Below, in pieces: positions 1-64,000 of a DNA stretch of 64,000 nucleotides. A model generated the notes under the pieces. It had not been told where the DNA came from and did no database searches. It saw only the letters and a program-made list of their open reading frames with translations. Each line of letters opens with the position of its first letter. The stretch's first letter is position 1. This DNA is from Streptomyces sp. NBS 14/10 (lineage in GTDB: Bacteria > Actinomycetota > Actinomycetes > Streptomycetales > Streptomycetaceae), in assembly GCF_002224125.1 (NCBI RefSeq), contig NZ_NCSM01000007.1:65839-129838 (forward strand). Direction: 5' to 3'. A program made the position numbers and the translations under genes.

Positions 1-625
1 TGTTGTCGGCGGTGGACAGCGCGTCGGCGTAGCGCAGGTCGATCTCCTGCTGGCCGGGGGCGCCCTCGTGGTGGGAGAACTCGACCGAGATGCCCATCGA
101 CTCGAGCATGGTGATGGCCTGGCGGCGGAAGTCCATGCCGATGTTCTGCGGGGTGTGGTCGAAGTAGCCGGAGGAGTCGGCGGGCTCCGGGCGGCTGCCG
201 TCCACGGGCTTCTTGCTGAGCAGGAAGAACTCGATCTCGGGGTGGGTGTAGAAGGTGAACCCGAGGTCGGAGGTCCTGGCCAGGATCCGCTTGAGCACAA
301 AGCGGGGGTCGGCGAACGACGGGGAGCCGTCCGGCATCAGGATGTCGCAGAACATCCGGGCGGTGCCGGGGGCCTCGGCGCGCCAGGGCAGGATCTGGAA
401 GGTGCTCGGGTCCGGCTTGGCGATCATGTCGGACTCGTAGACCCGGGCGAAGCCCTCGATCGCGGAGCCGTCGAAGCCGATGCCCTCGTCGAAGGCGCCT
501 TCGAGCTCGGCGGGCGCGACGGCGACGGACTTGAGGAAGCCGAGCACGTCGGTGAACCACAGCCGCACGAACCGGATGTCGCGCTCTTCGAGGGTGCGGA
601 GCACGAACTCCTGCTGCTTATCCAT
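1..625 (-). CDS. glnA2: Glutamine synthetase-family ligase (GlnA2-like), 5' part only
   Basis: ATP-dependent ligase of the glutamine synthetase family, cut by the window edge; the first 208 residues are present. Visible family marks are DGSAIEGF (residues 52-59), the acidic metal-site segment PEIEFF (129-134) and HHEGAPGQQEI (185-195), where canonical enzymes read HHEVAPGQHEI. The ATG has a GGGGA ribosome site just upstream. The N-terminus and the nearby nadE match, from memory, the GlnA2 (SCO2241) locus of S. coelicolor. That paralogue has been reported to act on polyamines, so ammonia should not be assumed as substrate. The gene reads away from the multicopper oxidase gene, sharing a 415-bp intergenic region with it. 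Confidence 0.88.
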   Translation of the reverse strand, partial: MDKQQEFVLRTLEERDIRFVRLWFTDVLGFLKSVAVAPAELEGAFDEGIGFDGSAIEGFARVYESDMIAKPDPSTFQILPWRAEAPGTARMFCDILMPDGSPSFADPRFVLKRILARTSDLGFTFYTHPEIEFFLLSKKPVDGSRPEPADSSGYFDHTPQNIGMDFRRQAITMLESMGISVEFSHHEGAPGQQEIDLRYADALSTADN

Positions 626-822
626 GGTCCCCTATCCTTGCAGGTCAGACGGCACTTGGGGTACGCGTGGGGCACCTGTGGACCCCAGTATCACCCGGCG
701 GGGTTTCGGAGAGGTTTCCGACCGCTCCCCCGGCGTCCCCGCCACGATGTGTGCATCGTACTTTCATGCGGCCCCGGACGGCCCCGAGCACTTCGCACAC
801 GGGCCCGCCACCAGGGTTTCGA

Positions 823-837
823 TACCCCTTGGGGGTA
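823..837 (+). promoter_or_regulatory. Candidate CsoR-type copper operator overlapping a -10 box
   Basis: The 15-bp palindrome TACCCCTTGGGGGTA has 6-bp arms (TACCCC/GGGGTA) and a 3-bp centre, the form expected of actinobacterial CsoR sites. A possible -10 hexamer TAAAGT at 836-841 overlaps its right arm, so binding would block the promoter. The next gene downstream is a multicopper oxidase, which fits copper-controlled expression. The CsoR assignment is inferred; no csoR gene is in the window. Confidence 0.5.
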
Positions 838-1040
838 AAGTGTGGCCGACGTCGGCATACGTCGACACCGATCGTAGGGGCCATGGCCGACCGGAGCGAC
901 CGGAGGAAGGCAATGCTCGGACAGCGCCAGCGACAGGGCATATAGGAGCGCGTCCGCCCACCCCGCAGCCCCGCGCGGACGAGGCGTACGCGCCACCCCA
1001 CCACGCAGCTCACACACATCGGCCATTGGGGTGCCCACTC
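838..1040 (+). other. Long leader of the multicopper oxidase gene with a possible mini-ORF
   Basis: About 190 nt would separate the predicted transcription start from the oxidase ATG. Inside is an in-frame mini-ORF, either 883-945 (20 codons) or from the ATG at 913 (10 codons, ending at the same TAG). The inner ATG has a much stronger ribosome site (GGAGGAAGG) than the oxidase gene itself. It could be a leader peptide or chance. The rest of the 626-1040 gap holds the operator and the glnA2 promoter side; I see no gene there. Confidence 0.25.
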
Positions 1041-2645
1041 ATGCACGCATTCACTCGCCGCGCCGTGCTCGGTGCGGGAATCGCCGTCGCGGGCGGCAGC
1101 GGACCGCTCACTTCCTGCTCCGCCCTGTCCTCCGCGTCCGACGACCCACACGGCTCGCGGGCCGGCTCCGGTAACGCCGGCGCTCCGGCCGCCGCCGCGG
1201 AGCCCGCCGCACCCCAAGACGACGGGGGGTATGTCTCCCCGCACGGCGAGGAGGTCGCCGCCGCTCATCGGGAGCGGGGGCCGGTACGGGAGATCCGGCT
1301 GACGGCCACCACCACCTCGCTCGACCTCGGCGCCCGTACGGTCAGGACCTGGGCGTACGACGACGAGCTGCCCGCCCGGCCGATCCGGGTCACCGCGGGC
1401 GACACCCTCGCGGTCCGGGTCGCCAACCACCTGCCGCACTCCACCACCGTGCACTGGCACGGCATCTCCCTGCGCAACGACATGGACGGCGTCCCCGGGG
1501 TGACCCAGCCGCCGATCAAGGCCGGGGCCTCCTTCGACTACCGCTTCACGGTGCCAGACCCGGGCACGTACTGGTTCCATCCGCACTCCGGCGTCCAGCT
1601 GGACCGGGGGCTGTACGCGCCGCTGATCGTCGACGATCCCAGGGAGCCGCTGGAGTACGACGAGGAGTGGATCGTCGTGCTCGACGACTGGGTCGACGGG
1701 GTGGACGGCAGCACCCCGGACGAGGTGCTGGACGAGCTCGGCGGCGGCATGGCCGGCATGCACGGGATGGACGACACGGACCCCGGCGACGGCCCCCGCC
1801 CGCCCCGCACCGGCCCGTCCCGGATCCTCAGGGGCGCCAGGAGCCGACTGCTGGACGGCGACCCGGGCAATGTGGCATATCCGTACTACCTGGTCAACGG
1901 CCGCACCCCGGACGACCCCCGGACCTTCCGCGCCAAGCCCGGCGACCGCGTCCGCATCCGGATCATCAACGCGGGCGGCGACACCGCCTTCCGCGTCGCG
2001 CTCGGCGGCCACACCATGACGGTCACCCACACCGACGGCTTCCCGGTCGAGCACACCACCACCGACGCGCTGCTGCTGGGCATGGCCGAGCGCTACGACG
2101 TGGTGGTCACCGCCCAGGACGGGGTCTTCCCGCTGATCGCGCTCGCCGAGGGCAAGGGGCACGCGGCGATGGCCCTGCTGCGCACCAGCGAGGGCGCCAG
2201 CGCGCCACGGCCGTCCGTACGCCCCAAGGAGCTGGACGGCAGGCTGATCACCGCGGACGAGCTGCGCGCCGCGGAGGACGTACGGCTGCGGCCCCGCGAC
2301 CCCGACCGGACGATCCGCATGCGGATCACCGGGTCCATGAAGAAGTACGACTGGGCGATCAACGGCAAGCCGTACGACCCGTCGCAGCGCTATCCGGTGC
2401 GCGCGGGCGAGCGGGTCCGGCTGTCCTTCATCAACGGCACCGACATGTGGCACCCGATGCATCTGCACGGCCACACCTTCCAGCTGCCGGACGGCGGCCC
2501 GCGCAAGGACACGACGATCCTGCTGCCGCACCACAAGGTGAACGTCGACTTCGACGCGGAGAACCCGGGGCTGTGGATGGTCCACTGCCACAACGTCTAC
2601 CACTCGGAGTCCGGGCTGATGACGATCATCGGCTACCAGAAGTAG
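1041..2645 (+). CDS. Secreted multicopper oxidase (laccase/CueO type)
   Basis: Three-domain multicopper oxidase, 534 residues, coupling one-electron oxidation of a substrate (phenols or cuprous copper in relatives) to reduction of oxygen to water outside the membrane. All copper motifs are present: HWH at 138-140, HPH at 180-182, HPMHLHGH at 471-478 and HCHNVYH at 515-521, followed by Met527 as the likely type-1 copper axial ligand. The N-terminus has a twin-arginine signal (R6-R7 before a hydrophobic stretch) and Cys26 in a possible lipobox. A short Met/His-rich stretch (GGGMAGMHGMDD) lies between domains, as in copper-tolerance oxidases such as CueO and CopA. The ATG at 1041 is chosen because it begins the Tat signal; the ribosome site is only a weak GGGG. 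The copper-like operator upstream supports a copper-homeostasis role. Confidence 0.9.
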   Translation: MHAFTRRAVLGAGIAVAGGSGPLTSCSALSSASDDPHGSRAGSGNAGAPAAAAEPAAPQDDGGYVSPHGEEVAAAHRERGPVREIRLTATTTSLDLGARTVRTWAYDDELPARPIRVTAGDTLAVRVANHLPHSTTVHWHGISLRNDMDGVPGVTQPPIKAGASFDYRFTVPDPGTYWFHPHSGVQLDRGLYAPLIVDDPREPLEYDEEWIVVLDDWVDGVDGSTPDEVLDELGGGMAGMHGMDDTDPGDGPRPPRTGPSRILRGARSRLLDGDPGNVAYPYYLVNGRTPDDPRTFRAKPGDRVRIRIINAGGDTAFRVALGGHTMTVTHTDGFPVEHTTTDALLLGMAERYDVVVTAQDGVFPLIALAEGKGHAAMALLRTSEGASAPRPSVRPKELDGRLITADELRAAEDVRLRPRDPDRTIRMRITGSMKKYDWAINGKPYDPSQRYPVRAGERVRLSFINGTDMWHPMHLHGHTFQLPDGGPRKDTTILLPHHKVNVDFDAENPGLWMVHCHNVYHSESGLMTIIGYQK

Positions 2646-2656
2646 CGGGACCCTGC

Positions 2657-2700
2657 CGGCCCGGTCCCCGTCGTCGTACGAGCCGACGGAGACCGGGCCG
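2657..2700 (+). terminator. Hairpin terminator after the multicopper oxidase gene
   Basis: A perfect outer 10-bp stem (CGGCCCGGTC/GACCGGGCCG) encloses a second 6-bp stem (CCGTCG/CGACGG), joined by one-base bulges. It starts 12 bp after the stop codon and has no T-tract, as is common in Streptomyces. Confidence 0.7.
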
Positions 2701-2757
2701 ACGTGACAGCCGACGTGATATAGCAGACACGCACGGCCATCGCGTCAAAGAGACGAT

Positions 2758-2763
2758 TACACT
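2758..2763 (+). promoter_or_regulatory. Candidate leaderless -10 box for nadE
   Basis: TACACT lies 7 bp before the GTG start of nadE and no ribosome site is visible between, so transcription would begin at or near the start codon. Confidence 0.45.
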
Positions 2764-2770
2764 GGTCGCC

Positions 2771-4528
2771 GTGGCTCAACTTCGTCTCGCTCTGAACCAG
2801 ATCGACTCGACCGTCGGCGACCTCGACGGCAACACCGAGTCGATAGTCCACTGGACCCGGCACTCCGCCGAACAGGGCGCCCACCTGGTGGCGTTCCCCG
2901 AGATGGCGCTGACCGGCTACCCCGTCGAGGACCTGGCCCTGCGCTCCTCCTTCGTCGAGGCGTCCCGCGCCGCGCTGCGCGCGCTCGCCGCCCGGCTGGA
3001 GGCCGAGGGCTTCGGCGAGCTGCCCGTCGTCGTCGGCTATCTCGACCGCAGCGAGCGCGCCCAGCCGCGGTTCGGCCAGCCCGCCGGGGCCCCGCAGAAC
3101 GCCGCCGCCGTGCTGCACCGCGGCGAGGTGATCCTCACCTTCGCCAAGCACCACCTGCCGAACTACGGCGTCTTCGACGAGTTCCGCTACTTCGTCCCGG
3201 GCCAGACGCTGCCCATGATCCGCGTGCACGGCGTCGATGTCGCCCTCGCCATCTGCGAAGACCTGTGGCAGGACGGCGGCCGGGTGCCCGCCGCCCGCTC
3301 CGCCGGGGCCGGGCTGCTGCTGTCGATCAACGCCTCGCCGTACGAGCGCGACAAGGACGACACCCGCCTGGAGCTGGTCCGCAAGCGCGCCCAGGAGGCG
3401 GGCTGCACCACCGCGTACCTCGCCATGATCGGCGGCCAGGACGAGCTGGTCTTCGACGGCGACTCGATCGTCGTCGACCGCGACGGCGAAGTGATCGCCC
3501 GCGCCCCGCAGTTCGCCGAGGGCTGTGTGCTGCTCGACCTCGACCTGCCCGCCGCCGACCCCGGCACCGTGCCACAGGGCGTCGTGGACGACGGGCTGCG
3601 TATCGAACACCTCACGCTCTCCGCGGACCCCCTCCCGGCGTACGAGCCGGAGCTGGCCGGCGGCACCGCCGAGCGCCTCGGCGACGACGAGGAGATCTAC
3701 ACCGCGCTCGTCGTGGGCTTGCGCGCGTATGTGGCGAAGAACGGTTTCCGCAGTGTGCTGATCGGCCTGTCCGGCGGCATCGACTCCGCGCTCGTCGCGG
3801 CCATCGCATGCGACGCGCTCGGCGCGCAGAACGTGTACGGCGTCGCCATGCCGTCCCGCTACTCCTCCGAGCACTCCATCGCCGACGCCGCCGAGCTCGC
3901 CCGGCGCACGGGGCTGAACTTCCGTACGGTCCCGATCGCCCCGATGTTCGACGCCTATATGGAGTCGCTGCACCTCACCGGCCTGGCCGAGGAGAACCTG
4001 CAGTCACGGCTGCGCGGCACGATGCTGATGGCCATCTCCAACCAGGAGGGCCACATCGTGCTGGCCCCGGGCAACAAGTCCGAGCTGGCCTGCGGCTATT
4101 CGACCCTGTACGGGGACTCGGTCGGCGCGTACGGCCCCATCAAGGACGTCTACAAGACATCCATCTTCCGCCTGGCGAAATGGCGCAACCAGGCCGCGGA
4201 AGAGCGCGGCCAGACCTCGCCCATCCCGGAGAACTCCATCACCAAGCCCCCGAGCGCCGAACTCCGCCCGGGCCAGGTCGACACCGACTCCCTCCCCGAC
4301 TACGACGTGCTCGACCAGATCCTGGAGCTGTACGTCGACCGGGACCAGGGCCGGGCGGAAATCGTCGCGGCGGGCTTCGACGACGAGCTGGTCACACGCA
4401 TTCTGCGGCTCGTCGACACCGCGGAGTACAAGCGCCGCCAGTACCCGCCGGGCACCAAGATCTCCGCCAAGGGCTTCGGCAAGGACCGCCGCCTCCCGAT
4501 CACGAACCGCTGGCGCGAACACGGCTGA
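2771..4528 (+). CDS. nadE: Glutamine-dependent NAD(+) synthetase
   Basis: Makes NAD from deamido-NAD using glutamine as nitrogen donor; cytoplasmic, last step of NAD biosynthesis. The 585-residue protein has the full two-domain form. The N-terminal nitrilase-like glutaminase carries the Glu-Lys-Cys triad (Glu44 in FPEMALTGY, Lys126 in FAKHHLPN, Cys162 in LAICEDLW). The C-terminal synthetase carries the ATP PP-loop SGGIDS at 334-339. The GTG at 2771 is chosen because homology starts there (VAQLRLALNQ); no Shine-Dalgarno sequence is present, consistent with the leaderless -10 box upstream. Confidence 0.95.
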   Translation: MAQLRLALNQIDSTVGDLDGNTESIVHWTRHSAEQGAHLVAFPEMALTGYPVEDLALRSSFVEASRAALRALAARLEAEGFGELPVVVGYLDRSERAQPRFGQPAGAPQNAAAVLHRGEVILTFAKHHLPNYGVFDEFRYFVPGQTLPMIRVHGVDVALAICEDLWQDGGRVPAARSAGAGLLLSINASPYERDKDDTRLELVRKRAQEAGCTTAYLAMIGGQDELVFDGDSIVVDRDGEVIARAPQFAEGCVLLDLDLPAADPGTVPQGVVDDGLRIEHLTLSADPLPAYEPELAGGTAERLGDDEEIYTALVVGLRAYVAKNGFRSVLIGLSGGIDSALVAAIACDALGAQNVYGVAMPSRYSSEHSIADAAELARRTGLNFRTVPIAPMFDAYMESLHLTGLAEENLQSRLRGTMLMAISNQEGHIVLAPGNKSELACGYSTLYGDSVGAYGPIKDVYKTSIFRLAKWRNQAAEERGQTSPIPENSITKPPSAELRPGQVDTDSLPDYDVLDQILELYVDRDQGRAEIVAAGFDDELVTRILRLVDTAEYKRRQYPPGTKISAKGFGKDRRLPITNRWREHG

Positions 4529-4670
4529 GGTGAGGGGGGTACCCCGCCCCGCCCACCCGCCCAGACTCGGGGCTCCGCCCCAGCCCCGGCGCCGCCGCCA
4601 CGGGGTTGTCGCCGCTCACTCGTCTGCGCGGCGGCGCCGCGCATCGGTGCGGGCCCGGGGCCCGGCGCGG

Positions 4671-4702
4671 CCGGGCCGCACATCGACCGGGCCGCACATC
4701 GA
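4671..4702. repeat. Two perfect tandem 16-bp units
   Basis: CCGGGCCGCACATCGA occurs twice head to tail in the 261-bp gap between the convergent nadE and hydrolase genes. The gap is otherwise plain GC-rich sequence with no gene visible. Confidence 0.6.
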
Positions 4703-4789
4703 CCGCGGCACAAGGGTCGAGGACCAGGCCGGAACCTGGACCTCCGGCCCCGCTCGGCGCAGCCGCCGCGGCGGGGATGACCACCGCGG

Positions 4790-5584
4790 CTAGCGGGTCA
4801 CCCTCGCGTCCAGGAACTTCCTGATCAGGCTCAGCCACTCGCCCGGCGCCTCCAGGAACGGCAGGTGGCCGGACTGGAGCTCGGCGAACTCCGCGTTGGC
4901 GATGCCGTCCGCCACCTGCCGGTGGTGGTACGGCGTCGCCATCCCGTCAAGGGCGGTGGAGATCACCAGGGTCGGCACCCGGACCCGGCCCAAGTCCTCG
5001 CGTACGTCCACGCTCCCGACGAGCTCGACCTGCTCGACCGCCCCGGGCGGCACGGACGCGCCGGTCCCGGCCACCGCCTCCGCAAGCTGCTCGGGGGTCA
5101 TCCGGTCGGTGTAGGGCGTGCCGGCGGCGGTGAGCAGCGCCCAGCGGGCCGTTGCCTCCGGGTCGCCGGACCTGAGGTGGCGGAGCCAGTCCCCGACCAG
5201 TAGCCGCATCCGGGCGTTCGGGTGGGCGAAGGTGGCCGTCAGCACCAGGGCGGTCACCCGCTCGGGGTGCCGGGTCGCGGCGCGCAGGGCGACCGGGCCG
5301 CCGAGGGAGTAGCCGGCGATCGCGAAGGTCTCAAGGCCCTCCTCGACGGCGGTGGCGACGACGTCGTCGGCGAGCCGGTCGAGGTCCAGCGGGCCCTCGG
5401 CGCGTGGGGTGCGGCCCGAGCCGGGGTAGTCGGGGCCGACTACTTTGTACCGTTCGGCCAGCCCGTCCAGGATCGGGCCGTAGTTCCCGTCGATGCTGCC
5501 GGTGCCGCCGTGGGCGAGGAGCAGCCCGGGGCCGGTGCCGCGCACGATGCGGCCGAGGCGTCCAAGGGGTGATGTGGCGGTCAT
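4790..5584 (-). CDS. Alpha/beta-fold hydrolase
   Basis: Cytoplasmic alpha/beta hydrolase, 264 residues, a single domain with no signal peptide. The catalytic triad can be read as Ser93 in the elbow GYSLGG, Asp213 in ALDGM and His240 in SGHLPF; HGGTG (25-29) supplies the oxyanion turn. The ATG at 5584 is chosen over an in-frame ATG 45 bp upstream because a GGAAGGAAC ribosome site precedes it. It lies downstream of, and reads the same way as, the NmrA-like oxidoreductase and metallo-beta-lactamase-fold genes, but has its own promoter-like sequence. The substrate cannot be told. Confidence 0.85.
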   Translation of the reverse strand: MTATSPLGRLGRIVRGTGPGLLLAHGGTGSIDGNYGPILDGLAERYKVVGPDYPGSGRTPRAEGPLDLDRLADDVVATAVEEGLETFAIAGYSLGGPVALRAATRHPERVTALVLTATFAHPNARMRLLVGDWLRHLRSGDPEATARWALLTAAGTPYTDRMTPEQLAEAVAGTGASVPPGAVEQVELVGSVDVREDLGRVRVPTLVISTALDGMATPYHHRQVADGIANAEFAELQSGHLPFLEAPGEWLSLIRKFLDARVTR

Positions 5585-5665
5585 GACGATGTTCCTTCCA
5601 CTGGGCGGTCGATGCGCTGCTTCCGGCACCGTGAGGGGCGGGAAGACATCGAACTCATGGCCGCG

Positions 5666-5697
5666 ACGCTAAAGTCTCACATGGGTGTCAGAGTCAA
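5666..5697 (-). promoter_or_regulatory. Promoter with a 20-bp spacer before the hydrolase gene
   Basis: On the minus strand TTGACT (5697-5692) and TAGCGT (5671-5666) are separated by 20 bp. Over-long spacers of 19-20 bp with TTGAC are typical of promoters activated by MerR-family regulators. The -35 overlaps the stop codon of the upstream NmrA-like gene. A competing -10 at 17-bp spacing is possible. Confidence 0.4.
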
Positions 5698-6536
5698 GCC
5701 GGTACGGCGAACTCACCGGCGTGCGCGCGGGCCCACTGCTCGAAGGTGCGCGGCTCACGCCCGGTGACGTCCCGGACGGTCGGGTGCGTGGACGACTCGT
5801 CGAGGGTTCCGTCGACGAAGAAGCTGAAGAAGGCGTCGACGTACTCGGCGGGCATGGTCCGGCTCATGTCTTCCCGCGCCTCCGCGTCCGTCAGGCCGTG
5901 GGAGTGCAGGTCCCGTCCGAGCACCTTGGCGAGCACGGCGACCTGGTCGGCGGGCAGCAGGGACTCCGGGCCGGTCAGCTCGTGGATACGGCCGTCGTGG
6001 TCGTCGGTCAGCAGCGCCGGCACCGCGACGGCCGCGATGTCGTACGGGTCGATGGCGGCGGTCCGTACGCTGGGGAACGGCACACGCACCTCGTCGCCGA
6101 CCGCGAGCTGCGGTCGCCAGCGCAGGGCATTGGACATGAAGGACCGGGGCCGCAGGAAGGTCCAGGACAGCCCGGACTCGCGCACCGCACGCTCGGAGAG
6201 GGTCATATAGCGGGACACCGCGTTGTCGAGGTCGGCGAGCGCGGCCGAGCCGCCGGACAGCAGCACCACCCGCTTCACTCCGGCCTGCCGGGCCTCCGCC
6301 AGCAGGCCCGGCATGTCCTGATACCCGGGCAGCAGGAAGATCCCGCTGACCCCAGCCAGCGCGTCGGCCAGGCTCTGTGGCCGGTTCAGGTCGCCCGCCA
6401 CGGGCTCGACCCCGGGCGGGAGCAGGGCGGCGGCCGACGGATTCCGGGTCAGCGCGCGCACCTGCTCGCCGGCCTCGGCCAGCGCACTGACCAGTTCCGA
6501 TCCCACATTGCCGGTCGCACCTGTCACCAAGATCAT
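5694..6536 (-). CDS. NmrA-like NAD(P)-binding oxidoreductase
   Basis: Atypical short-chain dehydrogenase/NmrA-family protein of 280 residues. The Rossmann motif GATGNVG is at the extreme N-terminus (ILVTGATGNVG). There is no YxxxK catalytic pair in the usual place, so it may be an NAD(P)-sensing or quinone/isoflavone-reductase-like protein. The ATG at 6536 is chosen because the fold starts there and AGGGAG lies upstream; an open frame upstream has no similarity to the family. It follows the metallo-beta-lactamase-fold gene by 49 bp in the same direction, so the two are probably co-transcribed and controlled by the divergent TetR. Confidence 0.85.
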   Translation of the reverse strand: MILVTGATGNVGSELVSALAEAGEQVRALTRNPSAAALLPPGVEPVAGDLNRPQSLADALAGVSGIFLLPGYQDMPGLLAEARQAGVKRVVLLSGGSAALADLDNAVSRYMTLSERAVRESGLSWTFLRPRSFMSNALRWRPQLAVGDEVRVPFPSVRTAAIDPYDIAAVAVPALLTDDHDGRIHELTGPESLLPADQVAVLAKVLGRDLHSHGLTDAEAREDMSRTMPAEYVDAFFSFFVDGTLDESSTHPTVRDVTGREPRTFEQWARAHAGEFAVPA

Positions 6537-6585
6537 TTCGCTTCTCCCTGTCGACGAATGGACGGAACAGCCACCGAACAGCCAC

Positions 6586-7638
6586 TCAGTTCGCACGTTC
6601 CCGGCAGGCTTCGGGCAGCCGGCCGCTGTCCTCCCCGCGCAGTTCCCTGGCCACCGCGTCGACGTTGACCGCATGCAGGTCGGGGAGGGTGGCAACGGGC
6701 TGGAAGCCCGGATAGGAGCGCTTCAGTTCGGCGATGGCCGAGTTCTTCTCCTCGCGGGTCACCTTCTCGCCGCCGGGTGACGACGCGGCGACGGTGGGCC
6801 GGACCAGGTGGCGGATGTGCACCAGGTAGTCGCGCTGCCGACCGATCAACTCGGCCGGCGCACCAGGTGCCCCGTGGCCGGGATAGAGGGTGCGGGCGTC
6901 GGGGAACTTGTCTTCGAGCCGGTCGAGATCGGTGAGCCAGCCGCAGGTGTTGCCCTCGATCAGTGCGGGCGTGGCCTCGTTGTTGACCAGGTCGCCGGCG
7001 AAGAGCGCGCCGGAGCGGGGCTCGTAGTAGGCGGTGGTCGTCACCGATTCGCCAGGGCCGAACTCGGCGGTCTCCAGCCGGATGCCGCCGGCGTCGAGGG
7101 CGGCACCGGGCCGGATCAGGTGGTCCGGCAGGGTCAGCTTCTTGGCGTAGTCGGAGCCGGGGAGCTTTCGGGTGAGCTTGTAGAAGCCGAGTGGGTCGTC
7201 GCGCATGAAGTCCCTGCTCGCTTCGGAGGCATAGATCCCGGCCTTCGGATACGCGTCATGGAGGACTCCCGCTCCGCCGACGTGGTCGGGGTGGGGATGG
7301 GTGATGAGAACGGCGACGGCGGGTTTGGCGGTGCCCTGGAGGGTTTTGAGCGCCCTGCGCGCATCGGTGAGCGAGCGCTGGGTGTCCACGACGATCAGCC
7401 CTTCGGGCGCCGGGAACCAGTAGGTGTTCACCGAGCCCGGATTGGCGGAGGCGATCCGCTCCACCCGAAGCGACTTGCCGTCGCCCGCGCTCCGGCTCGC
7501 GGGATTCCCGGGGTCCTTGCCGTCACCGTCGCCGGAACAGCCGGTGGCGGCCATCACGAGCGCGCACAGCAGGGCCAGCCCAACTAACAGCAGGCGTCGC
7601 GTTCGTATGCGGGATGGCCGTGCGGAGATGTGGGGCAT
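6586..7638 (-). CDS. Metallo-beta-lactamase-fold lipoprotein
   Basis: Exported metal-dependent hydrolase, 350 residues. It has a lipoprotein signal peptide (Arg-rich start, hydrophobic core, lipobox AATGC with Cys34) and the metal motif HPHPDH at 114-119, plus later FAGDLV and YPGHGAP that supply further metal ligands. The layout resembles class B/Bla-type and MBL-fold enzymes acting on small molecules outside the membrane. The ATG at 7638 has AGGAG upstream. It is the first gene of a leftward unit with the NmrA-like gene and is divergent from a TetR gene across a palindromic operator, so induction by a TetR ligand is likely. It could be a lactonase or another hydrolase rather than a beta-lactamase. 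Confidence 0.85.
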   Translation of the reverse strand: MPHISARPSRIRTRRLLLVGLALLCALVMAATGCSGDGDGKDPGNPASRSAGDGKSLRVERIASANPGSVNTYWFPAPEGLIVVDTQRSLTDARRALKTLQGTAKPAVAVLITHPHPDHVGGAGVLHDAYPKAGIYASEASRDFMRDDPLGFYKLTRKLPGSDYAKKLTLPDHLIRPGAALDAGGIRLETAEFGPGESVTTTAYYEPRSGALFAGDLVNNEATPALIEGNTCGWLTDLDRLEDKFPDARTLYPGHGAPGAPAELIGRQRDYLVHIRHLVRPTVAASSPGGEKVTREEKNSAIAELKRSYPGFQPVATLPDLHAVNVDAVARELRGEDSGRLPEACRERAN

Positions 7639-7660
7639 GGTGCCACTCCTGTCGAGCTCA

Positions 7661-7690
7661 AATGTTTGTAGTGGAACGTTCCCTAACATT
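7661..7690. promoter_or_regulatory. Candidate TetR operator between divergent genes
   Basis: A perfect 10-bp palindrome GGAACGTTCC (7673-7682) lies within a wider imperfect dyad whose ends read AATGTT (7661-7666) and AACATT (7685-7690). It sits midway between the MBL-fold gene and the TetR gene and would cover both promoters, fitting autoregulation. Confidence 0.55.
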
Positions 7691-7753
7691 GGTGCGGCCT
7701 ATAGCCTAGAGCGGCGGTCATCAAAGAGGCAAGAAACCAAAGGGGGAACTTCG

Positions 7754-8338
7754 ATGCGACGCTCGGCGGCGGAAACGCGCGAGCATGTACTGACGGTCGC
7801 CCACGACCTGTTCTACTGGCACGGCGTCCGCGCCGTCGGTATCGACCGGGTCGCCCGCGAGGCGGCCGTCGCCCCCACCACGCTCTACCGGCTCTTCGCC
7901 TCCAAGGACGACCTGGTCGCCGCCTACGTCGAGCACAACGGGCACGGCTACCAGCAGTGGTTCACCGAGGCGACCCGGGCCGACGGCCGCCATCCGCGCG
8001 AGCGGATCCTGGCGCTGTTCGACTCGCTCATCAGCCAGGTGCAGCCCGACCAGTGCCGAGGCTGCCCCTTCCTGATGACGCTCGCCGAGTTCCCCGACGG
8101 CGAACTGCCGGCCCACCGCAACGCCGTTGCCGTCAAGCGTTGGGTCCGCGACCGTTTCCGCGAACTCACCGACGCCCTGGCGGCCGCATCCCCGATCGCC
8201 GACCCCTCGGCGCTCGCCGACCAGCTCACCGTCACCCTCGAAGGCGTCTACGCCGCCGTCCAGGCCCACCGCGCGGACTGGCCGGCCCGGCAGGCCCGCG
8301 CCATGGCCGAACTGCTCCTGGACGCACACCGGGCGTGA
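7754..8338 (+). CDS. TetR-family transcriptional regulator
   Basis: TetR/AcrR-type repressor of 194 residues. The N-terminal helix-turn-helix reads VGIDRVAREAAVAPTTLYR, followed by FASKDDLVAAYV; the C-terminal part is the ligand-binding and dimerisation domain, with a paired-Cys stretch QCRGCPF typical of one TetR subgroup. A GGGGGA ribosome site precedes the ATG at 7754. The divergent arrangement with the MBL-fold lipoprotein operon and the shared palindrome make that operon the probable target. The inducer is unknown. Confidence 0.9.
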   Translation: MRRSAAETREHVLTVAHDLFYWHGVRAVGIDRVAREAAVAPTTLYRLFASKDDLVAAYVEHNGHGYQQWFTEATRADGRHPRERILALFDSLISQVQPDQCRGCPFLMTLAEFPDGELPAHRNAVAVKRWVRDRFRELTDALAAASPIADPSALADQLTVTLEGVYAAVQAHRADWPARQARAMAELLLDAHRA

Positions 8339-8342
8339 CAAA

Positions 8343-8384
8343 GCCCCCGCTCCCGGCCGATGGCGGATGGCCGGGAGCGGGGGC
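8343..8384. terminator. Bidirectional hairpin between convergent TetR and MFS genes
   Basis: A perfect 16-bp stem (8343-8358 with 8369-8384) closes a 10-nt loop four bases after the TetR stop codon, between two convergent genes. Confidence 0.85.
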
Positions 8385-8430
8385 TCGTTCACACAGGGAG
8401 CCCGTACAGGCGGTTCGTACGGCCGGCCGG

Positions 8431-9636
8431 TCAGCCCACTTCGGTGAGGCGCGGCATCGACTCGCTGCTCGCCACCACCCGCGAGGTCCCACTCGTGCCG
8501 CGGTCGAGCACCCCCGCCGTCACCGCGATGGCCAGGCCGATGACCGCGAGCGCCGCGCCGACCAGGGTCGGCGAGGTCCAGCCCCAGCCGGCCGCGATCG
8601 CGACGCCGCCGAGCCAGGCGCCGCCCGCGTTGGCGAGGTTGAAGGCGGAGTGGTTGGAGGCGGAGGCGAGGGTCGGGGCGTGCCGGGCCTTGTTCATGAC
8701 CAGCATCTGCAGCGGGGTCGTGGTCATGAAGCCGACCGCGCCCAGCACCACGACCGTGGCCATGGCCGCCCACTTGATGTGCACCGTGAAGTCGAACAGC
8801 ACCAGCACCGCCGCGAGCGCCGCCAGCGATCCGTAGAGCGTGGGCCGCAGGGCCCGGTCGGTGAGCGGGCCGGCGAGCAGCGCGCCCAGGGTCATGCCGA
8901 TGCCGAAGAGGGCCAGCACCACCGTGACGGAGGACTCGGCCAGGCCGGTGACCTCGGTCATCATCGAGGCGAGGTAGCTGTAGACCGCGAAGACGCCGGC
9001 GAAGCCGAAGACCGCGGTGAGCAGCCCGAGTACGACCTGGCGGTCGCGCAGCGCGCCCAGTTCGTGGCGGAGGCCGGCCTGCTGGTCCATGGAGATCTGG
9101 GGGATGAGCCGGGCGAGCGCGGCCATGGCGACGACACCGATCGCGGCGACCACGAGGAACGTGGCGCGCCAGCCGAGGCGTTGGCCGAGCAGCGTGGCCA
9201 CGGGCACGCCGACGATGTTGGCGACGGTGAGGCCGAGGAACATCGTGGCGACCGCGCGGGCCCGCCGCTCCTCCGCCACCAGCCGCGCCGCGACCACCGC
9301 GCCGACGCCGAAGAACGCGCCGTGCGGCAGTCCGGCGAGCACTCGTCCGGCCATCAGCAGCCCGAAGGAGGGGGCCAGGGCGGAGGCGAGGTTGCCCACC
9401 GTGAAGAGCGCCATGAGAAGGATGAGCATCCGCTTGCGCGGGATGCGGGAGCCGAGGGCGGTCAGCAGCGGGGCGCCCACCACGACACCGATGGCGTAGG
9501 CGGAGACGAGGTACCCGGCGGTCGGCACGGAGGTGCCCAGATCGTCTGCGACGTTGGGCAGCAGGCCCATCATCACAAACTCGGTAGTACCAATGCCGAA
9601 GGCGCTCACAGCCAGTGCGAGCAGGGCCAGGGGCAT
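8431..9636 (-). CDS. MFS transporter, DHA1 (AraJ/YdhP-like) drug or sugar efflux
   Basis: Twelve-helix major facilitator protein, 401 residues. The opening segment LALAVSAFGIGTTEFVMMGL is the hallmark of the AraJ/YdhP/chloramphenicol-efflux branch, and the helix 2-3 loop carries RIPRKRM in place of the usual GxxxDRxGRR. The ATG at 9636 has GAAAGG upstream; an in-frame ATG 60 bp further up lies outside the membrane domain. It converges on the TetR gene across a strong terminator, so it is not part of that operon. Its own upstream region has an inverted repeat that may be an operator. Confidence 0.88.
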   Translation of the reverse strand: MPLALLALAVSAFGIGTTEFVMMGLLPNVADDLGTSVPTAGYLVSAYAIGVVVGAPLLTALGSRIPRKRMLILLMALFTVGNLASALAPSFGLLMAGRVLAGLPHGAFFGVGAVVAARLVAEERRARAVATMFLGLTVANIVGVPVATLLGQRLGWRATFLVVAAIGVVAMAALARLIPQISMDQQAGLRHELGALRDRQVVLGLLTAVFGFAGVFAVYSYLASMMTEVTGLAESSVTVVLALFGIGMTLGALLAGPLTDRALRPTLYGSLAALAAVLVLFDFTVHIKWAAMATVVVLGAVGFMTTTPLQMLVMNKARHAPTLASASNHSAFNLANAGGAWLGGVAIAAGWGWTSPTLVGAALAVIGLAIAVTAGVLDRGTSGTSRVVASSESMPRLTEVG

Positions 9637-9689
9637 GAGAGACCTTTCAAACGAAGGATAAAAGAGACGTGACGCGTATGTTCTCTGCC

Positions 9690-9718
9690 GGAACAAAGTC
9701 TCTCATGCGTTTTGTTCC
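9690..9718. promoter_or_regulatory. Inverted repeat upstream of the MFS gene
   Basis: GGAACAAA and TTTGTTCC form perfect 8-bp arms 13 bp apart, 54 bp upstream of the MFS start codon. This fits a repressor operator; no neighbouring regulator gene is obviously linked to it. Confidence 0.35.
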
Positions 9719-9782
9719 CCAGGAGAATCGCCCAGGTGAACATGGTGTTAGATCTTGTGCACGGCGCGGTCCCCCAGCGCGC

Positions 9783-10805
9783 TCAGAGCTTGACCGACGC
9801 CGCCACCGGCAGATGGTCGCTCTCGGTCCGCGGCAGGGTCCACGCGGAAACCGGCGACACCCCGCGCACCATGATCTGGTCGATGCGCGCCATCGGGAAC
9901 GACGCGGGCCAGCTGAAGCCGAAGCCGTCGCCCGCCGCGCCCTGCGCGGACCGCATCTGCGAGGTGACGGGGGCCAGCGAGCGGTCGTTCATGGTGCCGT
10001 TGAGGTCGCCCAGCAGGATCACCTTGTCGAGCGGCTCGTTGGAGATGGCCTCGCCCAGCGCGTCGGCGCTGTCGTCGCGCTGTCCGGCGGTGAAGCCCGC
10101 GTTGAACTTCACCCGGACGGATGGCAGATGTGCGACGTAGAAGGCGACGCGGCCGTCCGGCGCGGCGACCGTGGTGCGCATCGCCCGCGTCCAGCCCAGC
10201 TTGATGTCCACCGGCTTGGTGCCGGAGAGCGGGTACTTGCTCCACAGCCCGACCGTGCCCTGGACCGTGTGGTAGGGGTAAGTGCCGCCCAGCGCCCGCT
10301 CGTACGTGGGCACCGCGGCGGTCTTCAGCTCCTCCAGGGCCACCACGTCCGCGCCCGAAGCGGCCACGTCCTTCGCGGTTTTGGCCGGATCGGGGTTGTC
10401 CGCGTTGACGTTGTGGGTGACGACGGTCAGATCGCCTTCGCCGCCGGACTTGTCGGCGAACATCAGCCCGCCGAAGAGGTTCAGCCATACGGAGACCGGC
10501 AGCACCAGCGAGAGCACGGCGCTGGCCGACCGGCGGACCAGCGCGAGCACCAGCAGGATCGGGATCAGCAGGCCCAGCCAGGGCAGAAAGGTCTCCAGCA
10601 GGCTGCCGAGGTTGCCCACGCGGTTGGGGATCTCGGCGTGGAAGACCATGACCAGCGTGAGCAGCACCGCGATCGCGGCGAGGACCAGCCCCCGCCGCCA
10701 GATGCCGCGGTCACGGCGGAGCCGGTCGAGCAGGCGCCGGGCCCGAGAGCCGGTCGGCTCCTCGGTCCCGTGCTGTTCCGTCTCCTGCGTGTACGCCTGC
10801 GCCAT
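9783..10805 (-). CDS. Membrane-anchored endonuclease/exonuclease/phosphatase (EEP) family protein
   Basis: 340 residues: an acidic, polar N-terminus, three hydrophobic helices in roughly residues 45-125, then an extracytoplasmic EEP domain. Family motifs are THNVN, ALEELK, GDLNGT (metal/phosphate site) and the terminal SDHLPV with the conserved Asp-His pair. The three-helix form is common in actinomycetes. Members cleave phosphodiester or phosphomonoester bonds in nucleic acids, sphingomyelin or inositol phosphates, so the substrate is open. The ATG at 10805 is chosen as the first Met before the charged N-terminus. A -10-like TAGGGT lies upstream. Confidence 0.82.
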   Translation of the reverse strand: MAQAYTQETEQHGTEEPTGSRARRLLDRLRRDRGIWRRGLVLAAIAVLLTLVMVFHAEIPNRVGNLGSLLETFLPWLGLLIPILLVLALVRRSASAVLSLVLPVSVWLNLFGGLMFADKSGGEGDLTVVTHNVNADNPDPAKTAKDVAASGADVVALEELKTAAVPTYERALGGTYPYHTVQGTVGLWSKYPLSGTKPVDIKLGWTRAMRTTVAAPDGRVAFYVAHLPSVRVKFNAGFTAGQRDDSADALGEAISNEPLDKVILLGDLNGTMNDRSLAPVTSQMRSAQGAAGDGFGFSWPASFPMARIDQIMVRGVSPVSAWTLPRTESDHLPVAASVKL

Positions 10806-10979
10806 TCGTCGTCCGTCCCTCGCTGCCTCAACTGCCGCGCCCTGGGCTAAGACCCTAGGCGATGACCAGTGCTTTCCCCGACGCTCCGGGCGAGTGCCCC
10901 AGGAGAGGGGACGTTCGCCGGGAGCGTACGGGTTCCGGCTCTGGGGGAGGTCGGGACCACTGTGACACAACGGGCACAA

Positions 10980-11027
10980 ACCAGCCGTAAGACGGCGGGC
11001 GTCACCAGCCGTGCGGCGGCGGGTGTC
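10980..11027. repeat. Tandem 24-bp duplication upstream of the EEP gene
   Basis: Two adjacent 24-bp units (10980-11003 and 11004-11027), both beginning ACCAGCCGT, differ at a few positions. They lie between the TetR stop codon and the EEP promoter region. Confidence 0.5.
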
Positions 11028-11032
11028 AGCCC

Positions 11033-11782
11033 TTAGGTCCGCACCCCCTCGAGCACCGTATCGACGATGGTCTCGGCCAGTCCCTCCGGAAGCGCCTTCC
11101 GTTCGTGAAGAATCGTGCGGGACAGCATCGGTCCGGTGAACAGATCGGCGATCAGCTCGACATCGAGGTCGTCGCGGATCTCGCCGTTCGCCATCGCGCG
11201 GCGCAGCACGTCGTACATCACCTCGCGCCGGGCGGCTATCACATGGTCTTCGTAGGCGAGCCACAGCTTGCGGTTGGCGTGCATCTGGGTGAGGACGGTG
11301 CGCAGCAGTGCGGAGCTGCGCTTGGCCAGGCCGCGCCGCCGCATCCGCTCCAGGATGGTGACCAGGTCGTCGCGGACCGAGACCCCAGGGGCCGGCTCGC
11401 TCGGCTCCTCCAGGGAGCGCACCACATCGATCATCAGCGCGTCCTTGCCGGACCAGCGGCGGTAGACGGTGGCCTTGCCGACCCCCGCCTCGCGCGCGAT
11501 GCGCTCGATGGACAGTCCGCCGATCGTGGCGCCGTCCTCGATCAGCCGCAGCGTGGCCTCGATGATCGCGGCGTCGGCGGCGGCGCTGCGCGGCCGCCCC
11601 GGCAGCCGGGGCCCCGCACCGTCGCGGGCGGCCGACGCACCGTCGCGGGCGGCCGTGACCCCGTCCAGCGCGGCCGTGGCCCCGTCGCGGGCAACCGTGG
11701 CCCCGTCGCGGGCAGCCGTCGCTCCGTCCGGCTCGGCCAACGCCCCGTCCGGAGCCGCCAACGCCCCGTCGCGCGCGGTCAT
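11033..11782 (-). CDS. TetR-family regulator with heptapeptide-repeat N-terminus
   Basis: 249 residues. Residues 2-57 are eight tandem heptapeptides of the form ARDGATA, with DG at positions 5, 12, 19, 26, 33, 40, 47 and 54. The TetR helix-turn-helix ([19 protein letters not shown]) and a C-terminal ligand domain follow. Its ATG overlaps the stop of the DHA2 exporter gene (ATGA), so the two are translationally coupled and the exporter is the likely target, together with its own operon. The repeat is encoded by 21-bp units and probably arose by slippage; such an extension is not usual for TetR proteins. No internal ATG or GTG offers a better start after the repeat, but the true start cannot be proved from sequence. 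Confidence 0.82.
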
Positions 11783-13404
11783 CGCTCCGCTCCTGCCCCC
11801 GCGCTCTCCCGCGGCCGGTCGCCGCCGGGCTCGCCTTCGGCGGCGCCCTTGCCGGGCAGGAAGGCCACCACGACCAGCGCGCCGAAGAGGGCGACGGCCG
11901 CCGAGCCGAGCGCGGTGATGTGCATGGCGTGGACGAAGGCGTCGTGCGCCGGGCCGACCAGCATCTGGCCCTTGGGCCCCAGCTTCTCGGCGAGGCCGAG
12001 GGTGGCCTCGACGGACTCCCCCGCCGTATGCCGCGCGGAGTCGGGCAGCCCGGGGACTGCCGCCAGGGTGTCCTTGATGCCGTTGCGGTAGGTGGCGGAG
12101 AGCACCGAGCCGAGCACCGCGACCCCGAGCGCGCCGCCGACCTGGCGGAAGGTGTTGTTGAGCGCCGAGCCGGAGCCGGCCTTCTCGCGCGGCAGCGTCT
12201 GCATGACCGTCAGCGTGACGGGCGGCATGATGTGGGCCATCCCCGCGCCCTGGAAGAAGAAGAGCACTTCCATCACCACGAGGGGGGTGTCCACCCCCAG
12301 CAGCGTGAACCCGGCCATGGTCCCGGCCACCAGCAGCATGCCGCCCGCGCACACCGCCCGGACCCCGAACCGCTCGACGACCAGCCGGGTGCGCGGTGCG
12401 AAGATCAGCTGGGCGACGGCGAGCGGCAGGATCAGCAGGCCGGACTCCAGCGCGCTGTAGCCGCGCACGCTCTGGATGTAGAAAACCATGAAGAACGTGA
12501 CGCCCATCAGGGCGAAGAAGACCAGCGCGATCGCGGCGATGGCGGCCGAGAAGGCGGGCTTGCGGAAGTACGAGACGTCGATGGCCGGGTGGTCGCTGCG
12601 CTTCTCGTACACCACGAACAGCACCAGGATCGCCAGTCCGCCGACGATCGTGCCGAGCACCTTCGCGTCGGAGAAGTCGGCGAGCTGGCCGCCCTTGATG
12701 ATGCCGTACACCAGCAGCACCAGACCCACGACCGACAGCAGCACACCGCCGGGGTCGAGCCGGCCGGGCGCCGGGTCCTTGGAGTCGGGGACCAGCAGCG
12801 ACATCGCGATCAGCGCGATGATGACGACGGGCACATTGACGAAGAAGACCGAACCCCACCAGAAGTGCTCGAGCAGCACACCGCCGGTGATCGGGCCGAT
12901 CGCGATGCCGAGGCCGACGGCCGCGGTCCAGATGCCGATGGCCTTGGGCTGCTCGTCGCGTTCGAAGACGTTCACCAGGATGGCGAGGGTGGCGGGCATC
13001 ACCAGCGCCGCGCCCAGGCCCATCAGCGCCCGGAAGCCGATCAGTTCACCCGGCGTACTGGAGTACGCGGCGAGCACCGACCCGATGCCGAAGATCACCA
13101 TGCCGCTGAGCAGCACCTTTTTACGGCCCAGCCGGTCGCCGAGGAGACCGGCGGTGAACAGCAGCCCGGCGAAGACGAGGGTGTAGGAGTTGATCGCCCA
13201 TTCCAGCTGGCTCTGGCCGGCGCCGAGCCCGGTCGGCTTGGGCGAGGCGATGGTCTTCATCGCCACGTTGAGTATGGAGTTGTCGAGGACGACGACCAGG
13301 ACGCTGAGCATCAGCACGACCAGGATCGCCCACCGCCTGCGGTGGATCACCTCGGGGACGCCGCTCGCGGCGGGGGCGCCCTGGGTGTCGGAGGGGGATG
13401 CCAT
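11779..13404 (-). CDS. MFS exporter, DHA2 (EmrB/QacA) family
   Basis: 541-residue, 14-helix drug:proton antiporter. Motif A reads [12 protein letters not shown] in the helix 2-3 loop and helix 1 has [11 protein letters not shown], the typical DHA2 start. The C-terminal tail is long and charged. The ATG at 13404 is chosen as the Met before the cytoplasmic tail; no strong ribosome site is visible. It is the first gene of an operon with the TetR gene, with a palindrome about 20 bp upstream of its start. Substrate unknown; relatives export antibiotics, antiseptics and dyes. Confidence 0.9.
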
Positions 13405-13423
13405 ATGCCCCAGGCTAGGTCGC

Positions 13424-13438
13424 GTTCCGATACGGAAC
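13424..13438. promoter_or_regulatory. Candidate TetR operator before the DHA2 exporter
   Basis: GTTCCGATACGGAAC is a perfect palindrome with 6-bp arms and a 3-bp centre. It lies between the exporter start and a -10-like TAATAC (minus strand), where a repressor would block transcription of exporter and regulator alike. Confidence 0.6.
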
Positions 13439-13617
13439 CGTCTCGTATTAGAAAGTCTTTGCGAGCCTTTACCCGCCTTTACGGTCCCGCGCACGCCGAG
13501 CGGGGTACGGCGGGCCCGACCGAGGGCCCACTTTCGCCCGGCGGCACCGCGTGCCAGCATGGGGGTGGTCCGGGGACGCCGTGAGGGCGCCTCGAGATGA
13601 CGAACAGGAGCGTTGCG

Positions 13618-14508
13618 ATGACGCACGTCAGCCCTGCCGGGAAACAGCCCGACAGCAGCGGGACCGGCCCCTCCGAGGCCGGAAAGGCGCTGTACGGAGG
13701 GAAGGGGTCCCGGCGTATCACCGTCCGCGATATCGCCGCCGCCAAGGAGCGCGGCGAGAAGTGGCCCATGCTCACCGCCTATGACGCGATGACCGCCTCC
13801 GTCTTCGACGAGGCCGGCATCCCGGTCATGCTGGTCGGCGACTCGATGGGCAACTGCCACCTCGGCTACGAGTCCACCGTCCCGGTCACCCTCGACGAGA
13901 TCACCATCCTGTCCGCCGCCGTCGTACGGGGCACCAAGCGCGCCCTGATCGTCGGCGATCTGCCCTTCGGCTCCTTCCAGGAAGGCCCGGTGCAGGCGCT
14001 GCGCAGCGCCACCCGGCTGGTCAAGGAGGCCGGGGTGGGCGCGGTGAAGCTGGAGGGCGGCGAGCGCTCCGCCCAGCAGATCGAGCTGCTGGTCCAGTCC
14101 GGCATCCCGGTCATGGCCCATGTCGGCCTCACCCCGCAGTCCGTCAACGCGTACGGCGGCTACCCGGTGCAGGGGCGCGGTGAGGAGGCCGCGCAGCAGC
14201 TGCTGCGGGACGCCAAGGCCGTACAGGACGCGGGCGCCTTCGCGGTCGTGCTGGAGACGGTCCCGGCCGAGGTGGCCGCCGAGGTCACCCGCTCGCTGCA
14301 CATCCCCACCGTGGGCATCGGCGCCGGGCCCGACTGCGACGCACAGGTTCTGGTGTGGACCGATATGGCGGGTCTGACCGGCGGCCGCGTGCCGCGGTTC
14401 GTCAAGCAGTACGCGCAGCTGCGCCAGACTCTCGGAGACGCGGCGCGCGCCTTCGCGGAGGATGTCGTCGGCGGCGCCTACCCGGCCGCGGAGCACTCTT
14501 TCCACTAG
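13618..14508 (+). CDS. panB: 3-methyl-2-oxobutanoate hydroxymethyltransferase
   Basis: First committed enzyme of pantothenate (hence CoA) synthesis, transferring a hydroxymethyl group from 5,10-methylene-tetrahydrofolate to alpha-ketoisovalerate; cytoplasmic, Mg-dependent. The 296-residue protein shows the family segments [17 protein letters not shown] (metal-binding Asp), [14 protein letters not shown] and [15 protein letters not shown] 35-residue polar extension precedes the TIM barrel. The ATG at 13618 is chosen because AGGAG lies 7-8 bp upstream; an in-frame ATG at 13597 has none. No panC or panD is adjacent. Confidence 0.96.
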
Positions 14509-14523
14509 CCACCGCGGCACGCC

Positions 14524-14559
14524 GACAGCCCGCCGATCTTCCCCCGTCGGCGGGCTGTC
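14524..14559 (+). terminator. Hairpin terminator after panB
   Basis: Perfect 13-bp stem (GACAGCCCGCCGA with its complement at 14547-14559) and a 10-nt loop, 16 bp after the panB stop codon. Confidence 0.85.
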
Positions 14560-14616
14560 TGCCGCTTGTCTGCTGTATGTCGGTGGGTTGTCGGTAGCGG
14601 CTGTCATCGTGGTCGT

Positions 14617-15630
14617 ATGACGCGATACGAACACACGACCAGCGGCGGCAACGCCGTCGAAGTGCGGGGGCTGGTCAAACACTTCGGCGACACGAAAGCC
14701 GTCGACGGAGTGGACCTGACCGTGCCCGAGGGCACCGTCCTCGGCGTGCTCGGGCCGAACGGCGCGGGCAAGACCACCCTCGTCCGCTGCCTGTCCACCC
14801 TGCTGGTGCCGGACGCCGGCACCGCGGTGGTGGCCGGGTACGACGTGGTGCGCCAGCCCCGGCAGCTGCGCCGCACGATCGGGCTGACCGGGCAGTACGC
14901 CTCGGTCGACGAGAAGCTTTCCGGCTGGGAGAACCTGTACATGATCGGGCGGCTGCTCGATCTGTCCCGTAAGGATGCCCGCGCGCGGGCGGACGCCATG
15001 CTGGAGCGGTTCTCCCTCACCGACGCGGCCAAGCGGCCCGCGCGCACCTACTCCGGTGGTATGCGCCGCCGACTGGACCTGGCCGCGTCCATGATCGGCC
15101 GGCCCGCCGTGCTCTATCTGGACGAGCCGACCACCGGTCTGGACCCGCGCACCCGTAACGAGGTGTGGGACGAGGTCAAGCGGATGGTCTCCGAGGGCTC
15201 CACGGTCCTGCTGACCACGCAGTACATGGAGGAGGCCGAGCAGCTGGCGGACGACCTCACGGTCATCGACCAGGGCAAGGTCATCGCCGAGGGCCGGGTC
15301 AACGAGCTCAAGGCCAAGGTCGGCGGCCGCACCCTGCAGATCCGCCCGACCGATCCGGAGGAGCTGCACCGCATGGTCGGCGCCATCGCCCAGGCGGGGC
15401 TCGACGGCGTCAGCGGCGCGACCGCGGATGTGGAAGAGGGCCTGGTCAATGTGCCGATCATCAGCGATGAGCAGCTGACCGCCGTGATCGGCCTGCTCGG
15501 CGAGCGCGGCTTCGCGATCTCCGGGATCGACACCCATCTGCCCAGCCTGGACGAGGTGTTCCTGGCCATCACCGGCCAGAAGACGTCTCTCTCCGATACG
15601 CACGACGCACTTGAGGAGGTCGCCGCGTGA
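14617..15630 (+). CDS. ABC exporter ATP-binding subunit (DrrA-like)
   Basis: 337-residue nucleotide-binding subunit of a type-2 ABC exporter. Walker A is GPNGAGKTT (residues 46-54), the signature reads [12 protein letters not shown], and Walker B is [12 protein letters not shown]. The C-terminal region (about 230-337) is the DrrA-type regulatory extension. The stop overlaps the start of the permease gene by 4 bp, so the pair forms one exporter. Relatives export anthracyclines, lipids or other hydrophobic compounds. The ATG at 14617 has no clear ribosome site. Confidence 0.92.
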
Positions 15631-16454
15631 GCGCCGCGACGGTGAGTTCCGCGCCCGTGAAGGCGCTGCCCGGAGAGGGCCGGATCGGGCTGCGCGCCAA
15701 TCTGCGCCATATCGGCGCGCTGGTGCGTCGTAACGCGCTGCAGATCAAGCAGGACCCGGAGTCGATGTTCGACGCCCTGCTGATGCCGATCATCTTCTCG
15801 CTGCTGTTCGTGTATGTCTTCGGCGGCGCGATGACGCAGGGCAACCGGGGTGTCTATGTGAACTACTTCATCCCCGGGATGATGGCGATGGGCGGGCTGA
15901 ACATCGCGATGTCGGTCGGCACCGGCGTCAACGACGACTTCAACAAGGGCGTCATGGACCGGTTCCGGACGATGCCCATCGCCCGCTCCTCGGTGCTGAT
16001 CGCCAAGCTGATCGTGGAGACCGGCCGGATGCTGGTGTCCACCATCATCCTGCTGATCATGGGCTTCATCATGGGGTTCGACCTCAAGACCGGTCCGGTC
16101 GAGCTGCTGGCCGCGGTCGCCCTGGCCCTGTTCTTCGGCTCCTCGCTGACCTGGATATTCATGTTGCTCGGCCTGTCGTTGAAGACCCCTCAGGCCGTGC
16201 AGGGACTGGGGTTCCTCGTGATCATGCCGCTGCAGTTCGGTTCGTCCATCTTCGCCCCGACGTCGACCATGCCGGGGTGGCTCCAGTCCTTCACCAAGTA
16301 CAACCCGCTGTCGCAACTCGCCGACGGGGCCCGGGCGCTGACCAGCGGTCATGGGGCGGTGGCGCATCCGGTGACCATGGTCGTGATCTGGGCGCTGGCC
16401 ATCACGCTGGTCACCGCGCCGCTGGCGGTGGCGAAGTTCCGCAACAAGACCTGA
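15627..16454 (+). CDS. ABC-2 type permease subunit (DrrB-like)
   Basis: 275 residues with six hydrophobic helices after a cytoplasmic N-terminus that includes a coupling segment ([20 protein letters not shown]), typical of the DrrB/ABC-2 family. The GTG start overlaps the TGA of the ATPase gene (GTGA), giving translational coupling. With the ATPase it makes a homodimeric exporter in the cytoplasmic membrane. Substrate not evident; the converging AfsR-like gene is not clearly linked. Confidence 0.92.
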
Positions 16455-16484
16455 ACCGCGCGCAGCGACCCGCAGCACCCGCCG

Positions 16485-16554
16485 CCTCATACGAGCGGCC
16501 CCATGCGAGCCGCCTCATACGAGCGGCCTCGTACGAACCGCCTCATACGAGGGC
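16485..16554. repeat. Five tandem 14-bp units running into the AfsR-like stop codon
   Basis: Units at 16485, 16499, 16513, 16527 and 16541 follow CCTCATACGAGCGG with a few substitutions. The last unit includes the stop codon and final residues of the AfsR-like gene. The array fills the gap between two convergent genes. Confidence 0.65.
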
Positions 16555-19500
16555 GGTGGCCTCCTCCAGGGACAGGCCGCCGCCCTCGGCGTACGCGCGC
16601 TCGTACGCCGCCTCGCCCAGCCGGTCCCGCGCCGCGGCCACCGTCCGCTCGCGGTTGGTGACCTCCATGGTCGGGACGAGATAGCCGGTCGGCCGCAGCG
16701 CGTCGTACGCGCCGACCAGCCGCGCCGCGGTCTCGGCATGCGCGGCGTCGCCCAGCGCGGCCAGCGCCCGGGCGCCGACCAGGACGTTGACGATCTGCAT
16801 CTGCGGCGCGATCATCCGGGCCAGCGGATCGCTGCCCTTGGCCAGGGCTCCGCGCAGCGTCAACAGGGCGTCCTCGGGCCGTCCTTCGAGCAGATCCAGC
16901 CAGCCGAGCAGCCCCTCCACCAGCCCGTGGAAGAGGTCGAGCGCGCGCTGGTCGAACACCGCCAGCACATGCTCCAGATGGTCCCGCGCCTCCTGGGTGG
17001 CCCCGCTATTGCCGCACCGCATGGCGAGATGCAGCCTGGCGTACGCCAGCGCCTCGGCCTCCATATGCTGCCCCTGCTCCACCACCTCGCGCAGGATCCG
17101 CTCGCCCTCGGCGACCTGCGCCGCCACCCCGCTCTCGATCATCACCCCGGCCAGCCGGGCCCGCAGCAGCGACACCTGCGACAGTGCGCCGAGCTGCTCG
17201 GCACAGCCGATCGCCGCGCGATAGTCGGCGGCCGCCGCCTCACTCTCACCGCGCTGCTCCAGCAACTCGCCGCGGCCGGACAGGGCCTCGGCCACGCCCC
17301 ACACATCCCCGAGCCGGGTGAAGATCTCCAGGCTCTCGTCGGCGGCCCGCCGTGCCTCGGCGGTGTCCTCCACCCGGTCGCCCAGGATCTTGGCGCGCAG
17401 CTGGAGGATCAGGGCGGTCTCCCACTCGTAGCCGAGCTCCCGGCAGCTGCGCACCCCCTCTTCGACGATCTCGCGCAGCAGCGGGAAGTCGCCCGTGAGC
17501 AGCACGGCGTAGAACCACATGAAGCCCGGTACGCGGCAGTTCTGCGGCAGCCCCGGACGGTACGCGGAGATGATCCCCTCCAGCTCGCGCCGCGCCTCCT
17601 CGCTGCCCAGCCTCCGCATATCGCCCTCGATATTGGCCAGCCCGATCAGCCGCACCCCGCGCCGCGCCTCCTCGAGCAGCTCGGGCGGCATGGGCGGCGG
17701 CCGGTCCGTGGAGGCCGCAAGCAGCGGGGGCGCCGAGGCCACGGGCGGTGCGAAGGGGTTGGGGCCGAGCGCCGCGGCGGCGGCCGACCAGTGGCGCGCA
17801 TCGCCGCGGTGGCCGCGCAGCTGCCAGAACCAGCCGAGCGACAGCACCAGGCACAGCGCCTCCTGCTCGTCGCGCGCGGCGACGGCGCGGCGCAGCGCGG
17901 CCCGCAGATTGTCGTGCTCCGTCTCCAGCCGGTCGAGCCATACGCGCTGCTCCCGGCCGCGCAGCAGGGGGTCGGCGGTGCGGGCCAGCTCGCGGTAGGC
18001 GACCAGGTGCCGCCGCTCCACCGCCGGGCGCTCCCCGGCCTGTTCGAGCCGTTCGGCGGCGTACTCGGCGACGGTCTCCAGCAGCCGGTAGCGCATCCCG
18101 CCCGCCGCGTCGGGGGCGGCGACGACCAGGGACTTGTCGACGAGGGAGCCGAGCAGGGCGGTGACGTCGAGGGGGTCGACCGCACCGGCCCTCTCGACTT
18201 CGTCCCCTGCGTCGCCCGGGTCGCCCGGGTCGCTCGGGTCGCTCGGGTCGCTCGGGTCTCCGCATACGGCCTCGGCGGCGGCCAGGTCGCAGCCGCCCGC
18301 GAAGACCGACAGCCGGCGCAGCACGGTGCGCTCCCGCTCGTCGAGCAGGTCCCAGGACCAGTCGACGACCGCGCGCAGCGTCTGCTGGCGGGGCAGCACG
18401 GTCCGGCTGCCGCTGGTCAGCAGGCGGAAGCGGTCGTCGAGCCGGTCGGCGAGCTGACGCGGGGTGAGCGACCGCAGCCGCGCCGCGGCCAGCTCGATGG
18501 CCAGCGGCAGACCGTCGAGCCGGTGGCAGATCTCGGCGCAGGCCGCCGGGTCGTCGTCCACCCGGAAGCCGGGCCGGGCCGCCGCGCCCCGGTCCTGGAG
18601 CAGCCGCAGCGCGACGGGGTCCGGCAGCGGATCCACGGGGCGCACCAGCTCGCCCGGGACGGCCAGCGGTTCCCGGCTGGTGGCCAGGAGGGTGACGCCG
18701 GGGCAGCGGGTGAGCAGGGTCTCGGCGAGCCGGGCCGCGGCGTCGACGAGGTGTTCGCAGTTGTCGAGCACGATCAGCATGCGGCGCGGCGCGCAGTGCT
18801 CCACGAGCCGCGCGAGCGGGTCGAACGTGCTCGGGTCGGTCGCGGCCCGCAGCCCTTCCGCGGCGGTGCCGCGGATCACAGTCTGGCGCGCCCCGAGCGC
18901 GGTGAGCACGGTCTCGGGCACGGTCCCCGGGTCGTCCACGGGCGCCAGCTCGGCCAGCCAGACGCCGTCCGGCCAGGCGTCCACCACCGATTCGGCGGCC
19001 TCCTGTGACAGCCGTGTCTTCCCGGCCCCGCCGGGCCCGAGGAGGGTGATGAGCCGGTGCTGCCCGGCCAGGTCGGCGCGCAGTACGCCGAGGTCCGTCT
19101 CACGGCCGACGAAGCTGGTGAGCCGGGCCCGCAGATTGCCGCCCCGCACCCCGGGCCGCGCGTCCGGCGGCCGGTGCGGTGCGCCGCCGGCGCCCGGGTC
19201 CGGCGCGGCCCCCGGCGCGGTGAGTGCGGCAGATGCCGGGGATACGGCAGATACGGCGGGCGCACCGGGCACGGCAGGCCCACCCGGCACGGCAGGCGCG
19301 CCGGGCGCCGCAGGCCCACCCGGCACCGCAGGCGCGCCGGGCACCATGGGCGCCGCGGGCGGCCGGGCCGCCGCACGCCCGGGGGGACCCTGCGGCGCCG
19401 GGGCCAGCAGCTCGGCGTGGAGCGCGCGCAGGGCGGGGCCGGGGTCCGCGCCGAGCCGTTCGGCGATCTCGACGCGGATCGCCTCGTACGCGGTCAGCGC

Positions 19501-20115
19501 CTCCGCCGGACGGCCCGCGTCGCGCAGGGCACGGATCCGCAGGGCGTGCAGGGGCTCGTCGAGGGGGTGGGCGGCGCAGTCCTCGGCGAGCTGGGGCAGG
19601 GCCTGGTCGGCCCGGCCGAGGGCGAGGTCGGCCGCGATACGGCAGCGACGGGCGTCCAGCCGGCGGGCCTCGGCCCGGGCCGCCGCCGAGCCGCCACCGG
19701 GGAGGTCGGCGAGGGCCGGGCCGCGCCAGAGGGCGAGGGCGTCGTCGAGGACGGCGGCGGCCTTGGCCGGGTCGCCGTCGTCCAGGGCCCTGGCCCCCTC
19801 GTCCACGAGGCGTTCGAAGCGGTGCAGATCGACGTCGTCGCGGTCGGCGCACAGCCGGTAGCCGCCGGGGACCGAGCGCACGGCGTCCTTGCCGAGGGCC
19901 CTGCGGAGCCGGCCGACGAGGGCCTGCAGCGCGCCGTTCCCGTCGGCGGGCGGGTCGGCGTCCCAGATCTCCTCGATCAGCGCGCCGGTGGTGTGCGCCC
20001 GTCCGGGCTGCAGCGCCAGTACGGCCAGCAGCGCGCGCAGACGGGTGCCGCCGAGCGCGACGGGGGTGCCGTCGTCGCGTCGGGCCTGGGTGGTGCCGAG
20101 TATGGCGTAGCGCAC
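16543..20115 (-). CDS. AfsR-like regulator (SARP + NB-ARC + TPR)
   Basis: 1190-residue signal-transduction ATPase and activator. Residues 1-90 form an OmpR-like winged helix and about 95-240 the bacterial transcriptional activation domain (BTAD), together a SARP module. A Pro/Ala/Gly linker rich in PAVPGG-type repeats spans about 245-330. An NB-ARC ATPase follows, with P-loop GPGGAGKT at 360-367 and Walker B MLIVLDNCEH, then a long TPR-like helical C-terminus. A short PSDPSDPSDPGD repeat interrupts the ATPase-TPR junction. The GTG at 20115 is chosen because SARP homology starts at RYAILG; upstream frame has an ATG but no similarity. Relatives activate antibiotic or development genes; the target is unknown. 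Confidence 0.88.
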   Translation of the reverse strand: MRYAILGTTQARRDDGTPVALGGTRLRALLAVLALQPGRAHTTGALIEEIWDADPPADGNGALQALVGRLRRALGKDAVRSVPGGYRLCADRDDVDLHRFERLVDEGARALDDGDPAKAAAVLDDALALWRGPALADLPGGGSAAARAEARRLDARRCRIAADLALGRADQALPQLAEDCAAHPLDEPLHALRIRALRDAGRPAEALTAYEAIRVEIAERLGADPGPALRALHAELLAPAPQGPPGRAAARPPAAPMVPGAPAVPGGPAAPGAPAVPGGPAVPGAPAVSAVSPASAALTAPGAAPDPGAGGAPHRPPDARPGVRGGNLRARLTSFVGRETDLGVLRADLAGQHRLITLLGPGGAGKTRLSQEAAESVVDAWPDGVWLAELAPVDDPGTVPETVLTALGARQTVIRGTAAEGLRAATDPSTFDPLARLVEHCAPRRMLIVLDNCEHLVDAAARLAETLLTRCPGVTLLATSREPLAVPGELVRPVDPLPDPVALRLLQDRGAAARPGFRVDDDPAACAEICHRLDGLPLAIELAAARLRSLTPRQLADRLDDRFRLLTSGSRTVLPRQQTLRAVVDWSWDLLDERERTVLRRLSVFAGGCDLAAAEAVCGDPSDPSDPSDPGDPGDAGDEVERAGAVDPLDVTALLGSLVDKSLVVAAPDAAGGMRYRLLETVAEYAAERLEQAGERPAVERRHLVAYRELARTADPLLRGREQRVWLDRLETEHDNLRAALRRAVAARDEQEALCLVLSLGWFWQLRGHRGDARHWSAAAAALGPNPFAPPVASAPPLLAASTDRPPPMPPELLEEARRGVRLIGLANIEGDMRRLGSEEARRELEGIISAYRPGLPQNCRVPGFMWFYAVLLTGDFPLLREIVEEGVRSCRELGYEWETALILQLRAKILGDRVEDTAEARRAADESLEIFTRLGDVWGVAEALSGRGELLEQRGESEAAAADYRAAIGCAEQLGALSQVSLLRARLAGVMIESGVAAQVAEGERILREVVEQGQHMEAEALAYARLHLAMRCGNSGATQEARDHLEHVLAVFDQRALDLFHGLVEGLLGWLDLLEGRPEDALLTLRGALAKGSDPLARMIAPQMQIVNVLVGARALAALGDAAHAETAARLVGAYDALRPTGYLVPTMEVTNRERTVAAARDRLGEAAYERAYAEGGGLSLEEATALV
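18211..18255. repeat. 5 x 9-bp coding microsatellite in the AfsR-like gene
   Basis: Five tandem units of GTCGCTCGG or GTCGCCCGG encode the alternating Pro-Ser/Gly-Asp tripeptides of the AfsR-like protein. The in-frame 9-bp period means copy number can change without a frameshift. Confidence 0.7.
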
Positions 20116-20296
20116 CGACCTATTGTCATGCACGGCGGCGGCTGGTCCGCTCAGCTGTTCGCCCCCTTTGACGACAGGCTCTAGCATCTGCCCCCGGAAC
20201 TCAGCGCACCTCGATCGACGTTTCCCGGTCACCGCACCGTGCACCGCGCACCGCGCCCCGACCGCACAGCCCCGCCCCCACGGAGAGACTTCACGC

Positions 20297-21079
20297 ATGG
20301 CCACCGCAGTCAGCCGCCGCAATCGGCGGATCAGTCCCGTGTTCCTCGGCTTGGCCGCGATCATGGGCGTGTCCGGATGGGCGGTGTGGACGGACTTCTC
20401 GGCGAGCCCCGGCTTCGCCGTCTTCCTCTTCGTGGTTTCCGGCTGGATCGTGTCGCTGTGCCTGCACGAGTACGCCCATGCGCGCACCGCGCTGCACGGC
20501 GGTGACATCTCGATCGGCGCCAAGGGCTATCTGACCCTCAACCCGCTGAAGTACACGCATGTGGCGCTGAGCATCGTGCTACCCGTGATCTTCGTGATCA
20601 TGGGCGGCATCGGGCTCCCCGGAGGGGCGGTGTTCATCGAGCGGCACCGCATCCGCGGCCGCTGGAAGCACAGCCTGATCTCGGCCGCCGGGCCGCTGAC
20701 GAATGTCGCGTTCGCCATCGTGCTGACCGCGCCGTTCTGGCTCGGCGTGGACGGTGTGCCCGAGGTGTTCCGCTACGCGCTCGCGTTCCTGGCGATGCTC
20801 CAGGTCACCGCGGCGATCTTGAACTTTCTCCCGGTCCCGGGGCTCGACGGGTACGGGGTGATCGAGCCGTGGCTGTCGTACCGGGTACGGCGGCAGGTGG
20901 AGCCGTACGCTCCGTTCGGCCTGATCGCGGTGTTCGGTGTGCTGTGGATACCGGAGGTCAACACGGTCTTCTTCGACGCCATCGACGCGGTGATGCGGGC
21001 GCTGGGCATCTCGGATTGGGAGACGTACTGGGGTCAGCAGTTCTTCCGCTTCTGGAAGGGCGAGCCCCAGCTGTACTAG
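20297..21079 (+). CDS. Site-2-protease-type membrane metalloprotease (M50 family)
   Basis: 260 residues with about six hydrophobic helices. The zinc motif HEYAH (57-61) sits in a membrane helix, and NFLPVPGLDG (176-185) supplies the third ligand Asp184, exactly the M50 pattern. No PDZ or CBS domain is present, so it is the minimal form. GGAGA precedes the ATG at 20297. Relatives cut membrane-bound anti-sigma factors or other membrane proteins; no candidate substrate is adjacent. It diverges from the AfsR-like gene over a 181-bp gap. Confidence 0.88.
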   Translation: MATAVSRRNRRISPVFLGLAAIMGVSGWAVWTDFSASPGFAVFLFVVSGWIVSLCLHEYAHARTALHGGDISIGAKGYLTLNPLKYTHVALSIVLPVIFVIMGGIGLPGGAVFIERHRIRGRWKHSLISAAGPLTNVAFAIVLTAPFWLGVDGVPEVFRYALAFLAMLQVTAAILNFLPVPGLDGYGVIEPWLSYRVRRQVEPYAPFGLIAVFGVLWIPEVNTVFFDAIDAVMRALGISDWETYWGQQFFRFWKGEPQLY

Positions 21080-21094
21080 CCCGATAGCCCCGGC

Positions 21095-21295
21095 TCAGCC
21101 CGCCGTGACCTCGGCCTCGGCGACGGCGGCCCGGTCCATCTTGGCCTTGCGCAGGTAGTACCAGGCCATATTGGAGGAGAGGCCCGCGAGCAGGATCCAC
21201 ACGACGCCGATCCAGCTGCCCCGCGCGAAGGACACGACCGCCGCGACGACGGCGAGAACGCAGACGGTGAGGGCGTAGAGGGCCAGTCGGGGCAT
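21095..21295 (-). CDS. Small two-helix membrane protein
   Basis: 66 residues with two hydrophobic segments (about 4-22 and 26-46) and a charged C-terminal tail. AGGAG precedes the ATG. It converges on the M50 gene with only 15 bp between stops and lies downstream of npdG in the same direction. I do not recognise a family; a structural or accessory membrane role is possible. Confidence 0.65.
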   Translation of the reverse strand: MPRLALYALTVCVLAVVAAVVSFARGSWIGVVWILLAGLSSNMAWYYLRKAKMDRAAVAEAEVTAG

Positions 21296-21372
21296 GGGGT
21301 CGGCTCCTGTCCGGGGGTGTGTCAGTCCCGGACATTGTCCCCCATGCCCCGAACCCGCGGTCCGTGGCCCGG

Positions 21373-22095
21373 TCAGACGTCGGTGATCCGCAGGCCCGCG
21401 TGCGCCTTGTAGCGGCGGTTCGTCGAGATCAGGTTGGCGACCAGCGACTCGACCTGGTGGGCGTTGCGCAGCCGCCCCGCGAATACGCCCCGCATCCCGG
21501 GGATCCGGCCCGCCAGCGCCTGCACCAGGTCCGTATCGGCGCGGCTCTCGCCCAGCACCATCACATCCGTGTCGATCCGCTCGACCTCGGGGTCCTGCAG
21601 CAGCACCGCCGACAGATGGTGGAAGGCGGCCGTCACCCGCGAGTCGGGCAGCAGGGCCGCGGCCTGCTCGGCGGCGCTGCCCTCCTCGGGCTTGAGCGCG
21701 TAGGCGCCCTTCTTGTCGAAGCCGAGCGGGTTCACACAGTCGACGACGAGCTTGCCGCGCAGCTCCTCGCGCAGCGCCTCCAGGAGCTTGCCGTGGCCCT
21801 CCCACGGCACCGCGATGATCACGACATCGCTGCGCCGCGCGCATTCGGCGTTCTCCGCGCCCTCGATGCCGTACTCCGCGCCGCCCAGCTCCTCGGCCGC
21901 GGTGTGCGCCCGCTCCGCGGCCCGGGAGCCGATGATCACCTTCTGGCCCACCCGGGCCAGCCGGTACGCCAGCCCGCGCCCCTGGTCGCCGGTGCCGCCG
22001 AGCACCCCGACGACCAGGTCGGACACATCGGGCAGGTCCCAGGGGTCCTTGGCGGGGGCCTTCTTCGCAGGAGTCGCGTCATCAGCAGTAGTCAT
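21373..22095 (-). CDS. npdG: F420-dependent NADP oxidoreductase
   Basis: 240-residue enzyme that transfers hydride between coenzyme F420 and NADP, supplying reduced F420 in actinomycetes. The NADP-binding Rossmann segment is VVGVLGGTGDQGRGLAYRLA, followed by VIIGSR; later segments VVIIAVPW, VDCVNPLGF and AFHHLSA fit the family. The first 25 residues are a polar extension. The ribosome site is weak. It starts 42 bp after the sugar-permease gene in the same direction and may be transcribed with that operon, though function gives no reason for it. Confidence 0.85.
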   Translation of the reverse strand: MTTADDATPAKKAPAKDPWDLPDVSDLVVGVLGGTGDQGRGLAYRLARVGQKVIIGSRAAERAHTAAEELGGAEYGIEGAENAECARRSDVVIIAVPWEGHGKLLEALREELRGKLVVDCVNPLGFDKKGAYALKPEEGSAAEQAAALLPDSRVTAAFHHLSAVLLQDPEVERIDTDVMVLGESRADTDLVQALAGRIPGMRGVFAGRLRNAHQVESLVANLISTNRRYKAHAGLRITDV

Positions 22096-22137
22096 GACAG
22101 CGATACTGACACGCCCGATGACGCGGACACGCCCCGG

Positions 22138-23088
22138 TCACGCCTTGACGCTTCCCTCCGTCAGCCCGGTGCGCCAGTACCGCTGCAGAACCCCCATCAG
22201 CACCATCAGCGGCAGTACGGACAGGAAGGCGCCGCCGACCGTGTACTGGTAGAGCTCGGGCTGCCGGTCCGCGTACCCCTGCCAGGAGGTGAGCCCCAGC
22301 TGGATCGGGTACAGATCGGAGTCCGAAAGCATCACCAGCGGCAGGAAGAAGTTGTTCCAGATATGCACGAACTGGAACAGGAACACGGTCACCAGCGCCG
22401 GGGTCATCAGCCGCAGCCCCAGCGTGGAGAAGATCCGCGCCTCGCCCGCGCCATCGATCCGCGCCGCCTCCAGCAGTGAGTCGGGCACGGCGGCGGCCGC
22501 GTAGATCCGGCACAGATAGACCCCGAAGGGGCTGACCACGCTGGGCAGCAGCACCGCGGCATAGGTGTTGGCGAGCCCCATCTCGCTGAAGAGGAGATAC
22601 AGCGGGAGGGCCAGCGCGGTGCCCGGGATGAGCACCCCGGCGAGGATGACGTTGAAGATGCCCTCCCGCCCGGGGAAGGGGAACTTGGCCAGGGCGTAGC
22701 CGGCGGCGGCCGACAGGAGGGTGGCGGCGAGCGCGCCGACGCCCGCGTACATCAGGCTGTTGGCGAACCAGCGGACGTAGATGCCGTCGTCGTAGGTCAG
22801 CACCCGGTGCAGATAGTCGATGGGGTGCGGATCGTGGAACCAGAAGCCGAACGTGCCGAAGAGGTCGCTGCTGGACTTGGTCGACGACACCACGAGCCAG
22901 TAGACCGGCACCAGGAAGTAGACGGCCGCGACGGCGAGCAGCGAGAGGGTGATGATGCGGTAGCGCAGCGGCGGCTGCCGGCCGTCCCGGCGGCGGCCGG
23001 GGCGGCGCGACTCGCTCGCCCCGGTGCCCGGCGCCGGGGTGCCGTCGGATCCGTCCGCCGGGATCTGCTGGGTGACCTCGGTGCTCAC
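22138..23088 (-). CDS. Sugar ABC transporter permease (MalG type)
   Basis: 316 residues: a 40-residue polar N-terminus, then six helices with the binding-protein-dependent transport signature EAARIDGAGEARIFSTLGL in the cytoplasmic loop that touches the ATPase. The GTG start overlaps the previous gene's stop (GTGA). It pairs with the MalF-type permease as the membrane channel of a carbohydrate importer. No ATPase gene is in the operon; Streptomyces carbohydrate importers commonly share MsiK encoded elsewhere. Confidence 0.92.
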   Translation of the reverse strand: MSTEVTQQIPADGSDGTPAPGTGASESRRPGRRRDGRQPPLRYRIITLSLLAVAAVYFLVPVYWLVVSSTKSSSDLFGTFGFWFHDPHPIDYLHRVLTYDDGIYVRWFANSLMYAGVGALAATLLSAAAGYALAKFPFPGREGIFNVILAGVLIPGTALALPLYLLFSEMGLANTYAAVLLPSVVSPFGVYLCRIYAAAAVPDSLLEAARIDGAGEARIFSTLGLRLMTPALVTVFLFQFVHIWNNFFLPLVMLSDSDLYPIQLGLTSWQGYADRQPELYQYTVGGAFLSVLPLMVLMGVLQRYWRTGLTEGSVKA

Positions 23089-24053
23089 CTGCTCGTCCCG
23101 CCCTTCTTCCCCTTGGACCCTTTGGGCCCCTTGGGCCCTGTGGCCCCTTTGGGCTCTCGCTGTCCCACGAGCCTGAGGAAGCTGAAGGACAGTACGCAGG
23201 CGACGAGTGCGAGCAGCACCGCCTCGGCCGCCGCGATGTGCTGGTTGTTGCTGGTGAACGCCTCGTTGTAGGCGGCCAGATTGGGTGTGTAGCCGGAGTC
23301 GATGGAGTTGCTGAGCGGTTTGAGCACCTTGGGTTCGGCGAACAGCTGGAGGGTGCCGATGATGCTGAAGACGGTGGTCAGCACGAGCGCGGGCCGGATC
23401 AGCGGCAGCTTGATGTGCCAGGCGATCTGCCAGACCCTGGCCCCGTCGATCCGCGCCGCCTCGTACAGCTCACCGGGCACGGACTTCAGCTGGGCGATCA
23501 GCACCAGCATGTTGTAGCCGGTGAACTGCCAGGTCACGATGTTGGCGATGGACCACAGCACGGTGCCGCGGGACAGGAAGTCCACGTCCCAGCCCGCGGA
23601 GTGGGCCATCTCCACCAGGGGGCTGATGCCCGGTACGTAGAGGAAGCCCCACAGGATCGAGGCGATGACGCCGGGCACCCCGTACGGTAGGAAGAAGGCC
23701 GTCCGGAAGAAGCCCACCCAGCGGGCGGAGGCCGCCTCCAGCAGCAGCGCGAGCCCGGTGGCCAGCACGATCATCACCGGGATCTGGACGGCGCCGAACA
23801 GCAGCACCCGCCCGAATCCGGCGGTGAAGCGGTCGTCCTCCAGTGCGTGCGTGTAGTTGGAGAGGCCCGCCCAGACTTCGTTGGTCTCGCCGCCGAGGCC
23901 GAGCGTGCCGGTGCGCTCGACCTTCAGCAGACTCTCGTGCAGGGCATAGCCGATGGGCGCGATGAAGCACAGCAGGAACAGCGCGAGGAAGGGCAGCAGA
24001 AACCCGGCCGCTGCCCGTGCGCTGCGGGCCTCCGTGTGGGTGGGGCGTCTCAC
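23085..24053 (-). CDS. Sugar ABC transporter permease (MalF type)
   Basis: 322 residues, six helices, with the permease signature EAARIDGARVWQIAWHIKL. The C-terminus has a Lys/Gly/Pro tail (KGPKGSKGKKGG) that looks like slippage-grown sequence. The GTG start at 24053 overlaps the stop of the binding-protein gene (GTGA) and its own stop overlaps the MalG-type gene, so all three are translationally coupled. Confidence 0.92.
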   Translation of the reverse strand: MRRPTHTEARSARAAAGFLLPFLALFLLCFIAPIGYALHESLLKVERTGTLGLGGETNEVWAGLSNYTHALEDDRFTAGFGRVLLFGAVQIPVMIVLATGLALLLEAASARWVGFFRTAFFLPYGVPGVIASILWGFLYVPGISPLVEMAHSAGWDVDFLSRGTVLWSIANIVTWQFTGYNMLVLIAQLKSVPGELYEAARIDGARVWQIAWHIKLPLIRPALVLTTVFSIIGTLQLFAEPKVLKPLSNSIDSGYTPNLAAYNEAFTSNNQHIAAAEAVLLALVACVLSFSFLRLVGQREPKGATGPKGPKGSKGKKGGTSR

Positions 24054-25405
24054 CCGGCCTTCACCTGCAGTCCCTTTTCCTTCAGATCGGTGATCGTCTC
24101 GCTCTGCACCTTCTTCAGTACGGACCGGAAGGAGCCGCCGTCGCCCAGGGCCGCGGTGAAGGCGTCGCCGAGCCGCTGGTAGAGGGTGTCGGTGGCCGGG
24201 CCCCAGCGCCAGCTGGTGTCCACGCCCTTGCTCGCGGCGTCGAACACCTTGCTGTACTCCTGGCCGCCCATGAAGTCCTTGTGCACATCCAGCTGGGAGG
24301 TGGTGTAGCCCTGTTTGGCGGCGGGGGTGCCATAGCCGTTGTCGATAAGGAGCTTGATCGACTCTGGGTCGGTGTTGAGCCAGATCGCGAACTTGAGCGC
24401 GTCCTGGGGGTACTTGCTCTTGGCGAAGACCGCGGTGGTGGAGCCGCCCCAGTTGGCGAAGGCCCCGTCGCCCTTCTTCCACTGCGGCATGGGCACGACC
24501 CGCCACTTTCCGCTGGTCTTCGGGGCGTTGCCGACCAGCAGCGCATCGCCCCAGCTGGCGCCGAGCCAGGAGGCCATCGCACCGGTCTGGACGTCCTTGT
24601 ACCAGGCGTTCTGCCGGTCCGGGATGGTCTTGATCAGCTTCTGCTTGACCAGCGCCTCCCAGTAGTCGGCGACCTTACGGGTCGGCTCGTCGTCGATGCT
24701 CACCAGCCAGGTGTCGCCCTCGGAGCCGAACCAGCGCGCCCCGGCCTGCCAGGCCAGGCCCGCGAAGCGGTTGCCGTTGGTCGCCGAGAAGGTCTCGATC
24801 CAGGCGCCCTTCTTACGGATCGCCTTGGCCGCCGCCTCGTACTCGTCCCAGGTGGTGGGCGGCTCGATGTCCCACTTGTCGAACAGGTCCTGACGGATGA
24901 ACAGGCCCATCGGCCCTGACGCCTGCGGCACGGCGTAGACGGCCTTGCCGAACACCGACTGCTGCCACTGCCAGCCGACGAACTGGTCCTTGTACTTGTC
25001 GACCCCGTACTTGGTGAGGTCCAGCAGACCGTTGTCGATGAGGAAGCTGGGCACGACCGGGTACTCGATCTGGCCGAGGTCCGGCGGGTTGCCCGCCTTG
25101 ATCGCGGCGTGCATCTTCGCGTATTGGGCGCCGTCCACGGCCGAGACCTTCTCGACCTCGACCTGCACCTCGGGGTTCTTGCTGTTCCACAGGTCGACGG
25201 GCTTGTCGATGCCCGGCACCCAGGACCAGAAGGTCAGCGAGATCTTCTCGCCCTTCTTACGGCCCTTGGGCTCGTCGTCCCCGTCGTCCGAGCCACAGCC
25301 CGCGAGGGCGAAGCCGGCCGCCACGGCGGCCGCGCCGCCCAGGACGGCGCGCCGCCCGGGGGCCTGGAGGGGACCGTGAGAACTGTGGTGGTGCGTCTTG
25401 CTCAT
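24050..25405 (-). CDS. Extracellular solute-binding lipoprotein of the sugar ABC transporter
   Basis: 451 residues. The signal has both a twin arginine (RRAVLGG) and a lipobox (LAGC), so it is a Tat-exported lipoprotein as often seen in Streptomyces. The rest is a family-1 (MalE-like) binding protein, with LTFWSWVPG at the start of the fold. The ATG overlaps the sialidase gene's stop (ATGA). Its position right behind a sialidase suggests that the ligand is a sialic acid or sialoglycan, which is inference from context only. Confidence 0.9.
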   Translation of the reverse strand: MSKTHHHSSHGPLQAPGRRAVLGGAAAVAAGFALAGCGSDDGDDEPKGRKKGEKISLTFWSWVPGIDKPVDLWNSKNPEVQVEVEKVSAVDGAQYAKMHAAIKAGNPPDLGQIEYPVVPSFLIDNGLLDLTKYGVDKYKDQFVGWQWQQSVFGKAVYAVPQASGPMGLFIRQDLFDKWDIEPPTTWDEYEAAAKAIRKKGAWIETFSATNGNRFAGLAWQAGARWFGSEGDTWLVSIDDEPTRKVADYWEALVKQKLIKTIPDRQNAWYKDVQTGAMASWLGASWGDALLVGNAPKTSGKWRVVPMPQWKKGDGAFANWGGSTTAVFAKSKYPQDALKFAIWLNTDPESIKLLIDNGYGTPAAKQGYTTSQLDVHKDFMGGQEYSKVFDAASKGVDTSWRWGPATDTLYQRLGDAFTAALGDGGSFRSVLKKVQSETITDLKEKGLQVKAG

Positions 25406-26541
25406 ACCAGCTCCTTCACCGGAATGCGCCGGAAGGTGATCGTCGAGTAGGCGCTGAAGTCGCCGGTCTCGTACAGCAGTCCGACGGTCGCGTCATCGAT
25501 CCTGGCCAGATCGGAGTAGGCGGCCGGCAGCCCGTCGACAGTGTGCGCGGGCCGCCAGGTGACCCCGCCGTCGCGGCTGGCCCGCACGGTCATCAGGGCC
25601 CGGTAGCCGGGGTCGGCGGGCCCGGAGAACAGCAGCACGCCCGGGCCCCCGGGGTCGCTCGGACCATCAGGAAGGTCCAGGTGCAGCACGCTGCCCTCGA
25701 CGACCGGCGCGACCAGCCCGGCCTGTGGCCTGAAGGGCTTGTCGAGGGTCGCGCCGCCGTCGGACGAGTAGGCGTCGGCCCGGTTGCCGGGCGCGTTCGC
25801 GTCGCTGCGGGTGTTGAAGTAGATGCGGCCGTCGGGGAGTTCGGCCGCGGTGGTCTCATTCGCGTTGATGTATCCGTCGGGGTTGTCCTCGACGTATCCG
25901 ATCCGCCAGGTGGCGCCGTCGTCGTCGCTGAGCAGATCGTGTCCGCCGTCGTACTTCCCCTCGGCCCCGGTGTCCCCGGCGACGGTCGGCGGCGTCGAGT
26001 GGTTGCCGGGGACGACGATCCGGCCCGGCCAGGAGCCGTGGCGTAACCGCAGGGCGTGGCCGGGCGTGGTGGCGTACCAGCGCCACTCCGGCCGCTTCGC
26101 CTCGCCGGTGATCTCCCGGGCCACGCTCCAGCTCGCCCCGTCGTCGTCGCTGTGCGTCACCCACACCCGCCGCCCGTCGGCCGCGGACACCTCGCCGAGC
26201 CGGATCAGGGTCTCGGTGGCGGAGGCGGCGCTGGTCACATGGACCAGGACGACCCGGCCGCCGGCGGTGACCACGGGCGCCGGATTCCCGGCCGTGCCGT
26301 CGCCGTTCCGGGCGACGACCTGTAAGGGCCCCCAGGTCCGGCCGCCGTCGGCCGAACGCTTGAGGACGAGGTCGATGTCGCCGTGGTCGGCGGAGGACCC
26401 CACCCGCCCCTCGGCGAAGGCCAGGAGCGTCCCGGCGGCCGTCGCCACCACCGCCGGAATGCGGTAGCTCGCATACCCGTCGGCCCCTGCCCGGAACGGC
26501 ACGGAGACCTCGTACGCGCGCGCTGCCACACCGCTTGCCAT
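25402..26541 (-). CDS. Exo-alpha-sialidase (GH33-like), no signal peptide
   Basis: 379-residue six-bladed sialidase. It has YRIP at 26-29 (Arg27 is the first carboxylate-binding arginine) and Asp boxes at 63-70, 131-138, 205-212, 259-266 (degenerate, Leu for Trp) and 322-329. Candidate catalytic residues are Asp52 or Asp55, Glu234, Arg245, Arg313, Tyr342 and Glu358. It hydrolyses terminal sialic acids. No signal peptide, carbohydrate module or anchor is present although the reading frame starts with a good ribosome site (GGAAGGGGGG), so the enzyme should be cytoplasmic and would act on imported sialosides. First gene of the four-gene operon, under the promoter and operator at 26770-26828. Confidence 0.9.
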   Translation of the reverse strand: MASGVAARAYEVSVPFRAGADGYASYRIPAVVATAAGTLLAFAEGRVGSSADHGDIDLVLKRSADGGRTWGPLQVVARNGDGTAGNPAPVVTAGGRVVLVHVTSAASATETLIRLGEVSAADGRRVWVTHSDDDGASWSVAREITGEAKRPEWRWYATTPGHALRLRHGSWPGRIVVPGNHSTPPTVAGDTGAEGKYDGGHDLLSDDDGATWRIGYVEDNPDGYINANETTAAELPDGRIYFNTRSDANAPGNRADAYSSDGGATLDKPFRPQAGLVAPVVEGSVLHLDLPDGPSDPGGPGVLLFSGPADPGYRALMTVRASRDGGVTWRPAHTVDGLPAAYSDLARIDDATVGLLYETGDFSAYSTITFRRIPVKELV

Positions 26542-26553
26542 CCGCCCCCCCTT

Positions 26554-26630
26554 CCCGCTCAGTCCCGGGGCGCTTCTACGCGCGGGCTTCCCTCGTCACT
26601 GCTCGCTCCTCCGTCGCCGCGCGGCTCCTC
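26554..26630. repeat. 77-bp direct repeat, copy 1 (leader of sialidase operon)
   Basis: This copy ends 12 bp upstream of the sialidase ATG and matches the second copy at 26672-26748 at 74 of 77 positions. It contains the self-complementary CCGCGCGG and other GC palindromes. Similar sequence is, to my recollection, dispersed between genes in many Streptomyces. Confidence 0.75.
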
Positions 26631-26671
26631 AGTCCAGCCCGCACAGCGCCCCGAGACACGCGCACCCTCCC

Positions 26672-26748
26672 CCCGCTCAGTCCCGACGCGCTTCCACGCG
26701 CGGGCTTCCCTCGTCACTGCTCGCTCCTCCGTCGCCGCGCGGCTCCTC
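26672..26748. repeat. 77-bp direct repeat, copy 2
   Basis: Second copy, 41 bp from the first. Both would lie in the roughly 250-nt untranslated leader of the sialidase operon mRNA. Together with the promoter and operator they account for most of the 26542-26940 gap. Confidence 0.75.
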
Positions 26749-26769
26749 TGAGTGCCGCCGCCAAAATGA

Positions 26770-26797
26770 CCGGACGTAGGACGTCCCTTGTGTCCGG
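26770..26797. promoter_or_regulatory. Candidate operator at the sialidase operon start site
   Basis: CCGGAC and GTCCGG form perfect 6-bp arms 16 bp apart, with a central GGACGTCC palindrome. The element lies directly downstream of the -10 box, where a repressor (for example GntR or ROK type) would stop transcription. Confidence 0.5.
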
Positions 26798-26799
26798 CG

Positions 26800-26828
26800 A
26801 CCTTAGGGTTCGCCTCACAGAGCGTCAA
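26800..26828 (-). promoter_or_regulatory. Promoter of the sialidase/ABC operon
   Basis: On the minus strand TTGACG (26828-26823) and TAAGGT (26805-26800) are 17 bp apart, a good vegetative-type promoter. Transcription would start near 26793, inside the operator. Confidence 0.6.
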
Positions 26829-26928
26829 GGGACGGCACATGAACACTTAGCGGCGGATCCATCGAAGGATGCAGGGAGCCGCCACCGATCTCGTCCGCCG
26901 GGCGGAGGTTCCGTCAGCCGACCGCCCA

Positions 26929-26934
26929 TAGCGT
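26929..26934 (+). promoter_or_regulatory. Candidate leaderless -10 box
   Basis: TAGCGT lies 6 bp before the ATG at 26941 with no ribosome site between. Confidence 0.45.
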
Positions 26935-26940
26935 CGCGTT

Positions 26941-27138
26941 ATGACCAACGCTCTCAAGCAGCTCCTGGAAGGAAGCGCCACTCTCACCGTCGGGCTGGCG
27001 CTGTGGCTGTTCGCCGGGGACGTCGAACTCCACGTCATAACCCTCACCAAGGTCGGGTTCGTGATGATGTGCTGGGGCGGCGCCCAGCTGCTCTACGGTT
27101 CGTACCTGAGCCTGGCCGGACAACGCTCAAAGGGGTGA
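26941..27138 (+). CDS. Small two-helix membrane protein
   Basis: 65 residues with hydrophobic segments at about 12-26 and 32-56, separated by GDVELHV. I recall similar short proteins as a conserved Streptomyces family of unknown function (possibly DUF5708). The ATG has no Shine-Dalgarno sequence but a TAGCGT box 6 bp upstream suggests a leaderless mRNA. It is divergent from the sialidase operon and 54 bp ahead of the next gene in the same direction. Confidence 0.65.
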   Translation: MTNALKQLLEGSATLTVGLALWLFAGDVELHVITLTKVGFVMMCWGGAQLLYGSYLSLAGQRSKG

Positions 27139-27192
27139 GACCGGCCCGAATCGCCCCCGCCGCCCCGCGCGGCCCGGCAGGATCCCGGTGCC

Positions 27193-27828
27193 ATGGACGC
27201 CGTACGGGTCGCGCTGCTGCGCGATGTACTCGCCGGGACCGAATGGCTGCGGGCCACCCGCCGGTTCGCGGGGTCCCTGCGGGCCTCGGTCGAGCCTCGC
27301 GGGGGCGGGCTGCGCGGGAGCGGGTCGCGTGGGAGCGGACTGCTGCTGGTCGGCAGCGAGGAGTACGAACCCTGGCACCTGGCCGCGCACCTCGACGACG
27401 AGGCCGCCTGGTCCGGTCTGCCCGAGCTGTCCCCCACCCTCGTACGCCATTGGGTCCCGGACGGCGCGCTCCCCGCGCATCTGGCCGTCGGCCTCGGCCG
27501 GTTGGAGCGCGCCAGGCGCGGCGAGACGCTGCTCGTGGTCGCGCCCGACGACCCGGGGGCCGGGCTGCTGGAGCGGGTACACGGTGCGCGCCGGAGCGGG
27601 GCGACCGTGCTCGCCCTCGACGGCGGCCACGCCGAACTGCACGCCCTCGCACATGACGCGCTGGCCGCCCCTTCCGACGCGGGCCTCGATCTGGACACCC
27701 TCCAGCACCTGGTCAGCGCGGCCGCCGGGGAGAACGGCCTGCCCGCGCCGCGCGGCCGCCACCGCTTCCGCGACCGCCTCGCCCGGCTGGCCGACCGGCT
27801 GACGGACCCGCCACCGGCGCCGTGGTAG
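27193..27828 (+). CDS. Conserved hypothetical protein, 211 residues
   Basis: Soluble, Arg/Leu/Ala-rich protein with no signal peptide or membrane helix. A Gly/Ser/Arg stretch (GGGLRGSGSRGSG) splits the N-terminal part. The middle (LLVVAPDDPGAGLLERVHGARRSGATVLALD) resembles a Rossmann-like nucleotide-handling strand pattern, but no catalytic motif can be named. Codon use is typical of real Streptomyces genes. It follows the small membrane protein gene in the same direction. Function unknown. Confidence 0.7.
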   Translation: MDAVRVALLRDVLAGTEWLRATRRFAGSLRASVEPRGGGLRGSGSRGSGLLLVGSEEYEPWHLAAHLDDEAAWSGLPELSPTLVRHWVPDGALPAHLAVGLGRLERARRGETLLVVAPDDPGAGLLERVHGARRSGATVLALDGGHAELHALAHDALAAPSDAGLDLDTLQHLVSAAAGENGLPAPRGRHRFRDRLARLADRLTDPPPAPW

Positions 27829-27923
27829 GCGCGGCGAAGCGACCTGGCGGACGGCAGGCGGAGCGGCATGGCGGGAAAAATTCGTTTGTGGGCGGCACGG
27901 ACGGCGCTTGAGCATGTCCCCTT

Positions 27924-29249
27924 GTGACGGACGATCCACATCCCCCGCCGCAGGGGGCGCGTCGGCGCGCCCTGCTGCCCGATCTCGCGCCCTGGCGCTC
28001 CTCCCGCGACTTCCGCCTGTTGTGGACCGCGGGTCTGGTGACCTCCTTCGGCACCTTCCTGACCATGGTGGCGCTGCCGCTGCAGATCAAGGAGTTGACG
28101 GGGTCGGCCCTCGCCGTCGGCGCGATCGGCGCGGTCGAGCTGGTGCCGCTCATCGTCTTCGGCCTGTACGGCGGGGCGCTCGCCGACGTCGTCGACCGCC
28201 GAAAGCTGATCCTGCTCACCGAGGCGGGCCTGGGCCTGCTGTCGGCGCTGCTGCTGGCCAACAGCCTGCTGCCCGACCCGATGCTGTGGCCGCTGTACGT
28301 CGTGGCCGCCCTGACCAGCGCGCTCACCGGGCTACAGCGCCCGGCCCTCGACTCGATCACGGTCCGCATCGTCCCGCACGACCAGCTCACCGCGGCCGCC
28401 GCCCTGAGCGCGCTCCGCTGGCAGCTGTCCGCCGTCGCGGGCCCCTCGCTCGCGGGCATCGTCGTCGCGTACGCCGGGCTGCCCTTCGCCTACGGCCTGG
28501 ACCTGCTGACCTTCGCCGTCTCGATCCTCCTCGGGCTCGGCCTCAAGCCCGCGGCGCCCGCCCACGACGCGGAGCAGCCGTCGCTGCGGGCGATCGGCGA
28601 GGGCGCGCGGTACGCCTGGCAGCGCAAGGAACTGCTCGGCACGTATGCGGTGGACATGGCGGCCATGCTGTTCGCCTTCCCGAACGCGATCTTCCCCTTC
28701 CTCGCCGACGAACTGGACGCGCCCTGGTCGCTCGGCCTGATGTACGCGGCCGGGTCGGTCGGCTCCATCGCGGTGAGCGTGACCAGCGGCTGGGCCTCAC
28801 GGGTGCACCGGCACGGCCGGATGGTCGTGCTCAGCGCGGCGCTGTGGGGCGCGGCGATGGCCGTGGCGGGATGGCTGCCGAACGTCTGGCTGGTGCTGCT
28901 GTGCCTGGCGGTGGCGGGCGGGGCGGACATGGTCAGCGGCCTGTTCCGCTCCACGATGTGGAACCAGACGATCCCCGACGAGCTACGGGGCCGGCTGGCG
29001 GGCATCGAGCTGCTGTCGTACGCGACGGGCCCCCAACTGGGCCAGGTCCGGGCCGGCGGCATGGCCGGCCTGGTCGGCGTCCGGGCCTCGGTATGGACAG
29101 GCGGCCTGGCCTGCGTAGCCTCCATCGGCCTCCTGGCGCTGACCCTGCCGAAGCTCATGACATACGACGCAAGGACAGACGAACACGCACGCCACGTCCG
29201 CGAGCGACGCGAGACGGCGAGCGCGAGGGTGGCCGACGCGGCGGCGTAA
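27924..29249 (+). CDS. MFS transporter (EntS/MFS_3-like exporter)
   Basis: 441 residues, twelve helices. The N-terminus (SRDFRLLWTAGLVTSFGTFLTMVALPLQ) and YGGALADVVDRRKL (motif A) are typical of the enterobactin-exporter-like MFS_3 family, and the central segment SALTGLQRPALDSITVRIVP fits. Such proteins export siderophores or macrolides. The GTG at 27924 is used because the frame opens there; no good ribosome site is visible and the true start could lie slightly downstream. It stands alone between the hypothetical gene and a GC-rich gap with a terminator. Confidence 0.88.
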   Translation: MTDDPHPPPQGARRRALLPDLAPWRSSRDFRLLWTAGLVTSFGTFLTMVALPLQIKELTGSALAVGAIGAVELVPLIVFGLYGGALADVVDRRKLILLTEAGLGLLSALLLANSLLPDPMLWPLYVVAALTSALTGLQRPALDSITVRIVPHDQLTAAAALSALRWQLSAVAGPSLAGIVVAYAGLPFAYGLDLLTFAVSILLGLGLKPAAPAHDAEQPSLRAIGEGARYAWQRKELLGTYAVDMAAMLFAFPNAIFPFLADELDAPWSLGLMYAAGSVGSIAVSVTSGWASRVHRHGRMVVLSAALWGAAMAVAGWLPNVWLVLLCLAVAGGADMVSGLFRSTMWNQTIPDELRGRLAGIELLSYATGPQLGQVRAGGMAGLVGVRASVWTGGLACVASIGLLALTLPKLMTYDARTDEHARHVRERRETASARVADAAA

Positions 29250-29448
29250 GCCGCGGCGCGGCGGCGCACGCGGCGACGGCGTAGACCACGGCCCGGCGGG
29301 CGCGCGGCCCGCGGGTCGTCCGGGCGCGAGCCCACGGGGCACGGCCCCAACACGGCCCAGCGCCCACCCCCGACACGATCCGGAGCACCGCCCGGCGGGG
29401 CGGGGCGGCGTAGGCCGCGGCTCGGGTGGTCCGGGCGCGGTCCCGACA

Positions 29449-29484
29449 GGGGCCGCGATGCGGCTACGCCGCATCGTCGGCCCC
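29449..29484. terminator. Hairpin between convergent MFS and small-protein genes
   Basis: A 16-bp stem with one bulged base (29449-29464 with 29468-29484) and a 3-nt loop lies in the 241-bp gap between convergent genes; it can serve both strands. Confidence 0.65.
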
Positions 29485-29490
29485 CTGCGG

Positions 29491-29730
29491 TCAGCCCTCG
29501 TCCCGCGTGTCCTCGCCCCGTGTGGGCTCATCCCGCCATCGTGGGTCGGTCTCCCACTCCGCGTTGCGCTCCGCGGTCAGCTCCATCGCGTGCTGGGCCT
29601 CGGTGCGGGTCGGGTAGGGGCCCAGCCGGTCGGCGGCGCGGCATTCCGGGCCTTCCTCGACCTTCTGGTGCTTGATGCAGTAGTACCACTCGCCCGGTTT
29701 CCCCGCGGCCCGCTTCTTGAACAGCGCCAT
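29491..29730 (-). CDS. Conserved small Streptomyces protein, 79 residues
   Basis: Highly charged soluble protein beginning [17 protein letters not shown], with two cysteines ([13 protein letters not shown]) that could bind metal or form a disulfide, and an acidic C-terminus. GGAGG precedes the ATG at 29730. It is divergent from map. I recall a similar gene beside map in other Streptomyces, but no function is known. Confidence 0.75.
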
Positions 29731-29790
29731 CGCGGCCCTCCCGCCCTCTTCTCTGCCTGTTTCCCGCCATGCTGCCCGATCCGCCGCCGA

Positions 29791-29796
29791 TACACT
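29791..29796 (+). promoter_or_regulatory. Candidate leaderless -10 box for map
   Basis: TACACT lies 7 bp before the map ATG with no ribosome site between. Confidence 0.5.
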
Positions 29797-29803
29797 CGCT
29801 GAC

Positions 29804-30661
29804 ATGTCTGGCCAGTCACTTCTTGTCCCGGGAAAGCTCTCTCCCGTCCGCCCGGTCCCCGCCTCGATCCCGCGCCCCGAGTACGTCGGCAAAGAGGGCC
29901 CGACGCCGTATACGGGGTCCGAGGTGCAGGACGCCGAAACGATCGAGCGGATGCGGATCGCGGGCGGGATCGCCGCGCGGGCGATGGCGGAGGCCGCGAG
30001 CCGGATCGCGCCGGGGGTCACCACGGATGAGCTGGACCGGGTGGCGCATGAGTATCTGTGCGACCACGGCGCGTACCCCTCGACGCTGGGCTACCGCGGT
30101 TTCCCCAAGTCGCTGTGCTCCTCCGTCAACGAGGTCATCTGCCACGGCATCCCGGACTCGACCGTGCTGCGCGACGGCGACATCGTGAACCTCGATGTGA
30201 CCGCGTTCATCGGCGGGGTGCACGGCGACACCAACGCCACCTATCTGTGCGGCGAGGTGGACGACGAGTCGCGGCTGCTGGTGGAGCGCACCCGGGAGTC
30301 CCTGAACCGCGCGATCAAGGCGGTCAAGCCGGGCCGCCGTATCAACATCATCGGCCGTGTCATCGAGTCGTACGCCAAGCGCTTCGGCTACGGCGTGGTC
30401 CGCGACTTCACGGGCCACGGCATCAACTCGTCGTTCCACTCCGGCCTGATCGTCCCGCACTACGACAGCCCGCATCACACCACCGAGATCAAGCCGGGGA
30501 TGACCTTCACGATCGAGCCGATGCTGACGCTCGGCACCTACGAGTACGACATGTGGGACGACGGCTGGACGGTCGTCACCAAGGACCGGAAGCGGACGGC
30601 TCAGTTCGAACACACGCTCGTGGTGACCGACACAGGCGCGGAGATTCTGACCCTTCCGTAG
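29804..30661 (+). CDS. map: Type I methionine aminopeptidase
   Basis: Removes the initiator methionine from nascent proteins; cytoplasmic, two-metal enzyme. The 285-residue protein has the pita-bread fold with metal ligands Asp131 (NLDVTAF), Asp142 (HGDTNATY), His205 (GHGI), Glu238 (IEPML) and Glu269 (FEHT), and substrate-binding His114 (CHGIP). A 35-residue extension ([19 protein letters not shown]) is the SH3-ligand-like lead seen in actinobacterial enzymes. The ATG at 29804 is chosen from family alignment; it lacks a ribosome site but has a leaderless-type -10 box. Confidence 0.96.
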
Positions 30662-30721
30662 GGGCGTATTACACATTTTTTACTCTCAGCTTACGAATCC
30701 TTGGGGCTGAGCTGGAGCTGG

Positions 30722-30740
30722 GTAGGTAAGCCTCAGTTAA
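30722..30740 (-). promoter_or_regulatory. Iron box (DmdR/IdeR-type) upstream of efeOBU
   Basis: Read on the minus strand the site is TTAACTGAGGCTTACCTAC, matching 14 of 19 positions of the DmdR/IdeR consensus TTAGGTTAGGCTAACCTAA. It lies about 80 bp before efeO, so the operon is probably repressed when iron is plentiful. No regulator gene is nearby. Confidence 0.7.
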
Positions 30741-30818
30741 GTTAGGGCGGCCTATCCGGCCCCTGTCTCGACATGCCGCTATATCGGCATGCTGCCCGAT
30801 CTCGACTGGAGTCCGTTT

Positions 30819-31946
30819 ATGAGAGCCGCCCGCTCTTCCGCCGTCACCGCCATCGCGGCGGTGGCCTCGCTGGCCGCCGTGTCCGGCTGCGCCGAGAAGT
30901 CCGATGCCAAGGGCTCCGACGCGATCCAGATCACGGCGTCCGACGACAAGTGCGAGGTCTCCAAGACCAAGTTCCCGGCCGGGCACGTCAAGCTCGCGGT
31001 GGAGAACAAGGGCTCCAAGGTCACCGAGGTGTACGTCTTCGCGCCCGGCGACCGGATCGTCACCGAGCGGGAGAACATCGGCTCCGGCCTCAAGGCCAGC
31101 ATCACCGCCGAGATCAAGGCGGGCACCTACGAGATCGCCTGCAAGCCCGGTATGAAGGGCCACGGCATCCGCCAGAAGGTGACCGTGACCGGCGGCAAGG
31201 TCGCCAAGCGGAACCCGAAGCTGGACAAGGCCGTGGCCGACTACCGCGCCTACGCGCAGGCCCAGGCCGACGAGACGCTGCCCAAGGCGCAGGCGTTCGC
31301 GGACGCGGTCAAGAAGGGCGACCTGGAGGCCGCCAAGAAGGCGTACGCGCCCTCGCGCGTCGGCTGGGAGCGGACCGAGCCGGTCGCCGAGTCCTTCGGC
31401 GACATCGACCCGAAGGTCGACATCCGCGAGGACGGTCTGGAGAAGGGCCAGAAGTGGACCGGCTGGCACCGGCTCGAGAAGTCCCTGTGGAAGGACAAGA
31501 AGATCACCGCCGAGGACAAGACCCTCGCGGACCAGCTGATCAAGGACCTCAAGGACTGGCAGAAGCGGGTCGGCACGGCGGACATCACGCCCACCGGCAT
31601 GGCCAACGGCGCCAAGGAACTCCTCGACGAGGTGCAGACCGGCAAGGTCACCGGCGAGGAGGAGCGCTACAGCCACACCGACCTGGTCGACTTCGAGGGC
31701 AATGTCGACGGCGCCGAGAAGTCGTACCAGCTGCTCAAGCCGGTCGCCTCGGAGAACGACCCGGCCCTGGCCAAGGACCTGGACAAGCAGTTCGCGGCGG
31801 TGAAGAAGCTGCTCGACAAGTACCGCGAGGGCGACGGGTTCGTCTCGTACGACACCGTCGGCGAGGCCAAGCGCAAGGAGCTGTCGGACGCGGTCAACGC
31901 GCTGGCCGAGCCGCTGTCCAAGCTCGCCGCGGCCGTGGCGAAGTAG
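30819..31946 (+). CDS. efeO: EfeO iron-uptake lipoprotein (cupredoxin + M75)
   Basis: Extracytoplasmic component of the EfeUOB ferrous/ferric iron importer, 375 residues. It has a lipoprotein signal with lipobox VSGC (Cys24), an N-terminal cupredoxin domain (about 35-125, including CEVSKTKFPAGHVKLAV) and a C-terminal helical M75 imelysin-like domain with the metal motif HRLE at 217-220. It probably binds iron and hands it to EfeU. TGGAG lies 8 bp before the ATG at 30819; an upstream in-frame ATG would break the signal peptide. First gene of the efeOBU operon under the iron box. Confidence 0.93.
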   Translation: MRAARSSAVTAIAAVASLAAVSGCAEKSDAKGSDAIQITASDDKCEVSKTKFPAGHVKLAVENKGSKVTEVYVFAPGDRIVTERENIGSGLKASITAEIKAGTYEIACKPGMKGHGIRQKVTVTGGKVAKRNPKLDKAVADYRAYAQAQADETLPKAQAFADAVKKGDLEAAKKAYAPSRVGWERTEPVAESFGDIDPKVDIREDGLEKGQKWTGWHRLEKSLWKDKKITAEDKTLADQLIKDLKDWQKRVGTADITPTGMANGAKELLDEVQTGKVTGEEERYSHTDLVDFEGNVDGAEKSYQLLKPVASENDPALAKDLDKQFAAVKKLLDKYREGDGFVSYDTVGEAKRKELSDAVNALAEPLSKLAAAVAK

Positions 31947-31959
31947 GGGCGCGCCGACC

Positions 31960-33318
31960 ATGAGCGACCAGCCCGAGATCGACGACAAGCCCACGACCGA
32001 CGACCGGTCCACGAGCGACGGCCGATCCACAAGCGACCAGCCCGCCACCGACGACCAGTCCGCCGCCGCCCGCCGCACCGTCCCCTCCCGCCGCGCGCTG
32101 CTCGGCTGGGGCGGCGCCGGGCTCGCGCTGGGCGCCGCGGCGGGTGGGGGCGCCGCGGCCGCCCTCGGCAACTCCGACGCGACCGCCCAGCCGGTGGCCG
32201 ACAGCGGGGCCGCGGTGCCCTTCTACGGCGCGCACCAGGCCGGGATCTCCACCGCCGTACAGGACCGGCTGCACTTCGCGGCCTTCGACGTCACCACCGA
32301 CGACCGCGACGATCTGATCGCGCTCCTGAAGGAGTGGACGAAGGCGGCCGCCCGGATGACGCAGGGCCACGCCGTCGGCGGCGGCGCGGTCGGCGGGCTC
32401 GCCGAGGCCCCGCCGGACGACACGGGCGAGGCGCTGGGGCTCAAACCGTCCCGGCTGACCCTCACCTTCGGCGTCGGGCCGTCCCTCTTCAAGGACAAGA
32501 AGGGCAAGGACCGCTTCGGCCTCGCCGGGCGCCGCCCGGAAGCCCTGATCGACCTGCCCGCGTTCCCCGGCGACAACCTGGACGCCGCGCGCAGCGGCGG
32601 CGATCTGTGCGTCCAGGCGTGCGCTGACGACCCGCAGGTGGCCGTGCACGCGATCCGCAACCTGGCCCGTATCGGCATGGGCAAGGTCGCGATCCGCTGG
32701 TCACAGCTGGGCTTCGGCAAGACATCCTCGACGACGCCGGACGCGCAGACCCCGCGCAACATGATGGGGTTCAAGGACGGCACCCGGAACATCGCCGGCA
32801 CCGACTCCGCGGCCCTGGACAAGCATGTGTGGGTGGGGGCCAAGGCCGGCCCCGAGTGGCTGGTCGGCGGCTCGTATCTGGTCGCCCGCCGGATCCGGAT
32901 GCACATCGAGACCTGGGACCGCACCTCCCTGAAGGAGCAGGAGGACGTCTTCGGGCGCACCAAGGGTGAGGGCGCGCCCATCGGCAAGCCGCGCGAGCGC
33001 GACGAGCCGCTGCTGAAGGCGATGCTGCCCACCGCGCATGTCCGCCTCGCCCACCCGGACTCCAACGGCGGGGTGCGGATCCTGCGCCGCGGCTACTCCT
33101 TCACCGACGGTACGGACGGCCTGGGGCGGCTGGATGCGGGGCTGTTCTTCCTCGCGTACCAGCGGGACGTGCGGCAGGGGTTCATCCCCGTGCAGCAGAA
33201 GCTGGCGCGCAACGACGCGCTCAACGAGTACATCCAGCACGTGGGTTCGGCGCTGTTCGCCGTCCCGCCGGGCGTCCGCGGCGCGGACGACTGGTGGGGA
33301 CGGGCGCTGTTCACCTGA
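31960..33318 (+). CDS. efeB: EfeB, Tat-exported DyP-type heme peroxidase
   Basis: 452-residue dye-decolourising peroxidase of the EfeUOB system, thought to oxidise ferrous iron or act on heme outside the membrane. A 43-residue Ser/Thr/Asp-rich tail precedes the twin-arginine signal (R44-R45, RRALLGWGGAGLALGAA). The DyP signature GFKDGTRNI carries the distal Asp; HVRLAHP is the likely proximal-heme His region and RRGYSF the distal Arg segment. AGGGGC precedes the ATG. It starts 13 bp after the efeO stop. Confidence 0.94.
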   Translation: MSDQPEIDDKPTTDDRSTSDGRSTSDQPATDDQSAAARRTVPSRRALLGWGGAGLALGAAAGGGAAAALGNSDATAQPVADSGAAVPFYGAHQAGISTAVQDRLHFAAFDVTTDDRDDLIALLKEWTKAAARMTQGHAVGGGAVGGLAEAPPDDTGEALGLKPSRLTLTFGVGPSLFKDKKGKDRFGLAGRRPEALIDLPAFPGDNLDAARSGGDLCVQACADDPQVAVHAIRNLARIGMGKVAIRWSQLGFGKTSSTTPDAQTPRNMMGFKDGTRNIAGTDSAALDKHVWVGAKAGPEWLVGGSYLVARRIRMHIETWDRTSLKEQEDVFGRTKGEGAPIGKPRERDEPLLKAMLPTAHVRLAHPDSNGGVRILRRGYSFTDGTDGLGRLDAGLFFLAYQRDVRQGFIPVQQKLARNDALNEYIQHVGSALFAVPPGVRGADDWWGRALFT

Positions 33319-33352
33319 GCGGCCCGAGAAGCACAAGAGAAAGGCCAACCTC

Positions 33353-34333
33353 GTGTTCGGCAACTACCTGATCGGACTGCGCGAAGGGCTGGAAGCCAGC
33401 CTGGTCGTCTGCATCCTCGTCGCCTATCTGGTCAAGACCGACCGCCGGAAGGCGCTGCTGCCGGTCTGGCTGGGCATCGGTGTCGCGGTCACGGTGAGCC
33501 TGGGCTTCGGCGCGGCGCTGCAGTTCGGCTCGCAGGAGCTGACCTTCAAGGCCCAGGAGGCGCTGGGCGGTTCGCTGTCCATCATCGCGGTCGGCCTGGT
33601 GACCTGGATGGTCTTCTGGATGCGGCGCACCGCCCGGCACCTGAAGGCCGAGCTGCACGGCAAGCTGGACGCGGCGCTCGCGATGGGCACCGGCGCGCTG
33701 GTGGTGACCGCCTTCCTGGCGGTGGGCCGCGAGGGCCTGGAGACCGCGCTGTTCGTCTGGGCGGCGGTGCAGAAGACCAGCGACGACGGCACGTCGCAGC
33801 CGCTGATCGCGGTGGTGCTGGGGCTGCTCACCGCGGTGCTGATGGGCTGGCTGTTCTACCGCGGCGCGCTGAAGATCAACCTGGCGAAGTTCTTCACCTG
33901 GACCGGCGGCATGCTGGTCATCGTGGCGGCGGGCGTGCTCGCGTACGGCTTCCACGACTTGCAGGAGGCGGAATTCCTCCCCGGTCTGCACAGCCAGGCC
34001 TTCGACATCAGCGATACCGTCCCGCCGGACTCCTGGTACGGCACCCTGCTCAAGGGCGTCTTCAACTTCCAGGCCGACCCGACCGTTCTGCAGGTCACGG
34101 TGTGGCTGCTGTATCTGGTCCCCACGCTCGCCTTCTTCCTGCTCCCCGGTAGGGTTGCGCCGACCAGAGCAGTCCCGAAGGAGCCCAAGTCCGATGACAC
34201 GCAGGTCACAGCGTCGGCGGCGCGCAGTTCCGACAGCCGCGGCAGCAGCGGCGGTGACGCTGGCGATGACGCTGACAGGCTGCATGACGGTGCACGGCGA
34301 GCGGGAGAACATCCCGTCCATCGCGAAGGATGA
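33353..34333 (+). CDS. efeU: EfeU, FTR1-family iron permease
   Basis: 326-residue membrane permease, about seven helices. The two iron-binding REGLE motifs are at 10-14 (LREGLEASL) and 126-130 (GREGLETAL). AAAGG precedes the GTG at 33353. With EfeO and EfeB it forms a complete iron importer. The last 47 or so residues after the final helix are polar and overlap the next gene by 140 nt in another frame. The overlap zone reads like coding sequence of the downstream lipoprotein, so the EfeU tail may be a run-on after loss of an earlier stop. Confidence 0.93.
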   Translation: MFGNYLIGLREGLEASLVVCILVAYLVKTDRRKALLPVWLGIGVAVTVSLGFGAALQFGSQELTFKAQEALGGSLSIIAVGLVTWMVFWMRRTARHLKAELHGKLDAALAMGTGALVVTAFLAVGREGLETALFVWAAVQKTSDDGTSQPLIAVVLGLLTAVLMGWLFYRGALKINLAKFFTWTGGMLVIVAAGVLAYGFHDLQEAEFLPGLHSQAFDISDTVPPDSWYGTLLKGVFNFQADPTVLQVTVWLLYLVPTLAFFLLPGRVAPTRAVPKEPKSDDTQVTASAARSSDSRGSSGGDAGDDADRLHDGARRAGEHPVHREG

Positions 34334-35189
34334 GGCGCCCAAGGCGCTCAAGCGGTTCACGGACGTCTACAACAAGTCCTACAGCAAGCTGGATCCGGCG
34401 CTGGCGGGCCAGGTCCAGACCGGCCCACTGCTGGACATCAGCGCCGCCGACCTGAAGGCACAGCACGCCGACAAGCCGAACGGGAACCCCGATTACCCGC
34501 CGCTGAAGCTCAACGACGCGCGCTATGTCATACCCAAGCAGGTCGGCTGGCCGAAGTTCTTCGTGGCGAACACCGAGAGCAACCGCGACGACAACCGCTG
34601 GCTGCTGGTCTTCACACGGGACGGGGCGAACGAGCCGTGGAAGGCCGCGTATCTGTCGATCCTCAGTCAGGACGAGGTGCCGGACTTCCAGATCGACAAG
34701 GACGGCTGGGCGAAGTCCGTACCGGCCGAGGGGGCCACGCCCAAGCTGGCGACGCGGCCGGATGGGCTCAGCGCCGAGTACACCGAGTATCTGATGACCG
34801 GCAAGGGCGAGGTCTTCGCGGACAGCCAGGCGACGTCGGGGCTGCGGACCTCGCGGAAGAAGTTCCTGCGCACCCCGAAGTTCTGGACCGAGTACATCGA
34901 CACGGCCGCGGAGGGCCCCCGCTACGCCCCGGTGGGGCTGCGCCTGAGCGACGGCGGGGCGCTGGTCTTCTTCACCTCCCACCACCGGCAGAAGCAGACC
35001 ATGGCCAAGGGCTACCGGCCCAACCCCACCCCGCAGATCAAGGCGCTGATGACCGGCGAGGCGAAGAAGTCGGTGACCTTGACCCGGGTGTCGGAGTCGG
35101 CGGTACGGGTGCCGGCGAAGGACGCGGCGGACCCGAAGGTGGTGTTCCTCAACCGGCTGGAGGGCGTGACGGCGGCGAAGGGCGAGTAG
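34194..35189 (+). CDS. Putative lipoprotein downstream of efeU
   Basis: 331 residues. The signal is strongly basic (RRSQRRRR) with a hydrophobic core and lipobox LTGC (Cys30). The rest is a soluble domain without transmembrane helices. I do not recognise a family. An AGGAG site lies 10 nt before the ATG at 34194, inside the 3' end of efeU, so the start is well supported in spite of the 140-nt overlap. Co-transcription with efeOBU suggests an iron-related surface role, which is inference only. Confidence 0.78.
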   Translation: MTRRSQRRRRAVPTAAAAAAVTLAMTLTGCMTVHGERENIPSIAKDEAPKALKRFTDVYNKSYSKLDPALAGQVQTGPLLDISAADLKAQHADKPNGNPDYPPLKLNDARYVIPKQVGWPKFFVANTESNRDDNRWLLVFTRDGANEPWKAAYLSILSQDEVPDFQIDKDGWAKSVPAEGATPKLATRPDGLSAEYTEYLMTGKGEVFADSQATSGLRTSRKKFLRTPKFWTEYIDTAAEGPRYAPVGLRLSDGGALVFFTSHHRQKQTMAKGYRPNPTPQIKALMTGEAKKSVTLTRVSESAVRVPAKDAADPKVVFLNRLEGVTAAKGE

Positions 35190-35200
35190 CCACTGAGTGG

Positions 35201-35265
35201 GGCCGCTGAGCCCACGGAACTGAGCAGGGCCCCGCTGAGCCCACTGAGCTGGGCCCGCTGAGCAG
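35201..35265. repeat. Degenerate GCTGAGC-rich repeats after the lipoprotein gene
   Basis: Several copies of CGCTGAGC/ACTGAGC with GGGCCC palindromes fill the gap between the convergent lipoprotein and PrimPol-like genes. They can fold into hairpins and may end transcription. Confidence 0.4.
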
Positions 35266-35300
35266 GCCCCACTCCCCCCGCGACTCCCGGTGCCGCCCCG

Positions 35301-36035
35301 TCAGCGTCCTATCGGCCAGGCGTGCGACTCGTGCTCATGCCCCTCGTCCGCGAGCCGGGCGCACGCGTCGGTCAGCGACTCCAGCAGCGACAGCGGATCC
35401 GGCAGCGGCCGCTCCGGGCCGAGCAGCCAGGTCACCTGGCCGTCCCCCGGCAGCCGCGCGGGCGGCAGGAGCACATAGCTGCCCCGGCAGTGCCAGCGCA
35501 GCCCGGGGTGCTCGTCCATCGTCTCGGGGTGGCAGTCCAGCTCACACGGCCACCACTCGTCCTCGTCCTCCGGCGTGCCACGGGTGGCCGTGAAGAACAG
35601 CATGCGCTCCTGGCGATCGACGCTGGTGATGGCGACGGGACCGACCTCGACACCGGCCTCGCCCAGCCGCTCCAGGGCCAGTCGGCCGGCGGCCACGGGC
35701 ACGTCCAGCACGTCGTGGGCCATACCGGTGGCGGTGATGAAGTTCGCCTCGGGGTCGCTCCGCAGCCACCGCGCGACCTTCTCCGGGTCGGTGGTCGCCT
35801 GCGTCTGCCAGGCGAAGGAGACGGGGTGCCGGGCCGGGGTCGGACAGCCGATGCGGTCGCAGGAACAGCCGTAGCCGGAGGGGTGGGCCGCCGGCGCGAG
35901 CGGGAACCCGGCGGCGGCAGCGGCCATGAGCAGATCCTCGCGGGCGCCTGCCGCGCCCGCCCCCGTGCCCGTGTCGCCGCCCGCACCGCTCCGCGGCCGA
36001 CGCAGCCACTGGGAGAACCTGCCCTTGCGTTCCAT
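35301..36035 (-). CDS. Bifunctional primase/polymerase-domain protein (PrimPol-like, AEP)
   Basis: 244 residues matching the N-terminal archaeo-eukaryotic-primase domain. The Cys-rich entry GCSCDRIGCPTPARHP and later segments WLRSDPEANFITATG, DVLDVPVAAG and WHCRGSYVLLPPA fit the family. There is no helicase domain, so it is the small stand-alone form common in Streptomyces chromosomes. The catalytic acidic pair in DVLDVP appears present but catalytic competence is unproven. The ATG at 36035 begins MERKGRF. Possible roles are repair-linked primer synthesis or regulation. Confidence 0.75.
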   Translation of the reverse strand: MERKGRFSQWLRRPRSGAGGDTGTGAGAAGAREDLLMAAAAAGFPLAPAAHPSGYGCSCDRIGCPTPARHPVSFAWQTQATTDPEKVARWLRSDPEANFITATGMAHDVLDVPVAAGRLALERLGEAGVEVGPVAITSVDRQERMLFFTATRGTPEDEDEWWPCELDCHPETMDEHPGLRWHCRGSYVLLPPARLPGDGQVTWLLGPERPLPDPLSLLESLTDACARLADEGHEHESHAWPIGR

Positions 36036-36189
36036 CTACCGCCTCGCTTCCCCACCGGTACCGCCGAATACCGACCCAATGCTCTTAATGCTGCCACCAT
36101 CCTGCTCCGGAGGTGGCCGGTGTCCGCATCCGGGGTGCACAGGACCCCCCTCTGGGTGCGGATATCAGGCATAACCGAACTGGCGCCCC

Positions 36190-36195
36190 TAGCGT
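36190..36195 (+). promoter_or_regulatory. Candidate leaderless -10 box for the GDPD gene
   Basis: TAGCGT lies 7 bp before the ATG at 36203; no ribosome site intervenes. Confidence 0.45.
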
Positions 36196-36202
36196 TCCCT
36201 TT

Positions 36203-37063
36203 ATGGTCACGAGGTCTCTACTGACTGGTATAGCGGTCCTCACCCTGGCCGTGCCGGCCGCTGCGCCGACCACCGCACCGGCCGCCGCGCCGCCCGGCGG
36301 ACCGCCCCTCCCGTCCGGGCGGCGCAACGGGTTCCCGACCGCCGATTCGCTCCCGCCGATCACCTACGTGGCGCACCGCGGCGGCGCCCTGGAAGTCCCC
36401 GAGAACAGCATGTCCGGCCTGACCGCCGCCTATGAGCGGGGCGCCGCCCAGGTCCTGGACTTCGACACCAGGATGCTGCGGGACGGCACGCTCGTGGTGA
36501 TGCACGACGCGACGCTGGACCGTACGACGTACTCGACCGGCCCCGTGAAGTCGCTCACCGCCGCTCAGTGGCGCTCCATACGGCTGCGGCCTGGCCCCCA
36601 GCTGCCCGGCCTGTGGCTGCCCGAGGCGCCGCCGACCGTCGGCGAGGCGCTGGACCGCTTCGGCAGGCACAAGGTGCTGATGGTGGAGGCCAAGGACCCG
36701 GACAGCCTGCCCCGCCTGTCCGCGATGATCCACCAGCGCGGCCTGACCCGCTCCGTCTTCGTCAACACCAACCGCCTCCGGGTGGCCCGCCAGGCCCACC
36801 GGATGGGGCTGCTGACACAGCTGTGGCGCTCGGCCCAGCAGCTGCGCGAGGACCGGCCCCGCATGTGGCGGGGGTTCGTGGATCTGCTGGACGTCGACTA
36901 CCAGGCGCGGAGGAAGGACCTGCGGCGGGCGGTGACCTCCGGCATACGCCGGGTGTGGGCCCATACGGTGAACACCCCGGAGGCACGGGACCGGATGCTG
37001 CGGCTGGGCTGCGGCGGCATCATCTCGGACGCGCCGACGCTGCTGACGCGGACGGCGCGCTGA
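36203..37063 (+). CDS. Secreted glycerophosphodiester phosphodiesterase
   Basis: 286 residues with a Sec-type signal peptide (about 1-25) and an Ala/Pro-rich spacer, then a GDPD TIM barrel. His58-Arg59 (AHRGG), Glu67-Asn68 (PENS), the acidic metal pair Asp86/Asp88 (DFD, where most members have Glu-x-Asp) and His101-Asp102 (MHDATLDRTT) make up the active site. It hydrolyses glycerophosphodiesters to glycerol-3-phosphate and an alcohol outside the cell. The start lacks a ribosome site and fits a leaderless transcript. Confidence 0.9.
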   Translation: MVTRSLLTGIAVLTLAVPAAAPTTAPAAAPPGGPPLPSGRRNGFPTADSLPPITYVAHRGGALEVPENSMSGLTAAYERGAAQVLDFDTRMLRDGTLVVMHDATLDRTTYSTGPVKSLTAAQWRSIRLRPGPQLPGLWLPEAPPTVGEALDRFGRHKVLMVEAKDPDSLPRLSAMIHQRGLTRSVFVNTNRLRVARQAHRMGLLTQLWRSAQQLREDRPRMWRGFVDLLDVDYQARRKDLRRAVTSGIRRVWAHTVNTPEARDRMLRLGCGGIISDAPTLLTRTAR

Positions 37064-37072
37064 CCTCGCGGA

Positions 37073-37714
37073 TCACTTCTTCAGGATCCCCCGCAGCGCC
37101 GTATCGACCACCGCGTCCGCGTACTCGTGGCTGAGCGGATGGGTGCGCAGCAGCCAACGGTGGGTCAGCGGACCGCACACCAGCTCGACGACGACGTCCG
37201 GGTCGACGTCCCGCCCGATCTGCCCGGCCTCCTGCGCGGCCCGCAGCCGCTCGGCGAGCAGCCGCAGCCCCGGCTCCAGGACCCGGGCCACGAAGTGGGC
37301 GCCGAGCTCGGGGTTCACCAGGCCCTCGGCGGTGAGCGCGCGGGCGGGCAGGTCGTACGCGGGGGCGTTCATCTGGTCGACGGCCCCCCGCAGCACCAGC
37401 TTGAGATCCGCCTCCAGGTCCCCGGTGTCGGGCAGCGCGGGCTCGCCGCCCTCGGGGGTCTCGCCCTCGGGTGTCTCCCCCTGGGCGGTGAAGGCGTCGA
37501 GCAGCACCGCGGCCTTGGAGGGCCACCAGCGGTAGATCGTCTGCTTGCCGACCCCGGCGCGGGCCGCGATGGCCTCGATGGTCAGCCGGGGGTAGCCCAT
37601 CTCGCCGATGAGCTCCAGGGCGGCGTCGAGGATCGCCCGGCGTGCGCGTTCGCTGCGGCGGGCGGAGTCGGGCGCCGCCTTGTCGGCTGCCTTGTCGGCT
37701 GCTTTGTCGGCCAT
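37073..37714 (-). CDS. TetR-family regulator divergent from the DDAH gene
   Basis: 213 residues. The N-terminus has three ADKA repeats (MADKAADKAADKAAPDS), then the TetR helix-turn-helix (IEAIAARAGVGKQTIYRWW) and a C-terminal domain of the TetR_C_11 kind (DPDVVVELVCGPLTHRWLL). A further repeat GETPEGETPEGGE lies between. The ATG at 37714 is chosen as the first Met before the repeat. It is divergent from the DDAH gene with a 130-bp shared region that includes CGTAC and GTACG half-sites, so DDAH control is possible. Confidence 0.85.
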   Translation of the reverse strand: MADKAADKAADKAAPDSARRSERARRAILDAALELIGEMGYPRLTIEAIAARAGVGKQTIYRWWPSKAAVLLDAFTAQGETPEGETPEGGEPALPDTGDLEADLKLVLRGAVDQMNAPAYDLPARALTAEGLVNPELGAHFVARVLEPGLRLLAERLRAAQEAGQIGRDVDPDVVVELVCGPLTHRWLLRTHPLSHEYADAVVDTALRGILKK

Positions 37715-37844
37715 GGCGGACAACCTATCGACCTCTTTAAACCATCCATACGGCTCATGCCCCGGGCGGGGGCCGGGGCGCACCATATGTCCAGGACCGC
37801 GTACGACGATCCGTACGGGCCTGCACTCCCGTGAGGAGCCATCC

Positions 37845-38687
37845 TTGTCCTTGCGCACCCCTGAGCGCCGCGCCACCGCGCGCCGCTATCTGATGTGTCC
37901 GCCGACCCACTTCCGGGTCACCTACTCCATCAACCCCTGGATGGACCCGGCCAAGCCCGTGGACCTCCCGCTCGCGCTCGCCCAGTGGGAGGACCTGCGC
38001 GACCGCTACCGCTCCCTCGGCCACACCGTCGAGGAACTGCCGCCCCGGCCCGACCTCCCCGACATGGTGTACGCGGCCAACGGCGCGACCGTCGTCGACG
38101 GCCGCGTCCTCGGCGCCCGCTTCGCCCATCCCGAACGCACCGGCGAGGCGGCGGCCCACCTGGAGTGGTTCCGCGCCCACGGCTACGCGCAGGTGCGCGA
38201 GCCCGAGCACGTCAACGAGGGCGAGGGCGACTTCGCCGTGACCGCGTCCTGGCTGCTGGCGGGCCGCGGCTTCCGCAGCAGCCCGCTCTCGCACCCGGAG
38301 GCGCAGGAGTTCTTCGGCCGCCCGGTGCTCGGCCTGGACCTCGTCGATCCGCGCTACTACCACCTCGATACGGCGCTGTGCGTGCTCGACGACACGACGG
38401 ACACGGAGATCATGTACTACCCCGGCGCCTTCTCCCCGGGCAGCCGGGCCGTGCTCGCCCGGCTCTTCCCCGACGCGATCATCGCCACGGAGGCGGACGC
38501 CGCGTCCCTCGGGCTCAACGCCGTCAGCGACGGCCGCCATGTCGTACTCCCCCAAGCGGCGGCCGGACTCTTCGGCCCCCTGCGCGAACGGGGCTACGAG
38601 CCGATCGCGATGGACCTGAGCGAGCTGCTCAAGGGCGGCGGCAGCGTGAAGTGCTGCACGCAGGAACTACGAGATCCGGGCCGCTAG
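37845..38687 (+). CDS. ddaH: Dimethylarginine dimethylaminohydrolase-like amidinotransferase-superfamily enzyme
   Basis: 280-residue guanidine-modifying enzyme. The N-terminal MCPPTHFRVTYSINPWM is the DDAH-type substrate loop; catalytic residues are Asp129 (EGDFAV), His173 (YHLDTALCVLDD) and Cys270 (GGSVKC). It would hydrolyse methylated arginine (or a related guanidine) to citrulline plus an amine. The start is a TTG at 37845 with GGAG six bases upstream; no ATG or GTG lies in frame nearby, so this is a rare but well-supported TTG start. Confidence 0.85.
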   Translation: MSLRTPERRATARRYLMCPPTHFRVTYSINPWMDPAKPVDLPLALAQWEDLRDRYRSLGHTVEELPPRPDLPDMVYAANGATVVDGRVLGARFAHPERTGEAAAHLEWFRAHGYAQVREPEHVNEGEGDFAVTASWLLAGRGFRSSPLSHPEAQEFFGRPVLGLDLVDPRYYHLDTALCVLDDTTDTEIMYYPGAFSPGSRAVLARLFPDAIIATEADAASLGLNAVSDGRHVVLPQAAAGLFGPLRERGYEPIAMDLSELLKGGGSVKCCTQELRDPGR

Positions 38688-38691
38688 GCCC

Positions 38692-38708
38692 GGACCCCGC
38701 CGGGGTCC
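38692..38708 (+). terminator. Short hairpin after the DDAH gene
   Basis: Perfect 7-bp stem GGACCCC/GGGGTCC with a 3-nt loop, five bases after the stop codon. The rest of the 243-bp gap is very GC-rich and holds no visible gene. Confidence 0.45.
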
Positions 38709-38917
38709 CGCCGCCCCTCAGCGCCTGGGGCGGGGAAGGCCGTCGCCGACCCTGGCGGCGGCCGGGTGGCCGGGGGGACTGCCCGGGGCGCCGGGCCCGG
38801 GGCGGGCGCCCGGCAGCAGGCCGGGGCGCCCGGCCACCGGGCCAGGGGCCACCGTCGCCGCCGGCCACCCCGCCGCCGGGGCGCCGTCGACCGGCCGGGA
38901 GGCGGTCACGCGAGCGG

Positions 38918-38923
38918 TAAACT
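38918..38923 (+). promoter_or_regulatory. Candidate leaderless -10 box for the Rsm22-like gene
   Basis: TAAACT lies 7 bp before the ATG at 38931; no ribosome site intervenes. Confidence 0.45.
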
Positions 38924-38930
38924 CTGGCGG

Positions 38931-39977
38931 ATGCACGCTTCCGCCACCGAGGGCGCCCGTACGGGCGAGACGCTGCGCGCCGCGCTGGCCGGGCTGGTCG
39001 ATGGGTTGTCCGCCCGGCAGGCCGCGCAGGCTACGGGGCGGCTGATCGAGAACTACCGGGGGCGGACCCCGACCGACGCGCCCGTGCTGCGGGATCGGGC
39101 CGACGTCGTCGCCTACGCCGCGTATCGGATGCCCGCGACGTTCGAGGCCGTGCGCTCGGCGCTGGCCGCCTTTCGGGCCGGGGCGCCGGGGTGGAGTCCC
39201 GGCTCGCATGTCGACATCGGCGGCGGCACCGGCGCGGCCACGTGGGCGACCGCCGCGGCCTGGCCGGACGCGGAGCGCGCCACCACCGTGCTGGACTGGG
39301 CCGAGCCCGCGCTCGCACTCGGCCGGGAACTGGCCGGCGGCGCGGCGGTCGAGGCGCTGCGGGAGGTGCGCTGGCAGCGCCAGGTCATCGGCGACGGGCT
39401 CGCCCTCGCCGACGGGACCGACCTGGTCACCGTCTCTTACGTGCTCGGCGAGCTCACCGCCGCCGACCGCCACGCCGTCGTCGACGAGGCGGCCCGGGCC
39501 GCTCAGGCCGTGGTACTGATCGAGCCCGGCACCCCGGACGGCTACCTCCGCATCCGCGAGGCGCGGGAGCGGCTGCTGGCGGCGGGGCTGCGCGTGGTGG
39601 CGCCGTGCCCGCACAGCGCACAGTGCCCGATCGAGCCGGGTGCGGACTGGTGCCACTTCGCGGCCCGGGTCAGCCGGTCCTCCCTGCACCGGCAGGTGAA
39701 GGGCGGTTCGCTGCCGTACGAGGACGAGAAGTTCGCGTACGTCGCGGCCGCCCGCTTCCCCGCCGCGCCCGCGGACGCCCGCGTGGTGCGCCGCCCGCAG
39801 CTCCGCAAGGGCCAGGTGCTGCTCGACCTGTGCGGCCCCGACGGGCTGCGCCGCGAGACGGTCACCAAGCGCCAGGGCCCCCGCTACCGCACGGCCCGCG
39901 ACGCCGACTGGGGCGACGCCTGGCCTGGCGCGGACGGGGGGCCGGGCGCGGGCACGGACGGGGAGCCTGGCGCCTGA
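38931..39977 (+). CDS. Rsm22/METTL17-like ribosomal small-subunit methyltransferase-family protein
   Basis: 348 residues. The SAM-binding motif is VDIGGGTGAATW (94-105). Four cysteines, Cys226, Cys232, Cys241 and Cys301, have nearly the spacing of the 4Fe-4S ligands in METTL17/Rsm22, and the WCHFAARVSRS and GSLPYEDEKFAYV segments are family marks. Mitochondrial relatives act in small-subunit assembly; the bacterial role is less clear. The C-terminus is a Gly/Asp-rich tail. Start chosen at the ATG after a leaderless-type -10 box. Confidence 0.88.
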   Translation: MHASATEGARTGETLRAALAGLVDGLSARQAAQATGRLIENYRGRTPTDAPVLRDRADVVAYAAYRMPATFEAVRSALAAFRAGAPGWSPGSHVDIGGGTGAATWATAAAWPDAERATTVLDWAEPALALGRELAGGAAVEALREVRWQRQVIGDGLALADGTDLVTVSYVLGELTAADRHAVVDEAARAAQAVVLIEPGTPDGYLRIREARERLLAAGLRVVAPCPHSAQCPIEPGADWCHFAARVSRSSLHRQVKGGSLPYEDEKFAYVAAARFPAAPADARVVRRPQLRKGQVLLDLCGPDGLRRETVTKRQGPRYRTARDADWGDAWPGADGGPGAGTDGEPGA

Positions 39978-39986
39978 TCGTCCCGC

Positions 39987-42377
<2,391 letters not shown>

Positions 42378-42429
42378 GGTGTCTCCGTCTTTCTGTTACG
42401 CGAGTGCGCGAGGCCGCCTGCGCGGTCGG

Positions 42430-42465
42430 CGCGACCCCGTCCCATTGACGCCGGACGGGGTCGCG
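42430..42465. terminator. Hairpin between the VOC and UvrA-like genes
   Basis: Perfect 13-bp stem (42430-42442 with 42453-42465) and 10-nt loop. It follows the minus-strand VOC gene and probably ends its transcript before the UvrA-like gene. Confidence 0.75.
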
Positions 42466-42481
42466 AGCGCAAGGAGCGAGG

Positions 42482-42916
42482 TCAGCGCAGTTCGTTGATG
42501 CGGATCAGATTGCCCGCGGGGTCGCGGAAGGCGCAGTCGCGCACACCGTACGGCTGATCGATCGGCTCCTGGACGACCTCGGCATCGCCGGACTGAAGCC
42601 GGGCGAAGACGCCGTCGAGGTCGGCGGTGGCCAGGGTGAGGCGGGCGTAGGTGCCCTTGTCCATCATCGAGACGATGGTGCCGCGCTCGTCGTCGGTGAT
42701 GGCGGGGTCGGTGGCCGGCGGCTCCAGGACGATGGAGGTGTCGGGCCGGCCGGCGGGGCCGACCGTGATCCAGCGCATCTTGCCCTGTCCGACGTCGTTG
42801 CGGACCTCGAAGCCGAGGGTGTCGCGGTAGAAGGCCAGGGAGGCGTCGGGGTCGTGGTGCGGGAGGAAGGTCCAGTGAATGGTGAGGTCCATGGCGTCAT
42901 GCGTGGCGTTGTTCAT
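42482..42916 (-). CDS. VOC/glyoxalase-fold protein (paralogue 1)
   Basis: 144-residue vicinal-oxygen-chelate protein of the SRA/bleomycin-resistance kind, made of two beta-alpha-beta-beta-beta units. Segments SLAFYRDTLGFEVRNDV, MRWITVGPAG, SIVLEPP and YGVRDCAFRDPAGNLIRI are nearly the same as in the second VOC protein at 43473. Metal ligands may be His and Glu, but the set is not clear. The ATG at 42916 is chosen because TAGCGT lies 7 bp upstream, the same spacing as in the paralogue; GTG at 42925 is the alternative. Divergent from the AraC gene across a phased repeat array. Confidence 0.85.
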   Translation of the reverse strand: MNNATHDAMDLTIHWTFLPHHDPDASLAFYRDTLGFEVRNDVGQGKMRWITVGPAGRPDTSIVLEPPATDPAITDDERGTIVSMMDKGTYARLTLATADLDGVFARLQSGDAEVVQEPIDQPYGVRDCAFRDPAGNLIRINELR

Positions 42917-42923
42917 GGCATTC

Positions 42924-42929
42924 ACGCTA
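42924..42929 (-). promoter_or_regulatory. Candidate leaderless -10 box, VOC paralogue 1
   Basis: On the minus strand TAGCGTGAATGCC runs straight into the ATG, almost the same as the element before the second VOC gene. Confidence 0.5.
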
Positions 42930-42958
42930 GCCACGCCTCCGTGACCTCGGCTTCTCCA

Positions 42959-43013
42959 TTCCTGATCGGTTCCTGATCGGTTCCTGGGCCATTCCTGATT
43001 GGTTCCTGGACCG
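42959..43013. repeat. Five tandem 11-bp units between divergent VOC and AraC genes
   Basis: Units at 42959, 42970, 42981, 42992 and 43003 follow TTCCTGATCGG; the first two are the same and the others differ at 1-4 positions. An 11-bp period keeps each copy on about the same face of the helix. The position between the divergent promoters makes it a probable multi-site operator for the AraC protein. Confidence 0.7.
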
Positions 43014-43036
43014 GTTCTCTGTGCGAAACTCCTCGC

Positions 43037-43465
43037 ATGAAACGGCAGGACCTCGACGACCTCGTACGGCTGCGGCAGGCCCGTGACCGGATGGACCGCG
43101 ACTACGCCGAGCCGCTCGACGTCCCGGCGCTGGCACAGGGCGCCCTGATGTCGCCGGGCCACTTCTCCCGCAGCTTCCGCGCCGCCTTCGGCGAGACGCC
43201 CTACAGCTATCTGATGACCCGCCGTATCGAGCGCGCCAAGGCGCTGCTGCGGCGCGGCGACCTCACGGTGACCGAGGTCTGCTTCGCGGTCGGCTGTACG
43301 TCGCTGGGGTCGTTCAGCTCGCGCTTCACCGAGCTGGTCGGCGAGAGCCCGAGCGCCTACCGGGCCCGCGGCCATGACCACGGCGCCGCCATCCCGGCGT
43401 GCATCGCCAAGATCCACACGCGGCCGGTCAGGAACGCGGAGGCGAGGCACGCTCCGCGGCCGTAG
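43037..43465 (+). CDS. AraC-family regulator (HTH domain only)
   Basis: 142 residues, essentially a lone AraC/XylS DNA-binding domain with both helix-turn-helix units (VPALAQGALMSPGHFSRSFRA and VTEVCFAVGCTSLGSFSSRF, each motif given in short form here). There is no sensor domain, so the signal would act through level or partner. It sits between two paralogous VOC genes; its stop codon forms part of the -10 box of the second. It probably controls both, through the 5 x 11-bp array. Confidence 0.9.
   Translation: MKRQDLDDLVRLRQARDRMDRDYAEPLDVPALAQGALMSPGHFSRSFRAAFGETPYSYLMTRRIERAKALLRRGDLTVTEVCFAVGCTSLGSFSSRFTELVGESPSAYRARGHDHGAAIPACIAKIHTRPVRNAEARHAPRP
43460..43465 (+). promoter_or_regulatory. 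Candidate leaderless -10 box, VOC paralogue 2
   Basis: TAGCGT lies 7 bp before the ATG at 43473 and contains the TAG stop codon of the AraC gene. Confidence 0.5.
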
Positions 43466-43472
43466 CGTGATT

Positions 43473-43892
43473 GCTATGGAGATCACGCTTTCCACCTGCT
43501 TCATCGCCGTCGACGACCACGACAAGGCGATCGCCTTCTACCGCGATGCGCTCGGCCTCGAGGTGCGCAACGACGTCGAGTTCGAGGGGATGCGCTGGGT
43601 GACCGTAGGGTCGCCCGCGCAGCCGGGTGTGAGCATCGTCCTGGAACCGCCGCTCGCCGATCCGAACGCCTCATCGGCCGACAGACAGACCATGGCGGAG
43701 CTGATGGCCAAGGGCCTGCTGCGCGGTGTCATCTTCTCCACGGACGACTGCGACGCCACCTTCGAGCGCGTCAGCGCCACGGGGGCCGAGGTGCTGCAGG
43801 AGCCCATGGACCAGTTCTACGGACTGCGCGACTGCGCCTTCCGCGACCCGGCCGGCAATCTGCTCCGCTTCACCCAGCCGCTCGAGAAGTGA
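43473..43892 (+). CDS. VOC/glyoxalase-fold protein (paralogue 2)
   Basis: 139-residue VOC protein, about half the length in conserved segments shared with the paralogue at 42482: IAFYRDALGLEVRNDV, MRWVTVGSPAQPG, SIVLEPP, QEPMDQFYGLRDCAFRDPAGNL. The pair probably arose by duplication around the regulator. Function may be antibiotic or metabolite binding, or a dioxygenase/isomerase reaction; no substrate can be named. It starts 7 bp after the AraC stop. Confidence 0.87.
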   Translation, partial: AMEITLSTCFIAVDDHDKAIAFYRDALGLEVRNDVEFEGMRWVTVGSPAQPGVSIVLEPPLADPNASSADRQTMAELMAKGLLRGVIFSTDDCDATFERVSATGAEVLQEPMDQFYGLRDCAFRDPAGNLLRFTQPLEK

Positions 43893-43901
43893 GCCCTGAG
43901 G

Positions 43902-43970
43902 CGGGCCCGGCTCAGGGCCACGCCCAGGGGCCCGCTCGGGGCCACGCCCAGGAGTCCGCTCAGGTGCCCG
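43902..43970. repeat. GC-rich imperfect repeats at the end of the VOC gene
   Basis: Imperfect units of about 24 bp containing GGGCCACGCCCAG follow the VOC stop codon and run into the 3' end of the convergent serine-hydrolase gene. Confidence 0.4.
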
Positions 43971-45183
43971 GCGTTCCGGGCCGCAGCGCCCGCGCCAGCG
44001 CCGTACCCGACGCCGCGCGCGGGGCGCTGTCGGCCGGGCGGCGGCGCGGGTGCACGGTGTTGGCCAGCAGCACCAGATACGACGACGTGGCCCGGTCGAG
44101 CACCAGGCTGGTGCCTGTGAAGCCGGTGTGGCCCGCCGCGCCCCGGCCTGCCAGCTCGCCCATGAACCAGCGCTGATCGACCTCGAACCCCAGCCCGGGC
44201 GCGGCCAGCATCAGCTCGACGGACTCCGGCCGCAGCACGGGCGGGCCCCCGCCCAGCAGGGCGCGGCACAGCAGCGTCAGATCCGCGGCCGTGGAGAAGA
44301 GCCCGGCGTGGCCCGCGACGCCGCCCAGGGCGTAGGCGTTCTCGTCGTGGACGACGCCCCGCAGCATGCCGCGGTCGAGTTTGGCCCAGGGGCGCCGCTG
44401 GTCCTCGGTGGCGGCGATACGGGGCAGCCAGGCGCGGGGCGGGCGGTAGCGGGTGGCGCTCATGCCGAGGGGGAGGGTGATGTCGTCGCGTACGAGGTGG
44501 GCCAGGGAGCGGCCGGTCACCCGCTCCAGGACCCGCTGGAGCAGCAGGAAGTTCAGGTCGGAGTAGCGGCGGGCGGTGCCGGGGGCGGTGGTGGGGGGTT
44601 CGGTGTGCAGCCTCGCCAGCCGCTGTTCGTGGCTGTCGTAGTCGTACAGCGGGAGTTCGGGCAGCAGCCCGGAGGTGTGGGTGAGCAGCTGCCGTACGGT
44701 GATGCCGTGTTCGGCGGCGGCCGTGAACTCGGGGGCGTACGCGGCGACCCGGCCGTCCAGGTCGATCTCGCCGCGCTCGACGCACTGCACCGCGACGATC
44801 GTGGTGAACAGCTTCGTCAGCGAGGCGAGGTCGAAGACGGTGTCCTGCCCCCGGTCCAGGCCCGGCCCTGCGTCCGGCCCCGCGTCCGGCCCCGCGTCCG
44901 GCTCCGACCGGTCCCGGCCCGGCCGCGCGCCCCGCCCTCCCGTCCGCATCGGCACCCACCGCTCGCGCGGCAGCTCCACGCCACGGTCCGTGGCCTCGTC
45001 GTACGCCGCGTACCGCACCGCCCAGCCGAAGGCCTCCTCGACGAGCACGTCCGGGCCCCGCCCGGCGGCCACGACCACCCCGGCGCCCCAGGGGCGCTCC
45101 CCCTCGGGAAGCGCCCCCACCTCTCGTATCAGCTGATCCAGATGGTCGTTCAGCCGGTCTTGCCGGTCTTGCGCTGCTGCCAC
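43960..45183 (-). CDS. Serine beta-lactamase-like hydrolase
   Basis: About 407 residues, class C beta-lactamase/DD-peptidase fold without a signal peptide. The active-site motifs are SLTK (in DLASLTKLF), YSDLN as the YxN-type motif and HTG (GHTGFTG). An acidic-repeat insertion (DAGPDAGPDAGP) precedes the SxxK. It may be an esterase, transesterase or beta-lactamase-related enzyme. The GTG at 45183 is chosen for a GGGA upstream, though GTG at 45192 is nearly as good; either way it overlaps the end of the upstream MFS gene by 34-43 bp and is co-transcribed with it. Confidence 0.8.
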   Translation of the reverse strand: MAAAQDRQDRLNDHLDQLIREVGALPEGERPWGAGVVVAAGRGPDVLVEEAFGWAVRYAAYDEATDRGVELPRERWVPMRTGGRGARPGRDRSEPDAGPDAGPDAGPGLDRGQDTVFDLASLTKLFTTIVAVQCVERGEIDLDGRVAAYAPEFTAAAEHGITVRQLLTHTSGLLPELPLYDYDSHEQRLARLHTEPPTTAPGTARRYSDLNFLLLQRVLERVTGRSLAHLVRDDITLPLGMSATRYRPPRAWLPRIAATEDQRRPWAKLDRGMLRGVVHDENAYALGGVAGHAGLFSTAADLTLLCRALLGGGPPVLRPESVELMLAAPGLGFEVDQRWFMGELAGRGAAGHTGFTGTSLVLDRATSSYLVLLANTVHPRRRPADSAPRAASGTALARALRPGTPGT

Positions 45184-46493
45184 GGACGGCACAGTCCCAT
45201 GAAACTGGCCATGGCCGCGACCGCGCACACCAGCTGGACCACGGTCATCGGCACGGCCGTGTGCTCGCCCGCGATGCCCACCAGCGGCGAGGCGATCGCG
45301 CCGACGAGGAACGAGCAGGTGCCCAGCAGCGCGGACGCGGAGCCCGCGGCGTGCTTGGTGCGCATCAACGCCTGGGTGTTGGTGTTGGGCATGGCCAGGC
45401 CCATCGCGGACATCAGCACGAACAGCCCGGCGGCCATCGGTACGAGGCCGACGTCGCCGAAGACCCCACTGGCCATCAGGCACAGCGCGATGGCCGACAG
45501 GGTGATCGCGGCGAGGCCGACGAACAGGGCCGCGTCCAGGCTGACCCGCCCGGCCAGCACCTTCCCGTTGAGCTGTCCGACGGAGACCAGGCCGATCGAG
45601 TTGATCCCGAAGAGCAGGCTGAAGGTCTGCGGGGAGGCGCCGTAGATCTCCTGGATCACGAAGGAGGACCCGGAGACATAGGCGAAGAGCGCGGCGAAGG
45701 CGAAGCTGCCCGCGAGCATGTAGCCGGTGAAGACGCGGTCGGCGAGCAGTCCGCGCATGGTGTGCAGCGCCTGGCCGAGGCCGCCGCCGTGGCGCCGCTC
45801 CGGCGGCAGGGTCTCGTGCAGCCAGCGCCACACGACGATGGTGAGCAGCACGCCCACGACGGTCAGCACGACGAACACGCCGCGCCAGTCGGTGAGGCGC
45901 AGGACCTGCCCGCCGATCAGGGGCGCGGCGATGGGCGCGACGCCGGAGATCAGCATGAGGGTGGAGAAGAAGCGGGCCATCGCGGCGCCGTCGTACAGAT
46001 CGCGGACGACGGCGCGGGAGATCACGATGCCCGCGGCGCCGGCCAGGCCCTGGAGCAGCCGGAAGGCGATCAGCAGCTCGACGGTGGGCGCGATGGCGCA
46101 TACGGCGGTGGCGACGATGTAGACCACCATGCCGACCAGCAGCGGGCGGCGGCGCCCGAACTTGTCGCTCATGGGGCCCACGACCAGCTGGCCGAGCGCC
46201 ATGCCCGCCAGACAGCCGGTGAGGGTGAGCTGGACCGTGGCGGCGGGGCTGTGCAGCGCGCCGGTGACCTCGGGCAGGGCCGGGAGGTACATGTCCATGG
46301 ACAGCGCCGGGAGGGCGTTGAGCCCGCCGAGCACGAGGGTCATCAGGAGACCGGCGCGGCGAGCCGCGGGGCTCGGGGAGGTCGCGGGTACGCGGGTGGA
46401 CTCGGGTACGGGGGTGGACTCGGGTACGCGGGTGGACTCGGGTACGGATATGGGTCTGTGGTCGGGTGCGGTCGGATGGCCGGACGGCGGCAT
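45150..46493 (-). CDS. MFS multidrug exporter, Bcr/CflA family
   Basis: 447 residues, twelve helices after a 45-residue Pro-rich tail that has three VPEST units in an 18-bp nucleotide period. Helix 1 has ALSMDMYLPALPEV, the typical Bcr/CflA start, and motif A is GPMSDKFGRRRPL. Substrates in the family include bicyclomycin and chloramphenicol. GGAGAG precedes the ATG at 46493. The serine hydrolase gene overlaps its 3' end, so the two form an operon. Confidence 0.9.
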   Translation of the reverse strand: MPPSGHPTAPDHRPISVPESTRVPESTPVPESTRVPATSPSPAARRAGLLMTLVLGGLNALPALSMDMYLPALPEVTGALHSPAATVQLTLTGCLAGMALGQLVVGPMSDKFGRRRPLLVGMVVYIVATAVCAIAPTVELLIAFRLLQGLAGAAGIVISRAVVRDLYDGAAMARFFSTLMLISGVAPIAAPLIGGQVLRLTDWRGVFVVLTVVGVLLTIVVWRWLHETLPPERRHGGGLGQALHTMRGLLADRVFTGYMLAGSFAFAALFAYVSGSSFVIQEIYGASPQTFSLLFGINSIGLVSVGQLNGKVLAGRVSLDAALFVGLAAITLSAIALCLMASGVFGDVGLVPMAAGLFVLMSAMGLAMPNTNTQALMRTKHAAGSASALLGTCSFLVGAIASPLVGIAGEHTAVPMTVVQLVCAVAAMASFMGLCRPWQQRKTGKTG

Positions 46494-46582
46494 GCAGCTC
46501 TCCGTGAGTTGTTGAGTCTTCTCTATGCTCTCAGCAAGTTCGTTGTGGTCATGACCGATGTGTGTACGGAGTGAGCGTGGAG

Positions 46583-47581
46583 ATGGCCGAGACCGTGCGG
46601 TGGGGAATTCTGTCGACGGGCGGGATCGCCGCCTCCTTCACGGCGGATCTGCTGGAGCTGGCCGACGCCCAGGTGGTGGCGGTCGGCTCACGCGGCCCGG
46701 ACTCCGCGAAGCGCTTCGCCGAGCGGTTCGGGATACCGCGTGCGCACGGCAGTTGGGCCGAGCTCGCCGCCGATGAGGAGGTGGACGTGGTGTACGTCGC
46801 CACCCCGCATTCGGCGCACCGCGTGGCGGCCGGGCTGTGCCTGGAGGCGGGGCGGGCGGTGCTGTGCGAGAAGGCGTTCACGCTCAATGTGCGGGAGGCG
46901 GCCGAGCTGGTCGATCTCGCCCGGGCCCGAAACGCCTTCCTGATGGAAGCGATGTGGACGTACTGCAATCCGGTCGTCCGGCGGATGACCGAGCTGGTCC
47001 GGGATGGCGCGATCGGCGAAGTGCGGGTGGTGCAGGCCGACTTCGGTCTCGCCGGGCCGTTCGACGCCGGGCACCGGCTGCGCGACCCGGCACAGGGCGG
47101 CGGCGCGCTGCTCGACCTCGGGGTGTACCCGGTGTCCTTCGCGCAGCTGCTGCTGGGCGAGCCCGATGACATCCAGGCCAGGGCGCGGCTGACCCCGGAG
47201 GGCGTGGACGAGAACACCGGGATCCTGCTGGGCTGGGACGGCGGCGCGACGGCGCTGCTGAGCTGCTCGCTCAACGCCGATACGCCGCAGACCGCCTCGG
47301 TGACCGGGACGGCGGGCCGGATCGAGTTCCCGCGCGGCTTCTTCCACCCGGAGCGGTTCGTACTGCACCGGCCGGGGCGGGATCCGGAGGAGTTCACGGC
47401 GCAGGACGCGGAGGCCGGTCTGCACGGTCTGCAGCATGAGGCGGCGGAGGTGATGCGGTGTCTGCGGGCGGGCGAGAAGGAGTCCCCGCTGGTGCCGCTG
47501 GACGGCTCGCTCGCGGTGATGCGCACGCTGGACGCGGTGCGTGAGCGGATCGGTGTGCGATACGCCGCCGACGAGGGGTGA
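46583..47581 (+). CDS. Gfo/Idh/MocA-family oxidoreductase
   Basis: 332-residue NAD(P)-dependent dehydrogenase. The Rossmann motif is GILSTGGIA near the N-terminus; the usual EKP catalytic loop reads CEKAFTLN, so Pro is replaced by Ala, as I recall in relatives of dihydrodiol dehydrogenase. The C-terminal alpha/beta domain follows (GGGALLDLGVYPVSF). The ATG at 46583 is chosen for alignment with homologues (MAETVRWG); GTG at 46577 has better ribosome-site spacing (GGAG, 5 nt) and may be the true start. Substrate unknown, probably a sugar or cyclic diol. Confidence 0.87.
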   Translation: MAETVRWGILSTGGIAASFTADLLELADAQVVAVGSRGPDSAKRFAERFGIPRAHGSWAELAADEEVDVVYVATPHSAHRVAAGLCLEAGRAVLCEKAFTLNVREAAELVDLARARNAFLMEAMWTYCNPVVRRMTELVRDGAIGEVRVVQADFGLAGPFDAGHRLRDPAQGGGALLDLGVYPVSFAQLLLGEPDDIQARARLTPEGVDENTGILLGWDGGATALLSCSLNADTPQTASVTGTAGRIEFPRGFFHPERFVLHRPGRDPEEFTAQDAEAGLHGLQHEAAEVMRCLRAGEKESPLVPLDGSLAVMRTLDAVRERIGVRYAADEG

Positions 47582-48020
47582 GCAGCAGGAGGACGAAGCC
47601 CGCTGCGGCGTCTGCCGCCGCGGGCCTCTCGTAGCCGTCGTGGGCTCATCGATGATGTGCGGGTGTGGGTGTGGGTGCGCTGCGCTTCGCCTGCGCCTGT
47701 GCGCCGCCTCGCGGCATTCGGCTCGGGCGGGTGCGGCTTCCGGGTCCAAAGCGCCGGCGAGAAGGGGAAGGGGGGCGGCTGGCCCGTTGTCCTGGTTCCT
47801 CGGCCCGGTGGGTGGCTCAGCTTAAGGCTGGCTCCGCTGCGCTCCGCCGCAGCTGCTGCCGCGCGGTGGCCAAGCCGGTCAGCCCAGCGGTGCGCTGCGT
47901 CGGGGTGCGCGAGCGCGACGAACGGCCCAGCAATCGCTGGACGGCATGGTCCCAACGCCGCGCGCGGGCATCCCGAAGCGGTGGGTGCCGGTCCGGTTGG
48001 GGCTCTCCCCCCACCTGCTC
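47582..48020. other. Non-coding GC-rich gap, possible dispersed intergenic repeat
   Basis: More than 400 bp without a credible gene between two convergent genes. Several frames stay open, but none has a domain, a good ribosome site or a sensible composition. Parts of the six-frame reading resemble strings I recall from spurious Streptomyces ORFs, so it may be a family of intergenic repeats. A terminator lies at the right end. Confidence 0.4.
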
Positions 48021-48024
48021 TTAA

Positions 48025-48067
48025 AAAAGTGCTTGATCTGCATCAAGTAGTAGATCAAGCGTGTTTT
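48025..48067. terminator. AT-flanked bidirectional terminator
   Basis: GCTTGATC and GATCAAGC form perfect 8-bp arms around a 14-nt loop (which itself has a second ATCAAG). A-tract on the left (AAAAAA) and T-tract on the right (TTTTTT) flank the stem, so it can end transcripts on both strands between the convergent oxidoreductase and phoD genes. A classic intrinsic terminator is uncommon at this GC level. Confidence 0.8.
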
Positions 48068-48105
48068 TTAGAGGGGGTGGGGGGAGGGCCCGAAGGCGGC
48101 AGGCG

Positions 48106-49728
48106 TCAGGCGTCCTGGAGGCCCGGGTTGCCGGCCTCGCTGATGAACGACGCCGCCGTGGTGAGCGGCGCGCCCGGCGCGGTGACTCCGGGGATCGTCT
48201 TGTAGTCGGCCCGGACGGCTTCGCCGTCCAGGGTCAACGTCACATAGCCGCGGCGGCCGTTGTAGAACTTCATATGCGGGTTGGCCGCCATGTACGTGGC
48301 CCAGTTGGACGGCTTGTCGGAGCCGTCCTTGCCGCTGGTGATGGAGGTGCCGACGAACTCCACGCCCAGGGTGCGGGACGTGGGGTCGTTGAAGTCCTTC
48401 TTGATGTCGAAGGCGTAGTGGACGTGGACATCGCCGGTGAGGACGACGAAGTTCTCCACCCCGGCCGCCTCGACGCCCGCGAGGATCCGCTCGCGGGAGG
48501 CGGGGTAGCCGTCCCAGGAGTCCATGCTGAGCTTGGAGCGGGCGGCGGTGGTGTTCTTCCGCTGCGAGAAGGTGACCTGCTGCGGAAGCACGTTCCAGGT
48601 GGCCTTGGAGCGCCGGAAGCCGTCGAGCAGCCAGCGCTCCTGGGCGGCGCCGGTGAGGGTGCGCGAGGGGTCCTCGGACTCGGGCCCCGGGTACTGCCAG
48701 CCGTCCCCGTACGCCTGGTTGGAGCGGTACTGGCGGGTGTCGAGGATGTCGAACTGGGCGAGCCTGCCGTAGTGGAAGCGGCGGTAGAGCCGCATATCGG
48801 GGCCGTCGGGCTGCTGGGGCATGCGCAGCGGCATGTTCTCCCAGTACGCGCGGTAGGCGGCGGCCCGGCGGATCAGGAACTCCTCCGGCGGGTTCCCGTT
48901 CTCGTCGATGTCGCCCGCGTAGTTGTTCTCGGTCTCGTGGTCGTCCCAGGTGACGTACCACGGGAAGGCGGCGTGCGCGGCCTGCAGGTCCTCGTCGGTC
49001 TTGTAGAGGGCGTAGCGCAGCCGGTACTGGTCGAGGGTGATGGTCTCGGTGTTGAAGAGGGCGGGCAGGGTGCGGTCGGTGTAGTTGCGCGCGCCGCCGG
49101 CCGCGTTGACGGCGTACTCGTACTGGTAGTCGCCGACGTGGAAGACGGCGTCCAGGTCCTCGCCCGCGAGGTGGCCGTAGGCGGTGAAGTAGCCGTCGTG
49201 GTAGGCCTGGCAGGAGACCAGGCCGAAGCGGCCCTCGCGGACGTGGGCGCCGGTGGCGGGGGCGGTGCGGGTGCGGCCGGTGGGGCTGGTGAAGTGGCCG
49301 ACGCGGAAGCGGTACCAGTAGACGCGGTCGGCGTCGAGGCCCTTGGCGTCGACGTGCACGGTGTAGTTGAACTCGGCGTGCGCGACGGTCTTGCCCTTGC
49401 GGACCACCCGTCTGAAGCGCTCGTCGTGGGCGATCTCCCAGCCCACGTACACGAAGCCCTCGTCGGGCAGTCCGTTGCCCGGCTCGTACGGGCGCGGGGC
49501 GAGTCTGGTCCACAGCACGACGGCGTCCGGCAGCGGATCGCCGGAGGCCACGCCGAGGGTGAAGGGGTCGTCGCTCAGGGCGTGCGAGGTCTGCTCGGTG
49601 GCGTGGGCGCTGGGCAGGTTGGTGCTGAAGGCGATGGCCGCGGCGGCCCCGGTGACGGTGAGGAAGCGGCGGCGGCCCAGGCGCGCTGCCGCGGCTCGTA
49701 TGGCCTGCTGATGCGGGTGGTGTGCCAT
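48106..49728 (-). CDS. phoD: PhoD-type alkaline phosphatase/phosphodiesterase
   Basis: 540-residue secreted Fe/Ca-dependent phosphatase. The twin-arginine signal is RRRFLTVTGAAAAIAF with likely cleavage near SAHA. Metal-site segments are LVSCQAYHDG, VFHVGDYQYEY, VTWDDHETENNY and VLTGDVHVHYAFD. It releases phosphate from esters and teichoic-type polymers outside the membrane. GGGGAGAG precedes the ATG at 49728. The upstream region holds six 13-14-bp direct repeats; these are not obvious PhoP boxes (GTTCACC type), so control may differ from other phoD genes. Confidence 0.94.
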   Translation of the reverse strand: MAHHPHQQAIRAAAARLGRRRFLTVTGAAAAIAFSTNLPSAHATEQTSHALSDDPFTLGVASGDPLPDAVVLWTRLAPRPYEPGNGLPDEGFVYVGWEIAHDERFRRVVRKGKTVAHAEFNYTVHVDAKGLDADRVYWYRFRVGHFTSPTGRTRTAPATGAHVREGRFGLVSCQAYHDGYFTAYGHLAGEDLDAVFHVGDYQYEYAVNAAGGARNYTDRTLPALFNTETITLDQYRLRYALYKTDEDLQAAHAAFPWYVTWDDHETENNYAGDIDENGNPPEEFLIRRAAAYRAYWENMPLRMPQQPDGPDMRLYRRFHYGRLAQFDILDTRQYRSNQAYGDGWQYPGPESEDPSRTLTGAAQERWLLDGFRRSKATWNVLPQQVTFSQRKNTTAARSKLSMDSWDGYPASRERILAGVEAAGVENFVVLTGDVHVHYAFDIKKDFNDPTSRTLGVEFVGTSITSGKDGSDKPSNWATYMAANPHMKFYNGRRGYVTLTLDGEAVRADYKTIPGVTAPGAPLTTAASFISEAGNPGLQDA

Positions 49729-49741
49729 CTTTTGCTCTCCC

Positions 49742-49821
49742 CTGGCTCGTGGCGACTGGCTTGTGCGACTGGCTCGTGCGACTGGCTGTGGCGTCCGGGT
49801 CGTGGCATCTGGCTGGTGCGT
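49742..49821. repeat. Six 13-14-bp direct repeats upstream of phoD
   Basis: Units starting at 49742, 49756, 49769, 49782, 49795 and 49809 follow CTGGCTCGTGCGA with a few changes. They lie just upstream of the phoD ribosome site, in the leader or promoter. Confidence 0.6.
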
Positions 49822-49940
49822 CAGAGGAATTGCACGGCCAACGGGCGGCCGCCCGCTAGCCTGTACACGTCATCAAGATGTCGGACGGGTGAGTTCCGCG
49901 TCGGGATGGGACGTTTGACGCGATATGCCGCCGCCCGGCC

Positions 49941-49970
49941 GGGGGCACCTCCCAGCGGTAGCTGGGGGCG
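49941..49970. repeat. Dispersed Streptomyces-type palindromic element
   Basis: CCCAGCGGTAGCTGGG (49951-49966) inside GGGGGCACCT...GGGCG is a small hairpin that, from memory, recurs between genes in many Streptomyces chromosomes. Apart from this, the phoD repeats and the SDR promoter, the 49729-50158 gap shows nothing else. Confidence 0.5.
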
Positions 49971-50144
49971 AGCCGAAGGGGCGCGTCGCCCGCGCCGGAG
50001 GCGCTGGCCGCATGTCTATACAGCCGGCTCCGCCGCGCGGAGGGCCGAGGCTGCGATCGATGTGCGGCTACCGCCGCGTGGTCGACCGTCGACAGGGGCT
50101 GAGACGCCCCGGAGGCGAACCGAGCCGCGAAAAAGAGCGTCGCG

Positions 50145-50150
50145 TACGCT
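50145..50150 (+). promoter_or_regulatory. Candidate leaderless -10 box for the SDR gene
   Basis: TACGCT lies 8 bp before the ATG at 50159; no ribosome site intervenes. Confidence 0.4.
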
Positions 50151-50158
50151 GCGGACCC

Positions 50159-50914
50159 ATGAATGCCATGTCGAAGGTCGCGGTGGTGACCGGCGCCGGA
50201 TCGGGGATCGGCCGGGCGGTGGCCCTCGAACTCGCCGACGCGGGCTGGTCGGTGGCCCTGGCCGGACGCCGCCGAGAAGCTCTCGCGGAGACGGAGCAAC
50301 TGGCGGGCCGGGACGCGGTGATCGCCGTACCGACCGATGTGACCCGCCCCGAGCAGATCGACGCGCTCTTCGCGGCGGTACGGGACCGCTTCGGCCGCCT
50401 GGACCTGCTGTTCAACAACGCCGGCAGCTTCGGGCCGCGGGAGGTGGCGCTGGACGAGCTGCGCCACGAGGACTGGCAGGCGGTGGTGGACGTCAATCTC
50501 ACCGGCGCGTTCCTGTGCGCGCAGGCCGCGTTCCGCCTGATGCGCGGCCAGGATCCGCAGGGCGGCCGGATCATCAACAACGGCTCGGTCTCGGCGCACG
50601 CCCCACGGCCGCGGAGCGTCGCCTACACCGCGACCAAGCACGCCCTGACCGGGCTGACCAAGTCGCTGTCGCTGGACGGGCGGCCGTACGGCATCGCGTG
50701 CGGGCAGATCGACATCGGCAACGCGGCCACCGAGATGACCGAGAGGATGCGCGCCGGTGTCCCGCAGGCGAACGGGGAGTCGGCGGTCGAGCCGGTGATG
50801 GACGTCGCCGACGTGGCTCGTACGGTGCGGCACATGGCGTCGCTGCCACTGGAGGCGAACGTGCAGTTCGCGACCGTGATGGCGACGGCGATGCCGTTCA
50901 TCGGGCGGGGCTGA
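50159..50914 (+). CDS. Short-chain dehydrogenase/reductase
   Basis: 251-residue classical SDR. The nucleotide motif is TGAGSGIG near the N-terminus, NNAG follows, and catalytic Ser (in NNGSVSA), Tyr and Lys (YTATK) are present. Arg-Arg after strand 2 (AGRRREAL) points to NADP. The ATG at 50159 is chosen with the TACGCT box; a second ATG lies three codons later. It stands alone between phoD (divergent) and a secreted protein gene. Substrate unknown. Confidence 0.9.
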
Positions 50915-50950
50915 CGGGCGAAGGATCGTCACTACGCGTACTTAACCAGT

Positions 50951-50977
50951 CACTTGATCCGATAATTCGATCAAGTG
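50951..50977. promoter_or_regulatory. Inverted repeat with TTGATC core after the SDR gene
   Basis: CACTTGATC and GATCAAGTG form perfect 9-bp arms around a 9-nt loop, 36 bp after the SDR stop. It shares the CTTGATC/GATCAAG core with the terminator at 48025 but has no T-tract, so it could be a terminator or a protein-binding site. Confidence 0.5.
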
Positions 50978-51113
50978 CTGATTTCACCCCTTAGGGCCAG
51001 TCGGCGGCCGGCCCTCGGGGCCGCCCCGGGCTGTTCGCAGACCCGTTCGTATGGCATGGTCGTCCTCTCACCGCGCCGCCCATCACGCCGCTCACGACCG
51101 AAGAGAGACCGCC

Positions 51114-51794
51114 GTGCGTTCTCTGCCGCTCACGCTGGTCGCCCGCCTGCTGCCGGTCGCCGTACTCACCGCCGCGGGCGTGGCCATGACGACCGGCTCC
51201 GACTCGGACGCGCACCCCAAGCCCTCCGCGTCCTCCCCGCGCCCCTCCGCGACGGCCACCGCGACCGCGTCGGCGGATCCCACCTCCGCCCCGACGTCGG
51301 ACGGGCAGGGCGAGGGCACCGCGGCGCCGCGCTTCCCCGAGCCCCCGGCCAAGCCCTGCGGCACCCTCCCGGCCGGCACCGTCAAGGACCTGGTGCCGGA
51401 GGCGGAGACGGCCGGCACCCCGCTCAAGACGAGCGACGCCACCCACCGCTCGGGCTGCTCCTGGCACGCGCTGAGCGGATTCGACTACCGCTGGCTGGAT
51501 ATCACCTACGACGTATCGGCATCGGCGCCCGCGCGCGCCCGGACGGCGCAGGGCAGCGGTCCGAGCACCGCCGTACCCGGCCTCGGTGACCAGGCGTCGG
51601 TGAGCCTGAACGTCACGACCGATGACAAACAGCGCATACGCGAGGCGGTCGTGGTCGCGCGCGACGCCAACGCGGTGGTCACCGTGACCTACAACGGCGG
51701 CGACTTCGAAACGAACGAGGCGGCGGGCACCGAGGAGATACGCAAGGGCGCGATCACCGCCGCGAAGACGGCCCTCGCCGCGCTCAAGGGCTGA
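51114..51794 (+). CDS. Secreted DUF3558-like protein
   Basis: 226 residues: signal peptide (about 1-24, no lipobox Cys), a Ser/Thr/Pro/Ala-rich spacer to about 75, and a domain with CGTLPAGTVKDLVPEA and SGCSWHAL, the paired-Cys pattern of DUF3558-type actinobacterial lipoproteins. GAGAGA precedes the GTG at 51114; an in-frame ATG upstream would spoil the signal peptide. Surface-exposed or released; function unknown. Confidence 0.7.
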   Translation: MRSLPLTLVARLLPVAVLTAAGVAMTTGSDSDAHPKPSASSPRPSATATATASADPTSAPTSDGQGEGTAAPRFPEPPAKPCGTLPAGTVKDLVPEAETAGTPLKTSDATHRSGCSWHALSGFDYRWLDITYDVSASAPARARTAQGSGPSTAVPGLGDQASVSLNVTTDDKQRIREAVVVARDANAVVTVTYNGGDFETNEAAGTEEIRKGAITAAKTALAALKG

Positions 51795-52108
51795 GCACCG
51801 CGCTCGACGGCCGACCCGCCGTTCCATGGACCATCACGCCCCCATCCGCAAGGCCATAGGGCAGAAGGTGGCATGAAGTCTCCATGTGCTTGAGACCGAC
51901 GTCCGCCATGCGCGACGATCGCCTACCAATGGTAACTACAGCATCATCGGAACCGCTCTGAACAGCTCGGAAGTTGCAATTAACCCCACCCCGGTGCCCT
52001 TAGGGGTGCCGATCTCTGCTCAGCTCGGCCTTCGGTGTCGTTTGGGCACCTTTTGGTGCCGGCGTGGATGAGAGGAGCTCGAAGGTGATCGTTACGGGGG
52101 AGGACGCA
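51795..52108 (+). promoter_or_regulatory. Upstream region of the response regulator with GGTGCC dyads
   Basis: A 314-bp gap of lower GC than its surroundings. GGTGCC occurs at 51992, 52004 and 52055 and its complement at 52045; GGCACC-TTTT-GGTGCC (52045-52060) is a perfect dyad, and CACCCC/GGGGTG arms flank the first pair. These could be autoregulatory sites or mRNA hairpins before the response regulator. I see no gene here. Confidence 0.45.
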
Positions 52109-52789
52109 ATGCCGATCAAGGTCCTGATCGCCGATGGACATGCCCTGGCCCGGCTGGGGCTGTTAACTCTGCTGAGCTCGGCCCCCGGGCTGCGCGCCGT
52201 CGGCGAGGCCGCCGACAGCGACGGCGCCCGCGCCCTGGCCGCCGCGCACAGCCCGGACGTCATTCTCATGGACATCTCCCTTCCACTTCTCGGGGGAATC
52301 GCCACCACCCAGCACATCGTGGAGGCCGCGCCCGCCCGGCCACCCCGCGTCATCGTCACCGCCTCGGAGGTCAGCGACGACGAGATCCAGTCCGCACTGC
52401 GCGTGGGCGCCGCCGGGATCCTGCTCAAGGACACCTCACCGCAGAAGACGATCGCCTCGATCAGCGCGGTCGCCACCGGCGATATGGCCTTCTCGCCCAG
52501 CGTGATGGAGCGGCTGATCGACGCGTACACCTACCGCGCGACGGCCACCGAGACCGCGGGGTCGACCCTGGCCATGCTGACCATGCGGGAGACCGAGGTG
52601 CTGCGGCATGTCGCCAAGGGCCGTAGCAACTCCGCCATCGCACGGGAGCTCAAAATCAGTGAGGCGACCGTGAAGACCCATCTGAACCGGGCGATGACCA
52701 AACTGGGCATCACCAGCCGGGCCCAGGCCGTGGCGCTGGGCTATGAGTGCGGTCTGGTCGTTCCCTCGCAGCCCCAACCGGTCGCCTGA
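52109..52789 (+). CDS. Orphan NarL/LuxR-type response regulator with degenerate acidic pocket
   Basis: 226 residues: receiver domain (1-120) and LuxR-type helix-turn-helix (about 165-215; LTMRETEVLRHVAKGRSN and ISEATVKTHLNRAMTKLG, cited in part). Asp55 (LMDIS) is the phosphoacceptor, Thr84 and Lys107 are conserved, but the usual DD pair reads Asp9-Gly10 (IADGH). Loss of the second acid is typical of atypical regulators that do not depend on normal Mg-assisted phosphorylation. No histidine kinase is near. GGAGG five bases before the ATG at 52109 decides the start; GTG codons at 52064 and 52085 are alternatives. It converges on the lipid operon. Confidence 0.88.
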   Translation: MPIKVLIADGHALARLGLLTLLSSAPGLRAVGEAADSDGARALAAAHSPDVILMDISLPLLGGIATTQHIVEAAPARPPRVIVTASEVSDDEIQSALRVGAAGILLKDTSPQKTIASISAVATGDMAFSPSVMERLIDAYTYRATATETAGSTLAMLTMRETEVLRHVAKGRSNSAIARELKISEATVKTHLNRAMTKLGITSRAQAVALGYECGLVVPSQPQPVA

Positions 52790-52812
52790 GAGCGCCGCCC
52801 TCATGACGGGCC

Positions 52813-52877
52813 TGCCCCGGCGGACCGGCCGACGACCGGCGACGGTGACGGCGACGGCGTTTCCGGACGCCGGGGCA
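52813..52877. terminator. Hairpin between the response regulator and the lipid operon
   Basis: TGCCCCGGCG and its exact complement (52868-52877) form a 10-bp stem around a 45-nt loop with smaller CCGG hairpins. It lies between two convergent transcripts. Confidence 0.5.
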
Positions 52878-52905
52878 ACGCGCCCTCCTCCGTGGCTGAA
52901 AGGGC

Positions 52906-53361
52906 TCACTCCCGCTCCGCCACCTCCTTGATCCGGCCCAGCGTCGTACGCATCCCCTCGACCATCAGCCGCTCCCGCCGGAACCCCACCAGACCGCTGG
53001 AGTCGACCGCCCGGATCAGCAGATGGGGGCGGCCGAAGTGTTCCCGCCACTCGGTCAGCACGACGCCGTCGCCATCGCCGTCGGGTTCGATCCGATAGCC
53101 CCACCGCACCTTCGACTGCGCGACCTCGAATGCGAACACCTTCCCTTCCTCGCACTCCACGACCGTGCAGTCGGTGGTCCAGAAGATGAGCCCACGCCGG
53201 TTGCGGCCGCGGAACCGGGCCCCGAGGGCAGGCCCCGACGCCGGGGCCACCCAGCGTCCGCCCTTGCACTCGGGGCTGAACCGGCCCATGCCGGTGACAT
53301 CGGAGACCAGCCGCCACACCCGCTCGGGTGGGGCGGAGATGGTGATCGAGACCTCGTCCAC
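52906..53361 (-). CDS. SRPBCC (START/polyketide-cyclase-fold) protein
   Basis: 151 residues with the helix-grip fold: VSITISAPPERVWRLVSDV at the start and a long C-terminal helix. Such proteins bind hydrophobic ligands or act as aromatases or cyclases. The GTG at 53361 has GGGAGG about ten bases upstream. It is the last gene of the leftward lipid operon, 18 bp after the nitroreductase-like gene, so a lipid or cyclised intermediate is a fair guess for its ligand. There is no single catalytic motif to confirm. Confidence 0.85.
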   Translation of the reverse strand: MDEVSITISAPPERVWRLVSDVTGMGRFSPECKGGRWVAPASGPALGARFRGRNRRGLIFWTTDCTVVECEEGKVFAFEVAQSKVRWGYRIEPDGDGDGVVLTEWREHFGRPHLLIRAVDSSGLVGFRRERLMVEGMRTTLGRIKEVAERE

Positions 53362-53379
53362 TGCGTGCCCGCCTCCCGG

Positions 53380-54726
53380 TCAGCGCCCGTGCCAGTCCCG
53401 CATATGGGACCGGTGCACCTCGGGCACCACGGACGGGTCGTAGAACTCGTCGTAGAAGTCGACGTCGAGGTGGACGGACTGGAAGCCCATCTGCGTGTGG
53501 TACGCGGGCAGATACGAGGGGAACCGGCCGGACTTCCGGTACGTGTAGTCGCAGAAGGCCACCGTGGCGTCGATCGCCTTCTGGCTGATTCCGCTGATCC
53601 CCGCCGCCACCTTCTCCGGCTCCCGCCAGCCGCCCCGGCCGATGCCGCCGCGGTAGATGCCGTTCTCGCCGAACTTGCGCTCGACGACGGCGTGCACCGC
53701 CGCCTCCATCGACTCGTAGTACGGCGGGCAGTACGGCTTGAGCAGCACCTCGCCGTCCCGCTCCAGGCCCAGCGGATAGGGGAAGCCCGCGTCCTGGCGG
53801 CGGAGTTTGAGGACCATCTTGGCGAGCGTGGGCACCCGGAAGTACTGGCTGATCGGCATCTCGGCCATCCGGAAGTCCAGCGCCTCGAACCACCCGCCGT
53901 CGTGCCCGGTGTAGTGCGGGAAGCCGCCAAGCCCCAGCGCCTGGCTGACCAGGCCCAGGTTCTGCAGCATCATGCCCATCTCGATGCACGCCGTCTCCAC
54001 CAGAAGGCGCTCGGCGTACTCCATCGGCATGGACTTCAGCTTCCGCGGGTCGTCGTCGAGGTGGCCGCCCTTGGACTTGCCGAACTTGCCGATGCCGGCC
54101 GGCAGGAAGAACCGCCGCTCGTCCAGGCAGAAGACCGCCATCTCCTCGTTGAAGAACTCCAGCAGGATGTTGATGTAGAGGTAGGACAGGTCCTCGATCG
54201 GCAGGAAGTAGGTGGACCCGGGGGTGTGCAGCGACCATTCGTTGCCGGTGAGGTTGTACGGCGACTCCACCGGCGGATGGCGGCGCTCGCTCCCGATCTT
54301 GACCCGGGTGGCCCGGTACGCCCCGACGAAGTCGTTCTTGGCGATGAACTCCTTGACCTCGTTCAGCTCCGCCGTGGACAGATCGCCGGGCCGGCGGATC
54401 AGATAGGTGGCCTCGTCGTCCATGATCACCATCGCCCCGCTCTGGAGCGCGTCGGAGCTGGAGACGGTACGGCCGACGACGCCGGCCATCACATTGCCGC
54501 CCTTGCCCTTCTCCCAGTTCCAGTCGTTGAGCGCGGGGCCGGTGATACCGCAGGCGGCGAAGGTGAGGATCGCCTGCTCCTCCTCCGTCAGCGGCACCGG
54601 CTCGTGCTTGCTGCGGTACTCCAGCGGCCCGCCGGGGACGGTCATCCCCATGCCGAATCTACGGGCCCGGCGGGACTTCAGGCCGTCGATCAGCGGAAAG
54701 CTCTGCCAAGTGTCGCTCGCTGCCAT
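53380..54726 (-). CDS. Nitroreductase-like (SagB-type) protein, remote
   Basis: 448 residues. EEEQAILTFAACGITGPAL and GRTVSSSDALQSG resemble the entry and FMN-phosphate segments of nitroreductase/SagB proteins, and MLQNLGLVSQALGLGGF resembles the later NTR motif. A long middle region and C-terminal part (from about 330) have no match that I recognise. It could be a flavoprotein oxidase or reductase acting on the ACP-bound or released lipid. The ATG at 54726 lies inside the end of the MMPL gene (68-bp overlap) with GAGGAG upstream. Fold assignment is by motif memory and is tentative. Confidence 0.65.
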   Translation of the reverse strand: MAASDTWQSFPLIDGLKSRRARRFGMGMTVPGGPLEYRSKHEPVPLTEEEQAILTFAACGITGPALNDWNWEKGKGGNVMAGVVGRTVSSSDALQSGAMVIMDDEATYLIRRPGDLSTAELNEVKEFIAKNDFVGAYRATRVKIGSERRHPPVESPYNLTGNEWSLHTPGSTYFLPIEDLSYLYINILLEFFNEEMAVFCLDERRFFLPAGIGKFGKSKGGHLDDDPRKLKSMPMEYAERLLVETACIEMGMMLQNLGLVSQALGLGGFPHYTGHDGGWFEALDFRMAEMPISQYFRVPTLAKMVLKLRRQDAGFPYPLGLERDGEVLLKPYCPPYYESMEAAVHAVVERKFGENGIYRGGIGRGGWREPEKVAAGISGISQKAIDATVAFCDYTYRKSGRFPSYLPAYHTQMGFQSVHLDVDFYDEFYDPSVVPEVHRSHMRDWHGR

Positions 54727-57040
54727 GGTCTTGCGTGCTCCTCGTTTTTGAGGTTCTTGAGTTGTCGGCCGCGGATGTGGCTGCGGATGAGGCGCGGCCG
54801 CGGCCGGGGAACCACCAGTTGGCCGAGCCCATGAGCTTCATGGCGGCCGGTACGACGAACATCCGCACCAGCGTGGCGTCCACGGCGATCGCCACCGCCA
54901 TGCCGAAGCCCAGCTCGCCGATGGGCTGGATCCCGGAGAGGGTGAAGCCGCCGAACACCGCCACCATCAGCACCGCCGCCCCGGTGATCAGCGGGCCCGT
55001 GGCGGAGATGCCGAGCGCCACGCTCTCGGTGTTGCCGAGCCCCGCCTTGTAGTACTCGCGCACCCGGCCCAGCACGAACACCTCGTAGTCGGTGGACAGG
55101 CTGAACAGCAGGGCGAGCAGGAGCACGGGGACGAAGTTGGTGACCCGGCCGGACGCGTCAAAGCCCAGCGCCTCCGCCACCGGGCTGTCCTCCTTGAAGG
55201 CGAGGGCCAGCATGCCGAACGCCACGGACACCGAGAACACATTGACCAAGATGGCCTTCAGCGGCAGCAGCACCGAGCGGAACGACAGCATCAGGATGAC
55301 GAAGATCGCGAGCAGCATCACCCCGACGACCGTGGGCAGTCCGTCGGAGATCACCTCGTTGGCGTCCACGCCCTCGGCGGTCTGCCCGCCGATCTCGATA
55401 CGCAGCCCGTCGCCGTCGGCCCGCGCCGCCACCCGCCGGACGTCCGCGAGCAGCCCGCGCGTCTCGGACGAGGAGGCGTGCTCCTCGGGGATCACCTGGG
55501 CGATGAACTTGGTGCGGTCCTTGGAGACGAAGTACCCCACCGAGGCGCGGACGGGGTCCGGCAGCCGGTCGCGCACGGCGGGTTCGAGCGCGTCGAACGG
55601 GCGCCCCGGAGCCGCCTGTTCCAGGGCGTCGAGCGCGGAGTCCACCCGCCGGACGTGCCCCAGGCCGGCCAGTTCGTCCCGTAGCTCGGCGATCCGCCCG
55701 CCCTCGCCGCGCAGCGGGGTGTCGGAGCGGATCAGCACCACCATCGGGGAGGCGTCGCCCGGCCCGAACTGCTCCTCCACCCGGTCGTAGGACTGGCGCA
55801 CGGTCGACGAGGTGGGGGTGATCTTGGCGTCCGGGGTGAAGGTGTCCAGGGCCAGGGCCGGGACGGCGCCCACCGCCAGCAGGGCGGTGCCCGCCAGCAG
55901 GGAGAGCACCGGCCGGCGCAGCACCCAGTGGGCGAAGCGGTACCAGCCGCGCTCGCGGGGGTCCGCGGTGGCGCTCGCCGGGCGGAGCTTGGCGAACAGG
56001 TCCCAACGCCCGATCCGGGGGCCGACCGCGTACAGCAGCACCGGCAGCAGCAGGACGCTGGTGAGCACCGACACCGCGACGACCAGCGCGGCGCCGAGGG
56101 CGATCGACTGGATGACCGGCAGGTTGACGAAGGCCAGCGTGGCCATGGACACGATGACGGTCACACCGGAGGCGACCACGGTCTCCCCGGAGGTGGCGAG
56201 CGCGATCCGCAGGGCGCGCGGGACCGGCTCGCCGCCTTCGAGTTCGTCCCGGAAGCGGCGGATCATGAACATCGAGTAGTCGATGCCGACGCCGAGACCC
56301 AGCATGGTCGCGGTGTTCTGGACGAACACCGACAGGTCGTAGGAGTCGGCGAGCACGGACAGGATCGCGAAGGTGACGACCGCCGCCGTACCCGCGGTGA
56401 TCATGGCGACCACCGCGGAGACCACGCTGCGGAACAGCAGCAGCAGGATGAGGGTGATCAGCGGCATCACGATGATCTCCGCCTTGACCAGGCCCTCTTC
56501 GCTCAGGACGTTGATCTCGCCGAAGAACGGGGCCGTGCCCACCATGCCGACGGTCAGGCCCCGCGCCTCGTACCGCTTGTCGAACTCCCGCTGGATGTCG
56601 GGGAGGATCCGCCGGGCGGTGCCGTCGTCCACATCGAGGCCGAACATCTCGATCGCGGTGTGGCCGTCCCGGCCGACGAACGCGTTCTTGGGCGCGCCCT
56701 GGAGGGTGGTCCACCCGTAGTGCGAGGCGGCCTTGAGCCGTTTGTCGCCCTCGATGTCGGCCATGGCCTGGCGTACTCGACGCTCGAAGGCGTCCGTGCC
56801 GGTGGCGTGGCGCTTGTCGTGGACGACCACCGTGACACTCGTCTGGCCGCGGCCGGTGAACCCCTCCTTCTGCTGCTCCGCCACCCAGGTGGACTGTGAG
56901 CCGGGGACATACCAGCCGCCGCCGCTCAGCTTGTCCGGCAGCGACAGCGCGAGCAGCCCGCTGATCACCAGCAGCGCGCCCCACACCGCCAGCAACGGCC
57001 AACGCACCCGGCCGATGAACGCTACGAACCGCTCCGTCAC
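54659..57040 (-). CDS. MMPL-family lipid/RND transporter
   Basis: 793 residues with twelve helices in two repeats, each with a large extracytoplasmic loop between its first two helices, as in MmpL/RND proteins. Characteristic segments are GLGVGIDYSMFMIRRFRDEL in the first repeat and ALLFSLSTDYEVFVLGRVRE in the second, both with proton-relay Asp-Tyr pairs. Such proteins export complex lipids and polyketides. GGGGAGAG precedes the GTG at 57040. It is the only membrane protein in the operon and so the likely exporter of its product. Confidence 0.94.
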   Translation of the reverse strand: MTERFVAFIGRVRWPLLAVWGALLVISGLLALSLPDKLSGGGWYVPGSQSTWVAEQQKEGFTGRGQTSVTVVVHDKRHATGTDAFERRVRQAMADIEGDKRLKAASHYGWTTLQGAPKNAFVGRDGHTAIEMFGLDVDDGTARRILPDIQREFDKRYEARGLTVGMVGTAPFFGEINVLSEEGLVKAEIIVMPLITLILLLLFRSVVSAVVAMITAGTAAVVTFAILSVLADSYDLSVFVQNTATMLGLGVGIDYSMFMIRRFRDELEGGEPVPRALRIALATSGETVVASGVTVIVSMATLAFVNLPVIQSIALGAALVVAVSVLTSVLLLPVLLYAVGPRIGRWDLFAKLRPASATADPRERGWYRFAHWVLRRPVLSLLAGTALLAVGAVPALALDTFTPDAKITPTSSTVRQSYDRVEEQFGPGDASPMVVLIRSDTPLRGEGGRIAELRDELAGLGHVRRVDSALDALEQAAPGRPFDALEPAVRDRLPDPVRASVGYFVSKDRTKFIAQVIPEEHASSSETRGLLADVRRVAARADGDGLRIEIGGQTAEGVDANEVISDGLPTVVGVMLLAIFVILMLSFRSVLLPLKAILVNVFSVSVAFGMLALAFKEDSPVAEALGFDASGRVTNFVPVLLLALLFSLSTDYEVFVLGRVREYYKAGLGNTESVALGISATGPLITGAAVLMVAVFGGFTLSGIQPIGELGFGMAVAIAVDATLVRMFVVPAAMKLMGSANWWFPGRGRASSAATSAADNSRTSKTRSTQDHGSERHLAELSADRRPEVPPGP

Positions 57041-57080
57041 GTGGTCTCTCCCCGGCTTCTTCCAATATCTGTGTCGGCGA

Positions 57081-58283
57081 TCAGTAGACCGTGGTGTCCA
57101 GGTCCTCGCCCAGGAAGTAACCGGCCAGTGCGGGCAGCGCCTTGGCCCGCGCCGGCGGGTGGAACGCCAGGGCGCGCGTGGCCTGCAGCAGATAGCCGAC
57201 CTCGGTGTCGCGGATGAAGGAGATACCGCCCGCCAGCTCGCTGGCGGCCGTGGACACCTCCATCACCGACTCCTGGACCTGGAAGCGGGCCAGCAGTGAG
57301 CGGGCCAGCTGGTCGCCCGGGTCCTCGACGGACGCGGTCATGTCCCGCGCCACGTTCTCCACGGCGCCCATGGAGCTCTCCAGCTTCACCAGCAGGGCGC
57401 CCACCTCGGCGCGCGAGACCCGCGGGGAGGCCATCGCCTTCTCCACGAGCGTGCTCGCCACCCCCACGTACGAGGCCGCGGCCAGCAGCTCGAACCAGGT
57501 CCAGCCGCGGACCTGGAGGGTGTCCATCTGGGTGCCGGGGCGCTGGTCGGTGAAGACCATCAGCGACTCGTCCAGGACCAGGTCCTCCAGGATGACCTCG
57601 TCGCTCTCGGCGCCGGCCAGCACCTCGCTCTCCCAGAACGGGCGCCGCACCAGGCCCTCGGTCGCGGCGGGCACCAGGGCCATGGCCAGATGGCCGTCGT
57701 ACTTCTCGTCACCCTCCACCAGCACGCTGGCGGTGAACCAGTCCATCGACGCGGACAGGCTGCACGGCTTCTTGCTGCCGCTGATGATGAAGTTCGTACC
57801 GTCCCGGCGGGCGCGCATGGTCGGCGCCAGCATGCTGGCGCCCCGCTTGGCCTCGGCGGAGGCCGAGGCGACCAGCTGCTTCTCCCCCGCGATCGACTTG
57901 AGCAGGATCCACTCGAATGCGTCGGGGGCGCAGTGCTCGGTCAGATACTCGGTGAAGGTGGCCAGCGAGAGCTGGTGCATCATCGCGGCGACCGCCAGCG
58001 AGGGCGAGCGCATGGCCAGCGCCCGCTGGACGCGGACGGCGTCCAGCGGCTCGGCGCCCAGGCCGTCGTGCTCGGCGGGCACCAGCAGCCCGGCCCCGCC
58101 GGCCTCCCGGAACGCCGGGATGGCCGGGCCACCCCGCTTCTCGAGATCCGCCAGCGAATGGGCGGCCAGCTTCTCGTCGAGCCCGGGGAGCAGCCGCTCC
58201 AGCACCGCGCGCTCCCGCGCCCCGAGACGGCCCGCTGCGGACGAGGCTGCGGACGGAGCTGCGGACGATTGGGTGTCGGTCAT
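57081..58283 (-). CDS. Acyl-CoA dehydrogenase-like flavoprotein
   Basis: 400 residues matching the acyl-CoA dehydrogenase fold: an N-terminal helical domain, middle beta domain (IISGSKKPCSLSASMDWF) and C-terminal helical bundle. The catalytic base Glu is not obvious in the C-terminal half, so it may oxidise an acyl-ACP, or act as an N- or C-hydroxylase like other members in biosynthetic clusters. GGAG precedes the ATG; the gene begins 6 bp after the methyltransferase stop. Confidence 0.85.
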   Translation of the reverse strand: MTDTQSSAAPSAASSAAGRLGARERAVLERLLPGLDEKLAAHSLADLEKRGGPAIPAFREAGGAGLLVPAEHDGLGAEPLDAVRVQRALAMRSPSLAVAAMMHQLSLATFTEYLTEHCAPDAFEWILLKSIAGEKQLVASASAEAKRGASMLAPTMRARRDGTNFIISGSKKPCSLSASMDWFTASVLVEGDEKYDGHLAMALVPAATEGLVRRPFWESEVLAGAESDEVILEDLVLDESLMVFTDQRPGTQMDTLQVRGWTWFELLAAASYVGVASTLVEKAMASPRVSRAEVGALLVKLESSMGAVENVARDMTASVEDPGDQLARSLLARFQVQESVMEVSTAASELAGGISFIRDTEVGYLLQATRALAFHPPARAKALPALAGYFLGEDLDTTVY

Positions 58284-58289
58284 GGTGAA

Positions 58290-59387
58290 CTACTCCGGCT
58301 TCGCTACGACGGCACAGACAGGGGAGAAGCCGCGGTGCACGGCTTCGAGGCGGAATCCGGCGGACGCGAGCAGCGCCTTGATCTCCGGCTCGGTACGCAG
58401 CTCACCGCCGCTGACGACCAGGCACTCGATATCGCCGAGGGTGGCGAAGGAGGGGGTGCCGTTGCGCGGGATCACCATGTCGAACAGGACCAGGGTGCCG
58501 TCCTCGCCCATGGCGGCCCGGCAGTTCTCCAGCAGCTTGCGGGCCTTGTCGTCGTTGTAGTCGTTGAGGACCATCGACAGCAGATAGCAGTCGCCGCCCT
58601 CGGGCACCGACTCGAACATGTCCCCGGGTACGAAGTCGACGCGCTCGGCGTGCCCGGCCTCGCCCAGCAGCTTCTTGGCGCCGGCCACCACCCGCTCGCG
58701 GTCGAACAGCACACCGCGCAGGTCGGCGTGGGTCTCCAGCAGGTTGGACAGCACCACGCCCGCGCCGCCGCCGACGTCCACGACCACCTTGTGCTGCCCG
58801 AAGTCGTGCAGCGATACGGCCAGCAGCTGGGCCTGCGAGGCCATGGCCGTCATCGCATGGTCGAAGAGGTCGCCCTCCTCGGGGTGCTTGTCGATGTACT
58901 CGTAGTACGGCGAGCCGTGGTGGTCGGAGAAGGCCTCGCCGCCCTTGCGCACCGCCTCCGGGGCCAGCGACCACGGGTCCCAGTGCCAGCGCGAGCTGTG
59001 CAGCATGGCGTTGTAACGCATCGAGAACGGGTAGTCGGTGCGCAGGAAGTGTCCGGCCTCGGTCAGCGCGAACGTCTCGTCCTCGGCGTGGTCGAGCACC
59101 CGCAGCGTGGCCGCCGCCCGCAGCACCCGGTACAGCGCCCGCGGGTCCACCTCGTGCTGCTTGGCCAGGTCCTCGGCGCTGCGCGGGCCGTCGGCGAGCG
59201 AGTCGGGGACGCCCAGGGTGGCGAGGGTGCCGACCACCTGGGTGCCCCAGTGGCCCAGGATCAGCTGCATGAGGCCGGCGACGGGGAGCACGGAGTGCGC
59301 TATGACGTCGACCGGTTTCAGCTGTTCGTCGGCGGAGGAATCGCCGGAGGACTCGGCGGAGGAATCGGCTTGCTCGGTCATACTCAT
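58290..59387 (-). CDS. SAM-dependent methyltransferase, OMT fold with altered catalytic His
   Basis: 365 residues: N-terminal dimerisation domain (about 25-120) and C-terminal Rossmann domain with SAM motif VVVDVGGGAGVVL (201-213). In the catalytic segment, where plant and bacterial O-methyltransferases read LHDW, this protein reads LNDY (274-277): Asn275 replaces the His base. It may methylate N or C, use a different base, or act noncanonically. A 20-residue Ser/Asp-rich lead precedes the fold. The ATG at 59387 overlaps the ligase stop (ATGA); ATG at 59381 has better ribosome-site spacing. Confidence 0.88.
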   Translation of the reverse strand: MSMTEQADSSAESSGDSSADEQLKPVDVIAHSVLPVAGLMQLILGHWGTQVVGTLATLGVPDSLADGPRSAEDLAKQHEVDPRALYRVLRAAATLRVLDHAEDETFALTEAGHFLRTDYPFSMRYNAMLHSSRWHWDPWSLAPEAVRKGGEAFSDHHGSPYYEYIDKHPEEGDLFDHAMTAMASQAQLLAVSLHDFGQHKVVVDVGGGAGVVLSNLLETHADLRGVLFDRERVVAGAKKLLGEAGHAERVDFVPGDMFESVPEGGDCYLLSMVLNDYNDDKARKLLENCRAAMGEDGTLVLFDMVIPRNGTPSFATLGDIECLVVSGGELRTEPEIKALLASAGFRLEAVHRGFSPVCAVVAKPE

Positions 59388-61117
59388 CCTTCCTCGGGGC
59401 GCTGCGGGCGGTGGGCGACCACTTCGCCGGGCAGTTCCTGGTCCAAGTACTGGGTCAACATGAGGCGGCGCCGGGGCTTGCCGCTGGAGGTGCGCTGGAT
59501 GGTGCCGCGTCGGCAGCTGAAGACGGTGACGTCCACGACGCCGCCGATGTAGAGGGACAGCGCCTCGGCCAGCCGCTCGGCCCAGTCCCCCGGCTCCAGT
59601 TCGGCGAGCACCACGATCCGGCGGGCGTCGACGAGGGTGGCGCAGCGGTAGCGGTCCACGCCGGGGGTGTCACCGAGCCGGGCGTCCAGGTCCTCGGCGT
59701 AGATGTTGCGGCCGCGGACGCTCAGGGCGTCGCCCAGCCGGCCGATGACATACGTCTGGCCGTCCAGCAGGAACCCGGCGTCTCCGGAGTACACACTGCC
59801 GTCCGCGAACCGGGACGAGCTCTCGGCGTCCGGCGGCTCGTACCCGGCGGCCACGCTGTCGCCGGACAGCAGGAGTTCGCCGAGATAGCCGTCGGGCAGC
59901 GGCCGGCCCTCGGTGTCCACGGCGGTCAGCGAGACGCCCTCGATCGGGGTCCCCGAGCTGACCAGCCACTGGGCCGGGCTGTCGGCCGCGCCCGCGTCCC
60001 GCAGGGTGCCGCGGGCGAGGATCTTGACCGGCTGCTCCGGGGCCAGCGACTCCCAGTCGAGGTGGACCGCCTGCGGTACGGTGCCCGGCGCGTGTCCGGT
60101 GATCCCGAGCGTCATCTCGGCCATGCCGTAGCAGGGCGTGAAGACGGCGGGGTCGAAGCCGTACGGCTCGCACAGCTCGGTGAACTCCCACAGCCCCCGC
60201 GGATCGTGGCGCTCCGCGCCCAGGGTGGCCGAGCGCAGGGTGGAGAAGTCGGCGCCCTTCAGGTCCTCGGGCTTGAGCCTGCGGGCCGCGTACGCGAATC
60301 CGAAGGACGGCGCCGCGGTGTACGCCATCCCCTCCCGGGCGATGCAGTCGATCCAGCGCCGGGGGTCGTAGATGAACTGCTCCGGGCGCATCAGGGACAG
60401 ATCGCCCTGCTGGGACACGATGGTCATCAGACAGCCCACGAGCCCCAGGTCGTGGTACATCGGCACCCAGCTGACGGTCTGCAGCGCGCCGTCGTAGTCG
60501 ATCAGCCGGCTGTTGCCGCGGGCGTTGGCCTCCATGTTCGCCCAGGTGATGCGCACCCCGCGGGGGCTGCTGGTCGAGCCGGAGGTGAACTGGAGGGTGG
60601 CCAGTTCGGTGGCGGGGACCGCGCTGAGCCGGTCGGTCTCGGTGCCGGTGGAGAAGTCGCTGGAGAGCACGGCGACCGGAGCGCCGCCGTCCTCGCCCGC
60701 CGCGTCGGCGGCGGCAGCGGCTTCGGTCAGGATCGACAGATGCACCGGGTCGCCGACCACCGCCGAGGCGCGGGTCAGCCGCAGGACGCGGGCGACATGG
60801 CGTACGTAGTCCTCGCGGCCGCCGAAGCGGGCGGGCGGCGCGATGGCCGTCGGGACAAGCCCCGCGTTGACCGCGCCGAAGTAACCGGTGACGAAGCCGA
60901 CGCTGTTGGGCGTGGCCAGCACCACGCCCGGGCGGTCCTTCCGCGCCCGGGCGCGGAAGGCCGCGCTGGCCAGGGAGACCAGATGGGCCAGATCGGCGTA
61001 GCTGTAGCGGTCCCACTCGCCCGAGCCCCGCGCGAAGCGCATACCGCGGTCGGTGCGCGGGTCGACCAGCCAGGACAGCAGCGGTGAGGGAGCGGCGCCG
61101 GGCGACGCACCGGTCAC
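59384..61117 (-). CDS. Fatty acyl-AMP ligase (FAAL)
   Basis: 577-residue adenylate-forming enzyme. The P-loop is LQFTSGSTSSPRGV and the hinge/A-motifs include WVPMYHDLGLVG, YGMAEMT and YSGDAGFLLDG; the terminal SSGKPRR holds the catalytic Lys. The LQFTSGSTSSPRGV form and MYHDLGLVG point to the FAAL branch, which transfers acyl-AMP to an ACP phosphopantetheine, not to CoA. The GTG at 61117 overlaps the stop of the alpha-oxoamine synthase gene (GTGA). A second ligase of the same kind begins off the right edge. Confidence 0.92.
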   Translation of the reverse strand: MTGASPGAAPSPLLSWLVDPRTDRGMRFARGSGEWDRYSYADLAHLVSLASAAFRARARKDRPGVVLATPNSVGFVTGYFGAVNAGLVPTAIAPPARFGGREDYVRHVARVLRLTRASAVVGDPVHLSILTEAAAAADAAGEDGGAPVAVLSSDFSTGTETDRLSAVPATELATLQFTSGSTSSPRGVRITWANMEANARGNSRLIDYDGALQTVSWVPMYHDLGLVGCLMTIVSQQGDLSLMRPEQFIYDPRRWIDCIAREGMAYTAAPSFGFAYAARRLKPEDLKGADFSTLRSATLGAERHDPRGLWEFTELCEPYGFDPAVFTPCYGMAEMTLGITGHAPGTVPQAVHLDWESLAPEQPVKILARGTLRDAGAADSPAQWLVSSGTPIEGVSLTAVDTEGRPLPDGYLGELLLSGDSVAAGYEPPDAESSSRFADGSVYSGDAGFLLDGQTYVIGRLGDALSVRGRNIYAEDLDARLGDTPGVDRYRCATLVDARRIVVLAELEPGDWAERLAEALSLYIGGVVDVTVFSCRRGTIQRTSSGKPRRRLMLTQYLDQELPGEVVAHRPQRPEEG

Positions 61118-62358
61118 GGGGTGTCCGCCTTCCGCTTCATCACCTTCTGCACCTCGGCGAACACTTCGAGGGCCTGTTCCAGCTGGGCCTGGGTGTGGGT
61201 GGCCATCGGGCAGATCCGCAGCATGGCGCCCGTCGGCGGAACACCCGGGTACAGCGCCACACCGGTGAACACCCCGCGGTCGTACAGCTGCCGCCACCAC
61301 TCCATGGCCAGGTCGTCGTCGCCGAGGATGACCGGGATGATGGGGGTCGTCCGCTCGGGCAGGTCCGAGTCGGGGCCCATCGGCAGGCCAAGGCCCTTGA
61401 GTTCGGTGCGCAGAAAGCGGGAGTTGCGGCGCAGCTGCTCGGCGAGTTGGTCGCCTTCGGGCGAGCGGCGGATACGTATGGCCTCCAGCGAACCGCCCAG
61501 GGCCGCCGGGACGCCGACCGTGGTGAACACGAAGGCGCGCGCGGTGATCTGGAGGTAGTCGATCAGCTCGCGGCTGCCGGCGATGAACCCGCCGACGCCG
61601 GCCAGCGCCTTGGACAGGGCGCCCATCCGGATGTCGATCTGGTCCTGGACGCCGAAGACCTCGGCCGCGCCGGTGCCGTGCTCGCCGAGCACACCGAGGG
61701 AGTGCGCCTCGTCCAGCATCACCGCCGCGTCGTTCTCGCGGCAGATGTCCAGCATCTCGTCCAGCGGCGGCAGGTCCCCCTCCATCGAGTACAGCCCGTC
61801 GAGGATGACCAGGATCCGGCCGCCGTCGGCCTTGGCCCGGCGGACGCTGTCGGCGAACAGATCCATCCGGTTGTGCCGGAAGCCGCGCAGCTTGGCCCGG
61901 GAGAGCCCGGCCCCGTCGAGCATCGAGGCGTGTGCGAAGGAGTCGGACACCACGGTGTCGCCCACGCCCACCAGGGCGCTGATGGTGCCGATGTTGGTCT
62001 GGAAGCCGGTGGTGAACAGCAGGGTGGACTCGACGCCCAGCCAGTCCGCCAGCTCCTCCTCCATCTCCCGGTGCAGGGCCGTGGTGCCGTTGAGGATCCG
62101 GGAGCCGGTGAGCGAGGTGCCGTAGCGGTCCACCGCGGCCTTGGCGCCGGCCAGCACACGGGGATGGCTGGCCAGGCCCAGGTAGTTGGGCGACCCCAGC
62201 ATCAGCCGCGGTGTGCCCTCCATGGTGACGACCGGGTCCAGCAGGGATTCCGCGTTACGGAAGAACGGCAGGTTTCCGTTGGCGACGCCGCGGTGGTACG
62301 CGGTGACGAACTCCGACGACTGCAGGTCCTTGAGCCAACTCGCCGTGTACTCAGGCAT
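61114..62358 (-). CDS. Alpha-oxoamine synthase (SPT/KBL/AONS family)
   Basis: 414-residue PLP enzyme that joins an acyl thioester to an amino acid with loss of CO2, giving an alpha-aminoketone. Lys250 (GALSKALAGVGG) is the Schiff-base lysine; Asp216 and His219 (LDEAHS) contact the cofactor, and SNYLGL-type PNYLGLASHP and GSRILNGT are conserved. It resembles serine palmitoyltransferase, KAPA synthase and ALA synthase; the amino acid cannot be told. The start overlaps the ACP gene by 8 bp. A stand-alone enzyme next to an ACP favours an acyl-ACP substrate. Confidence 0.93.
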   Translation of the reverse strand: MPEYTASWLKDLQSSEFVTAYHRGVANGNLPFFRNAESLLDPVVTMEGTPRLMLGSPNYLGLASHPRVLAGAKAAVDRYGTSLTGSRILNGTTALHREMEEELADWLGVESTLLFTTGFQTNIGTISALVGVGDTVVSDSFAHASMLDGAGLSRAKLRGFRHNRMDLFADSVRRAKADGGRILVILDGLYSMEGDLPPLDEMLDICRENDAAVMLDEAHSLGVLGEHGTGAAEVFGVQDQIDIRMGALSKALAGVGGFIAGSRELIDYLQITARAFVFTTVGVPAALGGSLEAIRIRRSPEGDQLAEQLRRNSRFLRTELKGLGLPMGPDSDLPERTTPIIPVILGDDDLAMEWWRQLYDRGVFTGVALYPGVPPTGAMLRICPMATHTQAQLEQALEVFAEVQKVMKRKADTP

Positions 62359-62650
62359 GGTGGTCCCCCTCGGCCTCGGTCCCCGCGCCGCCGCCGGACA
62401 CGCGCACGATGTAGTCGATGGCGTCCCCTACGGTGCGGAGGTCGATGGCGTCCTCTTCGCCGATCTTCACGTGGAAGGTGTCCTCGAGCTCCTGGGTGAG
62501 GGTGAGGATGTCGAGCGAGTCGATGCCGAGGTCGGCCTTCCAGGTCGCGCCGCGCACGATGCGCTCGGCGGACACCCCGCGGACCGTCAAGTGGTCCGTG
62601 ATCACCTTCATGACCTCGTCATCCGTCACCCGGGTCGACTGCTCTGCCAT
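62351..62650 (-). CDS. Acyl carrier protein 2
   Basis: 99 residues, four-helix ACP with the phosphopantetheine Ser45 in LGIDSLDI (42-49). The C-terminal tail is long and acidic/His-containing (EAEGDHHA). The start shares one base with the desaturase stop (TGATG). Its position between the desaturase and the alpha-oxoamine synthase suggests it presents the acyl chain to the synthase. Canonical DSL motif, unlike ACP 1. Confidence 0.94.
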   Translation of the reverse strand: MAEQSTRVTDDEVMKVITDHLTVRGVSAERIVRGATWKADLGIDSLDILTLTQELEDTFHVKIGEEDAIDLRTVGDAIDYIVRVSGGGAGTEAEGDHHA

Positions 62651-63465
62651 CACGCGTCCTCTCCTTGGTCCTGACCGTCCCGGCGTAGTTGTCCCCGGGC
62701 CCTGACCAGATCGCGGCGGCTGACGCCGACCTTCTTGAGCGTCGGCATCAGGACGTCGCGGAAGAACACCTCGCGGTCGATGCCGATGACCTGCATCACG
62801 GCCAGCCGCTTGTCGTAGTCGGGCAGCAGGTCGTAGGCCGGCATCTTGAATTCCTTGACCACATACGCGATGTCCTTGAGCGTGCCCTCGTAGTCCTCCT
62901 GAAGGCATGCCTGGAGCGTGCGCCGGTAGAAATCCGCGTGCGCGGCCTCGTCCCGCGCGATGTAGCGGCAAATCTCGGCCATCACCGGATCGCCGAGGTC
63001 ACGCGCCCGGTTCAGCTGCTGCCGATAGCTCATCCAGGTCGTCTTCTCCTGGATGGCGCCGTACACGAACATTCTGCGCGGCGTGGAAAACGGCATCGTC
63101 CACCGCCGGCTGAGCACCCTCTTCTCGAATTCCCGGACCTGCTTGTCGGTGCGCTGTCCGGTGCGCAGCAGGAATTCCTTCAGGGCGAGCGCGTGCTTGG
63201 ACTCCTCATAGCCCCAGTTGACCTGGAACCACGCCTGTCCGAAGGACTCTCGTACGACATTGAGCCCTTCGGCCACATAGTCCGGCAGATACATCTCGAC
63301 GCCGAGGAAAGTCTCCGCGCACTGGGCCAGGCTCTCGTCCCGGCTCTGCTCCTGCCATTTGTCCCACGGAATATCGTCGAAGACACTCCAGCGGCGGCGG
63401 CGCTCGGCGAGTTCGAAGAACTCCATGTACTGCCGGTACAGCGTCTCCTCGGGAAGGAGGTCCAC
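62650..63465 (-). CDS. Soluble acyl-ACP desaturase-like diiron protein
   Basis: 271-residue ferritin-like helical bundle of the stearoyl-ACP desaturase family. The two ExxH motifs are ESKH (88-91) and EAAH (173-176); Glu51 and Glu140 are the likely remaining diiron ligands. It would insert a double bond (or hydroxylate) an acyl chain held on one of the adjacent ACPs. The GTG at 63465 starts 3 bp after the ACP 1 stop. I considered an AurF-like N-oxygenase, but the ESKH/EAAH spacing fits the desaturase family better. Confidence 0.9.
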   Translation of the reverse strand: MDLLPEETLYRQYMEFFELAERRRRWSVFDDIPWDKWQEQSRDESLAQCAETFLGVEMYLPDYVAEGLNVVRESFGQAWFQVNWGYEESKHALALKEFLLRTGQRTDKQVREFEKRVLSRRWTMPFSTPRRMFVYGAIQEKTTWMSYRQQLNRARDLGDPVMAEICRYIARDEAAHADFYRRTLQACLQEDYEGTLKDIAYVVKEFKMPAYDLLPDYDKRLAVMQVIGIDREVFFRDVLMPTLKKVGVSRRDLVRARGQLRRDGQDQGEDA

Positions 63466-63468
63466 GGC

Positions 63469-63741
63469 TCAGCCCTCCCGGACCGCGGGCTTACCGCCCC
63501 GGATCAGTTCGACGACATCGCCGACGGTGCTGACCCCGAACAGCACGTCGTCGTCGAAGCTGAGCCCGGTCTGGTCCTCGATGGAGACGATCAGCTCGAG
63601 GGTGGCCACCGAGTCGAGGCCGATCTCCCCGATGTCGTCCGCCAGCGTGAACGTACGCTCCGCCAGCCGGGCGTCCACCTGCGCCGCGGCCGTGGCGACG
63701 ATGCTGAGCGCTTCTTCTTCCGTCAGATCGGCGGTCGTCAC
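63469..63741 (-). CDS. Acyl carrier protein 1
   Basis: 90 residues; the phosphopantetheine Ser44 lies in GLDSVATLEL, a DSV rather than DSL motif, and helix 2 differs from ACP 2. It probably receives its chain from the neighbouring fatty acyl-AMP ligase. The GTG start overlaps that ligase's stop (GTGA), and the desaturase gene follows directly. Confidence 0.93.
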   Translation of the reverse strand: MTTADLTEEEALSIVATAAAQVDARLAERTFTLADDIGEIGLDSVATLELIVSIEDQTGLSFDDDVLFGVSTVGDVVELIRGGKPAVREG

Positions 63742-64000
63742 TTGGCTCCTCCATGGCCCGCGGGGCCGTTGTGGGAATACGCGCCCTGGGAATACGCGTC
63801 GCGGCAGGCGGCGCGCCGCAGTTTGCCGCTGCTGGTCTTGGGCAGCGTGCCGGGCTTCACCAGCACCACGTCGTCGGGCGTCACCCCGACCGCACCGCGG
63901 ACCCGGGTGGCGATCTGCTTCGCGAGATCCGGGGGCGAACTCGCCGGTTTGTGCTCGGCGACCACCACCAGGCGCTCGTCGGGGGTGGAGAACGCGATCA
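63738..64000 (-). CDS. Fatty acyl-AMP ligase, C-terminal part (cut by window edge)
   Basis: Only the last 87 or so residues are present. The C-terminal lid domain of an adenylate-forming ligase is clear: RLVVVAEHKPAS, GVTPDDVVLVKPGTLPKTSS and the catalytic-Lys segment TSSGKLRR. The GVTPDDVVLV and LPKTSSGKLRR forms match FAAL-type enzymes. The stop overlaps the ACP 1 start by 4 bp. The gene and probably the operon's promoter lie beyond the right edge. Confidence 0.88.
   Translation of the reverse strand, partial: IAFSTPDERLVVVAEHKPASSPPDLAKQIATRVRGAVGVTPDDVVLVKPGTLPKTSSGKLRRAACRDAYSQGAYSHNGPAGHGGAK

What the first reader, a model, noticed from the sequence alone, without database searches (positions are those of the whole stretch)
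52906..64000. Uncharacterised lipid-amine operon: two FAALs, two ACPs, diiron desaturase, alpha-oxoamine synthase, MMPL exporter
Eleven consecutive minus-strand genes have overlaps or gaps of at most about 40 bp. Established family functions suggest a route. A FAAL activates a fatty acid and loads it on an ACP. The soluble desaturase modifies the chain. The alpha-oxoamine synthase condenses it with an amino acid to an alpha-aminoketone. A methyltransferase, an acyl-CoA dehydrogenase-like protein and a nitroreductase-like flavoprotein tailor it, and MMPL exports it. Caulobacter sphingolipid genes (serine palmitoyltransferase, ACP, acyl-ACP synthetase) are a partial precedent, but desaturase, MMPL, methyltransferase and nitroreductase-like genes are not part of it. 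I cannot match the set to a known product. The 5' end is outside the window.
Basis: partly seen in the sequence, partly recalled or inferred. Interest (0 to 1): 0.88.

Follow-up and report, generated by a model that had tools for sequence, protein, structure and literature searches.

The report
Streptomyces operon for exported sphingoid-like lipid
Eleven tightly packed genes in a Streptomyces genome are predicted to load fatty acids onto carrier proteins, join one to an amino acid to make a sphingosine-like amino-ketone, likely oxidise and methylate it, and export it; the whole set recurs in one named Streptomyces species and most of it in another, and I found no described product for it.

Summary
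In detail: eleven consecutive minus-strand genes, 52906 to about 65411 (1.4 kb of the leading FAAL gene lies right of the window), junctions -68 to +40 nt. All eleven recur in the same order in S. sparsogenes ATCC 25498; nine are visible in S. milbemycinicus before its contig ends; database listings suggest a Nocardia tengchongensis contig with at least three. The family calls were mostly right. New here: (1) the alpha-oxoamine synthase falls with serine palmitoyltransferases, and ACP2-AOS-FAAL2 parallels the AcpR/SPT/AasR trio that makes 3-oxo-sphinganine in Rhodobacteria; (2) the 'acyl-CoA dehydrogenase' lacks the usual catalytic glutamate and, as a profile, sits nearest DszC and DnmZ, so it is more likely a flavin monooxygenase, perhaps oxidising the amine; (3) relatives of these two genes are neighbours in several other actinobacterial genomes, so they look like partners; (4) the 448-aa protein without Pfam match has a predicted nitroreductase fold; (5) FAAL-ACP-desaturase sets occur in two other Streptomyces loci. 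No azoxy-core, PKS or (of the kind tested) ceramide-synthase genes are present. Product, amino acid and the job of the second FAAL are untested. Verdict: a real, rare, apparently undescribed lipid operon; new variant of a known kind.

The parts
63738..64000 (-). FAAL1, fatty acyl-AMP ligase, first gene of the operon; continues outside the window to about 65411 (557 aa in all)
   Evidence: best solved relatives are fatty acyl-AMP ligases (3pbk 3.4e-96, FadD32 and others), first acyl-CoA synthetase 9.9e-30
63469..63741 (-). ACP1, acyl carrier protein, DSV motif at residue 43
   Evidence: PP-binding 5.3e-10; motif
62650..63465 (-). DES, soluble diiron acyl-ACP desaturase family (FA_desaturase_2), ExxH motifs at 88 and 173
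   Evidence: PF03405 5.7e-25; stearoyl-ACP desaturase 1afr 4.6e-13; motifs
62351..62650 (-). ACP2, acyl carrier protein, DSL motif at residue 44; overlaps AOS by 8 nt
   Evidence: PP-binding 7.8e-10
61114..62358 (-). AOS, alpha-oxoamine synthase of serine-palmitoyltransferase type
   Evidence: solved relatives: SPT 3a2b 282 bits, SPT 2x8u 244, KBL 3tqx 242; tree; GSRxLNGT motif at 85
59384..61117 (-). FAAL2, second, more divergent fatty acyl-AMP ligase
   Evidence: FAALs rank first (3pbk 9.6e-55), first CoA ligase 8.5e-16; TSGST and SSGK motifs
58290..59387 (-). MT, O-methyltransferase of the Methyltransf_2 family with dimerisation domain
   Evidence: PF00891 2.6e-39, PF08100 2.4e-10
57081..58283 (-). 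Flavoprotein ('ACAD'), acyl-CoA-dehydrogenase superfamily without the YEGT glutamate; likely group-D flavin monooxygenase
54659..57040 (-). MMPL, RND-type lipid exporter
   Evidence: PF03176 5.4e-87, two stretches; the genome has 49 MMPL-matching stretches
53380..54726 (-). NR, 448-aa protein of predicted nitroreductase fold with a large insertion; no Pfam or NCBIfam family
52906..53361 (-). SRPBCC, Polyketide_cyc2 lipid-binding-type protein, last gene
   Evidence: PF10604 8.1e-19

Best explanation
This eleven-gene Streptomyces operon is predicted to make and export a sphingoid-like lipid amine: two fatty acyl-AMP ligases would load fatty acids on two carrier proteins, and a serine-palmitoyltransferase-like enzyme would condense one acyl chain with an amino acid, likely L-serine, to a 2-amino-3-ketone. 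Inferred steps, in order: FAAL1 charges ACP1 and DES sets a double bond in the ACP1-bound chain (FAAL-ACP-desaturase sets also occur in two other Streptomyces loci); FAAL2 charges ACP2, and AOS, encoded between them, takes an acyl-ACP and releases the free aminoketone with loss of CO2; the acyl-CoA-dehydrogenase-type flavoprotein, which lacks the usual dehydrogenase base, oxygenates the product, most likely at the nitrogen, with reduced flavin; NR is a second flavin enzyme (flavin supply or a dehydrogenation); MT O-methylates a hydroxyl (of the serine-derived carbon or of an oxidised nitrogen); the SRPBCC protein holds or cyclises the lipid; MMPL exports it. Shown here: gene order, family membership, the SPT-like placement, the missing glutamate, the predicted nitroreductase fold, recurring neighbours. 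Not shown: any substrate, any product, which of the two acyl-ACPs AOS uses.
Against: No relative of the GNAT or of the epimerase-type reductase that neighbour AOS elsewhere is found in the window, the extension or the S. sparsogenes stretch L032, so a full ceramide-like lipid is not supported. The monooxygenase reading is not firm: with the single sequence an acyl-CoA dehydrogenase (1ukw, 2.1e-8) ranks just above the KijD3-type proteins (5.6e-8); the DszC profile matches cover only the first two thirds, DnmZ the length; NCBIfam puts FadE16 or RedW or PigA first; and of five other superfamily proteins in the glutamate test one has E, two Q and two P at that column, so a proline there is not unique. 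This genome has a second flavoprotein copy (43%) with no AOS match in the 19 kb read, so the pairing is not obligatory. The AOS scores below every NCBIfam SPT cut-off (344.6 of 640, 330.5 of 500, 269.1 of 670), and deep forks of the tree are weak. The g4 and g12 groups are unnamed. The structure model of the flavoprotein failed (pLDDT 38.5). No acceptor for a second acyl chain is evident.
Confidence: 0.5

Rival explanations
1. The operon makes a small heterocycle (alkyl-oxazole, pyrrole, pyrroline or pyrazine) rather than a sphingoid: the aminoketone is acylated from the second FAAL/ACP pair and cyclised by the SRPBCC protein, and the nitroreductase-fold enzyme aromatises the ring as ThcOx and BmdC do for azolines (their reactions recalled).
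Confidence: 0.2
2. The flavoprotein is a true acyl-ACP dehydrogenase and the operon makes a poly-unsaturated, O-methylated aminoketone without nitrogen oxidation.
For: Acyl-CoA_dh_M and _N domains; the best single-sequence PDB match is an acyl-CoA dehydrogenase; RedW/PigA, carrier-protein dehydrogenases, rank high in NCBIfam. The window copy has a glutamate at 265. A proline at the YEGT column also occurs in two other superfamily proteins.
Against: Position 376 is an invariant proline in the family; glutamate 265 is glycine in all six distant relatives of that alignment; no Acyl-CoA_dh_1 match; profile order.
Confidence: 0.24
3. An aliphatic azoxy (elaiomycin or azodyrecin-like) pathway.
For: A fatty chain, a putative desaturase, a methyltransferase and a flavin monooxygenase also occur in azodyrecin clusters (PMC9379638, passages).
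Against: The VlmO family (DUF4260), VlmA family (LPG_synthase_C) and VlmB are the conserved core (PMC9379638 and PMC11705231, passages); none of the eleven proteins matches DUF4260 or LPG_synthase_C in Pfam at 1e-3.
Confidence: 0.03

Closest known systems
AcpR / SPT / AasR trio of rhodobacterial sphingolipid synthesis (PMC9386255, passages seen)
   Same: A dedicated ACP, a dedicated acyl-ACP synthetase and an SPT-type oxoamine synthase encoded together; here ACP2, AOS and FAAL2 are contiguous and overlap.
   Different: Actinobacterial; a second FAAL/ACP pair with a desaturase; methyltransferase, flavoenzymes and MMPL in the same operon; no GNAT or epimerase-type reductase of the kinds tested.
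SgaAB polyketide-derived sphinganines of Pseudomonas (PMC12134224, abstract and passages)
   Same: Oxoamine synthase with SPT activity in a secondary-metabolite cluster.
   Different: Chain comes from an iterative PKS; here FAALs are present and no PKS domain.
FAAL-ACP-desaturase sets such as JamA/JamB with a desaturase in jamaicamide (PMC11837247, one passage)
   Same: FAAL loads an ACP and a desaturase works on the carrier-bound chain.
   Different: Here the desaturase is the soluble FA_desaturase_2 type and an oxoamine synthase follows, not a PKS. That the jamaicamide enzyme is of the membrane type is recalled.
Group-D flavin monooxygenases DszC, DnmZ and KijD3-type proteins
   Same: Best profile matches of the flavoprotein.
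   Different: 31-43% identical to its own actinobacterial relatives outside the cluster, only remote to these enzymes; substrate unknown. The class name is recalled.
ThcOx and BmdC azoline oxidases and small nitroreductases
   Same: Predicted fold of NR.
   Different: A large insertion; 448 aa; no sequence family; 10-18% identity in the top five rows.

Membership tests
SPT-AcpR-AasR sphingolipid trio | SPT-type alpha-oxoamine synthase | tested here: met
   but below NCBIfam equivalog cut-offs
SPT-AcpR-AasR sphingolipid trio | ACP and acyl-ACP synthetase genes next to it | tested here: met
   ACP2 overlaps AOS by 8 nt, FAAL2 by 4 nt
SPT-AcpR-AasR sphingolipid trio | L-serine as amino donor, acyl-ACP as acyl donor | not testable with these tools
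   needs enzyme assay
Ceramide-type sphingolipid pathway | GNAT-type N-acyltransferase and epimerase-type reductase as seen near AOS relatives | tested here: not met
   tblastn of the L142 GNAT and L168 epimerase against window, L009, L010, L032: none at 1e-3; other acyltransferase or reductase kinds, and the rest of the genome, not tested
Aliphatic azoxy clusters | VlmO (DUF4260) and VlmA (LPG_synthase_C) | tested here: not met
   no such Pfam match in the eleven proteins
SgaAB PKS sphinganines | iterative type I PKS beside the oxoamine synthase | tested here: not met
   no PKS domain among the eleven proteins
Acyl-CoA dehydrogenase (flavoprotein 57081-58283) | catalytic glutamate (YEGT position; role recalled) | tested here: not met
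   invariant P376 in nine family members; of five other superfamily proteins aligned, one has E, two Q, two P there. E265 only in the three cluster orthologues
Group-D flavin monooxygenase (flavoprotein) | closest relatives are known group-D monooxygenases | tested here: inconclusive
   profile: DszC x3, DnmZ, 3m9v, 4kcf fill the top six, the last two level with the first dehydrogenase; single sequence: a dehydrogenase first
Group-D flavin monooxygenase (flavoprotein) | reduced-flavin-dependent oxygenation with a reductase partner | not testable with these tools
   NR could be one; inference only
Nitroreductase fold (NR) | fold | tested here: met
Fatty acyl-AMP ligase (FAAL1, FAAL2) | closer to FAALs than to acyl-CoA ligases | tested here: met
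Soluble acyl-ACP desaturase (DES) | two ExxH diiron motifs in the FA_desaturase_2 domain | tested here: met

The most novel reading that the evidence does not exclude
Actinobacteria have an unrecognised sphingoid pathway built on an SPT-like enzyme and a partner flavin N-oxygenase: in the Streptomyces operon it yields an exported lipid whose amine is turned into a hydroxylamine, oxime, nitroso or nitro group and O-methylated, and in unnamed relatives of the same class the SPT/oxygenase pair (with MMPL or an epimerase-type reductase) makes related lipids.
Probability: 0.22. Interest if true: 0.82.

Novelty: new variant of a known kind. Interest (0 to 1): 0.6.

Why it matters
[quoted passage not shown] A self-contained, exported, FAAL-fed version in Streptomyces, with a flavoenzyme partner that recurs beside SPT-like genes in other actinobacterial genomes, would point to a new family of lipid natural products and give a marker pair (AOS plus flavoprotein) for finding more.

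Tried and rejected
Azoxy pathway: considered because of the monooxygenase-like flavoprotein and desaturase; rejected for lack of VlmO/VlmA families. Classic ceramide pathway: no relative of the GNAT or epimerase tested in reach. Prodiginine-like pyrrole route: the flavoprotein resembles RedW/PigA only weakly and no PKS domain is present. Canonical dehydrogenase: see the glutamate test, which is less sharp than I first wrote, because two of five comparison proteins also have a proline there; for that reason I moved the dehydrogenase rival up and the novel case down a little.

Structure of the flavoprotein: an alignment of three sequences gave pLDDT 38.5; discarded, not searched. NR as a marker of the whole operon: of the 53 loci, two (L031, L032) hold the operon; of the other 51, 48 show no other operon protein at 1e-5 in the stretch held, and L075 (AOS 35%), L077 (FAAL1 24%) and L080 (FAAL1 35% over 119 aa) show one weak hit each; NR looks recruited from a broad family. 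NR relatives in 31 other Streptomyces are 25-36% identical and not orthologues; 19 of them were read with 1.5-kb flanks and show no operon neighbour. Desaturase as marker: 373 of 392 Streptomyces have some match at 1e-3, but beside the window's own only G190 (53%) and G150 (48%) are close, with no AOS match in the 20 kb and the 7.9-kb contig read; 1 of 396 phylum genomes at 1e-50, the window's own. AOS at 1e-90: 1 of 61 relatives, own; at 1e-85: 17 of 376 in the phylum, own included.

Seven aimed at this gene set: searches gave no paper, one unrelated, (66 papers, 20 listed; 31 papers, 15 listed) were seen as listings. Searches looked for azoxy, Caulobacter and ceramide-synthase papers. No paper was read whole. 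MIBiG and antiSMASH are not on hand. The library lacks most subscription journals. Promoter and terminator scan: no more than chance.
Full report
WHAT IS THERE. The window is bases 65839-129838 of contig C95 of a 12.1-Mb genome. Eleven minus-strand genes run from 52906 to the window's end and on to about 65411; junctions are -4, +3, -1, -8, -4, -4, +6, +40, -68, +18 nt. In order of transcription: FAAL1, ACP1, DES, ACP2, AOS, FAAL2, MT, flavoprotein ('ACAD'), MMPL, NR, SRPBCC. Upstream, a divergent FAD-binding/BBE oxidase (about 65768-67444) comes next; downstream a convergent LuxR-type response regulator (52064-52789) faces the operon.

CONSERVATION. S. sparsogenes ATCC 25498 has all eleven genes in the same order at 76-92% protein identity, S. 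milbemycinicus NRRL 5739 nine of eleven at 93-99% before its contig ends. DNA synteny with S. sparsogenes goes on downstream, with gaps, at least to 44212 where the stretch held ends, and upstream to 67440, over the divergent oxidase; there it breaks and resumes at about 76430. So the operon sits in a shared chromosomal stretch, not in an obvious recent insertion. It is rare: NR above 36% identity in 1 of 392 sampled Streptomyces genomes, the window's own; DES better than 1e-50 in 3 of 392 and in 1 of 396 over the phylum; AOS at 1e-90 in 1 of 61 near genomes. Protein listings give NR (63%), DES (68%) and AOS (75%) relatives named Nocardia tengchongensis whose longest contig is 458,052 bases in each case, which suggests one locus; AOS/DES relatives share contig lengths of 2,099 and 14,213 bases in metagenomes. 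I could not read those contigs.

ACYL SUPPLY. Both AMP-ligases are FAAL-type: fatty acyl-AMP ligases and FAAL-type domains fill the top of the PDB lists and CoA ligases come far lower. Both ACPs keep a DS[VL] motif. DES is of the soluble acyl-ACP desaturase family with two ExxH motifs. FAAL, ACP and DES relatives (DES 53% and 48%) stand together in two other Streptomyces (G190, G150) without an AOS match in what I read; in G150 a methyltransferase-like gene (by eye) lies between FAAL and ACP. FAAL1-ACP1-DES therefore may be a transferable module for an unsaturated acyl-ACP (inference).

THE CARBON-NITROGEN STEP. Among solved structures AOS is nearest to one serine palmitoyltransferase (3a2b, 282 bits); a second SPT (2x8u, 244) and KBL (3tqx, 242) are level. 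It has the GSRxLNGT motif that both SPT chains in that output show and the KBL and BioF/KBL chains do not. In a 51-row tree it lies within a 39-row actinobacterial clade (support 99) in a 42-row group with the two SPT references (87) and without the KBL and BioF/KBL references; several branches are long and the deepest forks are weak. Eight loci of that clade from same-phylum, other-class genomes were read: a GNAT gene is directly beside AOS in six (L141, L142, L143, L144, L147, L148), 3.6 kb away in one (L149) and not seen in one (L145); L146, outside the clade, has a 32% GNAT 3.5 kb away. Named database relatives at similar identity (52-54%) are mostly Solirubrobacterales. ACP2-AOS-FAAL2 thus parallels AcpR-SPT-AasR, shown in Rhodobacteria to make 3-oxo-sphinganine from acyl-AcpR (PMC9386255, abstract and passages). 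L-serine as donor is an inference.

THE FLAVOPROTEIN. Its Pfam matches are the N and middle domains of acyl-CoA dehydrogenases, not the C-terminal one. In an alignment of nine family members with five other superfamily proteins from fetched loci, the YEGT glutamate of one of the five falls on an invariant proline of an FHPP motif; two of the five have glutamine and two proline there. The other candidate, E265, is glycine in the six distant relatives. That YEGT carries the catalytic base of common acyl-CoA dehydrogenases, and that isovaleryl-type enzymes have it elsewhere, is recalled. A nine-sequence profile finds DszC and DnmZ before any acyl-CoA dehydrogenase, with 3m9v/4kcf (KijD3, recalled) level with the first dehydrogenase; the DszC matches stop before the C-terminal domain, the DnmZ match covers the length. 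The single sequence does not separate them, and NCBIfam lists FadE16, RedW or PigA first. DnmZ and KijD3 oxidise amino-sugar nitrogen (recalled). I therefore favour a monooxygenase, with nitrogen as the likely site because the substrate at hand is an amine; this is the least certain step.

PARTNERSHIP. In group g12 (37 genomes) the flavoprotein's relative occurs in 27; in all 7 that I read (G661, G951, G953, G954, G973, G975, G984) it stands beside an AOS of the same clade. Six of the seven were picked by the flavoprotein, G661 by AOS; a second flavoprotein gene in G973 was not read. In group g4 (150 genomes) 9 have the AOS; 3 of the 9 (G803, G865, G901) have the flavoprotein next to it, a fourth (G933) has flavoprotein-MMPL-AOS in a row, and 4 of 9 (G847, G858, G872, G933) have MMPL next to AOS. 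G821 and G879 show neither in 19 kb; G847 and G901 were read with 1.5-kb flanks only. No shuffled-genome control was run for these adjacencies. Against: the window's genome has a second flavoprotein copy with no AOS match in 19 kb. Kinship labels are the tool's (same class, family f3); no names are given.

REMAINING GENES. MT is a Methyltransf_2 O-methyltransferase; SRPBCC a Polyketide_cyc2 protein; MMPL an RND exporter; the genome has 49 MMPL-matching stretches.

VERDICT. It is best read as a variant of the FAAL/ACP/SPT logic with its own tailoring and export. Product and most steps are predictions.

Noticed in passing
L142:7393-9840; also L141, L143, L144, L147, L148 (adjacent) and L149 (3.6 kb away): SPT-like AOS genes of same-phylum, other-class genomes have a ~390-aa GNAT gene beside them in 6 of 8 in-clade loci read; looks like an undescribed sphingolipid or ceramide-type locus.
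   Followed up: partly
L169, L170, L171 (and L140:6939-11923): In group g12 an epimerase-type gene (36-37% to the L168 protein) directly follows the SPT-like AOS in three loci and faces it about 1.3 kb away in L140, with the flavoprotein on the other side: a compact three-gene candidate lipid pathway.
   Followed up: partly
window 53380-54726 (family): A nitroreductase-fold family with no Pfam or NCBIfam model, 1742 relatives, found in Streptomyces, Nocardia, Natrialba, Verrucomicrobia, Acidobacteria and others.
   Followed up: partly
L010:2607-4283 (window coordinates about 65768-67444, outside): Divergent FAD_binding_4/BBE oxidase with a twin-arginine-like leader, conserved beside the operon in S. 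sparsogenes; may belong to the pathway.
   Followed up: partly
L114:7760-10574 and L115:2114-5654: FAAL, ACP and desaturase relatives together in two other Streptomyces; by eye one lies among ketosynthase-like genes and a second desaturase-like gene, the other beside methyltransferase-like and acyl-CoA-oxidase-like genes.
   Followed up: no
G000:C58:77999-79105 (L174:8988-10151): Second, apparently solitary copy of the flavoprotein (43%) in the same genome.
   Followed up: partly
L166:3681-10570: A g4 locus with ACP, AMP-ligase, an acyl-CoA dehydrogenase with C-terminal domain match, MMPL and AOS in a row, followed by relatives of MPAB-type oxygenases (by similarity): another possible exported aminoketone lipid.
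   Followed up: no
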